Of a stretch of DNA of 64,000 nt, positions 1 to 64,000 are shown one piece after another. Below the pieces are notes generated by a model. That model was not told where the DNA came from and searched no databases. It saw only the letters and a list, made by a program, of their open reading frames with translations. Position 1 is the first letter of the stretch. Each line of letters begins with the position of its first letter. The stretch covers positions 124,001-188,000 of the forward strand of contig NZ_PNFP01000012.1 of NCBI RefSeq assembly GCF_002940685.1, given 5' to 3'. The stretch is from Ensifer adhaerens. Its GTDB lineage: Bacteria > Pseudomonadota > Alphaproteobacteria > Rhizobiales > Rhizobiaceae. The position numbers and the translations under genes were made by a program.

Positions 1-157
1 ACGGAGCAGTTCCGTCGGCTCGCCTTGCATGTTCGCTCCCGCCTTCCCTCGCTCTGATCGCTTCAGGGGCAACTCCCTGAAAGGCCCAAGGGTTCCGGAG
101 CTGAAGAAAATTCCGGGGCGGTCGAGGCACAAGGTCGCCCGGGTCGGGCAGCCGGGC

Positions 158-1057
158 TCAGCGTTTCGACGGACCGAGTTCGCCGAGGATCCACTGGCGG
201 AAGGCGCTGATCTTCGGCGAATTGCGACGGCTTTCCGGATAGACCAGCCAATAGGCCTGGCTATCGTCGCAAAGGAGATCGAAGGGCTGGATCAGCCGTC
301 CGTCGGCGAGTTCCGCGGCAAAGAAGGCCGGCGTCAGGATCGCCACGCCCTGTCCGGCCGTCGCCGCATTTCCCTCATAAACCTGCGCGCCCATGCTCGC
401 GCCGGGCCGGCTCGCAAGCCCCTCCACCGGCACGTTGGCGGCAGCAAACCATCGCGCCCACCAGGGGTCGCCGGGGTCGAGAAGCGGCAGCCGCAGGAGG
501 TCGGCGGGTTCCTTTACGCCGCCGATGCTGGCCGCAAGGCCGGGGCTCAGCATCGGTGCGAAGTCGGCGTTGATCAGCCGGTGGGCCACAAGCCCGGGCC
601 AGTCGCCGCGGCCCGAGCGAATGCCGATATCGACCTCCTCGCGGCTGAAGTCGACCAGATGCGGGTCCGTCTGAAGGCGGACTGCAAGCGAGGGATGGGC
701 GATCTGGAAGGAGCCGAGGCGGCGCGCCAGCCAGTTGGACGCGAAGGTCGCGATCGTGCTGATGACCAGCGTTCCCTGGGCGCCGCCGCGGGCCGAGACA
801 TAGGCCTCGCTCAACTGCTCGAAGACCTGGGTGACCACGGGTGCGAGCCGTTGCCCGACCTCGGTCAGCGCGATCTGGCGCGGGCGGCGCAAGAAGAGCG
901 GCGCGCCGATCCGATCCTCGAGCACCTTGATCTGATAGCTCACCGCCGCCTGCGTCATGCCGAGCTCGCTTGCGGCATTGGTGAAACTTCCGTGTCGGGC
1001 AACCGCCTCGAAGACGCGTATCGCCGTCAATGGGGGGAGCGGAAGTGTCTTATGCAT
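158..1057 (-). CDS. LysR-family transcriptional regulator, GcvA-like
   Basis: A 299-residue LysR regulator. Residues 5-65 form the winged helix-turn-helix (PLTAIRVFEAVARHGSFTNA, then MTQAAVSYQIKVLEDRIG), followed by a periplasmic-binding-like effector domain. The PPLTAIRVFEA start and the C-terminal YWLVYPESRR stretch are typical of the GcvA subgroup. The ATG at 1057 has AAGG about 7 bases upstream. It is divergent from a small DUF1127 gene, and an equivalent LysR/DUF1127 pair lies at 45190-46566, so the two loci look paralogous. The target is probably the divergent gene (inference from LysR gene arrangement). The effector is unknown. Confidence 0.93.
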   Translation of the reverse strand: MHKTLPLPPLTAIRVFEAVARHGSFTNAASELGMTQAAVSYQIKVLEDRIGAPLFLRRPRQIALTEVGQRLAPVVTQVFEQLSEAYVSARGGAQGTLVISTIATFASNWLARRLGSFQIAHPSLAVRLQTDPHLVDFSREEVDIGIRSGRGDWPGLVAHRLINADFAPMLSPGLAASIGGVKEPADLLRLPLLDPGDPWWARWFAAANVPVEGLASRPGASMGAQVYEGNAATAGQGVAILTPAFFAAELADGRLIQPFDLLCDDSQAYWLVYPESRRNSPKISAFRQWILGELGPSKR

Positions 1058-1163
1058 TAAATGGCCTTATGTATGATGACCGATATTCGATTGGAAGGTG
1101 AGGCCGCTCATCACCATTTTCAAGGTCCGTCCATTAGACGGATTGATGAAGAGGATGACGGCT

Positions 1164-1358
1164 ATGACAACCATTGAAGTACGTAGTTTTTCGTCGACAA
1201 ATGCTTTTTCCACCGGTTCCTGGCTGGCGCACCTGTTCGCGCGGAAGAGCCGGGCGGCCGACGTCGTCGACGTCAGAAACCTTTCGGATCACCTGAAGCG
1301 GGATATGGGCTTTCTCGACGGCAACCGCCCCGAGGGCGACGACCTCCCGACCGCTTGA
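1164..1358 (+). CDS. small DUF1127-like protein
   Basis: A 64-residue protein beginning MTTIEVRSFSST. Its C-terminal part (DVRNLSDHLKRDMGFLDG) resembles the short DUF1127 motif, in which a helix ends in a conserved L-x-D-[IM]-G-L-type turn. The ATG at 1164 was preferred over upstream in-frame ATGs because GAAGAGGA lies 8 bases before it. DUF1127 proteins are small, abundant in alphaproteobacteria and in some cases RNA-associated (family knowledge), but the role of this one is unknown. It is transcribed away from the LysR gene at 158-1057, which probably controls it. Confidence 0.7.
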   Translation: MTTIEVRSFSSTNAFSTGSWLAHLFARKSRAADVVDVRNLSDHLKRDMGFLDGNRPEGDDLPTA

Positions 1359-1557
1359 TTTTAGAAGACCCGGGCGAGCCTCCCATCGCCCGGGTCTTCC
1401 CACGCCTGCGACGCAGCGTCGTCGCCGCGGCGGAGCAGTTTTCCACGACCCGCCCGCTCTTTGGGTCAGAATTCCTTTAATCTACAATTTAAGTGGATAA
1501 TCTCGGCGGTGTTCGGTCGACGCAGGTTTGCGCTGGCCGCCCGAGATGAGGTCCATG

Positions 1558-1770
1558 ATGAGCATGCTGCGGCAATATGAGCGTTTGAGTGCGATCCGCG
1601 AGGTCCTGCAGGGCCGGCTGGAACTGCACGAGGCGCGCGACTGTTTTGGTTTCGACGATATCGAGGACGGCACGGTCCATGAGCTCAAGGACCGCATTGC
1701 CGAGCTCTCCGAGGAGATCTCGGCCTTGAGAAGCCGCTGCGACCGCTACCAAAGTTTCGGCCGCCAGTGA
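1558..1770 (+). CDS. hypothetical short coiled-coil protein
   Basis: About 70 residues, starting MSMLRQYERLSAIREV and ending in a heptad-like stretch (HELKDRIAELSEEISALRS) that should form an amphipathic helix or coiled coil. GAGG lies 6 bases before the ATG at 1558; nearby upstream ATGs (1546, 1555) are also possible. No family is recognised. The charged, non-repetitive composition favours this strand over the overlapping antisense frame, which is low-complexity. No clear operon partner is seen, and the nitroreductase follows after about 75 bases. Expression is unproven. Confidence 0.45.
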   Translation: MSMLRQYERLSAIREVLQGRLELHEARDCFGFDDIEDGTVHELKDRIAELSEEISALRSRCDRYQSFGRQ

Positions 1771-1846
1771 CCGGCGCGCCAATGATTACCTCGTCATTGA
1801 TTACCCCTGATGACGGCGGCACGCCGTCGATGAATGGATCATCCCC

Positions 1847-2449
1847 ATGACCTTGCATGTGAATTCCCGCGTCGCAGACTATGCGATCAATCCGCTTTTT
1901 CTCGAGCGCTGGTCCCCGCGCGCCTATTCGGGTGCTGAGATTTCCGAGCCGGAACTGTTCGAGATCCTCGAGGCTGCCCGCTGGGCGCCGTCGGCCTACA
2001 ACGCCCAGCCCTGGCATTTCGTCTATGCGCGCCGCGGCAGCGAAGGTTGGGAGAGGCTACTTGGCCTGCTCAACGATTTCAACCGGAGTTGGGCGGCGGA
2101 GGCCTCGGCGCTGATCTTCGTGCTGTCGAAGACCGTGCTGCTGCCGCCGGGCGCCGCCGAAGAGGTTCCGTCCTACACCCATTCCTTCGATACGGGTGCA
2201 GCCTGGGGCGCACTGGCGCTGCAGGCCGCCCATTCCGGCTGGCAGGCCCACGGCATGGCCGGTCTCGACTACGCGCGCGCGCGAACCGAACTCGGCGTGC
2301 CTGAAAACTACCGCATCGAAGCGGCCGTCGCGATCGGGCGCCTTGGCGACAAGGCACTGCTGCCGGAAGCCTTGCAGCAACGCGAGCAGCCGAGCCCGCG
2401 CAAGGCGCTGTCGCAGATCGTCTCCGAAGGCCGGTTCGTGGCCGGCTGA
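1847..2449 (+). CDS. nitroreductase family protein (FMN-dependent)
   Basis: A 200-residue flavin reductase of the nitroreductase fold. The N-terminal block LERWSPRAYSGAEI, the FMN-binding stretch EILEAARWAPSAYNAQPWHF (about residues 43-62) and the central DTGAAWGALALQAAHSGWQA helix are characteristic. These enzymes use NAD(P)H to reduce nitro compounds, quinones or other acceptors in the cytoplasm; the physiological substrate cannot be read from sequence. The length is normal for the single-domain subfamily. It appears monocistronic, with the K+ channel gene convergent downstream. Confidence 0.9.
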   Translation: MTLHVNSRVADYAINPLFLERWSPRAYSGAEISEPELFEILEAARWAPSAYNAQPWHFVYARRGSEGWERLLGLLNDFNRSWAAEASALIFVLSKTVLLPPGAAEEVPSYTHSFDTGAAWGALALQAAHSGWQAHGMAGLDYARARTELGVPENYRIEAAVAIGRLGDKALLPEALQQREQPSPRKALSQIVSEGRFVAG

Positions 2450-2497
2450 CCAGTAGACACGCGTCGGGAGGCGGGCAGGGCGTGCCTGTCCGCTCTC

Positions 2498-2851
2498 TCA
2501 GCGATCGTCCGCTTCATCCCTTGCGGTCGCATTCAGCGCCTGCACGGTGACCGCCGCGACGAGGCCGGTCAGGACGATGCCGGAAAAGCCGATCACCAGC
2601 GCCAGCACACGCGCACTCAGATGCTTGGGCGTAAGGTCGCCGTAGCCGATCGTCAGCCCCGTGACGAAGGTGAAGTAAAGCGCTTCGTCGAGCCGCCAGT
2701 CCTCGATGCGGCCGATAACCACACCGGCTCCGGCCATCACGATCAGGATCGCCGAGAAGATCGGCCAGAGCAGCTGAAGCTGTCGGTAGAGATTGGCAAA
2801 GAACCGGCGCCGCATCCGCGTTGTCTGCCGTTTGTGATGCGATTCCGCCAC
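2498..2851 (-). CDS. small two-TM potassium channel
   Basis: A 117-residue ion channel subunit. Two membrane helices (about residues 30-47 and 81-104) flank a pore loop with the K+ selectivity filter TIGYGD at 67-72. That is the minimal KcsA/ion_trans_2 architecture, without a ligand-gating domain. A GTG start at 2851 was chosen because GGAGGA stands 4 bases upstream; a longer GTG start at 2884 has a poorly placed Shine-Dalgarno. It would act as a tetramer in the inner membrane. The short charged tail (NATARDEADDR) shows no RCK domain, so gating is unknown. It is convergent with the nitroreductase. Confidence 0.88.
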   Translation of the reverse strand: MAESHHKRQTTRMRRRFFANLYRQLQLLWPIFSAILIVMAGAGVVIGRIEDWRLDEALYFTFVTGLTIGYGDLTPKHLSARVLALVIGFSGIVLTGLVAAVTVQALNATARDEADDR

Positions 2852-3114
2852 GCAATCCTCCCTCTCGCGAGCGAATAACGCCACCTCCCGCCGAACCGTG
2901 ACGGCCGGCGCTGGCGGTTCGCTCGTGCCGTCGAAATCCCTTTCGACGCGGCCCCGTTGCCATCACGATAGACCTGAGTCGGGCGGCCTGCCAGCGTCTG
3001 TTTTGCCCGCCGGAAAACGGCGCGCGATGGCGGTCTCTGGTTCCTTGCCACGGCATTGGCCGAGTGCTATCGCTTAGAATAATCTCATGAAAGCTCTTGC
3101 CGAAGGACATCCGG

Positions 3115-4785
3115 ATGGCATCGCATGGGCATTCGCTTGCCGGCAACGGCCGTGGTCTCTCCGCGGGTTTCCGGCTGGACGTGATTGCGGGTCTCACGGC
3201 CGCCGCCGTGGTCCTGCCCAAGGCCATGGCCTATGCCACGGTTGCCGGCCTGCCCGTCAGCGTCGGTCTCTACACCGCCTTCGTGCCGATGATCATCTAC
3301 GCGCTTCTCGGCACGTCCCGCGTCCTCAGCGTCTCGTCGACCACCACGCTTGCGATCCTCGCCGGCACGCAGCTCGGCCTTGCCGTCCCGGATGGCGATC
3401 CCGCCAAGCTCTTGACGGCGACGGCGACGCTGACGGCGCTCACCGGCGCGCTTCTCTTCCTCGCATCGCTGCTGCGTTTCGGCTTCGTCGCCAATTTCAT
3501 CTCGTCGCCGGTGCTGATCGGCTTCAAGGCCGGCATCGGCCTTGTCATCGTGCTCGATCAGGTGCCGAAGCTGCTCGGCATTCACATCGCCAAGGAAGGC
3601 TTCTTCCGCGACATCCTCAGCATCGCCGGCCACCTGTCCGAGACCTCGATGCTCACGCTCGCGATTGCCGCTGCGGCGCTGGTGGCGCTGCTTGCGATGG
3701 AGCGGCTCTGGCCGCATTCGCCGGCGCCGCTTCTGGCGGTGGCCGCCGGCATTGCGCTTTCCTGGTTCGCCGGTCTTCAAGCGCTCGGCGTCTCCACCGT
3801 CGGCTTCATCCCGCAGGCGCTGCCTTCGCTCACGCTCCCGAGCCTCGGCCTTGTCCGGGAGCTCTTGCCGGGCGCGCTCGGCATCGCGTTGATGAGCTTT
3901 ACCGAAACCATCGCCGCCGGCCGGGCCTTTGCCGCTCCGTCCGACCCGCCGATCCGGGCCAACAGGGAATTGCTTGCAACCGGTGCCGCGAACTTCGGAG
4001 GCGCCTTCTTCGGCGCCATGAGCGCGGGCGGCGGCACGTCGCAAACCGCGGTGGTGCGCGCCGTCGGCGGTCACAGCCAGGTGGCGTCGCTGGTCACCGC
4101 AGCGGCGGCAGCTGCGACCATGCTGGTCCTTGCGCCACTGCTCGGTCTCTTACCGCAGTCCGTCCTTGCCGCGATCGTCATCGTCTACTCGGTCGGGCTC
4201 ATCAAACCCGCGGATTTCCTCTCCGTACGCAAGGTCCGGCTGATGGAGTTTCACTGGGCGTTGGCAGCCTTTCTCGGCGTGCTGTTCTTCGGCACGCTGC
4301 AGGGCATCATCGTCGCGATCGTGCTCTCCTTCATCGGGCTGGCGCGCCAGGCGGCCTCGGCGAAGGTCTATGTCGTCGGCCGCAAGCGCGGCACCGACCG
4401 GCTGCGACCGCTTTCGCCCGCGCATCCCGATGACGAGACGTTCGAGGGGCTCTTGATCCTCCGGCCGGAGGGACGGCTCTTCTTTGGCAATGCCCAGCAG
4501 GTGGCCGATCAGGCGCAGATGCTGGTCGCCAAGCAGAAGCCCCGGGTTGTCGTGCTCGACATGAGCCGGGTTTTCGACATCGAATACTCGGCGCTGCAGA
4601 TGATGATGGAGGGCGAGCGCCGCATCAGCGAACACGGCGTCACCGTCTGGCTGGCCGAGTTGAACCCGGACGTGCTTGCCTATGTGCGCGCATCCGGCTT
4701 TGCCGATCAGCTCGGTCCCGACCGCCTGTTCGTCAATACCCGCACGGCGCTCCAGCACTACCTGGCCGGCGCCGCGCAGGGCTAA
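3115..4785 (+). CDS. SulP-family inorganic anion permease with STAS domain
   Basis: A 556-residue inner-membrane transporter. The N-terminal two thirds are hydrophobic transmembrane segments with the SulP signature region near the start (LDVIAGLTAAAVVLPKAMAY). The C-terminal 120 or so residues form a STAS domain with the conserved VVVLDMSRVFDIEYSA loop. The family moves sulfate, bicarbonate or other anions, and the substrate is not determinable here. ATG 3115 (MASHGHSL) has GAAGGA 7 bases upstream and is preferred to TTG 3097. It appears monocistronic and is followed by a double palindromic repeat. Confidence 0.92.
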   Translation: MASHGHSLAGNGRGLSAGFRLDVIAGLTAAAVVLPKAMAYATVAGLPVSVGLYTAFVPMIIYALLGTSRVLSVSSTTTLAILAGTQLGLAVPDGDPAKLLTATATLTALTGALLFLASLLRFGFVANFISSPVLIGFKAGIGLVIVLDQVPKLLGIHIAKEGFFRDILSIAGHLSETSMLTLAIAAAALVALLAMERLWPHSPAPLLAVAAGIALSWFAGLQALGVSTVGFIPQALPSLTLPSLGLVRELLPGALGIALMSFTETIAAGRAFAAPSDPPIRANRELLATGAANFGGAFFGAMSAGGGTSQTAVVRAVGGHSQVASLVTAAAAAATMLVLAPLLGLLPQSVLAAIVIVYSVGLIKPADFLSVRKVRLMEFHWALAAFLGVLFFGTLQGIIVAIVLSFIGLARQAASAKVYVVGRKRGTDRLRPLSPAHPDDETFEGLLILRPEGRLFFGNAQQVADQAQMLVAKQKPRVVVLDMSRVFDIEYSALQMMMEGERRISEHGVTVWLAELNPDVLAYVRASGFADQLGPDRLFVNTRTALQHYLAGAAQG

Positions 4786-4787
4786 AG

Positions 4788-4885
4788 CAATTCCAGGAAA
4801 AGTGCGCAGCGGTTTTCCGTCCGGAATTGCGGACCGGGAAAGCCAATTCCAGGAAAAGTGCGCAGCGGTTTTCCGCCTGGAATTG
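4788..4885. repeat. two copies of a 42-bp rhizobial palindromic repeat
   Basis: Copies at 4788-4829 and 4844-4885, each beginning CAATTCCAGG and ending GGAATTG, with a shared core GTGCGCAGCGGTTTTCCG. The ends are inverted (CAATTCC against GGAATTG), so each copy can fold into a hairpin. They lie between the convergent ends of the SulP and GFA genes. They resemble the short intergenic palindromes common in Rhizobiaceae genomes. Confidence 0.85.
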
Positions 4886-4957
4886 TAGGCTAGAAGGGAC
4901 CTGTCCCCGCGAACGCGCGAAGCGGTTCCGCAATAGCGTCGTCTCAGAAAAATGCGC

Positions 4958-5392
4958 TCATTCCGCCATCATCTCGCCCGTTCCGCCGAAGGCCGGCGGG
5001 AAGTCGCGATACTTCGGCAGGCCGTCCTTCATCGGCAGCACGGTCTCCTGATAGTTGACGTGCAGCGCCGGCTTGAAGGCGAGCGACGGGATTGCCGCGG
5101 CGAAGACGTCGGTGACACCCCACAGCGGATGCTCGGTCATGAGATGCCCGCCGCAGGCCTTGCACCATTTGCGCACGCTCGTCGCCGCCTTCTGATAGCC
5201 GACCAGATTGTCCGCACCCTTGACGATCCGGACCTTCTCCGGCGGCCAGAGCGTAAACGCGTTGACCGGGCCTGCCGACCAGCTCCGACAGGAGCTGCAG
5301 TGGCAGAAGCCCATGGCGGCCGGGTCGCCGCTGACTTCGATCTCGACTGCGCCGCAGAAGCACTTGCCCGTATGGCTACCGTTTGCTGCCAT
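4958..5392 (-). CDS. GFA/CENP-V family zinc protein
   Basis: A 144-residue protein of the GFA fold (named after glutathione-dependent formaldehyde-activating enzyme). Cysteine motifs appear in the usual order: GKCFCGAVEIEV, GFCHCSSCRSWS and WCKACGGHL, matching the zinc-binding sites of the family. Most members have no proven formaldehyde role, so the function stays open. The ATG at 5392 is backed by AAGGAGGG a few bases upstream. It is single-gene, convergent with the SulP permease. Confidence 0.9.
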   Translation of the reverse strand: MAANGSHTGKCFCGAVEIEVSGDPAAMGFCHCSSCRSWSAGPVNAFTLWPPEKVRIVKGADNLVGYQKAATSVRKWCKACGGHLMTEHPLWGVTDVFAAAIPSLAFKPALHVNYQETVLPMKDGLPKYRDFPPAFGGTGEMMAE

Positions 5393-5506
5393 GACACCCT
5401 CCTTCGGTTCGTCGGGCCGCCCTCTGCTTTCGCGTGTTGGCGGCCGTGAGGCAGGGCAACAGCGTGTCACGCCTGAGCGTGAGGTCAACGCCTCCTTTCG
5501 AGCTAA

Positions 5507-5556
5507 TGCATGTCGCGTGAAAAATGTGCAGCGGCCTTGCGGCAACGACAGGCATG
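5507..5556. repeat. diverged palindromic intergenic repeat
   Basis: Starts TGCATGTCGC and ends ACGACAGGCATG, with near-inverted ends and the internal core AAATGTGCAGCGG. The core resembles that of the 42-bp repeats at 4788-4885, so it seems a worn member of the same or a related rhizobial repeat class. It lies between the GFA gene and the histidine kinase gene. Confidence 0.6.
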
Positions 5557-5601
5557 GAAAGAGGAGCCTAAAGCCTGGCGTCCTCTTTCACGCAACGGAC
5601 G

Positions 5602-7002
5602 TTAGTTTTGCGGTCTTGCGGCTGCTTCGACGAGGGAAAGCGGCAGCACGATGCGGGCGGACAGGCCGCCACCCTCCCGGTTGCGCAGTTCGAGCTCGGC
5701 GCCGGCGCGATCGAGCGCCCGCTCGACGATGCTGAGCCCCAGTCCGCTTCCGGCGGCCGCCTTGAACCGGCCGCGGAAGAAGCGCTCGGTGACGCGCGGC
5801 ATCTCTTCCTCGGGGATGCCGGGCCCCTCGTCGTCGAACGCGATCACCAGGTGCTGCTCGCGCCGCGCCGTGCGGCACCAGACCGTTGCGCCAGGCGGGG
5901 AATGATGGATGGCGTTTTCGAGCAGGTTGCGTGCCGCAAGCCGGAAGAGGTCCTGATCCATGCTGATTCTCAGACCGGACATCGCCCCGTCGATCACAAC
6001 ATCGACGCGATAGGCCTGACCGACGGGTTCGGTCCTGAGATTGGCCAGTATCTCGCCGACATCGAAGCCGGCCGCCGGCCGGGCGCTCTCGGAGGCTTCG
6101 ACCGAGGCGATGTCGAGCAGCTGCCGCACCAGCTTGCCGGTCCGATCGACCCCGGCGACGATCTGGCCGAGCGCCTTCTCGCGGATCTCGCCGTCGTTGC
6201 TGGCGAGCGCCACCTGCGCTTGCGTCTTGAGGCCCGCCAGCGGCGTGCGCAGTTCGTGGGCGGCAAAGGCGATGAAGTTCTGTTCGCGCTCGCGGGCGCC
6301 GGCGACACGGGCAAAGAGCCCGTTCAGCGACTTCAAGACCGGGCTGATTTCGCGCGTCGTGCCGGCATCCTCGATCGCGTGCAGGTCCGAGGCCTCGCGC
6401 GCGGCAAGGTCGCCGGCAAGTTTCCTGAGCGGCGCCAGCCCGCGCCCGACGCTGAGCCAGATCAACACGGCCAGAAGCGGAATGATCAGCAGCGCCGGCA
6501 GCAGCAGCCCCTTGACGAGATCGTTGACCAGCCGGTCGCGGATGCGCAGGTTGTCGCCGACCAGCACGCGCACGCCGAGGCTCGCATTCTCCACCGCAAA
6601 GACCCGCCAGGTCTCGCCGTTGATGACGGTTTCCGAAAAGCCCGTCGCATGGGGCGCAAGGGTCATGTCGGGTGCACTGTCCGACTTGCCGATCAGCGTG
6701 CCGTCCAGCGACCAGATCTGGCAGGAGAGCTGGCGGTCGTAATGCGGATGTTCGAGCAGCGGGATCTTGATCGCGCTCTGCGGCGGGCGGCCCGCCTCGC
6801 CATCGCCGTCACCCTCCTCCTTCATCATGTCGGGGCTGACGATCAGCGAATTCACCATGCGCGCGGCCTCCATCAGCCGCGCGTCGAGCACGCGCTCCAC
6901 CTCGGCGCGGGTGCTGAGGAAGATCCAGACGGTGGCCGACAGCCATAAGAGGCCGGTCGTGATCAGGAGGATGGCGAAAAGCCGGGTGCGCAGCGATTGC
7001 AT
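5602..7002 (-). CDS. sensor histidine kinase, QseC/PmrB-like
   Basis: A 466-residue membrane sensor kinase. TM1 is about residues 8-30, the periplasmic sensor region about 31-165 and TM2 about 166-186, followed by HAMP. The phospho-acceptor H249 lies in AAHELRTPLAG, and the C-terminal HATPase carries NLLENAIHHSP and GSGLGLSIV. The start overlaps the regulator stop (TGATG), so the two are translationally coupled. The acidic periplasmic stretch KEEGDGDGE (61-69) might bind cations, as in PmrB/QseC-type sensors (inference). The partner is the regulator at 7002-7664; a likely target is the adjacent L,D-transpeptidase gene. Confidence 0.93.
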   Translation of the reverse strand: MQSLRTRLFAILLITTGLLWLSATVWIFLSTRAEVERVLDARLMEAARMVNSLIVSPDMMKEEGDGDGEAGRPPQSAIKIPLLEHPHYDRQLSCQIWSLDGTLIGKSDSAPDMTLAPHATGFSETVINGETWRVFAVENASLGVRVLVGDNLRIRDRLVNDLVKGLLLPALLIIPLLAVLIWLSVGRGLAPLRKLAGDLAAREASDLHAIEDAGTTREISPVLKSLNGLFARVAGAREREQNFIAFAAHELRTPLAGLKTQAQVALASNDGEIREKALGQIVAGVDRTGKLVRQLLDIASVEASESARPAAGFDVGEILANLRTEPVGQAYRVDVVIDGAMSGLRISMDQDLFRLAARNLLENAIHHSPPGATVWCRTARREQHLVIAFDDEGPGIPEEEMPRVTERFFRGRFKAAAGSGLGLSIVERALDRAGAELELRNREGGGLSARIVLPLSLVEAAARPQN

Positions 7003-7664
7003 CAGCCGGCCCCGCCGAGCCGGTAGCCGATGCCCCGGATGGTTTCGATCAGCCCCGGGCCGAGCTTGTTGCGCAGGTGGTGGATGTGCACCTCGACGGC
7101 ATTGCTCTCGATTTCCTCCTGCCAGCCGTAGAGCTTGTCCTCGAGTTTGGTCTTGGAGAAGATGACGCCCGGATGCGACATCAGCGTATGCAGGATCGAA
7201 TACTCGCGCCGCGACAGTTGCACCGGCTTGCCGGCCTGTTCCACCGATTGCCGCGCCGGATCGAGCTTCAGCGTCGACCATTCGAGCGCGGCGCGCGCGC
7301 GACCGCTGGAGCGGCGTGAGAGCGCCCGCAGTCGCGCGGCGACCTCGTCGAGGTCGAAGGGCTTGCCGAGATAGTCGTCGGCGCCGGTATCGAGCCCGGC
7401 GACGCGATCGCGCACCGTGTCGCGCGCGGTCAACAGCAGCACGGGAACGTCGTTCTGCCGAGCGCGAATGTCCCTGAGAATGTCGAGGCCGGAGCCGTCG
7501 GGCAGCATCAGGTCGAGCACGACCGCGTCGAAGCCGTTGGCTGCAAGCGCCGTCACAGCCGCATCACAGGTGCCGACGGCATCGGTGGTGAAACCGGCCA
7601 GCGCCAGGCCGACCTTCAGGCCATCACGCAGGATATCGTCGTCTTCGACGATCAGGACTCGCAT
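7002..7664 (-). CDS. OmpR-family response regulator, QseB/PmrA-like
   Basis: A 220-residue regulator. The receiver domain runs from 1 to about 115, with acidic pocket EDDD (7-10), phosphorylation site D51 in VVLDLMLPDGSG and K in GKPFDLDEV. The winged-helix DNA-binding domain follows, with SRREYSILHTLM and VEVHIHHLRNKLG. It is first in a two-gene operon with the kinase. The upstream region shared with the divergent L,D-transpeptidase gene holds a tandem CTTAAG repeat that matches the half-site type used by PmrA/QseB relatives, so autoregulation is likely. Confidence 0.95.
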   Translation of the reverse strand: MRVLIVEDDDILRDGLKVGLALAGFTTDAVGTCDAAVTALAANGFDAVVLDLMLPDGSGLDILRDIRARQNDVPVLLLTARDTVRDRVAGLDTGADDYLGKPFDLDEVAARLRALSRRSSGRARAALEWSTLKLDPARQSVEQAGKPVQLSRREYSILHTLMSHPGVIFSKTKLEDKLYGWQEEIESNAVEVHIHHLRNKLGPGLIETIRGIGYRLGGAG

Positions 7665-7708
7665 TGCTTTTCCTCACATTTTTGAGAGCCGGACTGTTAA
7701 ATCGCTCC

Positions 7709-7725
7709 CTTAAGGCAGCCTTAAG
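7709..7725. promoter_or_regulatory. tandem CTTAAG-N5-CTTAAG element (PmrA/QseB-like box)
   Basis: CTTAAG at 7709-7714 and 7720-7725 are separated by GCAGC, giving one 11-bp helical turn between half-sites. PmrA-type OmpR regulators recognise YTTAAK-N5-YTTAAK direct repeats (family knowledge). It lies 45 bases upstream of the regulator start and 46 bases upstream of the L,D-transpeptidase start, so it could control both promoters. Confidence 0.65.
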
Positions 7726-7770
7726 GTAGGACTTCCCTCTGCAACGGCATTGCAACAAACGAATCGTTGA

Positions 7771-8538
7771 ATGCCCGATATGACCGAAGCAAACGAGCCT
7801 TCTTCTTCCGCGGCCGATCACAAGACCGGCATCGCGCTCACCCGTCGCAGCCTTTTCGTCGGGGCGGCCTCGCTGCTCGTCACCGGCTGCGCGACCGCGC
7901 GCCCGACGCCGGCGGTGGTGCCGGTGGCCGCGACGCCCGTTCGTCCCGCAGCCGGGCGGACGGTGCCGCCGATGTATTACGCCATGCCCGACGAGCAGTT
8001 TCCGATCCCCGAGGTGAAGGTCGCCGAGGTCGATCCGCGGTTCTGGCGGCAGGAGGTGGACTATCCGACCAGCGAGCGGCCCGGAACGCTGATCGTCGAT
8101 ACGCCGGCGAAGTATCTTTACCACGTGCTGCCTGGCGGGCGGGCGATGCGCTACGGCATCGGCGTGGGACGCGAGGGCTTTGCCTGGTCGGGTCGAGCGA
8201 TCGTCGCCTACAAGCGCAAATGGCCGCGCTGGACGCCGCCCGACGAGATGGTGGCGCGTCAGCCGAAGCTCGCTCCCTACAGCATCGCCAATGGCGGCAT
8301 GCCCCCGGGCATCAAAAACCCGCTCGGCGCCCGCGCGCTCTATATCCACAAGGACGGCAAGGACACGCTCTACCGCATCCATGGCAGTCCCGAGGCGTTT
8401 TCGATCGGCAAGGCGGTCTCTTCCGGCTGTATCCGCCTCATCAACCAGGATGTCGTCTATCTCCACGATCAGGTCCGCGACGGCAGCATCATCGTCGTCA
8501 TTCCGGATCCGACGAAGAGCGATCTGGCGATCGGCTAG
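7771..8538 (+). CDS. L,D-transpeptidase lipoprotein (YkuD/ErfK family) 1
   Basis: A 255-residue peptidoglycan L,D-transpeptidase, a cysteine enzyme of the periplasm. A twin-arginine-like segment TRRSLFVGAASLL leads into lipobox LVTGC (C40), so it is probably a membrane-anchored lipoprotein. The YkuD domain spans about 104-246, with H204 in RIHGSP and catalytic C220 in SSGCIRL. Family activities are 3-3 crosslinking or attachment of proteins to peptidoglycan; which one applies is unknown. It is divergent from the two-component operon with a CTTAAG repeat between them, and first of four transpeptidase genes. Confidence 0.92.
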   Translation: MPDMTEANEPSSSAADHKTGIALTRRSLFVGAASLLVTGCATARPTPAVVPVAATPVRPAAGRTVPPMYYAMPDEQFPIPEVKVAEVDPRFWRQEVDYPTSERPGTLIVDTPAKYLYHVLPGGRAMRYGIGVGREGFAWSGRAIVAYKRKWPRWTPPDEMVARQPKLAPYSIANGGMPPGIKNPLGARALYIHKDGKDTLYRIHGSPEAFSIGKAVSSGCIRLINQDVVYLHDQVRDGSIIVVIPDPTKSDLAIG

Positions 8539-8718
8539 GCGAGGGCAAAGCACGTAGCGCGGGAATTCTGCAACACTTCGACAACGAGTACCGCCTCGCG
8601 CAAGTGATCCACGCCAAAGAAAGATTTTCACCACATTTCGGTCACGGTTCGGCCCAACAGCCTTGGGCCTTCCTTCGGACCCTCCCAACCGAAATCCCCA
8701 ACCCTGGAATAGAATAAA

Positions 8719-9441
8719 GTGTCGATGAATTTGTCCCGCCGGTCGCTGCTCGCGGTGATCGCCAGTTCCGTCTTGAGCGCCTGCACGCAGATCCCGAAAC
8801 CCGAACCGAAGCCGAAGCTGATCGAACCGATCGCCGGTGGCGGCGGCTCGCCGGAAAAGGCGGCGGATGCGGCGGGTGTGCCGACGAAGACCTTCGACTA
8901 CGCCAGGATCTACGCGCCGGTGAAGGACGAGGGCTACGACGTCCCGGGCATCCAGCACACGGAGATCAAGCCGCAGTTCCTGCGCCAGGAAGTGGCCTAT
9001 GCCACCAACGAGCCGCCCTATTCGATCGTCGTCGATACCCAGACGATGTTCCTCTACTACGTCCTGCCCGGCGGCCGCGCCATCCGTTACGGCGTCGGTC
9101 TTGGTGCAGCCGGCCGCGCCTGGAAGGGACGCGCCGTGGTGCAGTGGAAGCGCAAGTGGCCGCGCTGGACGGTGCCCGACGACATGGTCGCACGCCAGCC
9201 GCACCTCAAGAAATACGGCATCGATGCCGGCGGCATGGATCCGGGCCTCGACAACCCGCTCGGCGCCCGCGCCATGTATATTTTCCAGGACGGCCAGGAC
9301 ACGCTCTACCGCATCCACGGCTCGCCGCAGTGGCGCTCGATCGGCAAGAACGCATCGGCCGGCTGCGTGCGCATGCTGCAGCAGGATGCGATCGATCTTT
9401 ACGATCGCGTCCGGGGCAAGACGCCGCTGCTCGTCCTGTGA
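8719..9441 (+). CDS. L,D-transpeptidase lipoprotein 2
   Basis: A 240-residue YkuD-family enzyme closely related to its neighbours. The signal LSRRSLLAVIASSVLSAC ends in a lipobox (C22), followed by a Pro/Lys-rich spacer (PKPEPKPK). The catalytic domain has H200 in RIHGSP and C216 in SAGCVRM. The start is GTG 8719 or ATG 8725, with only a weak ribosome site visible. It follows the first transpeptidase after 180 bases, in the same direction, and may share its control or have its own promoter. Confidence 0.9.
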   Translation: MSMNLSRRSLLAVIASSVLSACTQIPKPEPKPKLIEPIAGGGGSPEKAADAAGVPTKTFDYARIYAPVKDEGYDVPGIQHTEIKPQFLRQEVAYATNEPPYSIVVDTQTMFLYYVLPGGRAIRYGVGLGAAGRAWKGRAVVQWKRKWPRWTVPDDMVARQPHLKKYGIDAGGMDPGLDNPLGARAMYIFQDGQDTLYRIHGSPQWRSIGKNASAGCVRMLQQDAIDLYDRVRGKTPLLVL

Positions 9442-9489
9442 CGGGCGACACTCTGGCGTAATTTTCGCGCCCTTGCCGGACGGTTTGCC

Positions 9490-10347
9490 TCAAAGCGGCT
9501 GCGGAAGCGGCAATCCGTCCGGTCCCATCAGCATATAGTCCGGCGACCGCGGCAAAGGTTGCGCGTCCGGCAATGGTTGCGAATCGGGCAGGGGCTGTGA
9601 TCCCGGGATCGGCTGCGACCCCGGCATCGGCTGCGACTGCACCATGCCGCCGCCCGAAAGATCGGTGACGACGATCGGCGTGCCGTTCGGCACGCGGTTG
9701 TAGAGATCGACCACGTCCTGGTTGATCATGCGCACGCAGCCCGAGGATACCGACTTGCCGATCGTCCACCATTCCGGCGAGCCGTGAATGCGATAGAGCG
9801 TGTCCTCTCCATTTTGGAAGATATACATGGCGCGGGCGCCGAGCGGGTTCTTGAGGCCGGGATCCATGCCGCCCGCCTCGATGCTGAATTGCTGCAACTC
9901 GGGCTGGCGCGCCACCATTTCGTTCGGCGGTTTCCAGCGCGGCCATTCACGCTTGTACTGGATGACGCCGCGACCGGCCCAGGCGAAACCGGCACGCCCG
10001 AGGCCGACGCCGTAGCGCATCGCCTGGCCGCCTTCGTAGACCCGGTAGAGAAAATGGCTGCCGACGTCGACGACCAGCGTTCCCGGTTTCTCGCCGGTCG
10101 GATCGGCGACCATCTGGCGATAGAAGCGCGGATCGATCTTCTCGTAGGGGATGGCCGGGAGCGGATAGGGTTCGTTCGGCTTCTCGCCGTACATGTCGGC
10201 AAGGAACGTGTTGGTCTCGGGAACCGGCTCGGGCGCATAGGAGCGTGTCACCGTCGGCCGCGGCGAGGCGCAGCCGCCGAGACCAGCGGCCGCCAACCCG
10301 GCGGAAAGCTGCAGGAAGGCGCGGCGGCGGATCTCTTTTTCAGGCAT
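9490..10347 (-). CDS. L,D-transpeptidase lipoprotein 3 with Pro-rich tail repeats
   Basis: A 285-residue YkuD-family enzyme. The signal RRRAFLQLSAGLAAAGLGGC ends at lipobox C26. The YkuD domain has H188 (RIHGSP) and C204 (SSGCVRM). After the domain come five six-residue repeats (about 238-267: SQPMPG, SQPIPG, SQPLPD, SQPLPD, AQPLPR), then a short tail. Such Q/P repeats may span the wall or bind partners (inference). It converges on transpeptidase 2, so the cluster is two facing pairs. Confidence 0.92.
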   Translation of the reverse strand: MPEKEIRRRAFLQLSAGLAAAGLGGCASPRPTVTRSYAPEPVPETNTFLADMYGEKPNEPYPLPAIPYEKIDPRFYRQMVADPTGEKPGTLVVDVGSHFLYRVYEGGQAMRYGVGLGRAGFAWAGRGVIQYKREWPRWKPPNEMVARQPELQQFSIEAGGMDPGLKNPLGARAMYIFQNGEDTLYRIHGSPEWWTIGKSVSSGCVRMINQDVVDLYNRVPNGTPIVVTDLSGGGMVQSQPMPGSQPIPGSQPLPDSQPLPDAQPLPRSPDYMLMGPDGLPLPQPL

Positions 10348-10430
10348 GCAAACCTCGATCGTCCCAAATTCGCTACCGGCGATGCAACCGACCCTTTAAG
10401 TCAATTGTGCGTCGCCAGCCGACGGAACGA

Positions 10431-11489
10431 TCACAGGCCGGCGTAGGGGTCCGCCAGTGCCGCTTCGGGTCGGCTGATAGGATACTTAGTTCCCGAGATC
10501 TTGGCGGCCAGCTTTTCGGCGCCGTTTTTCTCAAGGAGCGTGCGGAAGCTCGGATGCATGCCGCCGTCGACATAGGCGTTGATCGGCGCCGATGTCTGGT
10601 TGGCCATCAGGTCGGCGAGTTTCGCGTCTTCCGATTGCAGTCGCGCAACCAGCCCGGCGTCGGGCGTCGAGATCGCCGGCGGGCAGGCCGCGAGCGGATC
10701 GGAGGGTTCGCCGTCGGCAAAGTCGGTGTTGAAGACATAGCGGCGTCCGCAGACCGCAACCTTCGGCTGGCGCTTCGTCGCCTCGAAGATGTCGTAGCCC
10801 TGCTTGATGTTCTTCCAGAAGTCGAAGTTCGGGTCGCCGCGGTGCTTGGCCATGTTCTCCGCCGTCATGCGGAAGGGATAGGCCTGCACCTGGAACGTGC
10901 CCTGGCCGCCGGCGAGCGCGCGCTGGACGACGGCATAGATTTCGCCGACGCCCTGGTCGGTCATGGCGTAGCACCCGGAAGACGAGCAGGCGCCATGCAC
11001 CATCAGCGCTTCGCCGGTGTAGCCGAGCGCCGATTCCAGTCGGTTGGGATAGCCGAGATTGAACGACAGGAAATATTGCGACTTCGGGTTCAGCATGCCG
11101 GCCGAGACATGGTAGAAGCCCTCCGGCGCCTGGCGGTCGCCGGACTTCATCTTCGGGCCGAGCTTTCCGGACCAGCGGCACATGGGGTAGCTCTTCAACA
11201 GGGCGTATTGGCCCTGTTTGTTCTGCTTCCAGACCTCAAGCTCGCTTTCCTGCTTGAAGATGCGGATCAGCACCGGGCTTTCCGGCTTGCTGCCGTTCTT
11301 GGCCATGGCGGCGATCAGCTTGGCCGGGATCGGCGGCGGCGCGCGCACGTCGTCGAGTGCCATACAGCCGGAAAGCGCCAGCGCCATCGCGCCGATCGTA
11401 AGCGCATGCCGCATCCGCCGCACCTGCGCGAAGATCCTGCCGGCCTGAGGCGTTTCGGAAGAGGGGCTCTTGGTCGTCTCGCGCCGCAT
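10431..11489 (-). CDS. YafK-type L,D-transpeptidase catalytic domain lipoprotein
   Basis: 352 residues; the ATG at 11489 has AGGAG 6 bases upstream. Lipobox ALSGC gives C42. The domain is the YafK branch of the L,D-transpeptidase fold, with H165 and C173 in MVHGACSSSGCYAMTD. E. coli YafK (DpaA) is a hydrolase that frees Braun lipoprotein from peptidoglycan, so this member may be a cleaving enzyme opposing the other three (inference). It lies upstream of, and in the same direction as, transpeptidase 3 with an 83-base gap. Confidence 0.88.
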   Translation of the reverse strand: MRRETTKSPSSETPQAGRIFAQVRRMRHALTIGAMALALSGCMALDDVRAPPPIPAKLIAAMAKNGSKPESPVLIRIFKQESELEVWKQNKQGQYALLKSYPMCRWSGKLGPKMKSGDRQAPEGFYHVSAGMLNPKSQYFLSFNLGYPNRLESALGYTGEALMVHGACSSSGCYAMTDQGVGEIYAVVQRALAGGQGTFQVQAYPFRMTAENMAKHRGDPNFDFWKNIKQGYDIFEATKRQPKVAVCGRRYVFNTDFADGEPSDPLAACPPAISTPDAGLVARLQSEDAKLADLMANQTSAPINAYVDGGMHPSFRTLLEKNGAEKLAAKISGTKYPISRPEAALADPYAGL

Positions 11490-11690
11490 GCGGGCTCCTG
11501 GAAATGCTTCCGCCACCAAGCGTCCTTCGTGTGGCGTGGGTGCCGACCGGTTGCGTTCGACGCAGTTCGGTCCGGCCTCAAGTTCAGCGATTAAGCGGTG
11601 ACAGCCCTGGCTGCAAGCCTTTGTCCCTGGGGCTCGCGATCAACAATACTTGAACGCGCGCCGCCATGACTGCCCGCCGATTGGGTCGAT

Positions 11691-11721
11691 GTTGAGACAA
11701 GATGGTGAATTTTTTCTCAAC
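11691..11721. other. inverted repeat after a minus-strand gene
   Basis: GTTGAGA (11691-11697) and TCTCAAC (11715-11721) form a 7-bp stem with a 17-base AT-rich loop just past the end of the zinc-ribbon gene. It may be a weak terminator. The rest of 11490-11747 shows nothing recognisable. Confidence 0.35.
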
Positions 11722-11747
11722 GCGTGCGCCGGAAAAGTCCTGGCGTG

Positions 11748-12002
11748 TCAGTCCCTGGGCTCGCTGCCGGGCGCATAGACCGTCTTCTGCTTGAAGGCAA
11801 AGACGTTGCCGCAGCGGCAGCGGACCATGTGCTTGGCCGGGTCGGGAGAGTTGCGTTCGGTCGAGAAACCCTTGGGCATCACGTCGATCAGGAAGCCGCG
11901 ACTGCTGCCCTTGCCGCTGTCGTTTTCCGACGCTTCGGCAAAGCCCGCGGCTCCGCACTTGGCGCATTCCAGCTTTCTCGAATAACGATCCCGCGATGCC
12001 AT
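11748..12002 (-). CDS. small zinc-ribbon hypothetical protein
   Basis: 84 residues, beginning MASRDRYSRKLECAKCGAAG. Two cysteine pairs, CAKCG near the N-terminus and RCRCGN in the second half, could coordinate one zinc ion in a ribbon. The central part (GFLIDVMPKGFSTERNS) is polar. No function is recognised. The ATG at 12002 is preferred to a TTG two codons upstream. It stands alone between the transpeptidase cluster and an SDR gene. Confidence 0.7.
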   Translation of the reverse strand: MASRDRYSRKLECAKCGAAGFAEASENDSGKGSSRGFLIDVMPKGFSTERNSPDPAKHMVRCRCGNVFAFKQKTVYAPGSEPRD

Positions 12003-12120
12003 GTTCAATCACACTCGATAGCGCTGCCGCGTCCGGATCGCCGGCGGCGCTTGGGTTGCCCGAAACACCGACCTATAGGAGGCCGGCCGCGGTTTCAAGT
12101 TTGCCGGTAGGCGCGTTCCT

Positions 12121-13029
12121 CTAGCCATAGCCGGTTGCGTCGGCCGGCTTGTTTGCCTCCATCACCTCGCGCATGTAGCGCCAGCAATCGGGCCGCGAGC
12201 CGTCGAGGTCGCTAAAACCATAGACCTGCGCCAGCCCGCCGCTCGACAGCGACTGGCCGTTCCAGCGGGCCTTGTCCGGGTCGGCCGCGAGCGCCGCGAT
12301 GGCGCGGCCGACGAAGCGTGGTGTTTCCGAGATGACGAAATGCGGCTGGTCCTTCGTCGCATCCCGCCAGTTGTCCTCGCGGACCCCATAGTGTTCGAGC
12401 ATCATCTCCGAGCGCATCCAGCCGGGCGTGATCGAGACCGAGGTTGCGCCGTGCGGCGCCAGATCCTTGGCATGCGCCCAGGCCATGCGATTGGCCGAGA
12501 CCTTGGCGAGATCGTAGAAGGGCGACAACCGATAGTTTTCGGCATTGTACTCGGCGGTGCCGTCGGTCACCTCGACCAGAAGGCCGCCCGGCCTTTCGAT
12601 CATCAGAGGGAGCGCGTAGTGGGCGGTGATCAGGTGTGTGTCGACGCCGAGGCGCAGCAGTTTCAGCCCATTTTCCAGATTGTGCTCCCAGACCGGCTTG
12701 TTCCATTCAAACAGCAACTCGCCGCCCCAGACGTCGTTGACGAGGATGTCGAGCCGTCCCTGTTCGTTGCGGATGCGCTCGACGAGCGCCTTGACCTCGA
12801 CCGACTGCAGATGATCGACCTGAACGGCAATACCCTTGCCGCCGAGCCCGGTGACGATCTCGGCCGTTTCCTCGATCGTTTCAGGGCGCCCGTAGTCGGA
12901 TTGCTGTTGACGTGTGGTGCGGCCGGTCACGTAGACGGTGGCGCCGGCGGCGCCAAGTTCGGCGGCGATGCCGCGCCCGCCGCCGCGCGTCGCACCGGCG
13001 ACGAGGGCGACTTTTCCTTCGAGCGTCAT
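12121..13029 (-). CDS. SDR-family oxidoreductase
   Basis: A 302-residue short-chain dehydrogenase. Its N-terminus carries VALVAGATRGGGRGIAAELG, a glycine-rich NAD(P) motif with three adjacent glycines, and VTGRTTR suits NADPH. The catalytic Tyr sits in SPFYDLAKVSANRMAW (Y-x-x-x-K). It is longer than the classical 250 residues, with a C-terminal extension (WRYMREVMEAN). The substrate is unknown. It is divergent from the TetR gene at 13119, which probably represses it. Confidence 0.9.
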   Translation of the reverse strand: MTLEGKVALVAGATRGGGRGIAAELGAAGATVYVTGRTTRQQQSDYGRPETIEETAEIVTGLGGKGIAVQVDHLQSVEVKALVERIRNEQGRLDILVNDVWGGELLFEWNKPVWEHNLENGLKLLRLGVDTHLITAHYALPLMIERPGGLLVEVTDGTAEYNAENYRLSPFYDLAKVSANRMAWAHAKDLAPHGATSVSITPGWMRSEMMLEHYGVREDNWRDATKDQPHFVISETPRFVGRAIAALAADPDKARWNGQSLSSGGLAQVYGFSDLDGSRPDCWRYMREVMEANKPADATGYG

Positions 13030-13083
13030 GATTTTTCTCCTTTTTGGTCGCTTGCCGACTGGTGTTCTATCGTTGAGATGATA

Positions 13084-13108
13084 TATAAATGATTGTTCGG
13101 TTATAAAT
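13084..13108. promoter_or_regulatory. AT-rich direct repeat between SDR and TetR genes
   Basis: TATAAAT occurs at 13084-13090 and 13102-13108, an 18-base period, in the 89-base divergent region. It is probably part of overlapping promoters, or of a TetR operator. Confidence 0.35.
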
Positions 13109-13118
13109 GAGAGTCAAG

Positions 13119-13691
13119 ATGCCTCGCCCAAAAACCATGCCTGACGAAGAGGTGCTGGCGGCCGCGTTCGCGCTGATGCGCGCGCACGGCCCCGACGGCC
13201 TGACCTTCGCAGCGCTCGCGAAAGGCACCGGCCTTTCCGGCGCCACGCTGGTGCAGCGCTTCGAAAACAAGACGACGTTGATCCAGCGGGCGCTCGTCCA
13301 GGCCTGGGACGGGCTCGACCGGCAAACGGCGGAACTGATGGCGACGGTGCCGCGCACGCCGGAGGGTGCCATTGCGCTGCTCGTCGGCCTCTCGGGCGAC
13401 TATGGCGGTATCGAAAGCTATGCCGACGACCTCAGGATCCTTCGGGAAGACCTGCGCGATCCTTTGCTTCGCGCCCGGGGTGCCCGCTGGCGCGACGTAC
13501 TCTCCGGCGTGCTCGACGAGTGCCTTGTCGGTCTGCCGGGTTCGAGCCCGGGGCTCGGTCTGCTGATGGCATCGCAATGGCAGGGGTCGCTGCTCTGGTG
13601 GAGTTTCGATCCGCAAACGCCCGTCACGAATTTTGTCAGGCAGGGTCTCACGCGCTTCGTCGAAGCCTTTGCAAGAGGGCCGGCGGACTGA
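13119..13691 (+). CDS. TetR-family transcriptional regulator
   Basis: About 190 residues. The N-terminal helix-turn-helix is in EVLAAAFALMRAHGPDGLTF then GTGLSGATLVQRFENKTTLI (about residues 8-55), and the remainder is an all-helical ligand domain. ATG 13119 has AGAG 5 bases upstream; ATG 13107 is an alternative adding four residues. It is divergent from the SDR gene at 12121-13029, the usual arrangement of a TetR repressor and its target. The ligand is unknown. Confidence 0.88.
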   Translation: MPRPKTMPDEEVLAAAFALMRAHGPDGLTFAALAKGTGLSGATLVQRFENKTTLIQRALVQAWDGLDRQTAELMATVPRTPEGAIALLVGLSGDYGGIESYADDLRILREDLRDPLLRARGARWRDVLSGVLDECLVGLPGSSPGLGLLMASQWQGSLLWWSFDPQTPVTNFVRQGLTRFVEAFARGPAD

Positions 13692-13780
13692 ATTCGGCGT
13701 CGGGCGCCGGCGTTCACCCGGCTGTCAAATCGCCGTGAGATGGCCGTGCGGTGGATGACGGCGGCGTCGGACCGTCTTAG

Positions 13781-14839
13781 ATGCTGATCATGATAAGATT
13801 TGCCGCCGCCCTCCTTGCCCGGATCGCCGCCCTGGCTCTCGTCGTCTCGACGCTATTCGCCCTGCCGGCCGCGGCCCAGGCGCCGGCGCCGGTTTCGGGT
13901 CTGCTGGAGGACTTGGCCTTGCGGCAGGAGCTCGATCCGCTGAAGACCGTGATCGTCGCGCGCGACGGCAGGATCCTTGCGGAGCGCGGCTATCGCGGCA
14001 ACCGCGTGACGGACCCGACCAACATCAAGTCCGCATCGAAGTCGATCATCTCGGCGCTGGTCGGCATCGCCATCGACAAGGGCCTGCTCGCAGGGCCGGA
14101 CCAGAAGATCGCGCCGATCCTCAAGGCGGACCTGCCGGCGTCGCCCGATCCGCGCATCAACGACATCACCATCGGTCATCTCTTGTCGATGCAGGCCGGG
14201 CTCGGCCGTCTCTCGGGGCCGAACTACGGCCGATGGGTTGCGAGCCGCAACTGGGTGCGCACGGCGCTTGCCCAGCCCTTCGACGACGATCCGGGCGGTG
14301 ACATGCTCTACTCCACCGCCTCGACCCATCTGCTTTCGGCAATCCTGACGAAGGTCAGCGGCAAGTCGACGCTGGCGCTGGCGCGCGAGTGGCTGGCACC
14401 GCTCGACGGCTTCCGCATCGGGGCCTGGGACCGCGATCCCCAAGGCATCTACCTCGGTGGCAACCAGATGGCGATGAGCCCGCGTTCCCTGCTTGCCTTT
14501 GGCGAACTTTACCGCAATGGCGGCCGCACGGCGTCTGGCCAGCAACTGCTGTCGGCCGAATGGATCGTCGCCTCCTGGCAGCACCGCACCAATTCGCGCT
14601 TCTCCGGGGACGAGTACGGTTACGGCTGGTTCGAGCGCCAGATCGCCGGCGAAGAGGTGCATTTCGCCTGGGGCTATGGCGGCCAGATGCTCTACATCAT
14701 CCCGAGCCTCGACTTGACCGTGGTGATGACCTCGGCCGAAAGCGGACCCTCGGCCCGCAACGGCTACCGCGACGCGCTGCATCTGGTGCTCGGCGAGATC
14801 ATCACAACAGTGAAGGCCGGTCCGGAAACGGACGGCTGA
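13781..14839 (+). CDS. beta-lactamase-family serine hydrolase, exported
   Basis: 352 residues with a signal peptide (about 1-33, ending LFALPAAAQA). The class C beta-lactamase/esterase fold shows the S-x-x-K motif as SASKS in NIKSASKSIISALVG and the second motif as YST in DMLYSTASTHLLS. A YGYGWF segment and a C-terminal AWGYGGQMLYIIP correspond to the third motif region, with no canonical KTG. Enzymes of this type are often esterases or D-amino-acid peptidases rather than antibiotic hydrolases. No partner gene is evident. Confidence 0.88.
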   Translation: MLIMIRFAAALLARIAALALVVSTLFALPAAAQAPAPVSGLLEDLALRQELDPLKTVIVARDGRILAERGYRGNRVTDPTNIKSASKSIISALVGIAIDKGLLAGPDQKIAPILKADLPASPDPRINDITIGHLLSMQAGLGRLSGPNYGRWVASRNWVRTALAQPFDDDPGGDMLYSTASTHLLSAILTKVSGKSTLALAREWLAPLDGFRIGAWDRDPQGIYLGGNQMAMSPRSLLAFGELYRNGGRTASGQQLLSAEWIVASWQHRTNSRFSGDEYGYGWFERQIAGEEVHFAWGYGGQMLYIIPSLDLTVVMTSAESGPSARNGYRDALHLVLGEIITTVKAGPETDG

Positions 14840-14869
14840 CGAGGTGCCGACTGCGCGGCAGACCGCGGC

Positions 14870-15688
14870 TCAGCGTCTGGCCAGCAACGGTTCCACGATA
14901 TCCAGCAGGCATTCGATCGCGGTCGCATTCTTCAACGCGTCCTGAGACGCCTCGAATTCGGCAAGCTCGACGCCGGCGATCTGCTGTTGCGGGATCGTCG
15001 CGAAAATGGCGCGCAAGGCCTGCGGATCGAGGCCATCGCTGATGGCATAGGCGGCCGGCACGTGGTTCGGCTGAAGCACGTCCCAATCGACATGGATCCA
15101 GACGGGTCCATCGCCGATCAGCGACAGAACGGCCTCCGGCGTCGCTTCCGCGGGCGAAAGGGTGCGCACGCCCGCCTGCTGCAAGAGATCTGCCTCCGCG
15201 GGATCGATGTCGCGCGCGCCGACGATGACGACCTGAGCCGGGTTCAGGCCGCTGCCGAGGCCGCTCTCCCAGAGCCCGCAGGCGGCGGAAAGAACCATGC
15301 CGCCGAGATAGCCGCTTTCGGTGGTCTCAGGCGTGTTGAAGTCGCCATGGGCGTCGATCCAGAGCAGCATCGCATCCGGGCATTCCCGTGCCACGACCGG
15401 CAGCGTCGCAAGGCTCGCCGAACAGGTGTTGGCGACGACAAGCGGTTTGTTGCCGCGCTGGAGCGTTGCGGCAAGCGCCCGTTGCAAGCCGGCCAATGTT
15501 TCCTTTGCCTCGGGCAGGCTCTGAGACCAATCGTCGGTCCTTGCCGGCGATGGCGCGCCGATGACGGCCGGCCGTAGCCCGGTCTGTTCGCCGAGCGCTG
15601 CCGCCGTCAGCGCCGCGCCCGGGATCGCTCCCGGCGTTCGGTCGGCGATCCGTCCCTGGGAGACGATGAGTTCGTAGGACACGGGCAT
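14870..15688 (-). CDS. arginase/agmatinase-fold protein with altered metal site
   Basis: A 272-residue ureohydrolase-fold protein starting MPVSYELIVSQG. The second metal motif is intact (IDAHGD, 111-116) and the third is partly kept (DWDVLQP, 201-207, where the usual last Asp is Gln). The first motif, normally GGDHS, reads ANTCSAS at 86-92, so the metal-binding His is absent. A catalytic dimanganese site may be incomplete, and the substrate may not be arginine. An ATG 16 codons upstream is less likely. Confidence 0.82.
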   Translation of the reverse strand: MPVSYELIVSQGRIADRTPGAIPGAALTAAALGEQTGLRPAVIGAPSPARTDDWSQSLPEAKETLAGLQRALAATLQRGNKPLVVANTCSASLATLPVVARECPDAMLLWIDAHGDFNTPETTESGYLGGMVLSAACGLWESGLGSGLNPAQVVIVGARDIDPAEADLLQQAGVRTLSPAEATPEAVLSLIGDGPVWIHVDWDVLQPNHVPAAYAISDGLDPQALRAIFATIPQQQIAGVELAEFEASQDALKNATAIECLLDIVEPLLARR

Positions 15689-15810
15689 TCTCCTTGCCTT
15701 CGCGACGCCGCTAGACGCAGGCTCCCGTGAACACACCGGCCGCGCACCCGTGCGGGCGTTCCGGGACGGCAGTTCAGGCGGGATGGGTTCGGAAGGACAG
15801 CCTGAGGAAT

Positions 15811-15834
15811 CGATATGTTTGGATGGATATATCG
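15811..15834. other. inverted repeat in the arginase-like/fRMsr divergent region
   Basis: CGATAT (15811-15816) and ATATCG (15829-15834) are 12 bases apart, in the 286-base gap between divergent genes. Possible operator; nothing else is recognised in this gap. Confidence 0.3.
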
Positions 15835-15974
15835 GTGCTGAGCGGTGATCGCAACTTCATCGCGGCAAACGTTGGTGCTATTGCTGCGCACACCGTGGTC
15901 GCTGGACCGATCCGCCGACGACCCGCTGCCTCGGGTGGCGCGGCGGCGTGATGCCGAGAATTGGAAGGTGAGAG

Positions 15975-16469
15975 ATGTTTGCCGCAACGACCATTGAAAC
16001 CGGCGACAAGGCCGAATTCTACCGCGAACTGGCGGTCCAGCTCGGCGGACTGCTGCACGACGAGCGCGACGCGATCGCCAATGCCGCCAATCTCTCCGCC
16101 CTCGTTTTCGACCTGGTGCCGGACCTGAACTGGGCCGGTTTCTATTTCCTGCGGGCGAATGACGAACTGGTGCTCGGGCCGTTTCAGGGCAAGGTCGCCT
16201 GCGTGCGCATCCCCGTTGGCAAAGGTGTCTGCGGCGCTGCGGCCGCAAAGCGGCAGACGATGCTGGTTCCCGACGTCCATGCGTTCCCGGGGCACATCGC
16301 CTGCGATGCCGCCTCCCGTTCGGAACTGGTCGTGCCGCTGGTGAAGGATGGCAGGGTGCTCGGCGTACTCGATCTCGACAGCCCGACGCCGGAACGCTTC
16401 GATGCCGAGGACCAGGCCGGCTTCGAGGCGCTCGCCGCAATCTATCTCGCGGCGAGCGATTTCAGCTGA
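15975..16469 (+). CDS. msrC: free methionine-R-sulfoxide reductase (GAF domain)
   Basis: A 164-residue single GAF-domain enzyme that reduces free methionine-(R)-sulfoxide using disulfide exchange. The three cysteines lie at C76 (KVACVRIP), C86 (GKGVCGAAA) and C110 (GHIACDAAS); the 10 and 24 residue spacings match those of the E. coli enzyme (C84/C94/C118). LNWAGFYFL near residue 51 and the SELVVPL block also fit the family. GGAAGGTGAGAG precedes the ATG. Cytoplasmic, oxidative repair. Confidence 0.93.
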   Translation: MFAATTIETGDKAEFYRELAVQLGGLLHDERDAIANAANLSALVFDLVPDLNWAGFYFLRANDELVLGPFQGKVACVRIPVGKGVCGAAAAKRQTMLVPDVHAFPGHIACDAASRSELVVPLVKDGRVLGVLDLDSPTPERFDAEDQAGFEALAAIYLAASDFS

Positions 16470-16484
16470 TCGGCAGGCGGATGC

Positions 16485-17501
16485 TCAGCCGTCAAAGCCT
16501 TCGATGACGATCTTGCCCTTGGCGGCACCGGTCTCGATCCGCCGGTGCGCTTCGCGCAGGTTCGCCGCATTGATCGGCGACAGCACCTCCGCAAGCGTCG
16601 TCTTCAACCGGCCGGAATCGATCTCGTCAGCGACGAAGGAGAGTAGGCGGTGCTGCTCGATCATGTCCGGCGTCTGGTGCATCGGGCGGGCGAACATGAA
16701 TTCCCAGTGCAGGCTCGCCGCCTTGGTCTTCATGCCGGCCATCGGCATCGGCACGTCGGTGTTGTCGATCGAGACGATGCCGCCCTGAGGCCGGATCAGT
16801 TCGACCGCGTCGTCCCAGTGGCGCATGTCGTTGAAGATCGCGATGTGGTCGACGTGGTGAAAACCGAGCGCCCGGACCTGCGCGACCAGCGGCGCGCGGT
16901 GGCTGACGACCTGGTCGGCGCCGAGCTCCTTGACCCAGGCGATGGTTTCCGGCCGCGAGGCGGTGGCAATCACGACAAGCCCGGCACGCTTGGCCAGCTG
17001 GATGCCGATCGAACCGACGCCGCCGGCGCCGCCGACGATCAGGATCGACTGGCCCCGATCGGCGCCGTCCCGGTCGATGCCAAGCCGATCGAAGAAGGCT
17101 TCATAGGCGGTGATCGTCGTCAGCGGCAGGGCGGCAGCTTCCGCAAAGGAAAGGCTCTGAGGCTTGCGCCCGACGATGCGCTCGTCGACCAGATGATACT
17201 GCTGGTTGGAGCCCGATCGCGTCAGATCGCCGGCGTAATAGACGGCGTCGCCCGGTCGGAAGAGGGTCACGTCCGGGCCGACCGCCTCGACGACGCCGCT
17301 CGCATCCCAGCCGAGCACGCGCGGCGTCTCCTCGACCTTGTCCTTGGGTGCGCGCATCTTGACGTCGACCGGATTGACGGCGAGGGCCCGGACGGCGACC
17401 AGGATGTCATGCCCCTTGGGCTCCGGCTTCGGCAGGTCGACATCGAGGAAGCATTGCGGGTCTGAAACCGGTAGATAGCGGGTGAGGGCGACGGCTTTCA
17501 T
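16485..17501 (-). CDS. zinc-type alcohol dehydrogenase-like/quinone oxidoreductase
   Basis: A 338-residue MDR-superfamily reductase. The N-terminal GroES-like domain includes NPVDVKMRAP and VLGWDASGVVEAVGPDVTLF. The Rossmann domain has SILIVGGAGGVGSIGIQLAK. Zinc-binding cysteines are absent, so it is a zinc-independent NADPH quinone or enone reductase type, despite the usual family name. ATG 17501 has AAAGGAG 6 bases upstream. It is followed, on the upstream side, by an SDR/VOC operon in the same direction. Confidence 0.9.
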   Translation of the reverse strand: MKAVALTRYLPVSDPQCFLDVDLPKPEPKGHDILVAVRALAVNPVDVKMRAPKDKVEETPRVLGWDASGVVEAVGPDVTLFRPGDAVYYAGDLTRSGSNQQYHLVDERIVGRKPQSLSFAEAAALPLTTITAYEAFFDRLGIDRDGADRGQSILIVGGAGGVGSIGIQLAKRAGLVVIATASRPETIAWVKELGADQVVSHRAPLVAQVRALGFHHVDHIAIFNDMRHWDDAVELIRPQGGIVSIDNTDVPMPMAGMKTKAASLHWEFMFARPMHQTPDMIEQHRLLSFVADEIDSGRLKTTLAEVLSPINAANLREAHRRIETGAAKGKIVIEGFDG

Positions 17502-17697
17502 GATTTGCTCCTTTGTGGGGTGAAGAGGTGTGGTTGCCGCGGTCATGCCACGCGCTCAAGAGCCGGAGAGCCAGAGTAGCCCTCGACGCTGCCGCCGAAA
17601 AGCTCGGCTGCGTCGAAGCTTGCGAGCGGCGGTTCCTGCTTCAGACGCCGCGGCAGGTAAGGACAGCCGCGTGGACCGGAAAAGCGTGTGGAGTGGT

Positions 17698-18369
17698 TCA
17701 GTTGATGAGCGCGCCGCCTTCGATGTCTATGACCGATCCGGTGACGAAAGGGTTGTCGATGGCAAAGAGATAGCCTTGGGCGATATCCTCGGGTTCTCCG
17801 ACACGGCCGGCCGGCAAGGTTGCTGCGGCGCGGTCGAACATGGCGTCGCGCGCGTCGCCGGCCATGCCGCTATAGGCTTCCGTCCGCGTCAGGCCGGGGC
17901 TGACGACGTTTATCCGCAGCGGTGCCAGCTCGCGTGCGAGGATCTTGACCGTTGCTTCGAGTGCCGCGTTCATCGCCGACTTGACGAAGGTGCCTGGAAC
18001 CGTTCTGCGCGCGAGAAAGCCCGAGGTGAAGGTGATCGTGCCGCCGGCGCGCATGGTCTTGGCCGCCTCGCGGGCAAGCACGATCGTGCCCCAGAACTTG
18101 ATGTCGAAGGCGGCTTTCGCTGCCTTGAGGTCGACGTCGGCGACCGTGCCGCCGGGCGCCGAGGAGCCGGCCGTGACGATCAGGTGATCGATCGGCCCGA
18201 CGGTCTGGAAATAGGCGGCGACCGCGGCCGCGTCGGCGATGTCGAGGCCGGTGCTGCGGCTCGCGACCTCCACCCGGCCCGGACGTTCGGCAAGTGCGCT
18301 CGCGACGGCGGCGCCGATGCCGCTGGTGCCGCCGATGACGACGGAGACGGTGTTGTCAGTGAAGGTCAT
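17698..18369 (-). CDS. SDR-family oxidoreductase
   Basis: 223 residues, beginning MTFTDNTVSVVIGGTSGIGA. The NAD(P)-binding TGxxxGIG motif reads GGTSGIG, but the usual Y-x-x-x-K site is not in its normal place (the region reads GTFVKSAMNAALEA, where Y is replaced by F or V). The catalytic Tyr may therefore be lost, and activity may differ from classical SDRs. Its start overlaps the end of the VOC gene by 14 bases, so they are co-translated. LysR 18855-19772 is divergent. Confidence 0.85.
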   Translation of the reverse strand: MTFTDNTVSVVIGGTSGIGAAVASALAERPGRVEVASRSTGLDIADAAAVAAYFQTVGPIDHLIVTAGSSAPGGTVADVDLKAAKAAFDIKFWGTIVLAREAAKTMRAGGTITFTSGFLARRTVPGTFVKSAMNAALEATVKILARELAPLRINVVSPGLTRTEAYSGMAGDARDAMFDRAAATLPAGRVGEPEDIAQGYLFAIDNPFVTGSVIDIEGGALIN

Positions 18370-18763
18370 GCTCGTTCTCCAGCGCAATGGGGGAAACGGG
18401 TTCGGAAAAGACAGCTTCGAGCAGCGGGCCGCCGGGCGCGCGGAAGAGCAGCCGGCGCTCGCCGATATCGGCAAGATCCATGGTCGAATAGGCAACGGCG
18501 AGGCGGTCGAGCCTGGCGCGAAAGGCCGCGTAGTCTTCGAGCCGGAAGCCGACATGATCGATCGCCTCGGCGGCGCGGTCGAAGCCGGTGCCAAAACTGC
18601 CGATGAGGTGCACGACCGGCTTGCCCTTCGAATAGAGCCAAAAGCCCGGAATGCGCCGGATCGCCGCCGGACGCTCGCCGATAGTGAGGTCGAACACGGT
18701 CTCGAAGAACGCGCGGGTTCCGTCGATGTCACGGGTGCGGATGGTGACGTGATCAAGCTGCAT
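18356..18763 (-). CDS. VOC-family (glyoxalase-like) protein
   Basis: A 135-residue protein of the vicinal-oxygen-chelate fold, with paired beta-alpha-beta modules: MQLDHVTIRTRDIDGTRAFF at the start and AIDHVGFRLEDYAAF in the middle. Metal-ligand candidates are H5, H68 or so and a C-terminal Glu (LLEAVF). Family members are dioxygenases, lyases or resistance proteins; the substrate is unknown. ATG 18763 has AAAGGAG about 8 bases upstream. It is first gene of an operon with the SDR. Confidence 0.85.
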   Translation of the reverse strand: MQLDHVTIRTRDIDGTRAFFETVFDLTIGERPAAIRRIPGFWLYSKGKPVVHLIGSFGTGFDRAAEAIDHVGFRLEDYAAFRARLDRLAVAYSTMDLADIGERRLLFRAPGGPLLEAVFSEPVSPIALENEHDLH

Positions 18764-18854
18764 GGCGCGTCTCCTTTCGGGAAGGAATTTAGCGCTTGCG
18801 GCACATCCGGATAATTGGCTTAATTCCAAAATTATATTTCGGAGAAGACGAAAG

Positions 18855-19772
18855 ATGCTGCTCGACAATCTGGCCCTTTTTCTTCTGATCGTCGAAAAGG
18901 GTGGCCTTTCCGCCGCGGGGCGCGAAAAGGGGCTGTCGCCGGCCTCCGTCTCCGAGCGGCTGGCGGCGCTCGAAGCGCACTACGGTGCCGCCCTTCTGAA
19001 ACGCACGACGCGGGCGATCAGCCTGACGGGGGAAGGGCGCCTGCTGGTGGACGGCGCCCGCCGGCTGCTGGCGGAGGCGGGCGAACTGGAGAGCGGCATC
19101 CGCTCGGGAACGCGCACGATCTCGGGGCCGATCCGGCTGAGTGCGCCTGAGGATATGGGGCGGCGCTACATCGTGCCGATCCTCGACCGCTTTCTCGCGG
19201 AGCACCCCGATGTGACGGTCGATCTCAATCTCACCGACGGTTACCTCGACCTCGTCGGCCAGGGCATGGATTTCGCAATCCGGCACGGCGTGCTTGCCGA
19301 CAGCACGCTGAGGTCTAGGCCGCTCGGGGAGAACCGGCGCGTCGTATGTGCGGCGCCGTCCTATCTCGAAGCCATGGGCCGGCCGGAGCATCCCGACGAC
19401 CTCTCCCGTCACGACTGCATCATCATGCGCTTCGGCGCCAATCTCGACCGCGAATGGGCCTTTCAGGTGGACGGCAAGCCGCACAAGGTCATGGTGCGCG
19501 GCAGGCGCGTCGCCAATGACGGCGGGCTGGTGGCGGAATGGTGCCGGGCGGGGCACGGCGTCGCCCTGAAATCGGTATGGGACATCGCCGAAGATCTCGC
19601 TTCCGGCGCGCTGGTCGAACTGCTCAAGGACTTTGCGGTCGGCGAGACCGGACTGCAGATCGTCTACCCGCCGGCGAGCGTCCAGCCACGACGGGTACGG
19701 CTGCTGATCGATCGTATCGCTGCGGAGCTCGGCTCGATCGAGACCGTTCTCGCGCGCATCGCAGCCGCATAG
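18855..19772 (+). CDS. LysR-family transcriptional regulator
   Basis: 305 residues. The HTH is at the N-terminus (LALFLLIVEKGGLSAAGREK, then LSPASVSERLAALEAHYG), followed by a substrate-binding-like domain with the GRLLVDGARRLLAEAGELE linker helix. ATG 18855 is preceded by GGAG. It is divergent from the VOC/SDR operon, with 91 bases between, and is the likely regulator of that operon. Confidence 0.92.
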   Translation: MLLDNLALFLLIVEKGGLSAAGREKGLSPASVSERLAALEAHYGAALLKRTTRAISLTGEGRLLVDGARRLLAEAGELESGIRSGTRTISGPIRLSAPEDMGRRYIVPILDRFLAEHPDVTVDLNLTDGYLDLVGQGMDFAIRHGVLADSTLRSRPLGENRRVVCAAPSYLEAMGRPEHPDDLSRHDCIIMRFGANLDREWAFQVDGKPHKVMVRGRRVANDGGLVAEWCRAGHGVALKSVWDIAEDLASGALVELLKDFAVGETGLQIVYPPASVQPRRVRLLIDRIAAELGSIETVLARIAAA

Positions 19773-19928
19773 CGCCGGCGACAGTGATCCGCCCGCGACC
19801 GCTGCCGCCGTGGCCGTCCTGCAACAGTACCGTCCCAATATGGGCCCCGGCTCGCCCCGGTCGCGGCTTCGCCTTCCGATGCGGCATGCCAGCGCATTGC
19901 GGTCACGCGTGGCTTCCCTTATGAAATA

Positions 19929-19943
19929 TGAGTAACACATTCA
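19929..19943. promoter_or_regulatory. iron-responsive operator (RirA-type, TGA-N9-TCA)
   Basis: TGAGTAACACATTCA fits the rhizobial IRO consensus TGA-N9-TCA bound by RirA when iron is sufficient (established for Rhizobium and Sinorhizobium). It sits about 75 bases before the sigma-factor start. A longer inverted pair CTTATG/CATAAG flanks it (19918-19950). The rest of the 19773-20016 gap is presumably the promoter. Confidence 0.65.
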
Positions 19944-20016
19944 ACATAAGTGGTGGCGCATGGCGCTGCCGCTGGTCCCGGTGGCCTCGCGGCTCCCGCG
20001 ATGGAGAGGCAGATTG

Positions 20017-20523
20017 ATGACCGATGCGATGGTGCAGGGGCTTCACGAGCGGGAGGAGGGGCGGATTCGCCGCTTCTTCAGCCGCCGCCTCAGAAATCGC
20101 GAGGATGCCGTCGATGCCACCCAGGAGACCTTCATGCGCATGCTGGAGGCATCGCGTTCGACGCTGATCGAGAACCCGCAGGCCTATCTGTTCCAGGTCG
20201 CGCGCTCCGTCGCGCGGGTCGCCTCGGAGCGCGCCGCGCGCGAGCAGGCGATGTTTGTTGCCGACGAAGACGGCATCGAACACGCCGAAGACAGGCCGAT
20301 CCAGGACCGCATCGTCAACGCCCGCCAGTGCCTCCTGATCATGGCGCGCACCATCGAAGGCCTTCCCAATCGCTGCCAGCAGGTCTTCATCCTCAGCCGC
20401 CTGCACGGTTTGAGCAATGGCGCGATTGCCGAGCAACTCGGCATATCGAGGAACATGGTCGAAAAGCACATCATCCGCGCGCTGCTCGAATGCCGGAAGA
20501 TGCGCGCCGAGATTATTTTCTGA
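20017..20523 (+). CDS. ECF RNA polymerase sigma factor, FecI-like
   Basis: 168 residues. Region 2 includes RRFFSRRLRNREDAVDATQETFMRML (split across about 15-40) and region 4 the HTH in IEGLPNRCQQVFILSRLHGL and IAEQLGISRNMVEKHI. It should direct RNA polymerase to the iron-uptake genes downstream. The ATG at 20017 was preferred over one at 19960 because GGAGAGG lies upstream and the family usually starts here. A FecR gene follows after 100 bases. Likely repressed by RirA through the operator at 19929. Confidence 0.93.
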   Translation: MTDAMVQGLHEREEGRIRRFFSRRLRNREDAVDATQETFMRMLEASRSTLIENPQAYLFQVARSVARVASERAAREQAMFVADEDGIEHAEDRPIQDRIVNARQCLLIMARTIEGLPNRCQQVFILSRLHGLSNGAIAEQLGISRNMVEKHIIRALLECRKMRAEIIF

Positions 20524-20623
20524 GCCGACGTCAGGCAAAACCATCCATTCAACTCTAAGATGATGGAGACGATTCTCTGAACGGATCGCCCGACGGCATT
20601 TTCAGTTCGACCGGAAGACAGGA

Positions 20624-21574
20624 ATGAGCGGCAACCGCCACACCATCGACGACAGCATTCTGCAGGCGGCCGCGACCTGGGTCGCGCGGCTGCAGTCCGA
20701 CGATGCGACGGATGCCGACCGCCAGGCCTTCGAGCGCTGGATAGCCGAAGATCCGGATCATCAGGCGGCCTACGATGAATTGCGGGCGCTCTGGAGCGAT
20801 CTGGGAGATGTGCCGATCGCCAAGGGGCGGCTCGGGCAGCTGCGCGCCCAGCGTCGTCGCCGGGTCGGCGCCTTCGTCGCGCTCTGTCTTGCCGCAGGCG
20901 TCGGGCTTCTGTCGCTGGCCACGCCCTATGGCGACCGCTGGCGCGCCGACTATTACACCGGTGTCGGCGAGATCAGGCGCATCGCGCTCGACGATGGCAC
21001 GCAGGTGGACCTCAACACCGATACGGCGCTTGTCGTTCACTATGATCAGGGACAAAGAAAGGTGCGGCTGCTGCGCGGTGAAGCCTTCTTTGCCGTCACG
21101 AAAAACCCTGGGAGGCCCTTCGTGGTCGAGGACGGCTCGATCAGCGCGACGGCGCTCGGAACCCGCTATTCCGTCGGCGCGACGGGTGCGAACCGGGCGG
21201 CCGACGTCAAGGTGGAGGAGGGCCGTGTCGAGGTCCAGGCGGCCGGCCAGAAAGCCATTCTCGGCGCCGGCGAAGCGGCAACGATCGACGGGCAGGGTCG
21301 CCTTTCCCTGACGAAGGTGGACGTTGCCGCGGGGACGGCCTGGCGCGAGGGAAAACTCGTCTTCTCCCGCCGGCCGCTTCGCGAGGTCCTTTCGACGCTC
21401 GAGCGCTACCGTCGTGGCCGCATCCTGCTCATCGACGAGGCCGCCGGAAACCTGGAAGTCTCCGGCATCTTCGATCTGCACGACACAGATGACGCGCTGA
21501 AGGTTCTCGAAGCCAGTCTGCCGCTCCGCGTCATGCGCCTCTCGGGCCTCATGGTCGTCGTCCAGTCGCGTTAG
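20624..21574 (+). CDS. FecR-type anti-sigma/transmembrane sensor
   Basis: 316 residues. N-terminal DUF4880-like cytoplasmic part (about 1-60, AATWVARLQSDDATDADRQA), one membrane helix at 81-100 (VGAFVALCLAAGVGLL), then a periplasmic FecR domain (ALDDGTQVDLNTDTALVV, VRLLRGEAFFAVTKN, then the C-terminal DUF4974-like stretch). It transmits the occupancy signal from the outer-membrane receptor to the sigma factor. Order sigma-FecR-receptor is the classical one. Confidence 0.93.
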   Translation: MSGNRHTIDDSILQAAATWVARLQSDDATDADRQAFERWIAEDPDHQAAYDELRALWSDLGDVPIAKGRLGQLRAQRRRRVGAFVALCLAAGVGLLSLATPYGDRWRADYYTGVGEIRRIALDDGTQVDLNTDTALVVHYDQGQRKVRLLRGEAFFAVTKNPGRPFVVEDGSISATALGTRYSVGATGANRAADVKVEEGRVEVQAAGQKAILGAGEAATIDGQGRLSLTKVDVAAGTAWREGKLVFSRRPLREVLSTLERYRRGRILLIDEAAGNLEVSGIFDLHDTDDALKVLEASLPLRVMRLSGLMVVVQSR

Positions 21575-21576
21575 GA

Positions 21577-21604
21577 GGCACGCCGGCAGCACGGGCGGCG
21601 TGCC
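21577..21604. terminator. hairpin between fecR-like and receptor genes
   Basis: GGCACGCC (21577-21584) pairs with GGCGTGCC (21597-21604), loop 12 bases, directly after the FecR stop. It has no clear T-run. It could attenuate read-through; the receptor probably has its own sigma-dependent promoter in 21605-21737. Confidence 0.45.
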
Positions 21605-21737
21605 GTCTGCAAAGTCCTTTCTCAAAAAAATCTCCTGGTGACGTCAGGAGAACGCGCTCCCCGCACTCTTAGTCAGGAGTGGCGGCGCTGCACCCGGTTC
21701 GAGGTGGCGCGCCCGGAGTTGGAGTAGGGGATCTCGG

Positions 21738-24143
21738 ATGAGAATTTTGCAGGGTCGTGGATCGCGACGCCGGTCTTTTGCACGCCTGGCGCTCGCCAGT
21801 GTTTCTTTCATAGCCTGCGCAAGCGCAGTGCAGGCGCAGGCGACGGCGACCCCGTCCGCGATCATGGCGTCCAAGGCGATCTCCGTGCCCGCGGGCTCCC
21901 TTGAAGCCGGTATCCTGAAGCTCGGCCAGCAGGCCGATCTGCGCCTGCTCTATCCGAGCGCGCTCACCAGCGGCAAGGTGACCAAGGGCGTTGAAGGCAG
22001 GCTTGCGACCGAGGCGGCGGTTGCGCAACTGCTCGACGGGACCGGGCTGCGCTTCCGCATCGTCAGCGCAAAGACCGTGCAGATCTTCGATCCGTCGGAC
22101 GCGACGATCACCACCGGCGCCGTCGACAGGGATGGCGCGACGCAACTCGAAAAGATTACCGCGACCGGCGAGCGCACCGGCGCCGAGGGCATCGTCGAGA
22201 CCGACGGTTACGTGGCGAAGTCCGCAAGGGTCGCGACCAAGACCGATACGCCAGTCATGCAGACGCCGCAGTCGATGTCGGTGATCAGCCAGAAGCAGTT
22301 GCAGGATCTCAAACCGCAGAACCTGATGGAGGCGCTGAACTATACGCCCGGCGCCCGCGTCGGCCAGTACGGCGCCGAGCCGCGCTTCGACGCCTTCAAG
22401 GTGCGCGGCATCGACCTGACGCTGACTGGCATCTTCCGCGACGGCCTGCGCCAGATCGCAAGCCCCAACGGCCTCTTCCGGCTGGAGCCCTATGGCGTCG
22501 AGGCGATCGCGACGCTGCGCGGCCCGGCGGCCTCGATCTATGGCGCCAGCTCGTCCGGCGGCATCGTCGACATCGTCTCCAAGCGCCCGACCAGGGACCC
22601 GCTGCGCGAAGTCGAGGTGCAGTACGGTTCCTTCGGCCGGGTGCAGGGCGCCTTTGACGTTTCCGGACCGCTCGACGACGAAGGCACGATGCTCTACCGG
22701 ATGACGGGCCTTGCGCGCGACGGCCGCACCGAGATCGAGGCGGTGAAGGACGACCGCCTGTTCATCGCGCCGGCCTTCACCTGGCAGCCGGACGAGGGCA
22801 CCAAGTTCACGCTTCTCGGCGAGTACATGGATTCGACCACCGGCGGCACCTGGGGCTATCTCAACCGCTACGGGCCGGACGGCAAGTCGATCGGCGCGAT
22901 CCCGACCTATGGTGGCGACGCCCGCTTCAACGATTTCACCCAGAAGCAGGCGCGCATCGGCTACGAACTGGAGCATGAGCTCTCGGACGGCGTCACGCTC
23001 TTCCACAAGCTGCGCTATTCCGACATTTCGACGCGGCAGGAATGGGTCTTCGCCAAGTATCCGGGCCTGACCGTCGAGGACAATTCCGGTGTTGCCAGCG
23101 ACACCTATCTGAAGTTCGACTTCGACACCGGTGCAGCCGCGCACCAGTTGATCGCCGGCATCGACTACAGCTACATGAAATACACCTCGCAGCAGGGCAG
23201 CGGGCCGGATCTCTTCCGCGACGATTTCACCTATGTGCCGAAGCTGACCTCCACCCAGAAGCAGTCGCAAAGCGGCGTCGGCATCTACATCCAGGACCAG
23301 ATCGAGTATGAGGCCTGGCGCCTGACGGCGGGTCTGCGTCACGACTGGGTCGACAATAAATACTCGGTCGATGGAAGGCGCTTCAACCGCGACGACAGCG
23401 AGACAACCGCGCGCGCGGCGCTTGGTTATGTGCTCCCCAACGGCATGATGCCCTATGTCAGCTATGGCACGGCTTTCGTTTCCAACCCGGGCGTGATCCT
23501 CAACCTCGGCGGCACCGATACGCCGGCGATGCCGACGCTCGGCAAGCAGTGGGAAGCGGGCGTCAAATACGAGATCCCCGGCCAGAACGCGACGATCACG
23601 GCAGCCGTCTTCAACATCGACCAGGAAAACGCCACCGTCTACGAGACGTCGTCGGGTCTCAACCTCCTGCGCCAGCTCGATCTGAAGTCCCGAGGCTTCG
23701 AACTCGAAGGCACGGCCTCGCTCGACAATGGCTGGAACTTCATCGCGTCCTATTCCTACAACGACGTCGAAATCACCAAGCTGACGTCGGAAACGCTCGG
23801 CAACCAGCTGAACTCCTCGCCCTACCATATGTTCTCGCTGTGGGCGGACTACGAGGTGCAGTCAGGCGTGCTCGAAGGGCTCGGGGTCGGCGCCGGCGTG
23901 CGCTATGTCGGATCGAGCTTCGGCGACAACGTCCACACGCCGGTTCTCAACAACCAGGCGCGCACCTTCGTCGATGCCTCGGTCCGCTACGACCTCGGCG
24001 CCGCCAATGCGAACTTCGAGGGCGTGCGGCTGCAGCTCAATGCGACCAACCTTTTCAACGAGGTCGAGCAGCTTTGCACCACCGGCTTCTGCTACTTCGA
24101 CGAAGGCCGCAAGGTCGTCGCCAGCCTGCGCTACCGCTTCTGA
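21738..24143 (+). CDS. TonB-dependent siderophore receptor with STN signalling domain
   Basis: An 801-residue outer-membrane receptor. Signal peptide about 1-34, STN (secretin/TonB short N-terminal) signalling domain about 46-115, TonB-box-like [10 protein letters not shown] near 136, plug domain ([17 protein letters not shown] onward), then the beta-barrel ending in RYRF with a C-terminal Phe. The STN domain fits signalling to the upstream FecR. The plug and barrel resemble hydroxamate/ferrichrome-type receptors (FhuA/FoxA/FpvA class), but the ligand is unproven. The stop overlaps the next start (TGATG). Confidence 0.94.
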
Positions 24144-25393
24144 TGACGTTGCAAAAGGCAATCCAGCCAAGGCCGTCGCCGGCCGCGATCTTCGTCGCGG
24201 TCGGTGGCCTCTACGTGGCGCAAAGCGTGATCGGCGGACTGACGATGCTCGGCCTGCCGGCCGTCTTGCGTACGCAAGGCCTGCCGCTCGACCAGATCGG
24301 CCTCGTCTATCTGACCGTGCTGCCCTGGGCGCTGAAGTTCCTCTGGTCGCCGCAGGTGGAGCGTTTTCGCCTGCCGGCCGTCGGCCGCAATCGCTCGGCG
24401 GTCATCATTGTCGTCGGCGGTTCGCTTTCGGCGTTGATGCTCGCGGTTCTCGGGTTTTTGGGGCCGGAGCGGTTGGCGCCGGTTCTCGCCTGCCTGGTGT
24501 TCATCGCGCTCTTCACCTCGACCGTCGACATCGCCTGCGACGGTTTTGCCGTCGAGACGCTGGCTGAGGAGCACCATGGCTGGGGCAATGCCGCCCAGGT
24601 CGGCGGCGCCTATGTCGGCTCGGCGATCGGTGCCGGCCTGTTCCTCGTCTTCGTCGATCGGTTGGGCTGGGCACCGGCGGTATGGATCATGGCGGTCGTC
24701 GTGCTGGCGCTCGGTCTTCCCTTCCTGCTTGGCCCTGGTTCGCGTCCGGCGACCGCCACGCGCAGTCACGTGCCGTCGCTGAAATCGGCACTACGGCGGC
24801 CGGAGGTGCGCAAAGGCCTGCTGCTCGCGGCGATCTATGTCTCTGCGCAGAAGTGGGGCCTTGCCATGCTTGGCCCATTCCTCATCGATTACGGTTTCGA
24901 TCTCGCCTCCGTCGGCATCCTCAATGGTGTCGGCAGCATGCTCGTCGGTTTCGGCGGCGCACTGTTCGGCGGGCTGCTGGTTCGGCTGTGCGGTGCGGGC
25001 GTCGTGCTGATCGGCGCGCTGTTGTTGCAGGTGACAATGCTCGTGGCCTTCGCCTATGTCGGCGCCTCCGGCGATGTTTCGCGGCCGCTGGTGATGACGC
25101 TTGCGGTTGCCAGTTCGTCCGGGGTGATGGCGATCGGCTTCGTCGCGCTCTACGCGCAATTCATGGGCTGGGCCGATCCGCGCCAGGCGGGGGTCGATTT
25201 CACCCTGTTCCAATGCATGGACAGCCTCGTCAGCATGGCCGGGGGGCTGGGCGCCGGCTGGATCGCCGAGCGCTTCGGCTATTCCGCCTTCTTCATTTGC
25301 GCCGCTGGGGTTTCAACGGTTGCGGTGCCGCTGCTGGCGATCCTGTTGCGCCGGCAGCCAACGCCAGTCGATGTTCAGGGCTCCCTGCCTTGA
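24143..25393 (+). CDS. MFS siderophore transporter, RhtX/FptX-like
   Basis: A 416-residue inner-membrane MFS protein with about 12 hydrophobic segments. It is translationally coupled to the TonB receptor (TGATG at 24141-24145). In Sinorhizobium and Pseudomonas, RhtX and FptX are single-protein permeases for rhizobactin and pyochelin, so this gene should import the ferric siderophore carried by the receptor (inference). Key segments include [17 protein letters not shown] and [17 protein letters not shown]. The upstream open frame is antisense-like and not used. Confidence 0.9.
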
Positions 25394-25397
25394 TATC

Positions 25398-25440
25398 AGC
25401 GCTGTCTTGAAAGGCACGAGCATTGGTCGTTCAAGGCGCT
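25398..25440. terminator. convergent inverted repeat
   Basis: AGCGC-TGT-CTTGAA pairs with TTCAAG-GCGCT across 25398-25440 (a 3-base bulge and an 18-base loop), between the RhtX-like gene and the convergent GlxA-type regulator. It may end both transcripts. Confidence 0.45.
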
Positions 25441-26402
25441 GTTTCAAGTGACGGCCGGCTGCGGAACTGCCGCCGGTAGCTTGCCGGCGAGATCGAGAAG
25501 GCGCGGGTGAAATGCTGCCGCAGCGAGACGGTGGAGCCGAAGCCGGCCATGTCTGCGATGTGATCGACGGAACAGGTGCCGGTCTCGAGCAGGCGCTGCG
25601 CCACGGCGAGGCGCTGTGCCAGAAGCCATTGCGTGAAGGTCGTTCCCGTCTTCCTGCGGAAGTGCCGGGTGAAGCTGCGAAGGCTCATGCCGGCGTGATC
25701 CGCCAGCCGTTCGAGCGACAGCGGCTCGTCGAGATGTTCGATCGCCCAGGCGATTGTGGCGCCCAGCGGATCGCCGCTGCCGGGAGCGGGAAGCGGCGCC
25801 TCGATATATTGCGCCTGGTCGCCGTGGCGATGCGGCGCGACGACCAGTCGGCGGGCGATGCGGTTGGCGATCTCGGCGCCATGATCGTTGCGCACGATGT
25901 GCAGGCAGCAGTCGATCGCGGCGGCCGTTCCGGCCGAGGTGAGGATATCGCCCTCGTCGAGATAGAGCGCATTCCGGTTGAGGGCGACCTGAGGGTAGGC
26001 GCGCTCGAACTCGTCGGCCCAGGCCCAATGCGTCGAGGCGGCCCGCCCATCGAGAAGGCCGGCTTCGGCGAGAACGAAGGTGCCGAGACAGAGGCCGACG
26101 AGCCGGGCGCCGCGGGCATGCGCGGCGCGCAGCGCAGCCAGCAGGACCGCGGACGGCCGGGTGCTCGGATCATTCCAGGCGGGCACGATGATCGTGTCTG
26201 CCTCCGCGAGGCTGGAGAGAGCGTGTTCCACTTCGATGCTGAAGCCGGACATGGTGCGAATGGACCCGACCTTTTCACCCGCGATCAGCAGGCGGTAGCG
26301 CGGCACGCCGAGTTTCAGGAGGTCGTCGCCGAAGACGATGCAGGGCACCGAGAGGTGAAACGGGCTGATGCCCTCAAAGGCGACGATGGCGATGGTGTGC
26401 AT
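25431..26402 (-). CDS. GlxA-type AraC-family regulator with DJ-1/PfpI domain
   Basis: About 323 residues. The N-terminal class-I amidotransferase-like domain (HTIAIVAFEGISPFHLSVP, then VGLCLGTFVLAEAG with the nucleophile-elbow Cys) is followed by AraC helix-turn-helix repeats (LSLERLADHAGMSLRSFTRH and IADMAGFGSTVSLRQHF). The regulated genes are unknown; the divergent cysteine hydrolase at 26527 is the obvious candidate. The start is uncertain between ATG 26402 and ATG 26420. Confidence 0.9.
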   Translation of the reverse strand: MHTIAIVAFEGISPFHLSVPCIVFGDDLLKLGVPRYRLLIAGEKVGSIRTMSGFSIEVEHALSSLAEADTIIVPAWNDPSTRPSAVLLAALRAAHARGARLVGLCLGTFVLAEAGLLDGRAASTHWAWADEFERAYPQVALNRNALYLDEGDILTSAGTAAAIDCCLHIVRNDHGAEIANRIARRLVVAPHRHGDQAQYIEAPLPAPGSGDPLGATIAWAIEHLDEPLSLERLADHAGMSLRSFTRHFRRKTGTTFTQWLLAQRLAVAQRLLETGTCSVDHIADMAGFGSTVSLRQHFTRAFSISPASYRRQFRSRPSLETAP

Positions 26403-26526
26403 GTCCTGGCCGATACTCATCCATTCAGATTGGCCGGAACCTATCACATATTGTCGTTCAGGCCACTTTCGCGATGAGGCCGCTTTGACGATCTTCGCGG
26501 GCGTTAAGACGCGAAAGGAACCGCCC

Positions 26527-27144
26527 ATGACACAACACCCGACCATCCGCACGATCGCCGGCGCGCCTGCGCCTCAGAGCCTCGATCCCAGTAAGACGGC
26601 ACTGCTGGCGATCGATTTCCAGAACGAGTATTTTGTGGGCCGCATGCCGATCCCGGATGGGGAAAAGGCGCTCGCCAATGCAAACCGGCTGATCGCGCGC
26701 GCCGATGCCGAGGGTATCAAGGTTTATCACGTCAAGCACGTGACGCCGGCCGGAAGCCCCGTGTTCGCCGAAGACAGCGGGACCTCGGCGTTTCACCGGG
26801 ATATTCAGCCGGCTGCCGATCACACCGTGGTAAGCAAATCCTCGGTCAGCGTCTTTGCCAGCTCCGATCTCGCCGCGCAGCTGAAGCAGGCGGGCGTCGA
26901 AACGCTCGTTATCACCGGGCTTATGACCCACGCCTGCGTTGCCGGTGCCGCGCGCGATGCGGTGCCGCTCGGCTTCAACGTCATCGTCGCGAGCGACGCC
27001 TGCGCGACGCGCGATCTCGACACGGGTGATGGTGAGGTCGTTTCGCACGCGGCGCTGCATCGCGCGTCGCTCGCGACCATCGACGACACATTCGGCGATA
27101 TCCTGACGACCGATCAGGTGCTGGCGCTGGCGCGCCGGTCCTGA
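26527..27144 (+). CDS. isochorismatase-family cysteine hydrolase
   Basis: 205 residues with the complete catalytic triad of the fold: D30 (LLAIDFQNEY), K104 (VVSKSSVSVF) and C137 (MTHACVAGAA). Members hydrolyse isochorismate, nicotinamide, ureidoacrylate or other amides, and the substrate here is not inferable. AAAGGA precedes the ATG. It is divergent from the GlxA-type regulator, which probably controls it. Confidence 0.92.
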   Translation: MTQHPTIRTIAGAPAPQSLDPSKTALLAIDFQNEYFVGRMPIPDGEKALANANRLIARADAEGIKVYHVKHVTPAGSPVFAEDSGTSAFHRDIQPAADHTVVSKSSVSVFASSDLAAQLKQAGVETLVITGLMTHACVAGAARDAVPLGFNVIVASDACATRDLDTGDGEVVSHAALHRASLATIDDTFGDILTTDQVLALARRS

Positions 27145-27202
27145 TCTTCAGATAGGTGCCGGTCCGACCCGGATTTGGCCGGGAGGACCCTGTTCGGTCA
27201 GT

Positions 27203-28240
27203 TCAGGCCGAACCGCGCAGCATGATCTCGGCGCTCAGGAGAATGCGCTCGTCCTCGGGGAAGGCGCCGCCGTCGTCGGTGGTTTCCCCGAGCTTGAACA
27301 GCAGCAGCTCGATCGCCAGCCGACCGATCTCGTTGTAGTTCTGCGCCACCGTCGTCAGCGGCGGGCAGGTGTAGCGCGACAGCGGATGATCGTCATGGCC
27401 GGCGACCCTGATATCGGCATCGGCATCACGCCCGACCTTGAGACCCGACTGGAAGGCGGCGGCAATGACACCGAAGGCGACGCGGTCGTTGGCGCAAAGC
27501 ACCGTCTGTGTCGGAAAACCGCCGGAGCCGAGGATGCGCAGCGTCTCGTCGAAGCCGAATTTCTCGAAATCCCAGGAGGCGTTCGGCGTGGTTTCGACCA
27601 GCGCCGGCGCCATCTTCAGCTGCTGCATCGCTTCCAGATAGGCGTCGCGCCGGGCGATCGCGTTGTTGTTGACCGGCGGCATGCCGAGATAACAGGGCGG
27701 GCTGCCCGACCGGCAGAGATAATCGACCATCAGCCGGAAGCTCTGGCGGTTGTCGGTGCCGACGAAGGAGGAGCTGTCGTCGAGCGGCGAGTCCACATAG
27801 ATCAGCGGAATGCTGTCGCCGAGCGTCGTCAGCGTCCTGTGATGCGACTGCACGCCGAGCGGGGCGATGATGGCGCCGGCGACGTTCATCGACTTGAAGG
27901 TCTCGATCGCCCGCTCCTCCATTTCCGGCCGCCCGTCGGAGGAGAGCACGAAGGCGAGGAAACCCGCCTGGTTGGCGATGTGCTCGATCCGCCGCGTCAG
28001 CGCCATGTAGAAAGGGTCGGTCGAGTTCGGGACGATGACGCCGAGAATGTTGGTGCGGCGGCGATTGAGGTTGACGGCGAAGATGTTCGGGCGAAAGCCC
28101 GACTGCTTGATCGCCGCCTCGATCGCATCGCGGGTCTTCTTGCGGACCGAGCCCGGATCATTGAAGTATTTCGAGACCGTCGGGCGCGACAGGCCGACGA
28201 ACTCCGAAAAATCCTCCATGGTCTTGATCTGTCTGTCCAC
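27203..28240 (-). CDS. LacI-family transcriptional regulator of the sugar operon
   Basis: 345 residues. HTH at the N-terminus (MEDFSEFVGLSRPTVSKYFN) and a sugar-binding core (LGVIVPNSTDPFYMALTRRI, then AHDD-like VAGHDDHPLSRYTCPPLTTV). GTG 28240 is the longest start; ATG 28219 is possible. It is the last gene of the minus-strand operon with the ABC transporter, PfkB kinase and GatZ-like protein, so it is the probable repressor of that operon. Confidence 0.92.
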   Translation of the reverse strand: MDRQIKTMEDFSEFVGLSRPTVSKYFNDPGSVRKKTRDAIEAAIKQSGFRPNIFAVNLNRRRTNILGVIVPNSTDPFYMALTRRIEHIANQAGFLAFVLSSDGRPEMEERAIETFKSMNVAGAIIAPLGVQSHHRTLTTLGDSIPLIYVDSPLDDSSSFVGTDNRQSFRLMVDYLCRSGSPPCYLGMPPVNNNAIARRDAYLEAMQQLKMAPALVETTPNASWDFEKFGFDETLRILGSGGFPTQTVLCANDRVAFGVIAAAFQSGLKVGRDADADIRVAGHDDHPLSRYTCPPLTTVAQNYNEIGRLAIELLLFKLGETTDDGGAFPEDERILLSAEIMLRGSA

Positions 28241-28340
28241 GGTCGCTGTGCCCCATATTGTTTTGATTTCGTTTATAGGTTCATTTCGAGGGGATAGGCA
28301 GTACCGGCTCGCAAATATTCACCGAACAGAGGGCCAGCCG

Positions 28341-29621
28341 CTAAGCGCGGCAGGCCGTGAAGTAATCCTCGAGAACCCTGTCGACGGCAGCAAGTGCCAA
28401 CGGTTTTGCTTGCGCTGCCACTTCACCGTCGCGGACGCGCTCGTAACTGCCGGGCAGATACTGGCTGATCAGCGTTTCCGGGATCGTGACGCCATCGAGC
28501 AGCGCCAGAAGTTCTTCGACGGCGGCGGCGACCTTCGGATGCGGCCAGTAATAGCGGATGCGGTCACTGTAGGAGAAATGCCGCTGCAGCCGCTGGGCCT
28601 CCGCGGAGCCGTGGTAATACTTGCCCCAGTTGGCCGGCTCCTCGCGCATCACGTTTTCGGTGACTGCAGCAAGCGTCTGCTTGCGTGCTGCGGGAAAGAG
28701 GAAGGCGGCGATCTGGTCGAGGCCGTAAAGCGCCTCGCGCAGCGCAAAGGTGAGGCCCGGTCCGACCTTGAGAATGGCAAAACCGTCTGAAACGAGCTCG
28801 CGGAGCGCCTCCGGCGTCTGGTAGTCGGTCGAATGCGCCTCGAAGACGATGCCGTCGAGCTGTTTCAGGCTGGCGCTGAGCTTTGCAGCGGCTGCGCGGT
28901 CATAGGGGATGACGTTCTCGTTGCCGAACTCGACGCCCGGCTGGACGACGGCGCCGACGACACGCCCGAAAGCGCCGGCAGCGCCGGCCTTTTCGAAGGC
29001 CTGGCGGTGGATGGAAACGGTCTCGATTGCCGCCTCGGGCGCGGTGACCTCCAGCGTGTCGAGTTCTTCCAGTGCGCCGCCCGGGACCGGCACTTCCGTG
29101 CCGATGATGTAGACGGGAGCGATGCCGTTCTCACCGCGAAGGGCGGCCTCGGCGGCAGCGGCCAGCCGCGCGGCGCGCTCTGCCGTCACTGCATCGGGAA
29201 GCGCCACCGGCTCGCCGGCGCAGCCCATGCTGGTGTCGAGATGCAGCTTGGTGAAGCCGGCTTTTGCATAGTCCTCGATCATCGTCTCGGCCTTGGCCAT
29301 GGCTTCGTCGGCCGGCAGATGTTTCCACGGGTTGGGGCCGAGATGGTCGCCGCCGAGAATGATCTTGTCCTTGGGGAAGGCGACGCGATCGGCGATGTCG
29401 GCGACGAAGCGGGTAAAATCGGCGGGCGTCATGCCGGTATAGCCGCCATCCTGGTTGACCTGGTTGCAGGTCGCCTCGATCAACAGGGCCGCATCTTCCT
29501 TGAGTGCGTGAAGCATGGCCGCCTCGATCACCAGCGGGTGGGCCGAGCACACGGAGGGAATGCCGCGCGGGCCGGGGCGTTCGGACCAGCGGGCGATATC
29601 GATCAGCAGGTTCTGTTGCAT
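28341..29621 (-). CDS. GatZ/KbaZ-like protein, probable D-tagatose-6-phosphate 4-epimerase
   Basis: A 426-residue TIM-barrel protein of the GatZ/KbaZ family (GIPSVCSAHPLVIEAAML, GGDHLGPNPWKHLPADEAM, KLHLDTSMGCAGEP). E. coli GatZ is only a non-catalytic subunit of tagatose-bisphosphate aldolase, but no GatY/KbaY partner is seen here. From memory, an Agrobacterium homologue beside a tagatose kinase was shown to epimerise D-tagatose 6-phosphate to D-fructose 6-phosphate, and that reading fits this operon. Only 5 bases separate it from the kinase gene. Confidence 0.85.
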   Translation of the reverse strand: MQQNLLIDIARWSERPGPRGIPSVCSAHPLVIEAAMLHALKEDAALLIEATCNQVNQDGGYTGMTPADFTRFVADIADRVAFPKDKIILGGDHLGPNPWKHLPADEAMAKAETMIEDYAKAGFTKLHLDTSMGCAGEPVALPDAVTAERAARLAAAAEAALRGENGIAPVYIIGTEVPVPGGALEELDTLEVTAPEAAIETVSIHRQAFEKAGAAGAFGRVVGAVVQPGVEFGNENVIPYDRAAAAKLSASLKQLDGIVFEAHSTDYQTPEALRELVSDGFAILKVGPGLTFALREALYGLDQIAAFLFPAARKQTLAAVTENVMREEPANWGKYYHGSAEAQRLQRHFSYSDRIRYYWPHPKVAAAVEELLALLDGVTIPETLISQYLPGSYERVRDGEVAAQAKPLALAAVDRVLEDYFTACRA

Positions 29622-29626
29622 GGCGG

Positions 29627-30568
29627 TCAGCCCTTTTTCGCGGTGATGAAGGTTTCGAGATCGGCGCGCGTCGAGGCGCCTTCCATCGGGCCGGAGACCG
29701 TGACGGCGCGGGCACCCGAGGCATTGGCGAATTCCAGCGCTTCAGCGGGCTTGGTCCCGTTCAGCCAGAAGGTGACGAAGGTCGCGCCGAAGCAGTCGCC
29801 GGCGCCGGTCGGATCGACTTCTTCGGCTGGAAAGCCCGGATGCGAGAGCGTCGTTTCACGATCGAAATAGCTTGCACCTTCGGCGCCGCGCTTGACGACG
29901 ACGACCTTGATGCCGGAAGCGAGCAGTTCGGCAACGGCCTCGGCTTCTGTCATTGCCTGCGTGAATAGGAAGAGTTCCTGCCCGCTCGGCAGGAAGACGT
30001 CGGTCTTGGCGAGCACCGCCTGCAGCGCCTCGCGCATGCCCGGGCTGTCGAGGATTTCCGGCCGCAGGTTAGGGTCGAAGGAGACGGTGCCGCCGGCAGA
30101 TTTGATCAACTCGATCGCCGCGATGATGCTTTCGACCACGCTCGGGGCGTAGAGCGACGAGCCCATCACGTGCAGGTGGCTGCAGTCGCGGACGAGAGCC
30201 CGCGCAGCGTCATCGAGCCGGATCGTGCCGCAGGCGCTGTGGCGGATGTTGAAGACGAAGGCGCGGCTGCCGTCGGGCCGATAGCGCACGAAGGCGCTGC
30301 CGGTGGTGCCGAGCGGATCGACCGCGATGCCGGAGACATCGACGCCGTCGGCCTTCAGGCGGTCGAGATTGACATGGCCGAAATCGTCATCGCCGACGCG
30401 CGAGATGATCGCCGATGCCTGGCCGAGCTTGCCGACCTGGTCGATGAAGATCGCCGGTGCGCCGGAGGGATAGGGGCCGATCAGAGGGGTCGCCCGCCGG
30501 AAGCCGTCACCCTTTTCGGTGGCGATGATCTCCACGAGAATTTCGCCGATCGTCAGTATCTTGTGCAT
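29627..30568 (-). CDS. PfkB-family sugar kinase, probable tagatose kinase
   Basis: A 313-residue ribokinase-family kinase. The N-terminal substrate region (LTIGEILVEIIATEKGDG) and the C-terminal ATP/catalytic motif DPTGAGDCF (252-260, catalytic D258) are both present. It phosphorylates a sugar brought in by the adjacent ABC importer; tagatose is inferred from the GatZ-like neighbour. It is preceded by GAAGAGAA and follows the permease gene after 22 bases. Confidence 0.88.
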   Translation of the reverse strand: MHKILTIGEILVEIIATEKGDGFRRATPLIGPYPSGAPAIFIDQVGKLGQASAIISRVGDDDFGHVNLDRLKADGVDVSGIAVDPLGTTGSAFVRYRPDGSRAFVFNIRHSACGTIRLDDAARALVRDCSHLHVMGSSLYAPSVVESIIAAIELIKSAGGTVSFDPNLRPEILDSPGMREALQAVLAKTDVFLPSGQELFLFTQAMTEAEAVAELLASGIKVVVVKRGAEGASYFDRETTLSHPGFPAEEVDPTGAGDCFGATFVTFWLNGTKPAEALEFANASGARAVTVSGPMEGASTRADLETFITAKKG

Positions 30569-30590
30569 GGGTATGTTCTCTTCGGAAAGA

Positions 30591-31553
30591 TCAGCGCTTT
30601 GCCTGCTTGGCGCGCACGTCGAGCCAGACGGCGATCAGGATCACCAGGCCCTTGACGATGAGCTGGTAGAAGTAGGGGACCGACAGCATGTTCATGCCGT
30701 TGTTCATGACGCCGATGATGAGCGCGCCGATCAGCGTGCCGACCATGGTGCCGACGCCGCCGGCAAGCGAGGTGCCGCCGAGCACGGCTGCTGCGATCGC
30801 GTCGAGTTCGTAGCTCATGCCGGCATTGGTCTGGGCGGAGAACAGGCGCGACGACAGGAGCACGCCGCTGATCGCCGCCATCACGCCGGAGATCATGAAG
30901 ATGGTGATCTTCAGCCGGTCGACCTTGATGCCGGAATAGACCGCCGCCTCGCGGTTGCCGCCGGTCAGATAGGCGCGACGGCCGAAGCTCGTCTTGCTCA
31001 AGAGGATGTGGTTGACGAGGAAAAGGACGGCGACCACCCAGATGATGATGGGCAGGCCGAGGAAGCTTTCGGTACCGATGGCGGTCCACGTCGCATTCTC
31101 GATCATCGCCGGCGCGCCGTTGGTCGGTAGGCTGACCATCCCGCGGTAGATGCCCATGGTCGCGACGGTCACGATGAAGGAGGGTAAGAGCAGCTTCGCC
31201 GTCAGCACGCCGTTCAGCATGCCCATCAGGGCGCCGGCGAGAAGCGTGACGACGAGCGCCGGCGCGAAGCCGAGGCCGAAGGCGAAACATTGCGCGCCGA
31301 CCATGCCGGCAACCGCAATGATCGAGCCGACCGAAAGGTCGATTTCGCCAAGCAGGATCACCCAGGTCATGCCGAAGGCGGCGATCGCCACCACCGCCAC
31401 CTGCTGCAGGATGTTCATGAAGTTGACGACCGACATGAAGCGCGGGTTGAGGAAGGAGAAGATGACGCAGAGCATCACCAGCGACAAAAGGATGCCGCCA
31501 TATTGTTTCAGCGCGCGCAGGAAGGCGGCCTGGATCTCGGATTGCTGTGTCAT
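30591..31553 (-). CDS. sugar ABC transporter permease (RbsC-type)
   Basis: A 320-residue inner-membrane permease with many hydrophobic helices and the family blocks GEIDLSVGSIIAVAGMVGA, GGNREAAVYSGIKVDRLKI and AAAVLGGTSLAGGVGTMVGT. One permease gene implies a homodimer. The start ATG at 31553 overlaps the ATPase stop (ATGA), so they are co-translated. Probably carries tagatose or a related ketose. Confidence 0.92.
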   Translation of the reverse strand: MTQQSEIQAAFLRALKQYGGILLSLVMLCVIFSFLNPRFMSVVNFMNILQQVAVVAIAAFGMTWVILLGEIDLSVGSIIAVAGMVGAQCFAFGLGFAPALVVTLLAGALMGMLNGVLTAKLLLPSFIVTVATMGIYRGMVSLPTNGAPAMIENATWTAIGTESFLGLPIIIWVVAVLFLVNHILLSKTSFGRRAYLTGGNREAAVYSGIKVDRLKITIFMISGVMAAISGVLLSSRLFSAQTNAGMSYELDAIAAAVLGGTSLAGGVGTMVGTLIGALIIGVMNNGMNMLSVPYFYQLIVKGLVILIAVWLDVRAKQAKR

Positions 31554-33061
31554 GATTTGAATCCCGTTGCGTGCGCCATGATCGTTTCGGGGTTGAGATC
31601 GGCTCCGGATACGGTCGCGCCGATGACGCCTTCGTGCATGACGACGACGCGGTCGCTCATTCCCAGAACCTCCGGCAGCTCGGAGGAGATCAGCAGGATC
31701 GCCGTTCCCTCGGCCGCCAGCTGGCGGATGATCTTGTAGATTTCGAACTTGGCGCCGACGTCGACGCCGCGGGTGGGCTCGTCGAGGATCAACACCTTGG
31801 GCCTGGTCAGCAGCCACTTGGCGAGCACGATCTTCTGCTGGTTGCCGCCGCTCAAGGAACCCGAGGGCGTGTCGAGCGAATGGGTCTTGATCGAAAGCCG
31901 GCCGACTTCCTTGGCTGCAGCGTCGCGCTCGGCGCGGCTGCGGGTGAAGCCGAGCGGTCCGGTGAAGTCGGAAAGCGCCGCCATCGAGATGTTCCAGCCG
32001 ACGCTGTGGCTGAGCACGAGGCCCTCTTCCTTGCGGTTCTCGGTGACGAAACCGATGCCGCGCGAAATCGCCTCCGCCGGTGAGCGGAAGCGGACGGGTT
32101 GCCCCTCGAAGCGGACAGTGCCGGTGGCGGCCTTCATGCCGAAGAGCGCATTCATCACCTCCGAACGGCCGGATCCGACAAGGCCGAAGAAGCCGAGGAT
32201 TTCGCCGGGCCCGATATCGAAGGAAATGCACTCGAAGTCGCCGTCGCGGGTGAGGCTGTCGACGGAGAGAACCGGGGCAGCGCCGGCATTCCGTTCGTGC
32301 GCCGGTGGCGGATAGATTTCGTCCATGCGGCGGCCGACCATCAGCGCGATCAGCGCCTCGATGGTGACGTCGTCGCGGTCATGGGTCGAAACATACTCGC
32401 CGTCGCGGATGACGGTGATGTCGTCGCTGAGCCGCATGATCTCTTCCATGCGGTGGGAGATGTAGATGACGGCGACGCCACGGCTCTTCAGCCGGGCGAT
32501 AATCTCAAACAGGATCTCGGCTTCGCTGTCGCTGAGCGAGGACGTCGGCTCGTCGAGAATGACGACCTTGGCCTCGTGGCTTAAGCCCTTGGCGATCTCG
32601 ACGAGCTGGCGCTGGGCGATCGAGAGATCGCCGACCTTCTCACTGACATCAACAGGCAGGCCGAGGTCGGCGACGATCGCGCGGGCCCTGGCGACGAGCG
32701 CCTTGTCATTGATGAAGCCGAAGCGCCGCGGCTCGCGGGTGGCAAGAATGTTCTCGGCGACCGTCAGGTTGCTGCAGAGGCTCAGTTCCTGGAAGACGAT
32801 GGCAAGTCCGAGGGCGGCTGCGTCCTGTGGGTCTGCGGGGCGGTAAGGTTTTCCGTCCAGGGTGATCGCACCCGAGGATGCCTCGTGCACGCCGGCCAGA
32901 ATCTTCATCAGCGTCGATTTTCCGGCGCCGTTTTCGCCGAGCAGCGTGTGCACCCGGCCGCGCCGGACCTTGAGGCGCATGCCCTTCAGGGCCGCAACCT
33001 GGCCGAAGGATTTGGTGACATTGTCGATCTCTAGAATGGTATCCGTGGTCGAGCCAGACAT
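31550..33061 (-). CDS. sugar ABC transporter ATPase (RbsA-type, two NBDs)
   Basis: A 503-residue protein with two nucleotide-binding domains. The first has Walker [10 protein letters not shown], signature LSIAQRQLVEIAK and Walker B KVVILDEPTSSLS. The second has GLVGSGRSEVMNA in place of Walker A (degenerate) and [15 protein letters not shown]. This asymmetry is usual for RbsA/MglA-type enzymes. ATG 33061 has AGGAGGT upstream. It overlaps the permease gene by 4 bases. Confidence 0.94.
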   Translation of the reverse strand: MSGSTTDTILEIDNVTKSFGQVAALKGMRLKVRRGRVHTLLGENGAGKSTLMKILAGVHEASSGAITLDGKPYRPADPQDAAALGLAIVFQELSLCSNLTVAENILATREPRRFGFINDKALVARARAIVADLGLPVDVSEKVGDLSIAQRQLVEIAKGLSHEAKVVILDEPTSSLSDSEAEILFEIIARLKSRGVAVIYISHRMEEIMRLSDDITVIRDGEYVSTHDRDDVTIEALIALMVGRRMDEIYPPPAHERNAGAAPVLSVDSLTRDGDFECISFDIGPGEILGFFGLVGSGRSEVMNALFGMKAATGTVRFEGQPVRFRSPAEAISRGIGFVTENRKEEGLVLSHSVGWNISMAALSDFTGPLGFTRSRAERDAAAKEVGRLSIKTHSLDTPSGSLSGGNQQKIVLAKWLLTRPKVLILDEPTRGVDVGAKFEIYKIIRQLAAEGTAILLISSELPEVLGMSDRVVVMHEGVIGATVSGADLNPETIMAHATGFKS

Positions 33062-33160
33062 GGCGACCTCCTGAGAGTACCGCGCGTCCCATCCGGGCGC
33101 GCAAAGGCAAGCCGAAGGGGCGCCTTCGACCATGGGCCGAGGGCGACGCCCAATGGGTTG

Positions 33161-33237
33161 CCGCCGCCTTTCAAGCGGAGCGGGATGCGGGCGGAAAACC
33201 GCACATAGCTTTCCTCATCCCGCTCGAAGGCGGCGGC
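33161..33237 (-). terminator. stem-loop between binding-protein and ATPase genes
   Basis: CCGCCGCCTT (33161-33170) and AGCGGGATG (33179-33187) pair with CATCCCGCT (33216-33224) and AAGGCGGCGG (33228-33237), making a long bulged hairpin. This is the usual position for a structure that lets the binding-protein mRNA accumulate above the ATPase and permease messages. Confidence 0.55.
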
Positions 33238-33251
33238 GGTCCTGGGAGGAC

Positions 33252-34142
33252 TTATTTTGCGGTGTAGACGCCCGGAACGATCGGCTGTTCGGCCGGAACG
33301 GTCTCGCCGGCGGCGACCTTGACGGCGGTGTCGACCGCCTGCTTGCCCATCTGGTCCGGGAACTGCTGGATGACGCCGACCATGACCGGGTTGCTGTCGA
33401 CGGCGTCGCGCGCTTCCTTCATGCCGTCAAAGCCGATGACCTTGACCTGGCCTTCGAGACCGGCTGCCTTGACAGCAACGGCGGCAGCAAGGGCCGCATC
33501 GTCGCCGAAGCCGAAGATACCTGATATGTCAGGGTTTGCCTGCAGCATGTTCTGGGCGGCGGAGAGCGCCTCGGCGCGGGTGATGCCGGTCTGGATCGCG
33601 ACGATTTCCATGTCCGGATGCTTGGCGATCGCTTCCTTGAAGCCGTTGACGCGGTTCACGACCGACTGGACCGTCGGATAGTCGATGACGGCAACCTTGC
33701 CCTTGTTGTCGAGCACCTTGGCCATCAGCTCGCCGGCCTTGACGCCGCCGGTGAAATTGTCGGTGCCGATATGCGAGGTGACGGTCGCGCCATTGGCCGG
33801 GACGTCGACCGTGATCACCTTGATGCCGGCTTTCTCGGCCTTCTCGATCGCGGCGCGCACGCCCTGGCTGTCGACCGGCGAAATGACGATGACGTCGACG
33901 CCCTTGACGATGAAGTCCTCGACGTCGGCGAGCTGCTTGTTGAGGTCCTGGTTGGCGATCGAGACTTCGAGTTTGACGTTCTTGGCTTCGGCCTCGGCTT
34001 TCATCGCGTCGGCGAGCTCGATGTAGAACGGGTGCTGCTGGGTGAGCAGCGATGCGCCGATGCCATCGGCGAAAGCTGTCGAGGCGATGAGCGACAGCGC
34101 CGTACCGGCGACGAGCGACTTCAGAATGCGGGACATGGTCAT
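33252..34142 (-). CDS. sugar ABC transporter substrate-binding protein (RbsB-type)
   Basis: A 296-residue periplasmic protein. Signal peptide about 1-25 (RILKSLVAGTALSLIASTAFA), mature part of the ribose-binding fold (LLTQQHPFYIELADAMKAEA, VIVISPVDSQGVRAAIEKAE). GGGAGGAAACC precedes ATG 34142. It is the first gene of the operon ending with the LacI regulator. Ligand is inferred as D-tagatose or similar; fructose-type ligands are not excluded. Confidence 0.92.
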   Translation of the reverse strand: MTMSRILKSLVAGTALSLIASTAFADGIGASLLTQQHPFYIELADAMKAEAEAKNVKLEVSIANQDLNKQLADVEDFIVKGVDVIVISPVDSQGVRAAIEKAEKAGIKVITVDVPANGATVTSHIGTDNFTGGVKAGELMAKVLDNKGKVAVIDYPTVQSVVNRVNGFKEAIAKHPDMEIVAIQTGITRAEALSAAQNMLQANPDISGIFGFGDDAALAAAVAVKAAGLEGQVKVIGFDGMKEARDAVDSNPVMVGVIQQFPDQMGKQAVDTAVKVAAGETVPAEQPIVPGVYTAK

Positions 34143-34236
34143 GGTTTCCTCCCTGGAAACGGCGCGGGCCTTCTTGTGTCTCAGCCAAGCTGGCGAGGCC
34201 CTCCCACCGCCGTCTTGGTGAGATCGTAAAAACCAC

Positions 34237-34260
34237 AAAAGTTTTCGCGCGTCAACTTTT
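34237..34260. promoter_or_regulatory. inverted repeat in the sugar-operon promoter region
   Basis: AAAAGTT (34237-34243) and AACTTTT (34254-34260) are 10 bases apart, about 95 bases upstream of the binding-protein start. It is a candidate operator for the LacI regulator at 27203-28240. Confidence 0.45.
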
Positions 34261-34438
34261 TAAAATACGCAAAGAAAAAATAGATTGTCTGCGAGAGAAG
34301 AAAATCTGCCGCGCAACGCGCATCGGTATGGCTCCCGCACGGAGCGACCACGGCGGAAAATGAGTGGCTTGCGCATTGCGCTTGCCTTCGTCATGGATTG
34401 CCCCACAGTGATCCGGAAGACGGGTGATGGAGGCGATC

Positions 34439-34723
34439 ATGGGCCAGCCGCAAAAGACCGCGCGCGTGCGAATCCTCGGGCGCGTTCAGGGCGTTAGCTT
34501 CCGCGTATGGACACGTGACAAGGCCGAGAAACTGGGGCTGGTCGGGTGGGTCAAGAACGAGCCCGATGGCTCGGTTTCGGCCTTGATCAGCGGCCCGGAA
34601 GAGACAGTGGCTGCGATGCTCGAGAGCCTGCGCAAGGGGCCGCCGATGGCATCGGTGACGGAAGTCATGACCGAGTTCGTCGATTGGTCCGGAGAGCTTC
34701 AAGGCTTCCGCATCACCCGCTGA
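34439..34723 (+). CDS. acyP: acylphosphatase
   Basis: 94 residues, the normal size for this small hydrolase of carboxyl-phosphate bonds. The catalytic arginine is R22 in GRVQGVSFR and the catalytic asparagine is N40 in VKNEPDGSV. The start at 34439 (MGQPQKTARV) is supported by GGAGG just upstream. It stands alone, between the divergent sugar operon and the convergent TetR gene. Confidence 0.93.
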   Translation: MGQPQKTARVRILGRVQGVSFRVWTRDKAEKLGLVGWVKNEPDGSVSALISGPEETVAAMLESLRKGPPMASVTEVMTEFVDWSGELQGFRITR

Positions 34724-34836
34724 AGCGCGCCGTGCAAAAACATATTGCTGCAAAACATCAGGCGCGCATCTGAGCCTTCATCGCGCTTCGCGCGCTCGCC
34801 AGCCGTGGCGTGGCGCTTGAACCCAAACCGCCAGGC

Positions 34837-35493
34837 TTATGCCGCAGGCCGGCCGTAGGCGCGCAGGAACGTTCTCACCGCCTTGCGAGCGCTGATCTCC
34901 AGTTCCGCTTCGCTCGGCGTTTCACCGAAGAGCCCGCCCATCTGCAGGTCCGCCTTGATCAGCGCGATGAACTGCCGGGCGGCGAGATCGAAATCGTCGA
35001 TGTCGAGCGGTGCGACATGCGCAAGACGCGCAAACAGCGCCGCGAGCGCCCGGTCGGTCTTGCCCGGTCCCTGCTCTCGCCAGAACTGGAAGAGATGCGG
35101 ATAGCGGTTGCCCTCGGTCGAGATCAGCTTCTGGATGAACTTGGCGTCCTGGTTGCAATTGCAGTTCTTGTTGAGGCGAACGGCAAAGGCGGCAAGGTCT
35201 TCCTCAAGATTGTCGGCTCTTTCGGGAAATGTCGCGAGGATGGAGAAGAGCACGCCGTTCACGCGATCCATGATGTCCTGGATCACTGCCATGAACAGCG
35301 TCTCTTTCTCGCGGTAGTGGTTGTAGATGGTCTGGCGAGAGACACCGGCCTCCACGGCGATCTCGTCGATGCTGGCGCCGGAGAAGCCTTCCCGACAGAA
35401 AACATCGGCGGCTGCCTCCAGGATCGAGACGCGTTTGGCGAACTGCCCTTTCTGGGAACGAGCGTCAGCCGAGGCCAAATCAAATTTCTTCAT
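34837..35493 (-). CDS. TetR-family repressor of the adjacent efflux gene
   Basis: 218 residues. The TetR HTH is in ILEAAADVFCREGFSGASID and AGVSRQTIYNHYREKETLF, followed by a helical ligand domain with an unusual NCNCNQD stretch near residue 111. It is divergent from a Bcr/CflA MFS gene, and the region between holds a perfect 18-bp palindrome, so it almost certainly represses that transporter and itself. Confidence 0.92.
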   Translation of the reverse strand: MKKFDLASADARSQKGQFAKRVSILEAAADVFCREGFSGASIDEIAVEAGVSRQTIYNHYREKETLFMAVIQDIMDRVNGVLFSILATFPERADNLEEDLAAFAVRLNKNCNCNQDAKFIQKLISTEGNRYPHLFQFWREQGPGKTDRALAALFARLAHVAPLDIDDFDLAARQFIALIKADLQMGGLFGETPSEAELEISARKAVRTFLRAYGRPAA

Positions 35494-35520
35494 GGACTGA
35501 AGATAGGGCCCATTGACGAT

Positions 35521-35538
35521 TTAGACAATGCTGTCTAA
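35521..35538. promoter_or_regulatory. perfect palindromic operator (TetR-type)
   Basis: TTAGACA-ATGC-TGTCTAA, symmetric across 18 bases, 28 bases upstream of the TetR start. The position and symmetry fit TetR binding. Confidence 0.65.
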
Positions 35539-35550
35539 TTTTACAGTTGT

Positions 35551-35566
35551 GTCCAAATTAATGGAC
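35551..35566. promoter_or_regulatory. second imperfect palindrome in the TetR/MFS region
   Basis: GTCCA-AATTAA-TGGAC shares the TGTC half-site with the 18-bp palindrome just upstream, so it may be a second operator nearer the MFS promoter. Confidence 0.4.
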
Positions 35567-35684
35567 GGAATAGTCAGCGCAGGATGCGTCTCCCAAAACG
35601 TTCGATCCTGGCACGACGATGTCTTTGAGTTTCAATCCGGGCGATAGCGGTTTCGGCTTTCGCGATTTCTGAAAGTTCATTGCC

Positions 35685-36881
35685 ATGACAACGTCCTTCT
35701 TCCGCACGGCGATCGTGCTTGGCCTGATCTCGGCGATCGGCCCCTTCGCTATCGACATGTATCTGCCGGCCCTGCCGTCGATCGGCAAGGATCTGGCGGC
35801 CGAGAACGGCGTGGTTCAGCTGAGCCTTTTGGCGTTCTTCATCTCCTTCGCCGTCTCGCAGCTGATCTACGGGCCGCTTTCCGATATCTGGGGCCGCAAG
35901 GCGCCGCTTTATCTCGGCATCGGTCTCTTCACCGTCGCCAGCATCGGCTGCGCCCTTGCCTCCGATATCGAAACCCTGATCGCCTTCCGCTTCCTGCAGG
36001 GGATCGGCGGTGCCGCCGGCATGGTCATTCCGCGCGCCGTGGTGCGCGACATGCACACCGGCGTCCAGGCGGCGAGGCTGATGTCGATGCTGATGCTCGT
36101 CTTCAGCATTTCGCCGATCCTGGCGCCGCTTGCCGGCAGCGCCGTCATCCAGTTCTACGGCTGGCGCGGTGTCTTCTTCGCGGTGACGATCGCCGCCTTC
36201 ATCGGCCTGATCCTGCTCTCGACGCAGTTGCAGGAGACCCGGCCGAAGAAGGACCGCGCCGACAGCAGCATCGCAAGCGCGCTTGCCGCCTACCGCCTGC
36301 TTCTGTCCGACCGCAACTTCCTGACGCTGACGTTCATCGGCGGCCTCGGCATTTCCGGGTTCCTCGTCTATCTCGCCAATTCGCCCTTCGTGCTGATCGA
36401 CCACTACGGGCTGACGCCGACGCAATACAGCATCGCCTTTTCGATGAACGCCGTGTCGTTCTTCGCGGTGTCGCAGGCAACTGGCTGGCTCGGGGAACGC
36501 TTCGGCCTGGTGCGGGTGATGCATCTTGCCGTCGGCGCCTTCGCGCTGACCATGGTCACGATGTTCGTCGTCATGAGCCTCGGCTTCAACCAGCTGCCGG
36601 TGATGGCCGCGTTCCTCTTCGTCGGCTATGGGGTGCTTGGCCTCGTCATCCCGACCTCGGCGGTGCTGGCGCTCGAAGACCACGGCGAGATCGCCGGCAC
36701 GGCTTCGGCGCTGATGGGCACGCTGCACTTCGTCACCGCCGCCGTCGCCATGGTGATTGCGAGCGTCTTTTTCGACGGAACGGCCCTGCCGATGGCAGGC
36801 GCCATCGCCGCTTGCGCGCTCGCCGCTTTCCTTTTGACTCAGGCAACGATCGGCCGTAGCCGGGTGGTCGCGGCGGAATAG
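35685..36881 (+). CDS. Bcr/CflA-family MFS multidrug efflux transporter
   Basis: A 398-residue inner-membrane transporter with about 12 membrane segments. Characteristic blocks are GPFAIDMYLPALPSIGKDL, the loop IYGPLSDIWGRKAPLYLG and RFLQGIGGAAGMVIPRAVVRD. Drug range is unknown (Bcr relatives export bicyclomycin, chloramphenicol or sulfonamides). It is probably repressed by the divergent TetR gene, with palindromes at 35521-35566. Confidence 0.93.
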   Translation: MTTSFFRTAIVLGLISAIGPFAIDMYLPALPSIGKDLAAENGVVQLSLLAFFISFAVSQLIYGPLSDIWGRKAPLYLGIGLFTVASIGCALASDIETLIAFRFLQGIGGAAGMVIPRAVVRDMHTGVQAARLMSMLMLVFSISPILAPLAGSAVIQFYGWRGVFFAVTIAAFIGLILLSTQLQETRPKKDRADSSIASALAAYRLLLSDRNFLTLTFIGGLGISGFLVYLANSPFVLIDHYGLTPTQYSIAFSMNAVSFFAVSQATGWLGERFGLVRVMHLAVGAFALTMVTMFVVMSLGFNQLPVMAAFLFVGYGVLGLVIPTSAVLALEDHGEIAGTASALMGTLHFVTAAVAMVIASVFFDGTALPMAGAIAACALAAFLLTQATIGRSRVVAAE

Positions 36882-36898
36882 AGACACGACGTCAATGC

Positions 36899-36926
36899 GA
36901 AGAGCCGCCCTCTCGGGCGGCTCTTC
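36899..36926. terminator. bidirectional terminator
   Basis: A perfect 12-bp stem (GAAGAGCCGCCC / GGGCGGCTCTTC) with a TCTC loop, between the convergent MFS and nrdF ends, followed by GTGTTTCTC. Confidence 0.85.
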
Positions 36927-36941
36927 GTGTTTCTCGCTTTC

Positions 36942-38118
<1,177 letters not shown>

Positions 38119-38150
38119 CTAGGGTGAGGGGCCGTTACTGGAATGCGAGG

Positions 38151-40304
38151 TTACAGCGCGCAGGACACGCAGCCCTGCACTTCCGTGCCGGACAACGCCA
38201 TCTGCCGAAGGCGGATGTAGTAGATGGTCTTGATGCCCTTTTTCCACGCGTGGATCTGGGCACGGTTGATGTCGCGGGTCGTTGCCGTGTCGCGGAAGAA
38301 CAGCGTCAGCGACAAGCCCTGGTCGACGTGCTGGGTGGCCGCCGCATAGGTGTCGATGATCTTCTCCGGCCCGATCTCGTAGGCGTCCTGGTAATAGTCG
38401 AGATTGTCGTTGGTCATGAAGGCGGCCGGATAATAGACGCGGCCGATCTTGCCTTCCTTGCGGATCTCGATCTTCGAGACGATCGGGTGGATCGAGGAGG
38501 TCGAGTGGTTGATGTAGGAGATCGAGCCGGTCGGAGGCACCGCCTGGAGGTTCTGGTTGTAGAGGCCGCCTTCCATCACCGCCCGCTTCAGCTCCAGCCA
38601 GTCTTCCTGCGTCGGGATGGCGATGCCGGCTTCCTCGAACAGGTCCTTCACCTTCTCGGTCTCGGGCAGCCATTCGGCTTCGGTGTATTTGTCGAAGTAT
38701 TCGCCCGACGCGTATTTCGAGTTTTCGAAACCCCTGAAGCTCACGCCCTTCTCGACGGCCAGTCGATTGGATGCCCGGATCGCGTGATAGGTCACGGTGT
38801 AGAAATAGATGTTGGTGAAATCGATGCCTTCGTCGGACCCGTAGAAGATGCGCTCGCGGGCGAGATAGCCGTGCAGGTTCATCTGGCCAAGCCCGATCGC
38901 ATGGCTGTCGTCATTGCCCTTCTCGATCGAAGGCACGGAGGAGATGTGGCTCATCTCGGAGACGGCGGTGAGGGCGCGGATCGAGGTCTCGATCGTCTGG
39001 CCGAAGTCCGGGCTGTCCATGGCAGCCGCGATGTTCAGCGAGCCGAGATTGCAGGAGATGTCCTTGCCCATGTGCTTGTAGGAGAGGTCGTCGTTGAATT
39101 CGCTCGCCTCGCTCACCTGCAGGATTTCCGAGCAGAGATTGCTCATGGTGATGCGGCCGGCGATCGGGTTTGCCCGGTTCACCGTGTCCTCGAACATGAT
39201 GTAGGGATAGCCGCTTTCGAACTGGATCTCGGCGATGACCTGGAAGAACTCGCGCGCCTTGATCTTTTTCTTGCGGATGCGGGCATCCTCGACCATCTCG
39301 CGGTACTTCTCGCTCACCGAGATCTCGGTGAAGGGCACGCCATAGACCTGCTCCACGTCATAGGGCGAGAACAGGTACATGTCCTCGTTGTTGCGGGCGA
39401 GCTCGAAGGTGATGTCGGGAATGACGACGCCGAGTGACAGCGTCTTGATGCGGATCTTCTCGTCGGCATTTTCGCGCTTGGTGTCGAGGAAACGCATGAT
39501 ATCGGGGTGGTGGGCGTGCAGGTAGACGGCACCGGCGCCCTGGCGCGCGCCCAGCTGGTTGGCGTAGGAGAAACTGTCTTCGAGCAGCTTCATGACCGGG
39601 ATGACGCCGGAGGACTGGTTTTCGATCTGCTTGATCGGCGCGCCCATCTCGCGGATGTTGGTGAGCGACAGCGCCACGCCGCCGCCGCGCTTGGAAAGCT
39701 GCAGCGCCGAATTGATCGCGCGGCCGATGCTCTCCATGTTGTCTTCGATCCGGAGCAGAAAGCAGGAGACGAGTTCGCCGCGACTCTTCTTGCCGGCGTT
39801 GAGAAAAGTCGGCGTCGCCGGCTGGAAGCGTCCGGAGATGATCTCGTCGACGAGATCGCGGGCAAGCCCTTCGTTGCCGCGCGCCAGCGTCATCGCCACC
39901 ATGCAGACCCTATCCTCGTAGCGCTCGAGGTAGCGCTTCCCGTCGAAGGTCTTCAGCGTATAGGACGTGTAGTATTTGAACGCCCCGAGGAAGGTCGGGA
40001 AGCGGAACTTCCTTGAATAGGCGTGGTCATAGAGATCGCGCACGAAGTTGAAGGAATACTGGTCGAGCACTTCCTGCTCGTAGTAGCCCTCCGTCACCAG
40101 ATAATCGAGCTTCTCGCGCAGGTTATGGAAGAACACCGTGTTCTGGTTGACGTGCTGGAGGAAGTATTGCTTCGCCGCCTGCCGGTCCTTGTCGAGCTGG
40201 ATCCGTCCCTCTTCGTCATAGAGGTTCAGCATCGCGTTCAGCGCATGATAGTCGAGCGCTGCTTCCGTCGCCTTCAAAGGGCGTTCGAGTGTTGTGACGT
40301 CCAA
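38151..40304 (-). CDS. nrdE: class Ib ribonucleotide reductase alpha subunit
   Basis: 717 residues, normal for NrdE. Contains the ATP-cone-poor class Ib N-terminus ([20 protein letters not shown]), the catalytic core ([60 protein letters not shown]) and the redox C-terminus GCVSCAL. A TTG codon at 40304 is the likely start: it gives the usual length and the preceding GGAACGATT suits initiation. Its start overlaps the nrdI end by 31 bases. A longer open frame runs upstream through nrdI and nrdH but is not used. Confidence 0.95.
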
Positions 40305-40690
40305 AATCGTTCCATCCCGTTTTTGACATTGGCGACGTCCTCGTCGGTCCCGAGCAGCTCGAACCGGTAGAGATAGGGCACCTGGCACTTGGCCGAGATC
40401 ACGTCGCCGGCGATCCCGTAGGTCGCCCCGAAATTGCTGTTGCCCGCGGCAATCACGCCGCGGATGTGAGAGCGGTTGCCCGCATCGTTCAGGAAGCGGA
40501 TCACCTGTTTCGGCACCGCACCACGGCCTTCGTCGCCGCAATAGGTCGGCACGACGAGCACAAAAGGCTCGGCAATGGTCAGCGGCTCCTTGCCTTCCTT
40601 GAGCGGGATGCGGGCCGCACGAAGGCCGAGCTTTTCGACGAAGCGATGGGTGTTTTCCGAGCGGCTGGAAAAATAGACGATCAGCCCCAT
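40274..40690 (-). CDS. nrdI: flavodoxin-like NrdI activase
   Basis: 138 residues of the NrdI family ([18 protein letters not shown] at the N-terminus, [17 protein letters not shown] near residue 80 as the FMN loop). NrdI supplies superoxide or a reduced flavin for activating the NrdF dimanganese site. It lies between nrdH and nrdE, and its end overlaps the nrdE start. Confidence 0.95.
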
Positions 40691-40702
40691 CGCTTTCTCC
40701 CC

Positions 40703-40924
40703 TTAAGAAAGCGCGCTGATCATGTCCGGGCGGAAGCCGGCCCAATGCCGTTCCCCGGCGACGACCACCGGGACCTGGCGGTAGCCGAGACCCTGCACGA
40801 GTGCGAAGGCATCCGTGTCTTCGGAGATATCGACGATCCTGTAGTCGATGCCCTGGCGGTCGAGCGCGCGGGTGGTGGCAGTGCACTGGACGCAGGCGGG
40901 TTTGCTGTAGACGGTGATCGACAT
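40703..40924 (-). CDS. nrdH: NrdH glutaredoxin-like electron donor
   Basis: A 73-residue thioredoxin-fold protein with redox motif CVQC (about residues 11-14, [19 protein letters not shown]), and the family's QVPVVV and GFRPDMI blocks. It passes electrons from thioredoxin reductase to NrdE. GAGGAACCC precedes ATG 40924. First gene of nrdHIEF. Confidence 0.95.
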
Positions 40925-41330
40925 GGGTTCCTCGTGAGGGTCTGGCAAATGGGCGCAAAAAGTCGTCGGGTCGCGCGAACGCGAGCCGCGGTGTTGGCGA
41001 TTGGACACGAAACATCGCTCCCCGGTCGCCTCGACCGGAGTTGACGTCGTCAAGCTGGCCCAGGGTCGGTTACGCAACCGGGTCGGCTCGTTTTGCTCGG
41101 GCGCTCAGGAAACCCGCGGATGCGGGTTTTCAAGGCGCGGCCTTTCGATCAGGCGCGCAACAACGCGCACCCGTCCGCAGAAGGTGGATCTGAACTGGAA
41201 GAAACTGACATGACTTCACCCCGAAGCTATCGACAGGCTGCCGGGGAGATGTCGAGACGATCGAGCAGGTTCATCCTGCCGCAATACTCAACCCCTCCGG
41301 ACACCCCGCCCGTGGACGTTTGGTGATCGA
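40925..41330 (-). other. long nrdHIEF leader downstream of the riboswitch
   Basis: About 400 bases of transcribed leader between the riboswitch and nrdH. It holds a hairpin AAACCCGC-ATCC-GCGGGTTT (41111-41130 region) and short minus-strand open frames with ATGs near 41260 and 41212 (about 15 and 20 codons). Whether any is translated is unknown. No annotated gene is supported here. Confidence 0.4.
41298..41320 (-). promoter_or_regulatory. riboswitch expression-platform sequence (nrd copy)
   Basis: A 23-base segment identical to one at 44936-44958, 10 bases past the B12 box. On the minus strand it contains CACGGGCGGGGTGTCC, which could pair with the CCCCCGC of the aptamer core and so act as the switching arm (inference). 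Confidence 0.5.
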
Positions 41331-41521
41331 GGCAGGTCTCCTGGCTTACGGGTCAAAGCTTCCATCCCGACCTTCCCGAGGCCTCATGCCTCAGTGGTCC
41401 AATTCCGGACAGTCGCTCGCCGTCTACAGTTGCGGGGGCAGCTACGGCATAGCCTGAGCGGAAACCCGCCGGCGCACCGTATTCCCGTCTTAGCTCCCAA
41501 TCCTTGCGAATCGGAAGAACC
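41331..41521 (-). promoter_or_regulatory. cobalamin riboswitch upstream of nrdHIEF
   Basis: On the minus strand: GGTTC near the 5' end, GGGAATACGGTGCG, the core GCTGCCCCCGCAACTGTA, CCACTG, then the B12 box AAGCCAGGAGACCTGCC at 41331-41347. The order and spacing match the adenosylcobalamin aptamer. It should repress the B12-independent class Ib reductase when cobalamin is plentiful, leaving NrdJ (class II) to work. Confidence 0.95.
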
Positions 41522-41525
41522 TCGA

Positions 41526-41562
41526 ACACTAGATATAGTATCTCATCGCAAATTTGCGTCAA
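41526..41562 (-). promoter_or_regulatory. nrd promoter with NrdR box and palindrome
   Basis: ATACTATATCTAGTGT on the minus strand (41526-41541) matches 14 of 16 positions of the NrdR box ACACTATATATAGTGT and covers the likely -10. TTGACG (41557-41562) is a -35 candidate. A perfect 12-bp palindrome CGCAAATTTGCG (41547-41558) lies between. So transcription start and riboswitch may both control nrdHIEF. Confidence 0.6.
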
Positions 41563-41704
41563 TAGGTTCCGTGTGCCGGCGGTGGGGGCAAGAGGGTGAT
41601 TTCTTTTGCAGTGTGGATAACGGGGAGTAAACGGGCCTTTGGCACCAAGGCTGTGGATAGGGCGCCCGTGCCGCGATCCGCATCGTGCGGACGTCCCCAT
41701 TCCA

Positions 41705-42499
41705 TCAGGCAGCGAAAGCGGCCACGGGCCGGTTGTCCCCGTCGACGGCGACCATGACGAAAGTTCCGGCAACGGTCCGCTGTCGACGGCCGGTGAGGAG
41801 TTCCTCCGACCAGAGTTCGACCTCGACAGTGGCCGAACTGCGACCCGTCCGCACAATGCGGGCGACGGGTTCGATGATCGAACCGATCATGATCCGGTGC
41901 TTGAAGTCCATGCCGGTGCAGGAGGCAAGCACGGTCGTCCGGCGGCTCCGGCGCGTCGCGACGACAAAGGCCGCCTTGGTCATCTGCGCAAGGGCGTCGC
42001 CGCCGAACATGGCGCCGAAGCTGTTGGCCTGATCGGGAAAGACAATGTCGACCATGCGGAGCGTGCCCGCCGCTTCGGGTACGGTCCTTGTTCGATCGAG
42101 CGGCGGCAAGATCCAATCCGCTTGATCGGTACCGGGCATGGCGACCATGGTGAACGTGCCCCGGCTGCAGAAGTGGCGGCTGCCCGTGGCGATGTCTTCG
42201 GCAAGCATCTCGATCTCAACCACCATCGAACGTCGCCCGACCCGCGCCGGGCGGCCGGTGAAACAGACGATCTGGCCGATGCGCGCGGGGGCCTGAAAGT
42301 CGATCCGATCGCAGGACGCGGTCACGAAGGGGACGCGACCGTGACGGGTGGCGACGATGAAGGCGATCCGGTCCATGAGCGCGAGACCGGCGCCGCCGAA
42401 GAGCGTGCCATGGTGATTGGTATCGCCGGGAAACACGATGTCGATGAGGGTGGCAGGCGCCGAGGTTCTCCCCGGCGCCGTCTCAGTGTGGTCGATCAT
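41705..42499 (-). CDS. double-hotdog acyl-CoA thioesterase
   Basis: A 264-residue protein made of two hotdog domains. Domain 1 has FPGDTNHHGTLFGGAGLALM with D in LMDRIA; domain 2 has FPDQANSFGAMFGGDALAQM but T where that Asp should be (QMTKAA). This pattern fits a YciA/Acot7-type thioesterase in which perhaps only one composite active site works. Its ATG overlaps the metE stop (ATGA, 42496-42499), so it is co-translated with metE and under the same cobalamin riboswitch. The acyl-CoA substrate is unknown; see findings. Confidence 0.88.
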   Translation of the reverse strand: MIDHTETAPGRTSAPATLIDIVFPGDTNHHGTLFGGAGLALMDRIAFIVATRHGRVPFVTASCDRIDFQAPARIGQIVCFTGRPARVGRRSMVVEIEMLAEDIATGSRHFCSRGTFTMVAMPGTDQADWILPPLDRTRTVPEAAGTLRMVDIVFPDQANSFGAMFGGDALAQMTKAAFVVATRRSRRTTVLASCTGMDFKHRIMIGSIIEPVARIVRTGRSSATVEVELWSEELLTGRRQRTVAGTFVMVAVDGDNRPVAAFAA

Positions 42500-44850
42500 G
42501 CGCCGACGGACCCGCGTGGCGGAGCCGTTGGCCTCTGGCGCAGCGCCTTTGCTGCTGCGACCATGTTGACGAGCGCCGGCCGCGTCTCTTCCCAGCGCCG
42601 GGTCTTCAACCCGCAATCCGGATTGACCCAGATCTGGTCCGGCGTGAGGCCCTCGGTCGCTTTTTCGATGAGATGCACCATTTCCTCGACGCCGGGCACC
42701 CGTGGCGAATGGATGTCGTAGACGCCCGGGCCGATTTCGTTCGGATAGGCCCGCCCGGTGAAGGCTCCGAGCAGTTCCATCTTCGATCGCGATGTCTCGA
42801 TGGAGATGACGTCGGCATCCATCGCCGCGATCGCGGCCATGATGTCGTTGAACTCCGAGTAGCACATATGGGTGTGGATCTGGGTTGCATCGCCCACGCC
42901 GGCTGCGCTGAGACGGAAGCACTCCACCGCCCAGTCGAGATAGGCCTTGCGATCGGCCTTTCGCAGCGGCAGGCCTTCGCGCAGTGCCGGTTCGTCGATC
43001 TGGATGATGGCGATGCCGGCGGCCTCGAGATCGCAGACCTCATCGCGCAGCGCCAGCGCGATCTGCCGGCACACAACGGAACGTGGCAGGTCGTCGCGCA
43101 CGAAGGACCATTGCAGCATGGTGACCGGACCTGTCAGCATGCCCTTGACCGGGCGATCGGTCAGCGACTGCGCGAAGGTCGCCCACTCGACCGTCATCGG
43201 GTTCGGTCGCGAAACGTCGCCGAAGATGACAGGTGGACGCACGCAGCGCGATCCGTAGCTCTGCACCCAGCCGCTCTGGGTGAAGGCGTAGCCCGAGAGC
43301 TGCTCGCCAAAGTACTGCACCATGTCGTTGCGCTCGAACTCGCCGTGAACGAGCACGTCGATGCCGACCTCTTCCTGCCAGCGCACTGCCTGCTCGGTTT
43401 CTCGGCGAAGATAGGCGACATAATCGACATAGCTGAGCTCGCCTTTGGCATGCAGCGCGCGGGCCTGCCGGACCTCCGATGTCTGTGGGAAGGAACCGAT
43501 CGTCGTCGTCGGGAAGAGCGGCAATGACAGCTTCTTCGCCTGCAGTGCCCGGCGGTGCGCGAACGGGGATTGCCGCTTGCTATGCGCATCCGTCAGCGCT
43601 TTCAAGCGCCCGGCGACCAGGGGATCATGGATCCTGAGGGAGGTGAGCCTCGCCCGGGCAGCCGCGATCGAGGCGGTGAAGACGTGCTCCGGATTGGCAA
43701 GCCCCGGTTCGAAGGCGCTGGCAAGCAGGCTGAGTTCGTCGAGTTTCTGCGTGGCGAAGGCGAGCCAGGAGGACAGTTCCGGATCGAGCGCACGCTCCAG
43801 GTCGAGATCGATAGGCACGTGCAGCAGTGAGCATGAAGGTGCGAGTTCGATGCGGTCGCGGCCGTGGGCCGAAATCAGGGGCTGCAGACGGCGGAACAGG
43901 CCGGCCAGATCGGTCCGCCAGATGTTGCGGCCGTCAATGATACCGAGCGACAGCACCCGGTCCGCCGGAGCCGACCGGATGAGCGTGTCGACCTGCTGCG
44001 GGGCGCGTACGAGATCGACATGCAGCCCGGCGACCGGCAGCGCCAGTGCCGCTGCCGCGTTGTCGCCGATCGAGCCGAAATAGGTCGCAAGCATGATCTT
44101 GAGGCCGGGCACGTCGGTCCCAAATGTGCGGTAGGCAAGATCGAGGGCGCGACGGTCGTTGCCCGTGAGATCGAGCGCCAGGCAGGGCTCGTCGATCTGG
44201 ACCCAATCGGCGCCGGCGTCCGCAAGCTCCGCCAGGACCCGCACGTAAACGGGCAGCAGCCGTTCGATCAGGTCGATCGGATCGAAGTCGCCGTCCTTCG
44301 ATTTGCCGAGCTTCAGCAGTGACACCGGGCCGATGAGCACCGGGCGTGTGCGGTAGCCGAGCGCTTGAGCCTCCAGAAAGGCTTCCAGTGGGCGATTGCA
44401 GGTGAGCTCGAAGTGCTGATCCGTGTCGAACTCGGGCACCATGTAGTGATAGTTGGTGTCGAACCACTTGGTCATTTCGAGAGCTGGGACACCGCTGCCG
44501 CCTCCCGAATGGGTGCAGCCGGCGGCGCACGGCGTGTCGGCCGCGCCGCGCGCCATGGCAAAATAGGTGTCGAGATCGACCGGGCCGCCCGTCCACCCAT
44601 AGGCCGGCGGAATTGCCCCGACAAGCACGGCGGTATCGAGCACGTGGTCATAGAAGGAGAAGTCGTTGGACGGGATGACGTCGATGCCGCGTGCTTTCTG
44701 TGCGGCCCAGTTTTCGGCGCGGAGCCTGGCTCCGGTGCCGAGAAGTTCGTCGCGGCTCGCCTTTCCGGCCCAATAGCGTTCGAGCGCGAATTTCAGTTCG
44801 CGACGGCGGCCGATGCGCGGGAAACCGAGATTGGCAGTCTTGATGGTCAT
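42496..44850 (-). CDS. metE: cobalamin-independent methionine synthase
   Basis: A 784-residue MetE, which transfers a methyl group from 5-methyltetrahydropteroyltri-glutamate to homocysteine without B12. The N-terminal half begins TANLGFPRIGRRRELKFALE. The C-terminal catalytic half carries zinc ligands in HMCYSEF (His, Cys) and NPDCGLKTR (Cys), with DVISIETSRS supplying Glu. AAGGAA immediately precedes ATG 44850. The 118-base leader after the riboswitch at 44968-45155 holds the platform element. It overlaps the thioesterase gene by 4 bases. Confidence 0.97.
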   Translation of the reverse strand: MTIKTANLGFPRIGRRRELKFALERYWAGKASRDELLGTGARLRAENWAAQKARGIDVIPSNDFSFYDHVLDTAVLVGAIPPAYGWTGGPVDLDTYFAMARGAADTPCAAGCTHSGGGSGVPALEMTKWFDTNYHYMVPEFDTDQHFELTCNRPLEAFLEAQALGYRTRPVLIGPVSLLKLGKSKDGDFDPIDLIERLLPVYVRVLAELADAGADWVQIDEPCLALDLTGNDRRALDLAYRTFGTDVPGLKIMLATYFGSIGDNAAAALALPVAGLHVDLVRAPQQVDTLIRSAPADRVLSLGIIDGRNIWRTDLAGLFRRLQPLISAHGRDRIELAPSCSLLHVPIDLDLERALDPELSSWLAFATQKLDELSLLASAFEPGLANPEHVFTASIAAARARLTSLRIHDPLVAGRLKALTDAHSKRQSPFAHRRALQAKKLSLPLFPTTTIGSFPQTSEVRQARALHAKGELSYVDYVAYLRRETEQAVRWQEEVGIDVLVHGEFERNDMVQYFGEQLSGYAFTQSGWVQSYGSRCVRPPVIFGDVSRPNPMTVEWATFAQSLTDRPVKGMLTGPVTMLQWSFVRDDLPRSVVCRQIALALRDEVCDLEAAGIAIIQIDEPALREGLPLRKADRKAYLDWAVECFRLSAAGVGDATQIHTHMCYSEFNDIMAAIAAMDADVISIETSRSKMELLGAFTGRAYPNEIGPGVYDIHSPRVPGVEEMVHLIEKATEGLTPDQIWVNPDCGLKTRRWEETRPALVNMVAAAKALRQRPTAPPRGSVGA

Positions 44851-44935
44851 TTCCTTACCCCGAAGGTTATGGGCAAGGCTTGAATGCGACGCAGCCGCGG
44901 CGCGAGAGCGATCCCGCGTCCTCAACGCGCCTCAT

Positions 44936-44958
44936 CGGACACCCCGCCCGTGGACGTT
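44936..44958 (-). promoter_or_regulatory. riboswitch expression-platform sequence (metE copy)
   Basis: Identical over 23 bases to 41298-41320 and at nearly the same distance (9 bases) from the B12 box. Such conservation outside the aptamer suggests a shared switching mechanism. Confidence 0.5.
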
Positions 44959-44967
44959 GTTCATCGC

Positions 44968-45155
44968 GGCAGGTCTCCTGGCTTGCGGGTCGTCGCGGAC
45001 CGTTCCGTCTTCCCGAGGCGTCTTCCTCAGTGACATCATCGAACGGCCGCTCTCCGCCTACAGTTGCGGGGGCAGCTCCGGCATGGGCGCTTTTGAAGGC
45101 GCCGTACCGAATTCCCTCTTAGCTCCGTCCCGCCGCAAGGCGGGCGAAGAACCAC
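44968..45155 (-). promoter_or_regulatory. cobalamin riboswitch upstream of metE
   Basis: On the minus strand: GTGGTTC, GGGAATTCGGTACG, core GCTGCCCCCGCAACTGTA, TCACTG, and B12 box AAGCCAGGAGACCTGCC at 44968-44984. The core and B12 box are identical to the nrd riboswitch; stems P3-P8 differ in sequence. It should switch metE and the thioesterase off when cobalamin is present. Confidence 0.96.
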
Positions 45156-45189
45156 GATGGGGCGACAATGCCCTGTCCTGGCCCTCCCG

Positions 45190-45504
45190 TCAATCGCATA
45201 AAGAAATGCTTATGTCTTTATTTTCTCCGGCCGACGCCCGCGGCGAGACCGCCGCGGCATGCGGCCTGTGCACGGGCTGGTGCCCGGGCGAGGCTTGCGG
45301 CTTGGTCGGAGTGTCCTCTTCCTCCGGCCAGTGCCATGGATCGGAGGCGTCGCCGACGCGCGCGCGGATGTGCTCCTGGTCTCGCGTCAGGCCGATGTCG
45401 CGGAGCTGGAACTCGTTGAAGCCATCGATGGCAACAGGAGCGCTGAGGGCGTTGCCGGCCCAGTTCAGGACATGGTAAATCGTTGATCGCACTGCCCTAA
45501 GCAT
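45190..45504 (-). CDS. DUF1127-domain protein
   Basis: 104 residues. The DUF1127 core is in WAGNALSAPVAIDGFNEFQLRDIGLTR (split, about 15-42), with the family's L-x-D-I-G-L turn; a polar tail follows (EEEDTPTKPQ, HRPHAAAVS). ATG 45504 has AGGA upstream. It is divergent from a GcvA-like LysR gene, exactly as at 158-1358. The tail is not found in the first copy. Role unknown. Confidence 0.85.
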   Translation of the reverse strand: MLRAVRSTIYHVLNWAGNALSAPVAIDGFNEFQLRDIGLTRDQEHIRARVGDASDPWHWPEEEDTPTKPQASPGHQPVHRPHAAAVSPRASAGENKDISISLCD

Positions 45505-45591
45505 TGCTATCCTCACTTCTCTGAAACGTCGTGTGTTCGCGAAAAAAGTGAGGGTTTTTGCTGCTTCGCGCAAAGCGATTTCTCGCATGCT

Positions 45592-45609
45592 GGCATAAAG
45601 AATGCTTAT
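45592..45609. promoter_or_regulatory. possible LysR operator (DUF1127/LysR region, copy 2)
   Basis: GGCATAAAGAATGCTTAT lies just before the LysR start. On the other strand it reads ATAAGCATTCTTTATGCC, sharing ATAAG, CATT and ATGC in the same order with ATAAGGCCATTTAATGC at 1054-1070 in the paralogous pair. It contains the palindrome ATAAAGAATGCTTAT. Confidence 0.35.
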
Positions 45610-45618
45610 CTCAGTTCC

Positions 45619-46566
45619 ATGAGCAAGATTCCCCCCATGAGTGCGGTGCGCGCCTTCGAGGCAGCCGCCAGGCACTTGAGTTTCACCCGCGCTGCCGACG
45701 AGCTCGGCATGACGCAGGCGGCCGTCAGCTACCAGATCCGGCTCTTGGAGGATCGCATCGGCGCGCCGCTCTTCGTGCGCCTTCCACGCGAAGTGCGGCT
45801 GACCGCCGCCGGGCGGCAGCTGGCGCCAAAGGTGACGGAAGCGATCGACCTTCTCGGCGCGGCTTTCTCGGAGATTGCCGACAAGACCGAACACCATCTG
45901 CACATCTCGGTGCTTCCAACGGTCGTCTCGAGCTGGCTCGGCCAGCGGCTCGCCACGTTTCAGACGGCCCATCCGAACATCAGCATCAGGGTGCACATGT
46001 CGACCGATCTGGTCGACTTCAAGCGCGACGCGATCGATCTCGCGGTGCGCAGCGGCGCCGGCGACTGGCCGGGCAACGATGTGTTTCCGCTGTTCCCGCT
46101 CGATTACGTGCCGGTTTGCACGCCGTCATTCCTGGAAAAGCACCAGCTGAAGGAGCCCTTGGACGTCTTGCGCGTCCGGCGCTTCGGCAACGCCAACTGG
46201 TGGCGGCGGTGGATGATCGAGAACGGCGTCGAGCCGCCGGCAAGCAACGGCACCGAGCTGATCTTCGACGTTCAGGCGATGGATGTCGCCACCATCCTTG
46301 CGGATCACGGCATCGCCATCGCCGTTTCGACCTTCCTGATGGATGAGCTGAAGAGCGGCAGGCTCATCCGGCCCTTCGAGCATGTGGTGCGCGACGGCCG
46401 CGCCTACTGGCTGGTCTATCCGCAAAGCACCAGGCGGCAGAAGAAGATCCAGGCCTTTCGCGAGTGGATCGTAGCCGAGGCCGATGCGTCGAACGCCATG
46501 CTTTCGACGGTGATGGCGCAATCCTGCCCGGCGTCACGTCAGGCCGAGCGCGCGGCAAGGCCCTGA
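45619..46566 (+). CDS. LysR-family transcriptional regulator, GcvA-like
   Basis: 315 residues with N-terminal HTH (MSAVRAFEAAARHLSFTRAA, MTQAAVSYQIRLLEDRIG) and a C-terminal effector domain ending YWLVYPQSTRRQKKIQAF. It is close kin to the LysR at 158-1057, and its divergent neighbour is also a DUF1127 gene. The C-terminal tail after residue 300 is polar and of unknown use. Confidence 0.93.
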   Translation: MSKIPPMSAVRAFEAAARHLSFTRAADELGMTQAAVSYQIRLLEDRIGAPLFVRLPREVRLTAAGRQLAPKVTEAIDLLGAAFSEIADKTEHHLHISVLPTVVSSWLGQRLATFQTAHPNISIRVHMSTDLVDFKRDAIDLAVRSGAGDWPGNDVFPLFPLDYVPVCTPSFLEKHQLKEPLDVLRVRRFGNANWWRRWMIENGVEPPASNGTELIFDVQAMDVATILADHGIAIAVSTFLMDELKSGRLIRPFEHVVRDGRAYWLVYPQSTRRQKKIQAFREWIVAEADASNAMLSTVMAQSCPASRQAERAARP

Positions 46567-46687
46567 TTTTTGGGAACACAGCAGCGCCACCCGCCTCGAT
46601 CGGCGCGGTCTGGCCCCGATTTCCCGGCCCGTCGGTTTTCCGGAAAATGACGCTTTCATGGAGAAACTGAAAATCAGCTGAGAACGG

Positions 46688-46721
46688 CTGTTACCAAACT
46701 GACATGGCGGCTCCCTAAAGA
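46688..46721 (+). promoter_or_regulatory. PHO-box-like promoter of the phosphodiesterase/ABC operon
   Basis: CTGTTAC (46688-46694) and CTGACAT (46699-46705) are 11 bases apart, 11 of 14 positions matching the PhoB half-site pair CTGTCAT-N4-CTGTCAT. TAAAGA (46716-46721) lies 10 bases later as a -10. No separate -35 is needed when PhoB activates. The rest of the 46567-46798 gap holds nothing else recognised. Confidence 0.5.
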
Positions 46722-46798
46722 CTGCGGCCAACCGCAGGTGAGGGAAGAGACAGACCTCCGACGCGGATACCGCAAGCCATCGTCGGAGGCCCGTTTCC

Positions 46799-47641
46799 AT
46801 GAAGATCGTTCAGATCAGCGACACCCATCTCAGTCCCGCCAAGAGCCATTTCAACGGCAATTGGGAACCGGTTCGCGCCTGGATCGAGGAGGTGGCGCCC
46901 GACCTCGTCGTCCACACCGGCGACGTGACGATCGACGGTGCCGACCACGAAGACGACATCACCTATTCGCTCGGCCTGATCGGCCAGCTTTCGATGCCGG
47001 TGCTGACCGTTCCCGGCAACCACGATGTCGGCCACCTGCCGGGCTCGCACCAGCCGGTCGATGCTGAGCGGCTTGCCCGCTGGCGCCGGCTCGCCGGTCC
47101 GGACTACTGGAGCCGCGACCACGGCGACTGGCGGCTGATCGGGCTCAACAGCTTGCTCATTGGCTTCGAGGACGTGGAAGAGGACAGGCAGTTCACCTGG
47201 CTTGAGGAACAGTTGCTCAGCCGCGATGGCCGCCAGGTGGCGATATTCGCGCACAAACCGCTCTTCGTCGATGACCCCAAGGAAGGCGATACCGGCTACT
47301 GGGGCATTCGTCCGCTCCAGCGCCAGCGCCTCTTCGAGCTCTTCGCCGATGCCGAGGTGGCGCTGCATGCAAGCGGCCATCTGCACTGGGCGTGGACCGG
47401 CGAACATGCCGGAACGTCGCTCGTCTGGGCGCCGCCGACCTCCTTCATCATCGATGCGCTGGAGCGGCCGATGCCGGGCGAACGGCTGGTCGGCGCCGTC
47501 GTGCATGAATTTACCGATGCCGGCGTATCGAGCGAAATTATCCGGGTTCCGGGGTTGGTCAGCCATGTGCTCGATCCGATCGTCGAACAGGTCTATCCGC
47601 TGGCGGCCAAGAAGAAGCCACAGGTGGAGGCGGCGCAATGA
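46799..47641 (+). CDS. calcineurin-like metallophosphoesterase (GpdQ/CpdA type)
   Basis: A 280-residue cytoplasmic two-metal phosphoesterase. All class motifs are present: D8 and H10 (VQISDTHLS), VVHTGDV, PGNHD, AHKPLF and SGHLHWAW. Relatives hydrolyse glycerophosphodiesters (GpdQ) or cyclic AMP (CpdA). Because its stop overlaps the start of a Ugp-like ABC ATPase (ATGA, 47638-47641), it probably hydrolyses an imported organophosphate, taking the place of UgpQ (inference). Confidence 0.9.
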   Translation: MKIVQISDTHLSPAKSHFNGNWEPVRAWIEEVAPDLVVHTGDVTIDGADHEDDITYSLGLIGQLSMPVLTVPGNHDVGHLPGSHQPVDAERLARWRRLAGPDYWSRDHGDWRLIGLNSLLIGFEDVEEDRQFTWLEEQLLSRDGRQVAIFAHKPLFVDDPKEGDTGYWGIRPLQRQRLFELFADAEVALHASGHLHWAWTGEHAGTSLVWAPPTSFIIDALERPMPGERLVGAVVHEFTDAGVSSEIIRVPGLVSHVLDPIVEQVYPLAAKKKPQVEAAQ

Positions 47642-48804
47642 GCGTGCTTTCGCTTCAAGGCATCACCAAGTCCTATGGCGGCAACGCCATCCTGAAGGGC
47701 GTCAGCCTCGAGGCGGAGGCCGGCGAGTTCATCGCGCTCGTTGGCCCGTCCGGCTGCGGCAAGAGCACGCTTCTGCGCATCGTTGCCGGCCTTGACCACG
47801 GCGACGCCGGCGAAATCGTTATCGGCGGCAAGAGCGTTGCCCGCATGGCCGCGGCCGATCGCAACGTCGCGATGGTCTTCCAGTCCTATGCCCTCTATCC
47901 GCATCTGACCGCCGGCCAGAACATTGCCGTGCCGCTTGCCATGCGGCGGCTTTCGGCGGCGCAGCGCCTGCCGGTCGTCGGCAATCTCCTGCCGGGGCAG
48001 AAGCAGCTCCGCAGCGAGATCCAGCGCCAGGTCAAGGAGATGGCGCTGGCGCTGAAGATCGACCATCTGCTCGACCGCAAGCCCGGGCAGATGTCCGGCG
48101 GCCAACGGCAGCGCGTGGCGCTTGCGCGTGCCATGGTGCGCCGTCCCGCAGTCTTCCTGATGGACGAGCCGCTCTCCAATCTCGACGCCAACCTGCGCGT
48201 CCATGCCCGCGGCGAGATCGTCGATCTGCACCGCCGCGCCGGCGTGCCGACGCTTTACGTCACCCACGACCAGTCGGAAGCCTTGTCGATGGCCGACCGG
48301 GTGGCCGTGATGATCGGCGGCAATCTCCTGCAACTGGCGGCTCCTAAGGAAATCTACGACAACCCCTCCCATATCGAGGTCGCGCGCTTCCTCGGGCAGC
48401 CGAAGATCAATGTGCTGGAGACTCGTACCGATGCCGCCGGTATCGTGCGCTTCGGCGACCTGCTGCTTCTGGCGGACCGCGGGCGTGCACCCGACGCACC
48501 GGTGCAGCTCACGATCCGCCCGGAATTCGTGCGTTTCCATCCCGCAAGCACGGGCCGGTTGACCGGACGCGTCGAGCGCATGGAGTTCCTCGGCTCGGAG
48601 GTCATCGTCCACGCCCGTCTCGATGCGATCGGCGACGTGGTCACCGCCAAGTCCGCGCCATCAGAGGCCGCGGCGCTTAGTCTCGGTCAGCCGGTCGATG
48701 TCGAGATTATGCCGGACCGCGCGATGCTCTTCGACCAGCAAGGCGCCCGCCTTCAGGCCGAGCCGGTTGCGATCGCAGCGTCCCTGGAGAAGATCCATGG
48801 CTAG
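47638..48804 (+). CDS. ABC transporter ATPase (UgpC/MalK type)
   Basis: 388 residues. Walker A GPSGCGKST, signature MSGGQRQRVAL, Walker B VFLMDEPLSNLD, D-loop and H (YVTHDQSEALS), then a C-terminal TOBE-type regulatory domain. A slightly longer insert (RRLSAAQRLPVVGNLLPGQK, about 102-121) follows the Q-loop. Overlaps both neighbours by a few bases, indicating translational coupling. Confidence 0.94.
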   Translation: MSVLSLQGITKSYGGNAILKGVSLEAEAGEFIALVGPSGCGKSTLLRIVAGLDHGDAGEIVIGGKSVARMAAADRNVAMVFQSYALYPHLTAGQNIAVPLAMRRLSAAQRLPVVGNLLPGQKQLRSEIQRQVKEMALALKIDHLLDRKPGQMSGGQRQRVALARAMVRRPAVFLMDEPLSNLDANLRVHARGEIVDLHRRAGVPTLYVTHDQSEALSMADRVAVMIGGNLLQLAAPKEIYDNPSHIEVARFLGQPKINVLETRTDAAGIVRFGDLLLLADRGRAPDAPVQLTIRPEFVRFHPASTGRLTGRVERMEFLGSEVIVHARLDAIGDVVTAKSAPSEAAALSLGQPVDVEIMPDRAMLFDQQGARLQAEPVAIAASLEKIHG

Positions 48805-49711
48805 CGTCGCGACCTTCGAGACCGCGATCGCGGAGCCTGCAGCGCGCGAGGCCCGCATCGCCTGGCTGCTGGCGCTGCCGGCAATCACGCTTCTCCTTCT
48901 CTTCATCCTCTTACCGACGCTGGCCGTGATCGTGCTCGGCTTTACCGATTTCGAGCTCGGCTACGGCAGCTTTCGTTTCGTCGGCTTCGAGAATTATGCC
49001 GAACTCTTCGGCGACCGCACGTTTCGCCGCTCGCTCTGGAACACCGCCGTCTATACGCTGATTGTCACGCCGGTCTCGATCGTGCTGGCGCTGGCGATCG
49101 CCATGCTGATCGAGGCGGAGACCAAGGGGCGGGCCTTCTTCCGCACGGTCTATTTCCTGCCGGTCGCCTCACTGCTGGTCGCCATGGCGACCGTCTGGCA
49201 ATTCCTCTTCCACCCGACCATCGGCCCGATCAACACCTTCCTTTCGCTTTTCGGCATTGCCGGCCCCAACTGGCTCGGCGCCTCCGGCACGGTGCTCTAC
49301 GGGCTTTCGATCATCGGCATCTGGCAGTCGGTCGGCTTCAACATGGTGCTGTTTCTGGCCGGCCTCACGGCCATCCCGCGCGAGCTTTATGCAGCCGCTG
49401 AAGTCGATGGTGCGAAATCCTGGTTCGATCGCTTTCGCCTCGTGACCTGGCCGATGCTCGGGCCGACGACGCTGTTCGTCACCACCATCAGCATCATCAA
49501 TTCGGTGAAGGTGTTCGAGACGGTGAAGACGCTGACCGAGGGCGGGCCGAACAAGGCGTCGGAGGTGCTGCTTTTCACCATCTACCAGGAAGGCTTTGTC
49601 TACCTGCGCGTCGGCTACGCCTCGGCGATGACCGTCGTCTTCCTCGCCATCCTCGTCGTCCTGATGTTCCTGCAGTACCGCGTGCTCGACCGGAAGGTGC
49701 ATTACGCATGA
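48797..49711 (+). CDS. ABC transporter permease (UgpA-like)
   Basis: A 304-residue inner-membrane protein with six or so hydrophobic segments (WLLALPAITLLLLFILLP first) and the EAA-type loop in ELYAAAEVDGAKSWFDRFRL. It overlaps the ATPase gene by 8 bases and the next permease by 4 (ATGA). It forms the heteromeric membrane channel with the following permease. Confidence 0.92.
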   Translation: MASVATFETAIAEPAAREARIAWLLALPAITLLLLFILLPTLAVIVLGFTDFELGYGSFRFVGFENYAELFGDRTFRRSLWNTAVYTLIVTPVSIVLALAIAMLIEAETKGRAFFRTVYFLPVASLLVAMATVWQFLFHPTIGPINTFLSLFGIAGPNWLGASGTVLYGLSIIGIWQSVGFNMVLFLAGLTAIPRELYAAAEVDGAKSWFDRFRLVTWPMLGPTTLFVTTISIINSVKVFETVKTLTEGGPNKASEVLLFTIYQEGFVYLRVGYASAMTVVFLAILVVLMFLQYRVLDRKVHYA

Positions 49712-50544
49712 CCCCCAACGCCCCTTCCGTCGCCCGCATCGCCCGTCTGACGGTGCTGTCCCTTGGCGCTCTCATCTTCCTCGCGCCTTACATCTTCATG
49801 GTGTCGACCGCCGGCAAGGCGCAGAGCGAGATCTTCTCCTCGTCGCTGTCGCTGATCCCGCAGCAATGGTCCTACATCGAGAATTTCTCCAAGGCGCTGT
49901 CGCGTGTCTCGATGGGAACCTTGCTCTTCAACGGCGTCATCGTCTGCGCGCTGATCTTCGTCATCCAGATCGTCGTTGCGATCCCTTGCGCCTATGCCAT
50001 GGCGAAGCTGAAGTTCCGCGCGGCCCGCACGATGATGGTTCTCGTCATGCTCGGCCTGCTCGTGCCGATCCATGCGACGGCGCTGCCGATCTATGTGGCC
50101 TTCGACAGGCTCTCGGTGCTCAACAGCTACGCAGCCCTTGTCGCGCCGTTCTCGATCTCGGTCTTTGCGATCTTCCTGTTCCTGCAGTTTTTTCGCGCCA
50201 TGCCGGATGAGCTGATCCATGCGGCGAGGCTCGACGGCATGTCGGAGGCGGGCATCGTTGCGCGGGTCATCGTGCCGAATGCCTGGCCGGCGATCACGGC
50301 CTTCGCGATCTTCTCGGTGGTCGCCCACTGGAACGATCTCTTCTGGCCGCTGATCGTCGTCACCAACCAGGATTATGCGACCCCGCCGCTCGGTCTTCTG
50401 TACTTCCGTGCCGCCGAAGCCGGCGACGACTACGGCGCGCTGATGGCGGCCACCCTCATCATCACCCTTCCCCTCGTGACGGCATTTCTGCTGGCGCAGA
50501 AGCGCTTCGTCGAGGGCATCACCATGACCGGTCTCAAAGGCTGA
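49708..50544 (+). CDS. ABC transporter permease (UgpE-like)
   Basis: A 278-residue permease with six segments and the EAA loop ELIHAARLDGMSEAGIVARV. Typical partner of a UgpA-like permease. The binding-protein gene follows after 24 bases. Confidence 0.92.
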   Translation: MTPNAPSVARIARLTVLSLGALIFLAPYIFMVSTAGKAQSEIFSSSLSLIPQQWSYIENFSKALSRVSMGTLLFNGVIVCALIFVIQIVVAIPCAYAMAKLKFRAARTMMVLVMLGLLVPIHATALPIYVAFDRLSVLNSYAALVAPFSISVFAIFLFLQFFRAMPDELIHAARLDGMSEAGIVARVIVPNAWPAITAFAIFSVVAHWNDLFWPLIVVTNQDYATPPLGLLYFRAAEAGDDYGALMAATLIITLPLVTAFLLAQKRFVEGITMTGLKG

Positions 50545-50568
50545 ACGGTCCAACCTGGAGCGCATCCC

Positions 50569-51834
50569 ATGAAACATCTGAGACAGCTTTTCACCGCGGC
50601 TGCCGCATCGCTGATGCTCGCCGCCCCCGCTTATGCTGAGACCCAGCTCACAGTTCACTATCCGATGCCCGGCTTCTTCAAGGACGTGATGGACACGATC
50701 TCGAAGAAGTTCATGGAAGAAAACCCCGATATCAAGATCACCTTCGCCAATCCGTCGGCGACCTATGAGGAGGGCATCCAGACGATCATGCGTCAGGCCG
50801 GAACGGCCGAGATGCCCGATCTCACCTTCATCGGCCTCAATCGTCTGCGCATGGTCGACGAGCGCGACATTCCCGTCGACCTCGGCCCGTTCATCGCCAA
50901 GGACGGCAACATGGCCGAGCAGGGCTTTTCCGAAAACATCCTGAAGCTCGCCCAGGTCGGCGGCAAGCAGGTGGGCCTTGCCTTCGCCACCTCCAACCCG
51001 ATCATGTATTACAACGCCGATCTCGTGCGCAAAGCCGGCGGCGACCCGGAAAATCCGCCGAAGACCTGGGACGAGGTCATCGCGCTCGGGGGCAAGATCA
51101 AGGCGCTCGGCGACGGCAACGAGGGCATCGACTTCCGCTGGCAGAGCGACGACTGGATGTTCTCCGCGCTGCTTTTCGGCGCCGGCGGGGACATGCTGAG
51201 CGCGGACGAAAGCAAGGTGACCTTCAACGGTCCAGAAGGACAGAAGGCCGTCGAGGTGCTTGACCGCATGGTCAAGGAAGGCGGCCTGCCGGTCTTGACC
51301 AAGCAGGCCGGTGAACAGGCCTTCGTTGCCGGCAAGGTCGGCTTCGCCTTCCAGACGACGGGCGCGCTGCGCAACACGATCAAGAATGTCGGCGACAAGT
51401 TCGACCTGCGCACCGCGCACATTCCGCTGATCGATCCGGCCAAGGGCAAGCTGCCGACCGGCGGCAACGCCGTGGTCATCCTGACGCACGACGCCGAAAA
51501 GCAGGAAGCCGCCTGGAAGTTCGCGAAGTTCGCCGCCGGTCCCTATGGCGCCTCGGTCGTCGTTCCCGGCACCGGCTACGTGCCGAACAACGAGCTTGCC
51601 GCCAAGTCGCCCGAGTATCTCGCCAACTTCTACAAGGAAAACCCGCTGTTCCGCGCCGGTCTCGAGCAGATGCCGCTGATGCGCCCCTGGTATGCTTTCC
51701 CGGGCAGCAACGGCGTGAAGGTCACGCAGACGATCGTCGAGAACCTGTCGCGCATCGTCGAGCAGCAGGCGACGCCGAAGGAAGCGCTGGACGAGGCTGC
51801 CGCCGAAGTCGAAGGCCTGCTGCCGCGCAGCTGA
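50569..51834 (+). CDS. ABC transporter substrate-binding protein (UgpB-like)
   Basis: 421 residues with a signal peptide (about 1-23, ending AAPAYA) and the family-1 extracellular fold (TVHYPMPGFFKDVMDTISKK, IMYYNADLVRKAGGDPENPP, WKFAKFAAGPYGA). It is last in the operon, opposite to ugpBAEC in enterobacteria. The ligand may be glycerol-3-phosphate, a phosphodiester or a sugar. Confidence 0.92.
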   Translation: MKHLRQLFTAAAASLMLAAPAYAETQLTVHYPMPGFFKDVMDTISKKFMEENPDIKITFANPSATYEEGIQTIMRQAGTAEMPDLTFIGLNRLRMVDERDIPVDLGPFIAKDGNMAEQGFSENILKLAQVGGKQVGLAFATSNPIMYYNADLVRKAGGDPENPPKTWDEVIALGGKIKALGDGNEGIDFRWQSDDWMFSALLFGAGGDMLSADESKVTFNGPEGQKAVEVLDRMVKEGGLPVLTKQAGEQAFVAGKVGFAFQTTGALRNTIKNVGDKFDLRTAHIPLIDPAKGKLPTGGNAVVILTHDAEKQEAAWKFAKFAAGPYGASVVVPGTGYVPNNELAAKSPEYLANFYKENPLFRAGLEQMPLMRPWYAFPGSNGVKVTQTIVENLSRIVEQQATPKEALDEAAAEVEGLLPRS

Positions 51835-51853
51835 TCCTGTAGCCGAATCGATA

Positions 51854-51886
51854 GACGTCGCCCCGAGGAAACTTCGAGGCGGCGTT
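51854..51886 (+). terminator. terminator after the Ugp-like operon
   Basis: An imperfect stem, ACGTCGCC with GGCGGCGT plus inner CGA/TCG pairs, followed by TTTTCG. It lies between the binding-protein gene and the convergent LacI gene. Confidence 0.65.
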
Positions 51887-51897
51887 TTCGTATTTGC

Positions 51898-52884
51898 TCA
51901 CGCGAGGTGGCGAACCGTCCCGCCCGGGTAGAGCCGGCAATCGAGGTTGAGATGGCGGCAGCCCGACGCGTTCTCGGCCATGTCGAGCAAAAGCGCCGCC
52001 GCCGCAAGCCCCATGTCGCCGTCGGGCATGGAGATGGTCGTCAGCGTCGGCGTCATCAGCCGGCCAAGCGCGATGCCGTCGAAGCCGGCGACGGAGATGT
52101 CGTCCGGCACGGAAAGGCCTTCACGCCGAAGCGCTGCGATGACGCCGAGGGCCAGCAGGTCGTTGGAGGCGATGATCGCGGTCGGCTGGTGCTGCGCGAT
52201 GACGGCGCCAAGATCGAGGCTCTCGTAGCCGTCGACGAACGGGATTTCGACCGCCTCCATCGGCCGGACACCGGCCTCCCGCATGGCGGCGGAGTACCCG
52301 TCATAACGAAGGCGCGCCCGGTCGGAGGAGCGGAAGTGGCCGGAGACGACGAGAATGCGGCGATGGCCGTGGTCGAGGATGTGGCGGGTGAGCTCGAAGC
52401 CGGCGCGGTAATTGTCGACGGTGACGGCGGCGGCGAAGCGGGCGACCGGCCGGTTGTTGAGGAGCACGGTCGGAGGCAGCGCCGCCGAAAGCGCCTCGCT
52501 GGTCCTGGCATCGCAGAGCGTCAGGATCAGCCCCGTCGGCCGTTGTTCGAGCAGCGAACGCACGGCGCGTGCCTCGAGCGCCGGATCGTAATTGGACTGG
52601 GCGATCAGCACGCCGTGGTTTGCTGTCTGCATGCGGTGCTGGATGCCGCCGAGCGAGGCGGAGAACACCGGGTTGGTGACGCTCGGCACCAGCACGCCGA
52701 CAACCGGCTGGCTGCGGCCGGCGGTGCGGCCCGTGGCCGGCTGCGGGCGGTAGCCCAGTTCTGCGGCGGCCCGGCGTACGCGGCGCACCATCTCGTCGCT
52801 GACGGGGCCTTCGCCCTTCAGCACCCGCGAGACGGTCGCCAGCGAGCAGCCGGCATGAAAGGCGATCTGTTGCAGGGTAACCAT
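51898..52884 (-). CDS. LacI-family transcriptional regulator
   Basis: 328 residues. HTH LQQIAFHAGCSLATVSRVLKG at the very N-terminus, then a PBP1-type ligand domain (GVLVPSVTNPVFSASLGGI, IIASNDLLALGVIAALRREG). It is convergent with the Ugp-like operon and divergent from the polyol operon at 53118, so either may be its target; a sugar-type ligand is expected. Confidence 0.92.
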   Translation of the reverse strand: MVTLQQIAFHAGCSLATVSRVLKGEGPVSDEMVRRVRRAAAELGYRPQPATGRTAGRSQPVVGVLVPSVTNPVFSASLGGIQHRMQTANHGVLIAQSNYDPALEARAVRSLLEQRPTGLILTLCDARTSEALSAALPPTVLLNNRPVARFAAAVTVDNYRAGFELTRHILDHGHRRILVVSGHFRSSDRARLRYDGYSAAMREAGVRPMEAVEIPFVDGYESLDLGAVIAQHQPTAIIASNDLLALGVIAALRREGLSVPDDISVAGFDGIALGRLMTPTLTTISMPDGDMGLAAAALLLDMAENASGCRHLNLDCRLYPGGTVRHLA

Positions 52885-52952
52885 CGCCGCCGTCTAGCCG
52901 ATCCCCGTGACAGGAGATTGAAGGGCCTCATTCAGTGTTTTCCACGTCGTGT

Positions 52953-53010
52953 ATGAATTATTATTCATGCCTTGAATTATATTGACAGACGCTGAGTCCG
53001 CGGCTTTAAT
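52953..53010 (+). promoter_or_regulatory. operator and promoter of the polyol operon
   Basis: Overlapping inverted repeats ATGAAT-TATT-ATTCAT (52953-52968) and ATTCA-TGCCT-TGAAT (52963-52977) are immediately upstream of TTGACA (52982-52987), 17 bases, TTTAAT (53005-53010). The strong promoter and adjacent operators suggest control by the SorC regulator encoded in the operon. Confidence 0.6.
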
Positions 53011-53117
53011 CGCAATCGTCGGAGGTCGAGGAGGAGTTCCGGCAAACTCATGCATTCAGCGGCCGCAACCAGGCGGCCCATCGGTTTTGGGAGGGGCTTC
53101 GGCCTCGAGGAGGACGC

Positions 53118-54146
53118 GTGCGCAAATTTCTCAGCACGACCGCGCTGGCGGTCATTGCAGCTTCATTCTGGGCCGGTTCGGCCAGCGCCGAAACGGCGAA
53201 CCCGTTTCGCTGCCAGCCCGGCGAAAAATACGTCATGAACGTCATGGTATCGGGTGTCGAATACTGGTTCCCGGTCTATGAAATGTTCAAGCAGGCCGGC
53301 CAGCAGCTCGGCTGCGAGACCGAGTATACCGGCACGCCGGAATACGACGTCAACAAGCAGATCGCCACCTTCGACCAGGCGCTGGCGCAGAACCCGGCCG
53401 GCATTCTGGTGCACCCGATGAACTCCGATCCGTTCATCGAGCCGATCAACCGGGCGATCGACCAGGGTACGGCGGTCGTGACCTTCGCGGCGGACTCGCC
53501 GCTGTCGAAGCGAGTCTCCTTCATCACCTCGGACAACACCCGCGAAGGCACCTATGCCGCCGACGCGATCGCCGAGAAGATGGGCGGCAAGGGCGAATAC
53601 GCCGTGCTCGAAAACCCCGGCCAGGACAACCACGACAAGCGCATCGCCGCCTTTGTCGCCCGCATGGCGGAGAAGTGGCCCGACATGAAGCTCGTCGGCC
53701 GCGCGGCCTCGAACCAGGATCCGAACAAGGCCTATCAGGGCCTGATGAGCCTGATCCAGGCCAATCCGAACCTCGGCGCCGTGTTCATGCCGGAAGCCAA
53801 CTCCGCGATCGGTGCGGCTCAGGCCAGCAAGGAAAGCGGCGGCAAGGTGCTCGTCATGTGCGCCGACGTCAACGCCAACATCCTCGACATGATCAAGGCC
53901 GGCGAAGTCTTCGGTTCGATCAACCCGAACCAGGGCATGCAGGGTTACATGGGCTTCATGCTGCTCTGGCTCGCCAAGCACCCGGAGCTGATCGACCCGA
54001 TGAACGACGCCAAGCGCTCGGGCTTCAACCCGATGAGCATCCCCGTGGTCGACAATGGCCTTTCCATCGTCACTGCCGAAAATGCCGATGACTTCTACTG
54101 GGACAAGTACCTGAAGCGTCGTGGCACCAAGGGCATCGACGAGTAA
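53118..54146 (+). CDS. ABC transporter substrate-binding protein (RbsB type), polyol operon
   Basis: 342 residues, GTG start with GAGGAGGAC upstream. Signal peptide about 1-24 (ending SASA), then a periplasmic ribose-binding fold (VMVSGVEYWFPVYEMFKQAG, ILVHPMNSDPFIEPINRAID, VMCADVNANILDMIKAGE). It is the first gene of an eight-gene operon. The ligand is unknown; a polyol or related sugar is inferred from the downstream enzymes. Confidence 0.92.
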   Translation: MRKFLSTTALAVIAASFWAGSASAETANPFRCQPGEKYVMNVMVSGVEYWFPVYEMFKQAGQQLGCETEYTGTPEYDVNKQIATFDQALAQNPAGILVHPMNSDPFIEPINRAIDQGTAVVTFAADSPLSKRVSFITSDNTREGTYAADAIAEKMGGKGEYAVLENPGQDNHDKRIAAFVARMAEKWPDMKLVGRAASNQDPNKAYQGLMSLIQANPNLGAVFMPEANSAIGAAQASKESGGKVLVMCADVNANILDMIKAGEVFGSINPNQGMQGYMGFMLLWLAKHPELIDPMNDAKRSGFNPMSIPVVDNGLSIVTAENADDFYWDKYLKRRGTKGIDE

Positions 54147-54158
54147 GGTCCAGGAATT

Positions 54159-54184
54159 GGCTGCCCGGTCGGTGCCGGGCAGCC
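54159..54184 (+). terminator. hairpin between binding-protein and ATPase genes
   Basis: A perfect 10-bp stem GGCTGCCCGG / CCGGGCAGCC with a 6-base loop, no T-run. Position suggests partial attenuation or stabilising of the binding-protein mRNA. Confidence 0.7.
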
Positions 54185-54206
54185 AGGACTGCGGGTGGAG
54201 GACGGC

Positions 54207-55751
54207 ATGACAGCACAACCGGTTCTGGAGGTCCGGCGCGTCACCAAGCACTTCGGTGCGGTGAAGGCGCTGACGGAGGTGGATTTTCGGCTCGAGCGCG
54301 GAGAAATCCACGCGCTCTGCGGCGAAAACGGCGCGGGCAAATCCACGCTGATGAACATCATTGCCGGTGTGCTGCAGCCGAACGACGGTGAGGTGCTGGT
54401 CGACGGAGCGCCGGTGAAGATCGCCTCGCCGGCGATCGCCCAGACGCTCGGCATCGGCCTCGTCCACCAGGAAATCGCCCTTTGCCCGGATGCGACGGTG
54501 GCCGAAAACATGTTCATGGCGGCGACCAACCGCCGCCGCTCGCCGCTGATGAACTACGGCGCGCTCGAACGCGAAGCGCAGGTCGTGATGAACCGGCTGG
54601 CGCCAATCGACGTGCGCCGCAAGGTCGCCGACCTCGCCATTTCCAGCCAGCAGCTCGTCGAGATCGCCAAGGCGCTGACGCTCGATTGCCGCGTGCTGAT
54701 CCTCGACGAGCCGACCGCGGCGCTGACGGAGGCCGAAGCGCAGGCGCTGTTCGGCATCATCCGCGACCTCAAGGCCGCGGGCATTTCCATCATCTATATC
54801 AGCCACCGCATGGCCGAGATCTTCTCGCTCTGCGATCGCGTCACCGTGTTTCGTGACGGTCGCCATGTGGTCACCGAAAAGATCGCCGACGTGACGCCCG
54901 ACGACGTCGTGCGCCGCATGGTCGGCCGCGAGATCAGCCAGCTCTATCCGCCGAAACAGGCGCCGGAGGGGCGCTCGGACCAAACCATTCTCTCGGTGCG
55001 GAATTTGAGCGATGGCGACCGCATCGGCAACGTTTCCTTCGATCTCCGCCGCGGCGAGATCCTCGGGATCGGCGGCCTGATCGGTTCGGGTCGCACCGAG
55101 ATCGCCGAGGCGATCTGCGGTCTTAGGGCCAAGTCGAAGGGCGAGATTGCGCTGCGCGGAAAGGTCCAGCGCATCGGCAATTACCGCGATGCCGTCGATG
55201 CCGGCATCGTCTACCTCTCGGAGGATCGCAAGGGGTCCGGGGTCTTCGTCGACCTGTCGATCGCCCAGAACATTTCGGTACTTGATCTCAAGACCCTGAC
55301 CGGGCGGCTCGGTCTGCTGAATTCCAAGCAGGAAGCCGATCTTGCCCGCGACTTCGTGCGCCGGCTCGGCGTGCGCATGGGCGGCATCGACATGCCGGTC
55401 TCGTCGCTGTCGGGCGGCAACCAGCAGAAGGTTGCGATCGCCAAGCAGCTGGCCGTCCGGCCTCAGGTGATCCTGATGGACGAGCCGACGCGCGGCATCG
55501 ATGTCGGGGCAAAATCCGAGATCCATCGGCTGCTGCGCGAACTGGCCGAAACCGGCATCGGCATCGTCGTCATCTCATCGGAACTGCCGGAACTGCTTGG
55601 GCTTTGCGACCGGGTGCTGGTGGTGCGCGAAGGCGCCATCGCCGGCGAGCTTGACGATACTGACATGAGCGAGGAGGCGGTGATCCGCCTGGCGTCCGGC
55701 GTGACGCAGGCGGATCCGATCGCAACAGGCAGGACAGCACATGTCGCCTGA
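54207..55751 (+). CDS. sugar ABC transporter ATPase (two NBDs)
   Basis: 514 residues. NBD1 has Walker [10 protein letters not shown] and Walker [16 protein letters not shown]2 has [13 protein letters not shown] (degenerate) and [16 protein letters not shown]. RbsA-type. ATG 54207 has GGAGGA upstream and is preferred to GTG 54195. It overlaps the permease gene. Confidence 0.94.
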
Positions 55752-56769
55752 AAGAACTGACAGAGCCGGGGAGGCGGAAATGGCTGTTGATACGATGGTT
55801 GCAACGCATGCACAGGCGCCGGCCTGGAAACGCATCGGCACGATGCGCGAGGCCGGGCTGATCGCCATCATCCTGGCGCTCGGGCTCGTCATGAGCTTCG
55901 CCTCGCCGCACTTCCTCACCTTCGGCAACCTGCGCGCCATGCTGATGAGCTTTTCGGTCGAAGGCATCGTCGTCGTCGGCATGACGATCCTGCTCATCGT
56001 CGGCGGCATCGATCTCGCCGTCGGCTCGGTGGTCTGCTTCGCCATGGTGCTGGGAGGTTCCCTGTTTTTGGCCGGCGTCGATCCGTGGACGGCGTCGCTG
56101 GTCGGCATCCTCGCCAGCAGCATGATCGGCATGATCATGGGCTTCTTCGTCACCGTCGTCGGGCTCAACCATTTCATCACGTCGCTCGCGGCAATGGTGA
56201 TCGTGCGTGGTCTCTGCCTCGTCATCACCAAGGGCACGCCGCTGTCGCTCTTCACACTGCCGGCGTCCTTCAAGGCGGTGGGACAGGGCACCTTCCATGG
56301 CGTCCCCTACGTCATCCTGATCTTCGTCGCCGTCGTCATCCTGTTCGACTTCCTGCTGCGCCGGGCGACCGCCTTCCGCAAGGTGTTCTACACCGGCAGC
56401 AACGAGAAGGCGGCTCTCTATTCGGGCATCAAGACGAAGCAGGTGAAATTCTGGGTGACGGTGCTCTGCTCGACGCTCGCTGGCGTCGCCGGCGTCATCT
56501 ACATGTCGCGCTTCGGTGCCGCGACGCCCACCTTCGGTGTCGGCATGGAGCTCAACATCATCGCGGCGGCCGTCATCGGCGGCGCCTCGCTCAATGGCGG
56601 CTCTGGCACGATCCTCGGCGCCATCCTCGGCATCGCCCTGCTTTCGGTCGTCACCAGCTCGCTGATCCTGCTCGACGTCTCCGTCTATTGGCAGGACATG
56701 ATCAAGGGGTGCATTCTCTTGGCCGCCGTTTCCATCGACCACTTGCTGCACAAGCGGAAGGCCGCCTGA
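55741..56769 (+). CDS. sugar ABC transporter permease (RbsC type)
   Basis: Up to 342 residues with about ten hydrophobic segments and the blocks [39 protein letters not shown] and [23 protein letters not shown] 55741 overlaps the ATPase gene; ATG 55780 with GGGGAGG upstream is equally plausible. Single permease, as in ribose-type importers. Confidence 0.92.
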
Positions 56770-56771
56770 CC

Positions 56772-57782
56772 ATGCCGATCGCCAAACCCACTTTGACCCC
56801 GGTTTCAAGCGTGCGAGAAGAGCTCGTCGTTGCCCGGCAGATGCACCAGGCGCTGGTCCTGCATTTCCTCGAAGGCCTCACCCAGTCGCAGATCGCCGAC
56901 CGGCTCGGCATCTCGCAGCCGACCGTCAACCGGTTGATCAAGCGCGGACGCCAGCTCGGCCTGGTCGAGATCAAGATCAAGTCGCCGATCGAGCCTCTGG
57001 TCGACATGGAAGAGCAATTGCTCGCGATCGGCGGCATCCGTCGGGCGATCGTCGTGCCGACCGTCTCCGATAACCAGCAGACCGCCCTCCAGGCGGTCGG
57101 CGAGGCGGCGGCAAGGCTGCTCATCGAAGAGATCGGCGATGGCGACACGATCTGCATCACCGGCGGCAAGGGCGTCAGCGCCGTCGTCGCCGGGCTTCAG
57201 GCGCCGCGTCGCTTCGATGTCGAGGTGATCCCCGCGACCGGCTGCGTCCAGGGCAAGCACTATACCGACGTCAACCACGTCTCGACGCTGATGGCCGATC
57301 GGCTCGGCGGCCGCTCCTTCCAGATCCACGCGCCGCTTTTTGCCGACAATGCCGCCGAGCGGGCGATGCTGATCAACATGCGCTCGGTGGCCGATGTCTT
57401 CGGACGGGCGCGCGAGGCGAAGGTCGCCGTCGTCGGCATCGGCTCGATCCTCTCGGACGATTCAAGTTACTACGACCTGCACCCGTCCTCGAGCACCGAC
57501 AGGGCGGCGATTGAGCGGTCCGGCGCAAGCTGCGAACTGCTCGCCCATCTGCTCGATGACAAGGGCCAGGTCTGCGACTACAGCCTCAACCGTTCGCTGG
57601 TGTCGCTGACGCTTCAGGAATTTGCCTCGATCCCGACGAAGATCGGGGTGGCGAGTGGACCGAACAAGGCAGGCCCGATCCTCAGCGTCATGCGGGGGCA
57701 CCACCTCGACACGCTGGTGACCGACGAGGCGACCGGCGAGCGCGTGCTCGCCATGGCTAGCGAAAAGGGACTTCTGGCATGA
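56772..57782 (+). CDS. SorC-family sugar-sensing transcriptional regulator
   Basis: 336 residues. HTH LVLHFLEGLTQSQIADRLGI and SQPTVNRLIKRGRQLGL; effector domain of the SorC/DeoR phosphosugar-binding type (GDTICITGGKGVSAVVAGLQ, PTKIGVASGPNKAGPILSVM). The ligand is likely a phosphorylated pathway intermediate. Its stop overlaps the aldo/keto reductase start (ATGA). Confidence 0.92.
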   Translation: MPIAKPTLTPVSSVREELVVARQMHQALVLHFLEGLTQSQIADRLGISQPTVNRLIKRGRQLGLVEIKIKSPIEPLVDMEEQLLAIGGIRRAIVVPTVSDNQQTALQAVGEAAARLLIEEIGDGDTICITGGKGVSAVVAGLQAPRRFDVEVIPATGCVQGKHYTDVNHVSTLMADRLGGRSFQIHAPLFADNAAERAMLINMRSVADVFGRAREAKVAVVGIGSILSDDSSYYDLHPSSSTDRAAIERSGASCELLAHLLDDKGQVCDYSLNRSLVSLTLQEFASIPTKIGVASGPNKAGPILSVMRGHHLDTLVTDEATGERVLAMASEKGLLA

Positions 57783-58774
57783 GCGGGGATCAATTGAAAC
57801 GGGAGATCGGCCGATCCGGCGTGAAGGCTTCGGCCGTCGGGCTCGGCACCTGGGCGATCGGTGGCTGGATGTGGGGCGGCACCGACGAGAAGGAGTCGAT
57901 CGCCGCGATCCAGGCCTCGCTCGACGCCGGCGTGACGCTGATCGATACCGCACCCGCCTATGGCCTCGGGCGCTCGGAGGAGATCGTCGGCAAGGCGATC
58001 GCCGGCCGCCGCGACAAGGCTGTCATCGCCACCAAATGCGGTCTCGTCTGGCATACCGACAAGGGCAGGCACTTCTTCGACCAGGATGGCAAGCCGGTGC
58101 ATCGTTACCTCGGCCGCGATGCCATCCACCACGAGGTGGAGCAGAGCCTGAAGCGGCTCGGCACCGACTATATCGACCTCTACATCACCCATTGGCAGGA
58201 CCCGACGACACCGATCGAGGAAACCATGGCAGCGCTCGAAGAGCTGCGCCAGGCCGGCAAGATCAAGGCGATCGGCGCCAGCAATGTCGGGCGCGGCGAG
58301 CTGGAACAATACATCGCGATCGGCGGGCTCGATGCGATCCAGGAGCGCTTCAGCATGATCGATCGCGAGATCGAGGCTGATCTCCTGCCGCTGACGCGCC
58401 GCAACGGCGTCGCGACGCTCAGCTACTCGTCGCTGGCGCTTGGTCTTCTCTCCGGCGGCATCGGGCCGGAGCGAGTGTTTTCGGGCGACGACCAGCGGCG
58501 CGACAATCCGCGCTTCTCCGTCAGCAACCGCGACAAGGTCGCGGTCTTCGCCAGGGCGATCCGACCGGTCGCCGAAAAACATGGCGCGACGATCGCCCAG
58601 ATCGTCATTGCCTGGACGCTTGCCCAGGAGGGCGTCACGTTCGCCCTGTGTGGTGCGCGCAATCCGGCGCAGGCGCTCGACAATGCAAGGGCCGGGACGA
58701 TCCGGCTCGATCACGAGGATCTTTACGCGATCGACGCGGCGATCGCGGCGACGCTCGTCAACATGGACAGCTAA
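57779..58774 (+). CDS. aldo/keto reductase
   Basis: A 331-residue NADPH-dependent TIM-barrel reductase. Catalytic tetrad: D in LIDTAPAYG with Tyr, K in IATKCGL, H in LYITHWQDP. Subfamily with WGGTDEKESIAAIQ (AKR11-like). It may interconvert an aldehyde product of the aldolase and its alcohol (inference). Confidence 0.9.
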   Translation: MSGDQLKREIGRSGVKASAVGLGTWAIGGWMWGGTDEKESIAAIQASLDAGVTLIDTAPAYGLGRSEEIVGKAIAGRRDKAVIATKCGLVWHTDKGRHFFDQDGKPVHRYLGRDAIHHEVEQSLKRLGTDYIDLYITHWQDPTTPIEETMAALEELRQAGKIKAIGASNVGRGELEQYIAIGGLDAIQERFSMIDREIEADLLPLTRRNGVATLSYSSLALGLLSGGIGPERVFSGDDQRRDNPRFSVSNRDKVAVFARAIRPVAEKHGATIAQIVIAWTLAQEGVTFALCGARNPAQALDNARAGTIRLDHEDLYAIDAAIAATLVNMDS

Positions 58775-58786
58775 CGGACTGCCATC

Positions 58787-60535
58787 ATGAACCGGGAAGA
58801 GATTTTCAACGGGCTTTCCAAGAGCCCGAAGGTGGACGTGTGCGTCCTCGGCGGCGGCATCAACGGCCTCAGCGTCTTTCGGGAGCTGGCGCTGCAGGGG
58901 GTGAACGTGCTGCTCGTCGAGAAGCACGACTACTGTTCGGGCGCGAGTGCGGCGCTGTCGCGCATGGTGCATGGCGGGCTCCGCTATCTCGAGAACGGCG
59001 AGTTCAGCCTGGTCAGGGAATCGCTCGTCGAGCGTGACCGGCTGCTGAAGAACGCGCCGCACTATGTGGCGCCGCTGCCGACGACGGTGCCGATCTTCGA
59101 CATCTTCTCAGGTCTTGCCAATGGCGCAGTTCGCTTCCTGGGGCTGACGCGACGACCGAGCCGCCGCGGCGCCGTCGCCGTCAAGATGGGTCTCGGCATC
59201 TACGATTTCCTGACGCGCAAGCGCGCGCTGATGCCGAAACACGCCTTTCGCGGGCGGCGCGCCACACTTGCCCGCTGGCCGGCGCTCAACCCTCAAATCA
59301 AGAGTTCCGCCACCTATTACGACGCCTGGGTCAGCCAGCCGGAACGCCTCGGCATCGAGCTTCTGAAGGATGGACTTTCTGCCGGTCCGCATGCCCGGGC
59401 GCTGAACTATGGGGAACTGACGCTTGCAGCCCCCGGGCGCTTTGAACTGAAGGACGGTATCCGCGGCGCCTCGGCCGCGATCGAGCCTGGACTCATCATC
59501 AACGCCACCGGCGGCTGGATCGATATCGCCAACGGCGCGCTGTTTCCCGCAACGTCGAAGCCGGCGCCGCTGATGGGCGGCACCAAGGGGTCGCATCTCA
59601 TCATCGACAACCCGGCGCTGATGGACGCGCTTAACGGCCACATGATCTATTACGAGAACGAGGACGGCCGCATCTGCATCCTCTTTCCCTATCTCGGCAA
59701 GGTGCTGGTGGGTTCCACCGATATCCGTGTCGACGATCCCGAGACGGTGCGCTGCGAGGCGGACGAGCGCGACTACATCCTGCAATCGCTGGCCTTCGTC
59801 CTGCCCGACATCCGGATCCGGCCCGAAGAGGTGGTCTTCCAGTTCGCGGGCGTCCGGCCGCTGCCTGCAAGCCAGGACAGCTTCACCGGCCGCATTCCGC
59901 GGGACCATTTCTGCACCTTTGTGGACGGAGCGGAGAATGGTCCGCCGGTGCTCTGCATGATCGGCGGCAAGTGGACGACGTTCCGTTCCTTCGGCGAGAT
60001 GGCGGCGGACCTCGCTTTGGAGCGGCTCGCAAGGAAGCGCCACGTGTCGACCGGCGAGCGAGCGATCGGTGGCGGCCGGCACTTTCCCTCCGATCACGAC
60101 GCCTGGGTCCATGATGTGGCCGCAGCGACCGGCCTGTCCAAGGCGCGCGTGCACACGCTGCTTGCGCGTTACGGAACCGACTCGACCCTGATCGCCGATT
60201 TCATCGCTGCCGGCACGGATCATGCCTTGCCGCACCCCTACTACTCGGCACGCGAGCTGCAGTTCCTGATCCGCAACGAGGTCGTTGAGCATCTCGATGA
60301 TCTGCTTTTGCGCCGCACGACGCTGGCAATATCAGGCGAGCTCTCGCTCGACATGGTGGATGCGGCGCTGGCCTTGCTGGCGACCGAGAAACACTGGCCG
60401 CCGGCGCAGGCGGCAACAGAGCGTAAGCGATTTCTTACCCTTCTCGTCGAGCGCCATGGCGTCGACGAGGAAACCCTATCCGTACGGAACGAACAAAGGA
60501 GTGCATTATGCGAAACAACAGCAAGGTCCGGATGA
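58787..60535 (+). CDS. GlpD-like FAD-dependent polyol-phosphate dehydrogenase
   Basis: 582 residues. FAD-binding motif VCVLGGGINGLSVFREL (about 18-34), GlpD blocks MVHGGLRYLENGEFSLVRES, GTKGSHLIIDNP, FPYLGKVLVGSTDIR and GGKWTTFRSFGEMA, C-terminal DAO_C domain. It is a glycerol-3-phosphate dehydrogenase-family enzyme; relatives such as EryB oxidise other polyol phosphates. With no glycerol kinase or facilitator here, another phosphopolyol is likely. Its C-terminus overlaps the aldolase gene by 28 bases. Confidence 0.9.
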   Translation: MNREEIFNGLSKSPKVDVCVLGGGINGLSVFRELALQGVNVLLVEKHDYCSGASAALSRMVHGGLRYLENGEFSLVRESLVERDRLLKNAPHYVAPLPTTVPIFDIFSGLANGAVRFLGLTRRPSRRGAVAVKMGLGIYDFLTRKRALMPKHAFRGRRATLARWPALNPQIKSSATYYDAWVSQPERLGIELLKDGLSAGPHARALNYGELTLAAPGRFELKDGIRGASAAIEPGLIINATGGWIDIANGALFPATSKPAPLMGGTKGSHLIIDNPALMDALNGHMIYYENEDGRICILFPYLGKVLVGSTDIRVDDPETVRCEADERDYILQSLAFVLPDIRIRPEEVVFQFAGVRPLPASQDSFTGRIPRDHFCTFVDGAENGPPVLCMIGGKWTTFRSFGEMAADLALERLARKRHVSTGERAIGGGRHFPSDHDAWVHDVAAATGLSKARVHTLLARYGTDSTLIADFIAAGTDHALPHPYYSARELQFLIRNEVVEHLDDLLLRRTTLAISGELSLDMVDAALALLATEKHWPPAQAATERKRFLTLLVERHGVDEETLSVRNEQRSALCETTARSG

Positions 60536-61350
60536 ACCGTCTGTTTGGCGGTGGACGTTGCCTCGATGTCGCGATCGATCACGGCGTCTGCAACGAACCG
60601 TCCTTCCTGAATGGGCTGGAGGACATGTTGGCGGTGGTCAAGGCGCTGGTTGCCGCCGCGCCGGACGCGATCCAGATGAACTTTGGCCAGGCCGATCTGT
60701 TGCAGGAGGTGCCGGGCAAGGACAAGGCGGCGCTGGTCATGCGTCTCGACATGGGCAACCCCTATAACCGCATCCGCCACCGGCACATGTGGGCGGTGCT
60801 GCAGAACGAGGCCGAGCCGCTGATCGGAGCTTTGGCGATGGACGCCGCCTGCGTCGTCGTCAACCTGTTCATGCTGCCGGACGAGCCGGATCTCTTCCGC
60901 CAATGCGTCGCCAATATCTCGCGGGTGCGGGCCGATTGCGACAAGTACGGCATGCCGCTGATGATCGAGCCGCTGGTGATGCAGCCGGTGACCGAGCACG
61001 GCGGCTACATGGTCGACGGCGACGCCGAAAAGATCGTGACGCTGACGAGGCTTGCGCGCGAAATGGGGGCGGATATCGTCAAGGCCGATCCGACGACCAA
61101 TGCGGAGGATTTCCACAGGGTGGTCGAGGCGGCGCGTTGCCCGGTTCTCGTGCGTGGCGGCGGCAAGGAGGACCTGCGCAACGTCTTCGACAAGTCCGCG
61201 GCCTTGATGCGCCAGGGCGCAATGGGCATGGTCTATGGCCGCAACATCTACCAGCACGCCAATCCGAGCGCCGTCGTGCGCGGCCTGATGGCGATCATTC
61301 ACGAGGATGCAAGCGGCGAGGAAGCCTACGCGCTCTACCAGCGCGGCTGA
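60508..61350 (+). CDS. class I aldolase, DhnA/LsrF/FbaB family
   Basis: 280 residues. Schiff-base Lys in GADIVKADPTTNAEDFHRV; phosphate-binding end RGGGKEDLRNVF and QGAMGMVYGRNIYQH. Members cleave phosphorylated ketoses such as fructose-1,6-bisphosphate or process AI-2 (LsrF). AAAGGAG precedes ATG 60508, which lies inside the GlpD-like gene, confirming tight coupling. Likely releases DHAP from the ketose phosphate (inference). Confidence 0.88.
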   Translation: MRNNSKVRMNRLFGGGRCLDVAIDHGVCNEPSFLNGLEDMLAVVKALVAAAPDAIQMNFGQADLLQEVPGKDKAALVMRLDMGNPYNRIRHRHMWAVLQNEAEPLIGALAMDAACVVVNLFMLPDEPDLFRQCVANISRVRADCDKYGMPLMIEPLVMQPVTEHGGYMVDGDAEKIVTLTRLAREMGADIVKADPTTNAEDFHRVVEAARCPVLVRGGGKEDLRNVFDKSAALMRQGAMGMVYGRNIYQHANPSAVVRGLMAIIHEDASGEEAYALYQRG

Positions 61351-61395
61351 AATCGGCGACCGGCATCGCCCGGAGGCGATGCATCGGCACACGAG

Positions 61396-61432
61396 GGAAC
61401 GCTGCCGCGCGCGCGGACACCGGCGGCGTTCC
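61396..61432 (+). terminator. hairpin between aldolase and kinase genes
   Basis: GGAACGC-TGCCG pairs with CGGCG-GCGTTCC across 61396-61432. No T-run; possible mRNA processing or attenuation site in the 118-base gap. Confidence 0.45.
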
Positions 61433-61468
61433 GGCAATTGAATTGAGAACCTTGGGAGGGGTTCGCCT

Positions 61469-62998
61469 ATGGGAGAGTATCTGCTCGGGATCGACGCCGG
61501 GAACACCGTGATCAAGGCGGTGCTTTTCGATCGTCACGGCAACGAGATCGCGATGGCCGCGGAGGAAGGGCATAGCCACGTGCCGATGCCGGGCCATGTC
61601 GAGCGGGGGCTCGGTGAACTTTGGGCCCATGCGAAGGTGGTGATCCGCGCCTGCATCGAGCGCGCCGGTATCGATGCCGGCGAGATCGCGGCGATCGGCT
61701 GCGCCGGTCACGGCAACGGTCTTTACGCGCTCGATCGAGACGGTGCGCCGCTCCTCGGCATCCAGTCGCTCGATACCCGTGCGGCGGGCCTCGTGGAGGA
61801 ATGGCAGGCGCAAGACGTTGGCGAACAAACCTACCCGATCGCGGGACAGAAGCCCTGGCCTTCGCAGACGCCGACCTTGCTCGCCTGGCTGAAGCGCCAT
61901 CGGCCGGAGCAGTTTGCGAGGATCGGCACGGTGTTTCTCTGCAAGGACTTCGTCGTCAACCGATTGACCGGGGCGCGCGTCAGCGACGTCTCGGACATGA
62001 GCGGCGCAGGCCTGCTCGACGTTGCCGGCCGGTGCTACGATGCGGCGCTGATGAGGGCCTACGGTCTCGGCGATGACATGGACCTGCTGCCGGGTCTCGC
62101 CGAGAGCGCCGATGTCGTCGGCACGGTCAGCGAGGAAGCGGCGGCGCAGACGGGCCTGGCGGCCGGCACGCCGGTTGTCGGCGGTCTCTTCGACGTGGTC
62201 GCCTCGGCGATCGGCTCGGGCGTCACCAAGACGGGCGCCGCCTCGATCATCGCCGGCACCTGGAGCATCAACCAGGTGATCATCGATCAGCCTGATCTCA
62301 CACGCCCGCTCTTCATGTCCTCGACCTTCGACCGCAAGCGCTACATTGCGATCGAGGCGAGCGCCACGTCGGCGGCCAATCTCGAATGGCTGGTGCGCGA
62401 ACTCTTCCCGCACGACGGCAAGGATGGTCGATCGCCCTTCGATCTCTGCTGCCAGCTGGCGGCCGAGATCGAGCCGGCTGCAAACGATCCGCTCTATCAC
62501 CCGTTCCTCTATGGCGCACAGCAGGACGGCAACGCGCGGGCGGGTTTCTACGGCGTAGCGGGCTGGCACACGAAGGGTCATCTGGTGCGCGCCGTGCTCG
62601 AAGGTGTCGCCTTCGGCCATCGTCAGCACATTGCGGCGTTGCGTTTTGCCGGCGCGCGGTTCGATGAGGCGGTGCTTTCGGGCGGCGGCTCGCGCAGCCT
62701 GATCTGGCCGCAGATCTTTGCCGACGTGCTTGATGTGCCGGTGACGGTCGCCCGCTCACGGGAAACGGGCGCGCTCGGCGCCGCGATCACGGCGGGCGCC
62801 GGCATCGGTCTGTTTGCCGACGTTTCCGCCGGTGCTGCGGCGATGGTCAAGACCGAGCGTCATTACCGGCCGGACCCGGCGCTTGCCGCGCACTACGACA
62901 GGCGCTTTGCGCTCTACAGCGAGATCGCCGCTGCCCTGGCGCCGATCTGGCGCCGGCTGGCGACGCCTGAGCGGCCGGCGAGGGAGGCGGCGGAGTGA
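61469..62998 (+). CDS. FGGY-family carbohydrate kinase
   Basis: 509 residues. N-terminal phosphate loop GIDAGNTVIKAVLFDRHG, central IGCAGHGNGLYALD and DMSGAGLLDV, C-terminal FGGY signature region SGGGSRSLIWPQIFADVLDV and AGAAITAGAGIGLF. Phosphorylates a sugar or polyol; with the SorC, GlpD-like and aldolase genes it is the probable first enzyme. GGGAGGGG upstream of ATG. Confidence 0.92.
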   Translation: MGEYLLGIDAGNTVIKAVLFDRHGNEIAMAAEEGHSHVPMPGHVERGLGELWAHAKVVIRACIERAGIDAGEIAAIGCAGHGNGLYALDRDGAPLLGIQSLDTRAAGLVEEWQAQDVGEQTYPIAGQKPWPSQTPTLLAWLKRHRPEQFARIGTVFLCKDFVVNRLTGARVSDVSDMSGAGLLDVAGRCYDAALMRAYGLGDDMDLLPGLAESADVVGTVSEEAAAQTGLAAGTPVVGGLFDVVASAIGSGVTKTGAASIIAGTWSINQVIIDQPDLTRPLFMSSTFDRKRYIAIEASATSAANLEWLVRELFPHDGKDGRSPFDLCCQLAAEIEPAANDPLYHPFLYGAQQDGNARAGFYGVAGWHTKGHLVRAVLEGVAFGHRQHIAALRFAGARFDEAVLSGGGSRSLIWPQIFADVLDVPVTVARSRETGALGAAITAGAGIGLFADVSAGAAAMVKTERHYRPDPALAAHYDRRFALYSEIAAALAPIWRRLATPERPAREAAE

Positions 62999-63070
62999 TC
63001 GGGGCAAGGGCCGGCCTGTCGGGCGTTGCAGCGAGGAACGTTGCAACGCCGCAGCAAGCCGCCGGTTCCA

Positions 63071-63697
63071 TCAGAAGCGCATGTTGATGCCGGCCTTGAT
63101 GACGTGGCTGTTGATGTCCTTCTCGCTGGAACCGGAGACGGTGTGGGTACGGACATCCGGCGTCGTGATGTAGTTGTATTCGAGCTTGGCGGAGAGCCCG
63201 CCCGCAAAGGCCTGTTCCACGCCGGCGCCGAGCAGGTAACCGCCCTTGAAGCCGACGTCTTTCTGTACGCCGCCGCCCTTCTTGTAGCTGGTCATGGCGT
63301 AGCCGGCCGTGCCGTAGACGAGCGTCTGGTCGAAGGTGAGACCCGCCTTCGCCTTGATGGCGCCGCGCCATTTCTCCTTGAGCTTGCCGCCGTTGACCTT
63401 GTGCTCGGTGTCGCCGAGATAGGAACCTTCGATTTCCGCGCCGACGATGCCGGGGCCGGCCTGCATGTTGTAGCCGGCCTGGACGCCGAGCGCGACGCCG
63501 TTGCGGTCGGCGAACGGATTGGGACTGCCGGTAAAGCCGAGACCGCCATGGGCGCCGACATAGGCGCCGCTCCAGCTGAAGGCCGGCGGATCCTGGTAGG
63601 TGGGCGCGGAGAAGTCAGCCGCCTGGGACTGCTGTGCGCCGAAGAGGGCGAGGAGGGGAAGACCCGACCAGATGGAAAACTTGCTGGATTGCCGCAT
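63071..63697 (-). CDS. outer-membrane beta-barrel protein (Omp25/RopB type)
   Basis: 208 residues. Signal peptide about 1-26 (ending QQSQA), then an eight-strand barrel with alternating aromatic segments (WSGAYVGAHGGLGF, TLVYGTAGYAMTSYKKGG, LSAKLEYNYITTPD) and C-terminal MRF with the barrel-export Phe. It is not obviously part of the polyol operon, and a promoter region of about 200 bases lies beyond it. Confidence 0.9.
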   Translation of the reverse strand: MRQSSKFSIWSGLPLLALFGAQQSQAADFSAPTYQDPPAFSWSGAYVGAHGGLGFTGSPNPFADRNGVALGVQAGYNMQAGPGIVGAEIEGSYLGDTEHKVNGGKLKEKWRGAIKAKAGLTFDQTLVYGTAGYAMTSYKKGGGVQKDVGFKGGYLLGAGVEQAFAGGLSAKLEYNYITTPDVRTHTVSGSSEKDINSHVIKAGINMRF

Positions 63698-63899
63698 TAT
63701 CTTGCTCCGTGGATAGGAAACGCGCCGTCATGGCGCTTGCGTCCTCCCATGCACGTTTCACCTTGGAGGCGAGAGGGTGATGTTTGGACGGTACATGGCC
63801 TTTGTCGGCCCCACGGATTGCGTCAACATTGCGCAGATCGTCTAAGTTGCTGATTTTGTTGTTAATTATACGTTAACCATGTCGGCGCGGAGAAACGGC

Positions 63900-64000
63900 C
63901 TAGCCGGTGGGCAAGGAGATGCGGAAGCAGGCGCCACCCGAGGGATCATCGACGACCGAAATGTGGCCCTTGTGGCGGCCAATGATTTCGCTGACCAGAT
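63900..64000 (-). CDS. histidine kinase C-terminal fragment (partial)
   Basis: The window end cuts this gene. The last 32 or so codons read LVSEIIGRHKGHISVVDDPS then GGACFRISLPTG, the end of a HATPase_c domain (G2-box region lost upstream). Direction and stop (63900-63902) are clear; the rest of the protein is outside the window. Confidence 0.75.
   Translation of the reverse strand, partial: LVSEIIGRHKGHISVVDDPSGGACFRISLPTG

Follow-up and report, generated by a model that had tools for sequence, protein, structure and literature searches.

Why should a gene for an acyl-CoA thioesterase lie directly behind metE, in a region led by cobalamin riboswitches? Bypass of B12 is usually pictured as the exchange of a B12-dependent enzyme or pathway for a B12-independent one, as when MetE takes over from MetH, another ribonucleotide reductase from NrdJ, or another propionate route from the mutase. 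The thioesterase (hereafter TE) differs from the metE and nrd bypasses: no B12 enzyme has it as an isozyme, and instead of substituting for a reaction it would remove a block. We suggest, with a probability of roughly 0.55, that TE, presumably acting as a hydrolase, forms a third arm of the response to B12 starvation and relieves a block at propionyl-CoA and methylmalonyl-CoA. The window, i.e. the whole 64,000-nucleotide stretch of Ensifer adhaerens DNA that was analysed, contains the following features:

44951-45171, minus strand: cobalamin riboswitch (RF00174) leading metE and TE; cmscan 112.2 bits, model positions 1-189 of 189, E = 2.8e-27
42496-44850, minus strand: metE, cobalamin-independent methionine synthase, 784 residues; stop codon TGA at 42496-42498
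41705-42499, minus strand: TE, double-hotdog acyl-CoA thioesterase by family, 264 residues; start codon ATG at 42497-42499
42371-42373, minus strand: codon of TE Asp43, the catalytic-type aspartate of the N-terminal hotdog
41314-41539, minus strand: second cobalamin riboswitch (RF00174), behind TE and leading nrdHIEF; cmscan 118.4 bits
40703-40924, minus strand: nrdH, from the ORF list; start chosen to match the annotated L093 homologue in length
40274-40690, minus strand: nrdI, from the ORF list; matches annotated nrdI loci
38151-40270, minus strand: nrdE, from the ORF list, start approximate; 223.6 bits with the NrdJ model, below its cut-off
36942-37916, minus strand: nrdF, from the ORF list, start approximate; 82% match to an NrdF-like frame behind nrdE in locus L126

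The metE frame is full length (TIGR01371, 1105 bits against a cut-off of 929.95). As the first-pass annotation had described, the TE start codon overlaps the metE stop codon (shared ATGA at 42496-42499 by ORF coordinates), TE lies behind the metE riboswitch and its product comprises two hotdog domains (Pfam PF03061 4HBT, two stretches, E = 2.4e-31). The metE riboswitch sits just beyond the interval originally considered, 41705-44850. A simple pattern scan of the minus strand at the metE-TE junction found neither a promoter-like nor a terminator-like site. The overlap and the site-free junction both bear on a single riboswitch-metE-TE transcript, and the two genes are probably co-transcribed. 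Cobalamin-riboswitch control of metE and of B12-independent nrd genes is a known arrangement, and the riboswitch family and logic are the same here.

The overlap itself is more than chance: counted from the in-frame TE start nearest the metE stop, a spacing of -4 recurs in 15 of the 18 metE-TE pairs (with a GTG start in one), and the remaining pairs are spaced at +1, -1 and +5. A second in-frame ATG lies further downstream, at +20 to +23, in three of the 15.

Inspection of 35 double-hotdog loci showed a cobalamin riboswitch upstream of TE, in the same direction, in 29 of them, comprising 18 riboswitch-metE-TE loci, ten in which TE comes first behind the riboswitch and one with a decayed metE. 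This recurrence rules out confinement of the pairing to the present strain, which the first-pass annotation had named as a refutation. No cobalamin riboswitch was found within ±4 kb of any of 17 generic YciA-like control loci, which were lower-scoring matches of the homologue search rather than a random choice (29/35 versus 0/17; Fisher p = 4.6e-9, uncorrected for kinship). The riboswitch-TE arrangement occurs in Alpha- and Betaproteobacteria, plasmids included, and the partners of TE are metE, mesX/mesD or a B12-independent ribonucleotide reductase. Eight of the ten TE-first loci have a partner other than metE (mesX/mesD in seven, ribonucleotide reductase in one); the exceptions are L014, a short contig showing neither, and L069, where metE follows TE. 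In six double-hotdog loci no riboswitch leads TE, and in three of these TE is divergent from riboswitch-btuB. In genome G243 TE is intact and follows a metE remnant and a riboswitch that scores weakly (46.7 bits), and in G501 TE is cut by the contig end. Two sequences were not counted as TE: L018, at 35% identity and with no riboswitch found, and G694/L118, at 29% identity and with a stop codon in frame. Neighbourhood mapping left out the single-hotdog matches G948 and G1026 and the plasmid matches H3, H4 and H10, and part of the genome searches scored roughly the top 6-7 candidates of each genome. Since TE stands first in ten loci and has alternative partners, the common factor appears to be B12 rather than methionine. 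Control of TE by B12 through the cobalamin riboswitch regulon is well supported by these gene orders, with repression by B12 as its predicted mode.

Among 12 mapped loci of single-hotdog relatives of TE, five have the relative at the head of a methylcitrate operon (TE-prpD-prpC-prpB) and three have it behind riboswitch-nrdAB. The prp-operon protein is unlike TE in having a single hotdog, in lacking the catalytic Asp and in that no riboswitch leads its gene, although a cobalamin riboswitch lies within the stretch in four of the five loci (none in L125). In a domain tree, a single clade (100/100) unites the B12-linked hotdog domains and separates them from 15 generic YciA-like proteins, and the C-terminal halves cluster with the single-hotdog proteins of the prp operons (83/89, not starred); the main clade of N-terminal halves excludes three of 19 (L069, L095 and L096). 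This tree was calculated without L018 and L132, for which there was a long-branch warning, and without L129, which is identical to L128. In a preliminary tree, L018 and L132 had paired with each other, on a long branch that lay with the B12-linked domains. An acyl-CoA thioesterase gene is also tabulated with prpBCD of Paracoccus in PMC10370305.

The search for B12-dependent enzymes covered MetH, NrdJ and PF01642 mutases, from a group that also includes epoxyqueuosine reductase. The window genome encodes MetH and NrdJ above cut-off and one methylmalonyl-CoA-mutase-type protein. A PF01642 match of at least 758 bits is present in 16/16 riboswitch-led TE genomes searched, a set that does not extend to the 12 remaining riboswitch-led loci, and 21 of 23 double-hotdog genomes have a match, the two others being G243 and G501. 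A prpB match above cut-off was found in none of 12 riboswitch-led TE genomes tested (G116 scored 286.9, below cut-off); it is present in G243, and in G138 and G028, where TE is not riboswitch-led. Three of 14 single-hotdog genomes lack a PF01642 match.

Based on these results, we suggest the following course of events. At low cobalamin, the first riboswitch would permit expression of metE, and of TE along with it by translational coupling, while the second would switch on nrdHIEF; MetE would replace MetH, and NrdHIEF would replace NrdJ. Because the window genome has a B12-dependent mutase and no detected methylcitrate substitute (prpB), propionyl-CoA and methylmalonyl-CoA derived from isoleucine, valine, odd-chain fats and propionate would accumulate and tie up CoA. 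TE might then hydrolyse these compounds or short acyl-CoAs much like them, so that CoA is set free and the acids can exit. A role at propionyl-/methylmalonyl-CoA is the best explanation of the genome context, i.e. the presence of the mutase, the absence of prpB and the relatives in methylcitrate operons, and methylmalonyl-CoA is one choice of substrate among several acyl-CoAs.

The first-pass annotation had already proposed such a third arm. The recurrence of TE as a member of the cobalamin riboswitch regulon and the presence of the MetH and NrdJ counterparts bear the proposal out in part, while G243, which retains TE without a PF01642 mutase and has prpB, does not fit it. Further observations speak against relief of a block: six loci are not riboswitch-led, with prpB present in two such genomes (G138 and G028), no PF01642 match was found in G501 or in three of the single-hotdog genomes, the C-terminal halves lack the catalytic Asp and in part the facing Asn, in a small, lineage-unmatched sample of Ensifer genomes without intact TE, the mutase is likewise present (3/3 tested) and prpB above cut-off likewise absent (0/4 tested), and the prp-linked relatives lack the catalytic Asp. 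We would put at slightly below even odds the broader notion of a dedicated, horizontally moving family, in which a riboswitch-controlled hydrolase empties the propionyl-/methylmalonyl-CoA trap in mutase-reliant bacteria without a methylcitrate cycle and, on plasmids and chromosomes, makes up a complete "live without B12" island together with a B12-independent ribonucleotide reductase and either metE or mesXD.

If a conserved TE belongs to the riboswitch regulon, cells would also be dealing with the acyl-CoA jam that builds up when the mutase stands idle, which, if true, would be a bacterial counterpart of methylmalonic aciduria. Such a role would assign a function to the solved structure 2gvh and is directly testable in rhizobia; the idea also suggests that gene islands can carry B12 independence from one bacterium to another. 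An exact-word search of the open-licence literature returned no paper that we recognised as dealing with a cobalamin-riboswitch-controlled thioesterase, which is weak evidence of absence; in the portions examined of papers containing both "cobalamin riboswitch" and "thioesterase" the thioesterases were unrelated, and none was found in the portion consulted of PMC6461909, on B12-independent alternatives.

A rather unlikely alternative is that TE is B12-controlled and acts on other substrates, such as ethylmalonyl- or crotonyl-CoA in bacteria that have an ethylmalonyl-CoA mutase or isobutyryl-CoA in those with an IcmF-like mutase, or serves acyl-CoA turnover in general when growth is slow. The often broad specificity of YciA/ACOT relatives favours this reading, as does a second type of PF01642 match (~440 bits) in the TE genomes G076, G116, G680 and G631; the ~440-bit type also occurs in four gamma relatives, there within frames of 1202-1278 residues. 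We take the ~440-bit type and the longer frames to be ethylmalonyl-CoA mutase and IcmF, respectively. However, each of the nine TE-positive Ensifer genomes has just one PF01642 match (~805 bits), so that an ethylmalonyl-CoA pathway is disfavoured in Ensifer, and part of the single-hotdog relatives lie inside methylcitrate operons.

TE is not YciA proper, as it reaches 91.4 bits with the YciA equivalog NF007970 against a curated cut-off of 162. Like YciA, ACOT7 and ACOT12, it is built of 4HBT domains and has Asp in the catalytic position, and its clade is separate from the generic YciA-like proteins. Asp43 is invariant across a 22-row alignment that includes the window, and Asp43 and Asn28 are conserved in 19/19 N-terminal halves. 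The window TE combines Asp43 with Asn159 of the facing C-terminal half, a position that is Asn in 14 of 19 C-terminal halves, Ser in four and Asp in one. Asp43 aligns with the LMD motif of 6vfy and 4zv3, presumably ACOT7, whose aligned Asp lies in the second domain whereas that of TE lies in the first. With an Asp and an Asn from the facing domain, TE has the residues of a YciA/ACOT-type hotdog thioesterase and, to judge from its sequence, is probably a hydrolase.

TE also aligns with Agrobacterium AGR_L_2016p (PDB 2gvh) over residues 8-259 (E = 5.3e-92). The part of PMC2698920 consulted places 2gvh among acyl-CoA thioesterases by sequence motif, describes a trimer of double hotdogs and names Asp213 and Asn24 as acting in catalysis by the relative ACOT7; neither a function for 2gvh nor a B12 link was found in that part. 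It is improbable that TE is instead a non-hydrolytic acyl-CoA-binding or partner protein, for example a sensor, or a subunit that assembles with other hotdog proteins: the catalytic Asp is missing from 19/19 C-terminal halves and 7/7 prp-clade single-hotdog proteins, and the facing Asn from five of 19 C-terminal halves, but the conserved N-terminal pair and the match of Asp43 to the LMD motif, together with the catalytic residues reported for relatives, argue for catalysis.

That TE is a passenger of the metE operon with no B12-related role is very improbable, given its frequent first place behind its own riboswitch, its other partners and the short overlap kept in most pairs, even though TE tracks full-length metE in Ensifer (9/9 TE-positive versus 1/7 TE-negative genomes) and metE-nrd islands without TE occur. 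A role in methionine chemistry is likewise disfavoured, as TE or a close relative shares the transcript layout of a ribonucleotide reductase at L095, L120, L121 and L124. L120 and L124 also have metE, on the strand opposite TE.

The double-hotdog thioesterase (TE) gene is preceded by metE and followed by a second riboswitch and nrd genes:

45171-44951, minus strand: cobalamin riboswitch leading metE
44850-42496, minus strand: metE
42499-41705, minus strand: TE
41539-41314, minus strand: second cobalamin riboswitch
after the second riboswitch, minus strand: nrdH, nrdI, nrdE and nrdF, in that order

The first-pass annotation had placed a TE start overlapping the metE stop behind the metE riboswitch, and this is correct: stop and start share the motif ATGA, and all genes lie on the minus strand. 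The genome (7.5 Mb, 81 contigs; window on contig C4) contains eight matches to the cobalamin riboswitch family RF00174. The nearest named relative that we found is Ensifer adhaerens L18, whose TE is 91% identical.

Pairing of TE with metE behind a riboswitch, for which a check in related genomes had been proposed, recurs beyond this strain, in 18 of the 35 double-hotdog loci inspected (the window, eight further genus genomes, the Ensifer plasmid locus L098, and L099, L100, L072, L074, L075, L066, L116 and L117). The metE-TE overlap, measured with the nearest in-frame start, was -4 in 15 of these 18 pairs, and +1, -1 and +5 in the remainder. In ten further loci TE comes first after the riboswitch (L014, L015, L016, L017, L093, L094, L095, L096, L097 and L069), and one locus, L073 in genome G243, retains a metE remnant behind a weak riboswitch, so that a co-directional cobalamin riboswitch lies upstream of TE in 29/35 loci. 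The other six are not riboswitch-led: in L076, L077 and L078, TE is divergent from a riboswitch backed by a TonB-type receptor gene (identified by Pfam in L076), L068 and L070 have TE cut by a contig end, and L067 completes the set. No cobalamin riboswitch was detected within 4 kb on each side of 17 generic YciA-like control loci (Fisher p 4.6e-9 for double-hotdog versus control loci, ignoring kinship). Conservation strongly supports TE as a member of the cobalamin-riboswitch regulon; its repression by B12 is predicted.

Within the genus, TE occurs in 9/16 genomes and full-length metE in 10/16; in all nine TE-bearing genomes metE directly precedes TE, with a riboswitch before metE. The tenth metE-bearing genome, G307, has a TE match of only 36 residues, while G299 and G308 hold metE scraps and no TE. 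These TE or metE remnants lie near a cobalamin riboswitch (L082, L091 and L092, respectively) and point to repeated loss of the metE/TE island. Beyond the genus, distribution is patchy (sample counts each include the window's own genome): TE was found in 3/151 genomes of the family sample (E 1e-25), double-hotdog proteins in 6/150 of the order sample, and TE in 6/385 of the class sample (two cut by contig ends; plus one single-hotdog match), 4/398 of the phylum sample (plus ten single-hotdog matches and the diverged G694) and 14 records of the plasmid collection (E 1e-25).

Where metE is absent, TE neighbors other B12-independent enzymes. mesX and mesD, whose products support methionine synthesis without B12 according to an excerpt of PMC7857596, partner TE in three Shinella loci (L016, L017 and L097) and in Rhizobium P38BS-XIX, Sphingomonas p1, S. 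medicae pSU277_4 and Comamonadaceae pOS401; MesX was assigned by Pfam in L015, the remaining mesX/mesD genes by homology or annotation. In L015, L017 and L097, the riboswitch is followed by TE and by a LysR gene resembling metR (192.9 bits, under the cut-off for MetR). The mesX-mesD-flavin reductase genes of these loci run divergently and showed no riboswitch of their own; the one before TE may act on mesXD via the MetR-like regulator. Azospira pAZI09 has ribonucleotide reductase genes behind riboswitch-TE, with a riboswitch and genes for a TonB receptor, an ABC transporter and a cobalamin adenosyltransferase lying divergently; L069 has the order riboswitch-TE-metE. Pararhizobium and Rhizobium plasmids carry metE-nrdHIEF islands (blastn match covering the riboswitch region and metE), in whose records TE was not found at E 1e-25; TE is therefore an optional module. 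On pOS401 (L096, AP026971.1), a cluster of riboswitch-TE, metR-like, flavin reductase, mesX and mesD genes is flanked on both sides by an annotated transposase gene of IS1071 (Tn3 family), an arrangement resembling a composite mobile cassette for B12 bypass. The 73-kb pSU277_4 (L093, NZ_CP104151.1) carries a B12-independence island with three cobalamin riboswitches within 12.7 kb, leading TE-LysR-mesX-mesD, nrdHIE(F) and a DUF1636-methyltransferase-ABC transporter set.

TE contains two 4HBT domains, and residues 8-259 align with 2gvh, a solved Agrobacterium protein (E 5.3e-92); 6vfy/4zv3, presumably ACOT7, matched more weakly. In the N-terminal half, Asp43 is invariant across a 22-row alignment, and a catalytic-type Asp is retained in 19/19 N-halves. 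The C-terminal half has Thr at the catalytic Asp position and keeps an Asn (Asn159), which is retained in 14/19 C-halves. An excerpt of PMC2698920 describes 2gvh as a trimer of double hotdogs, classed among acyl-CoA thioesterases, and gives as catalytic residues Asp44 for the H. influenzae enzyme and, for acyl-CoA thioesterase 7, Asp213 together with Asn24. In the alignment TE looks like a mirror of the latter arrangement, with one predicted active site per chain.

Regarding the B12 enzyme concerned, the genome encodes MetH (1738.7 bits) and NrdJ (468.5 bits), both over cut-off, as well as a single mutase matching PF01642 at 804.8 bits. Should the quoted S. passage also apply to this genome, MetE and NrdHIEF would cover two of the three and the mutase would remain. 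PF01642 was matched in 16/16 riboswitch-led TE genomes searched, each at ≥758 bits, and in 21/23 double-hotdog genomes; we take the class at ~760-830 bits to be methylmalonyl-CoA mutase and that at ~440 bits to be ethylmalonyl-CoA mutase. The methylcitrate-cycle marker prpB exceeded its cut-off in 0/12 riboswitch-led TE genomes tested, and did so in G243, G138 and G028.

Fourteen single-hotdog relatives were found (E ≤1e-25 in the order sample, ≤1e-40 in the class and phylum samples), 12 of which were mapped. Three lie behind riboswitch-nrdA-nrdB (L120, L121 and L124), and L119 lies behind nrdA-nrdB, where no riboswitch was found. Five head a TE-prpD-prpC-prpB order (L079, L080, L122, L125 and L126); prpB was placed from match positions in all five, PrpC and PrpB were confirmed by NCBIfam in L122 and L126 (L126 PrpD scoring 918 against a cut-off of 950), and prpC in L079, L080 and L125 was inferred from layout. 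The gene precedes metE in L081 and riboswitch-metE in L071; the L123 locus showed no nrd, prp or metE link. A Paracoccus gene table in an excerpt of PMC10370305 lists an acyl-CoA thioesterase with prpBCD. In the tree, B12-linked hotdog domains form one clade versus 15 generic proteins (100/100), C-halves group with the prp clade (83/89, not starred), and the main clade of N-halves leaves out three of them. The catalytic Asp is missing in 7/7 prp-clade proteins and 19/19 C-halves, and kept in 5/5 nrd-clade proteins. The most economical reading, relief of a propionyl-/methylmalonyl-CoA block by TE, had been proposed in the first-pass annotation; this predicted role fits the methylcitrate link. 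The system would then be a cobalamin-riboswitch bypass that uses a relief enzyme in place of an isozyme. An exact-word search of open-licence papers, which is weak evidence, found no description of a cobalamin-riboswitch-controlled thioesterase.

Several observations weigh against mutase relief. G243 is a real exception to TE/mutase co-occurrence: TE is intact and prpB and metH are present, while neither a PF01642 match nor NrdJ over cut-off was found. Since its metE is in fragments between the weak riboswitch and TE, the locus may be a decaying island; it is also a natural metE loss sparing TE. PF01642 was likewise not found in G501, nor in 3/14 single-hotdog genomes. Genus genomes without intact TE also have the mutase (3/3 tested) and lack prpB over cut-off (4/4 tested), so that within the genus neither trait is a predictor of TE. 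Among TE-free comparison genomes, a set not matched in lineage or size, 4/20 had PF01642.

Elsewhere in the window's genome (L003, C55:98085-101286), a cobalamin riboswitch directly precedes a gene whose product is the alpha subunit of a Rieske ring-hydroxylating oxygenase (PF00848, PF00355); the L100 riboswitches have a gene with these Pfam domains nearby.
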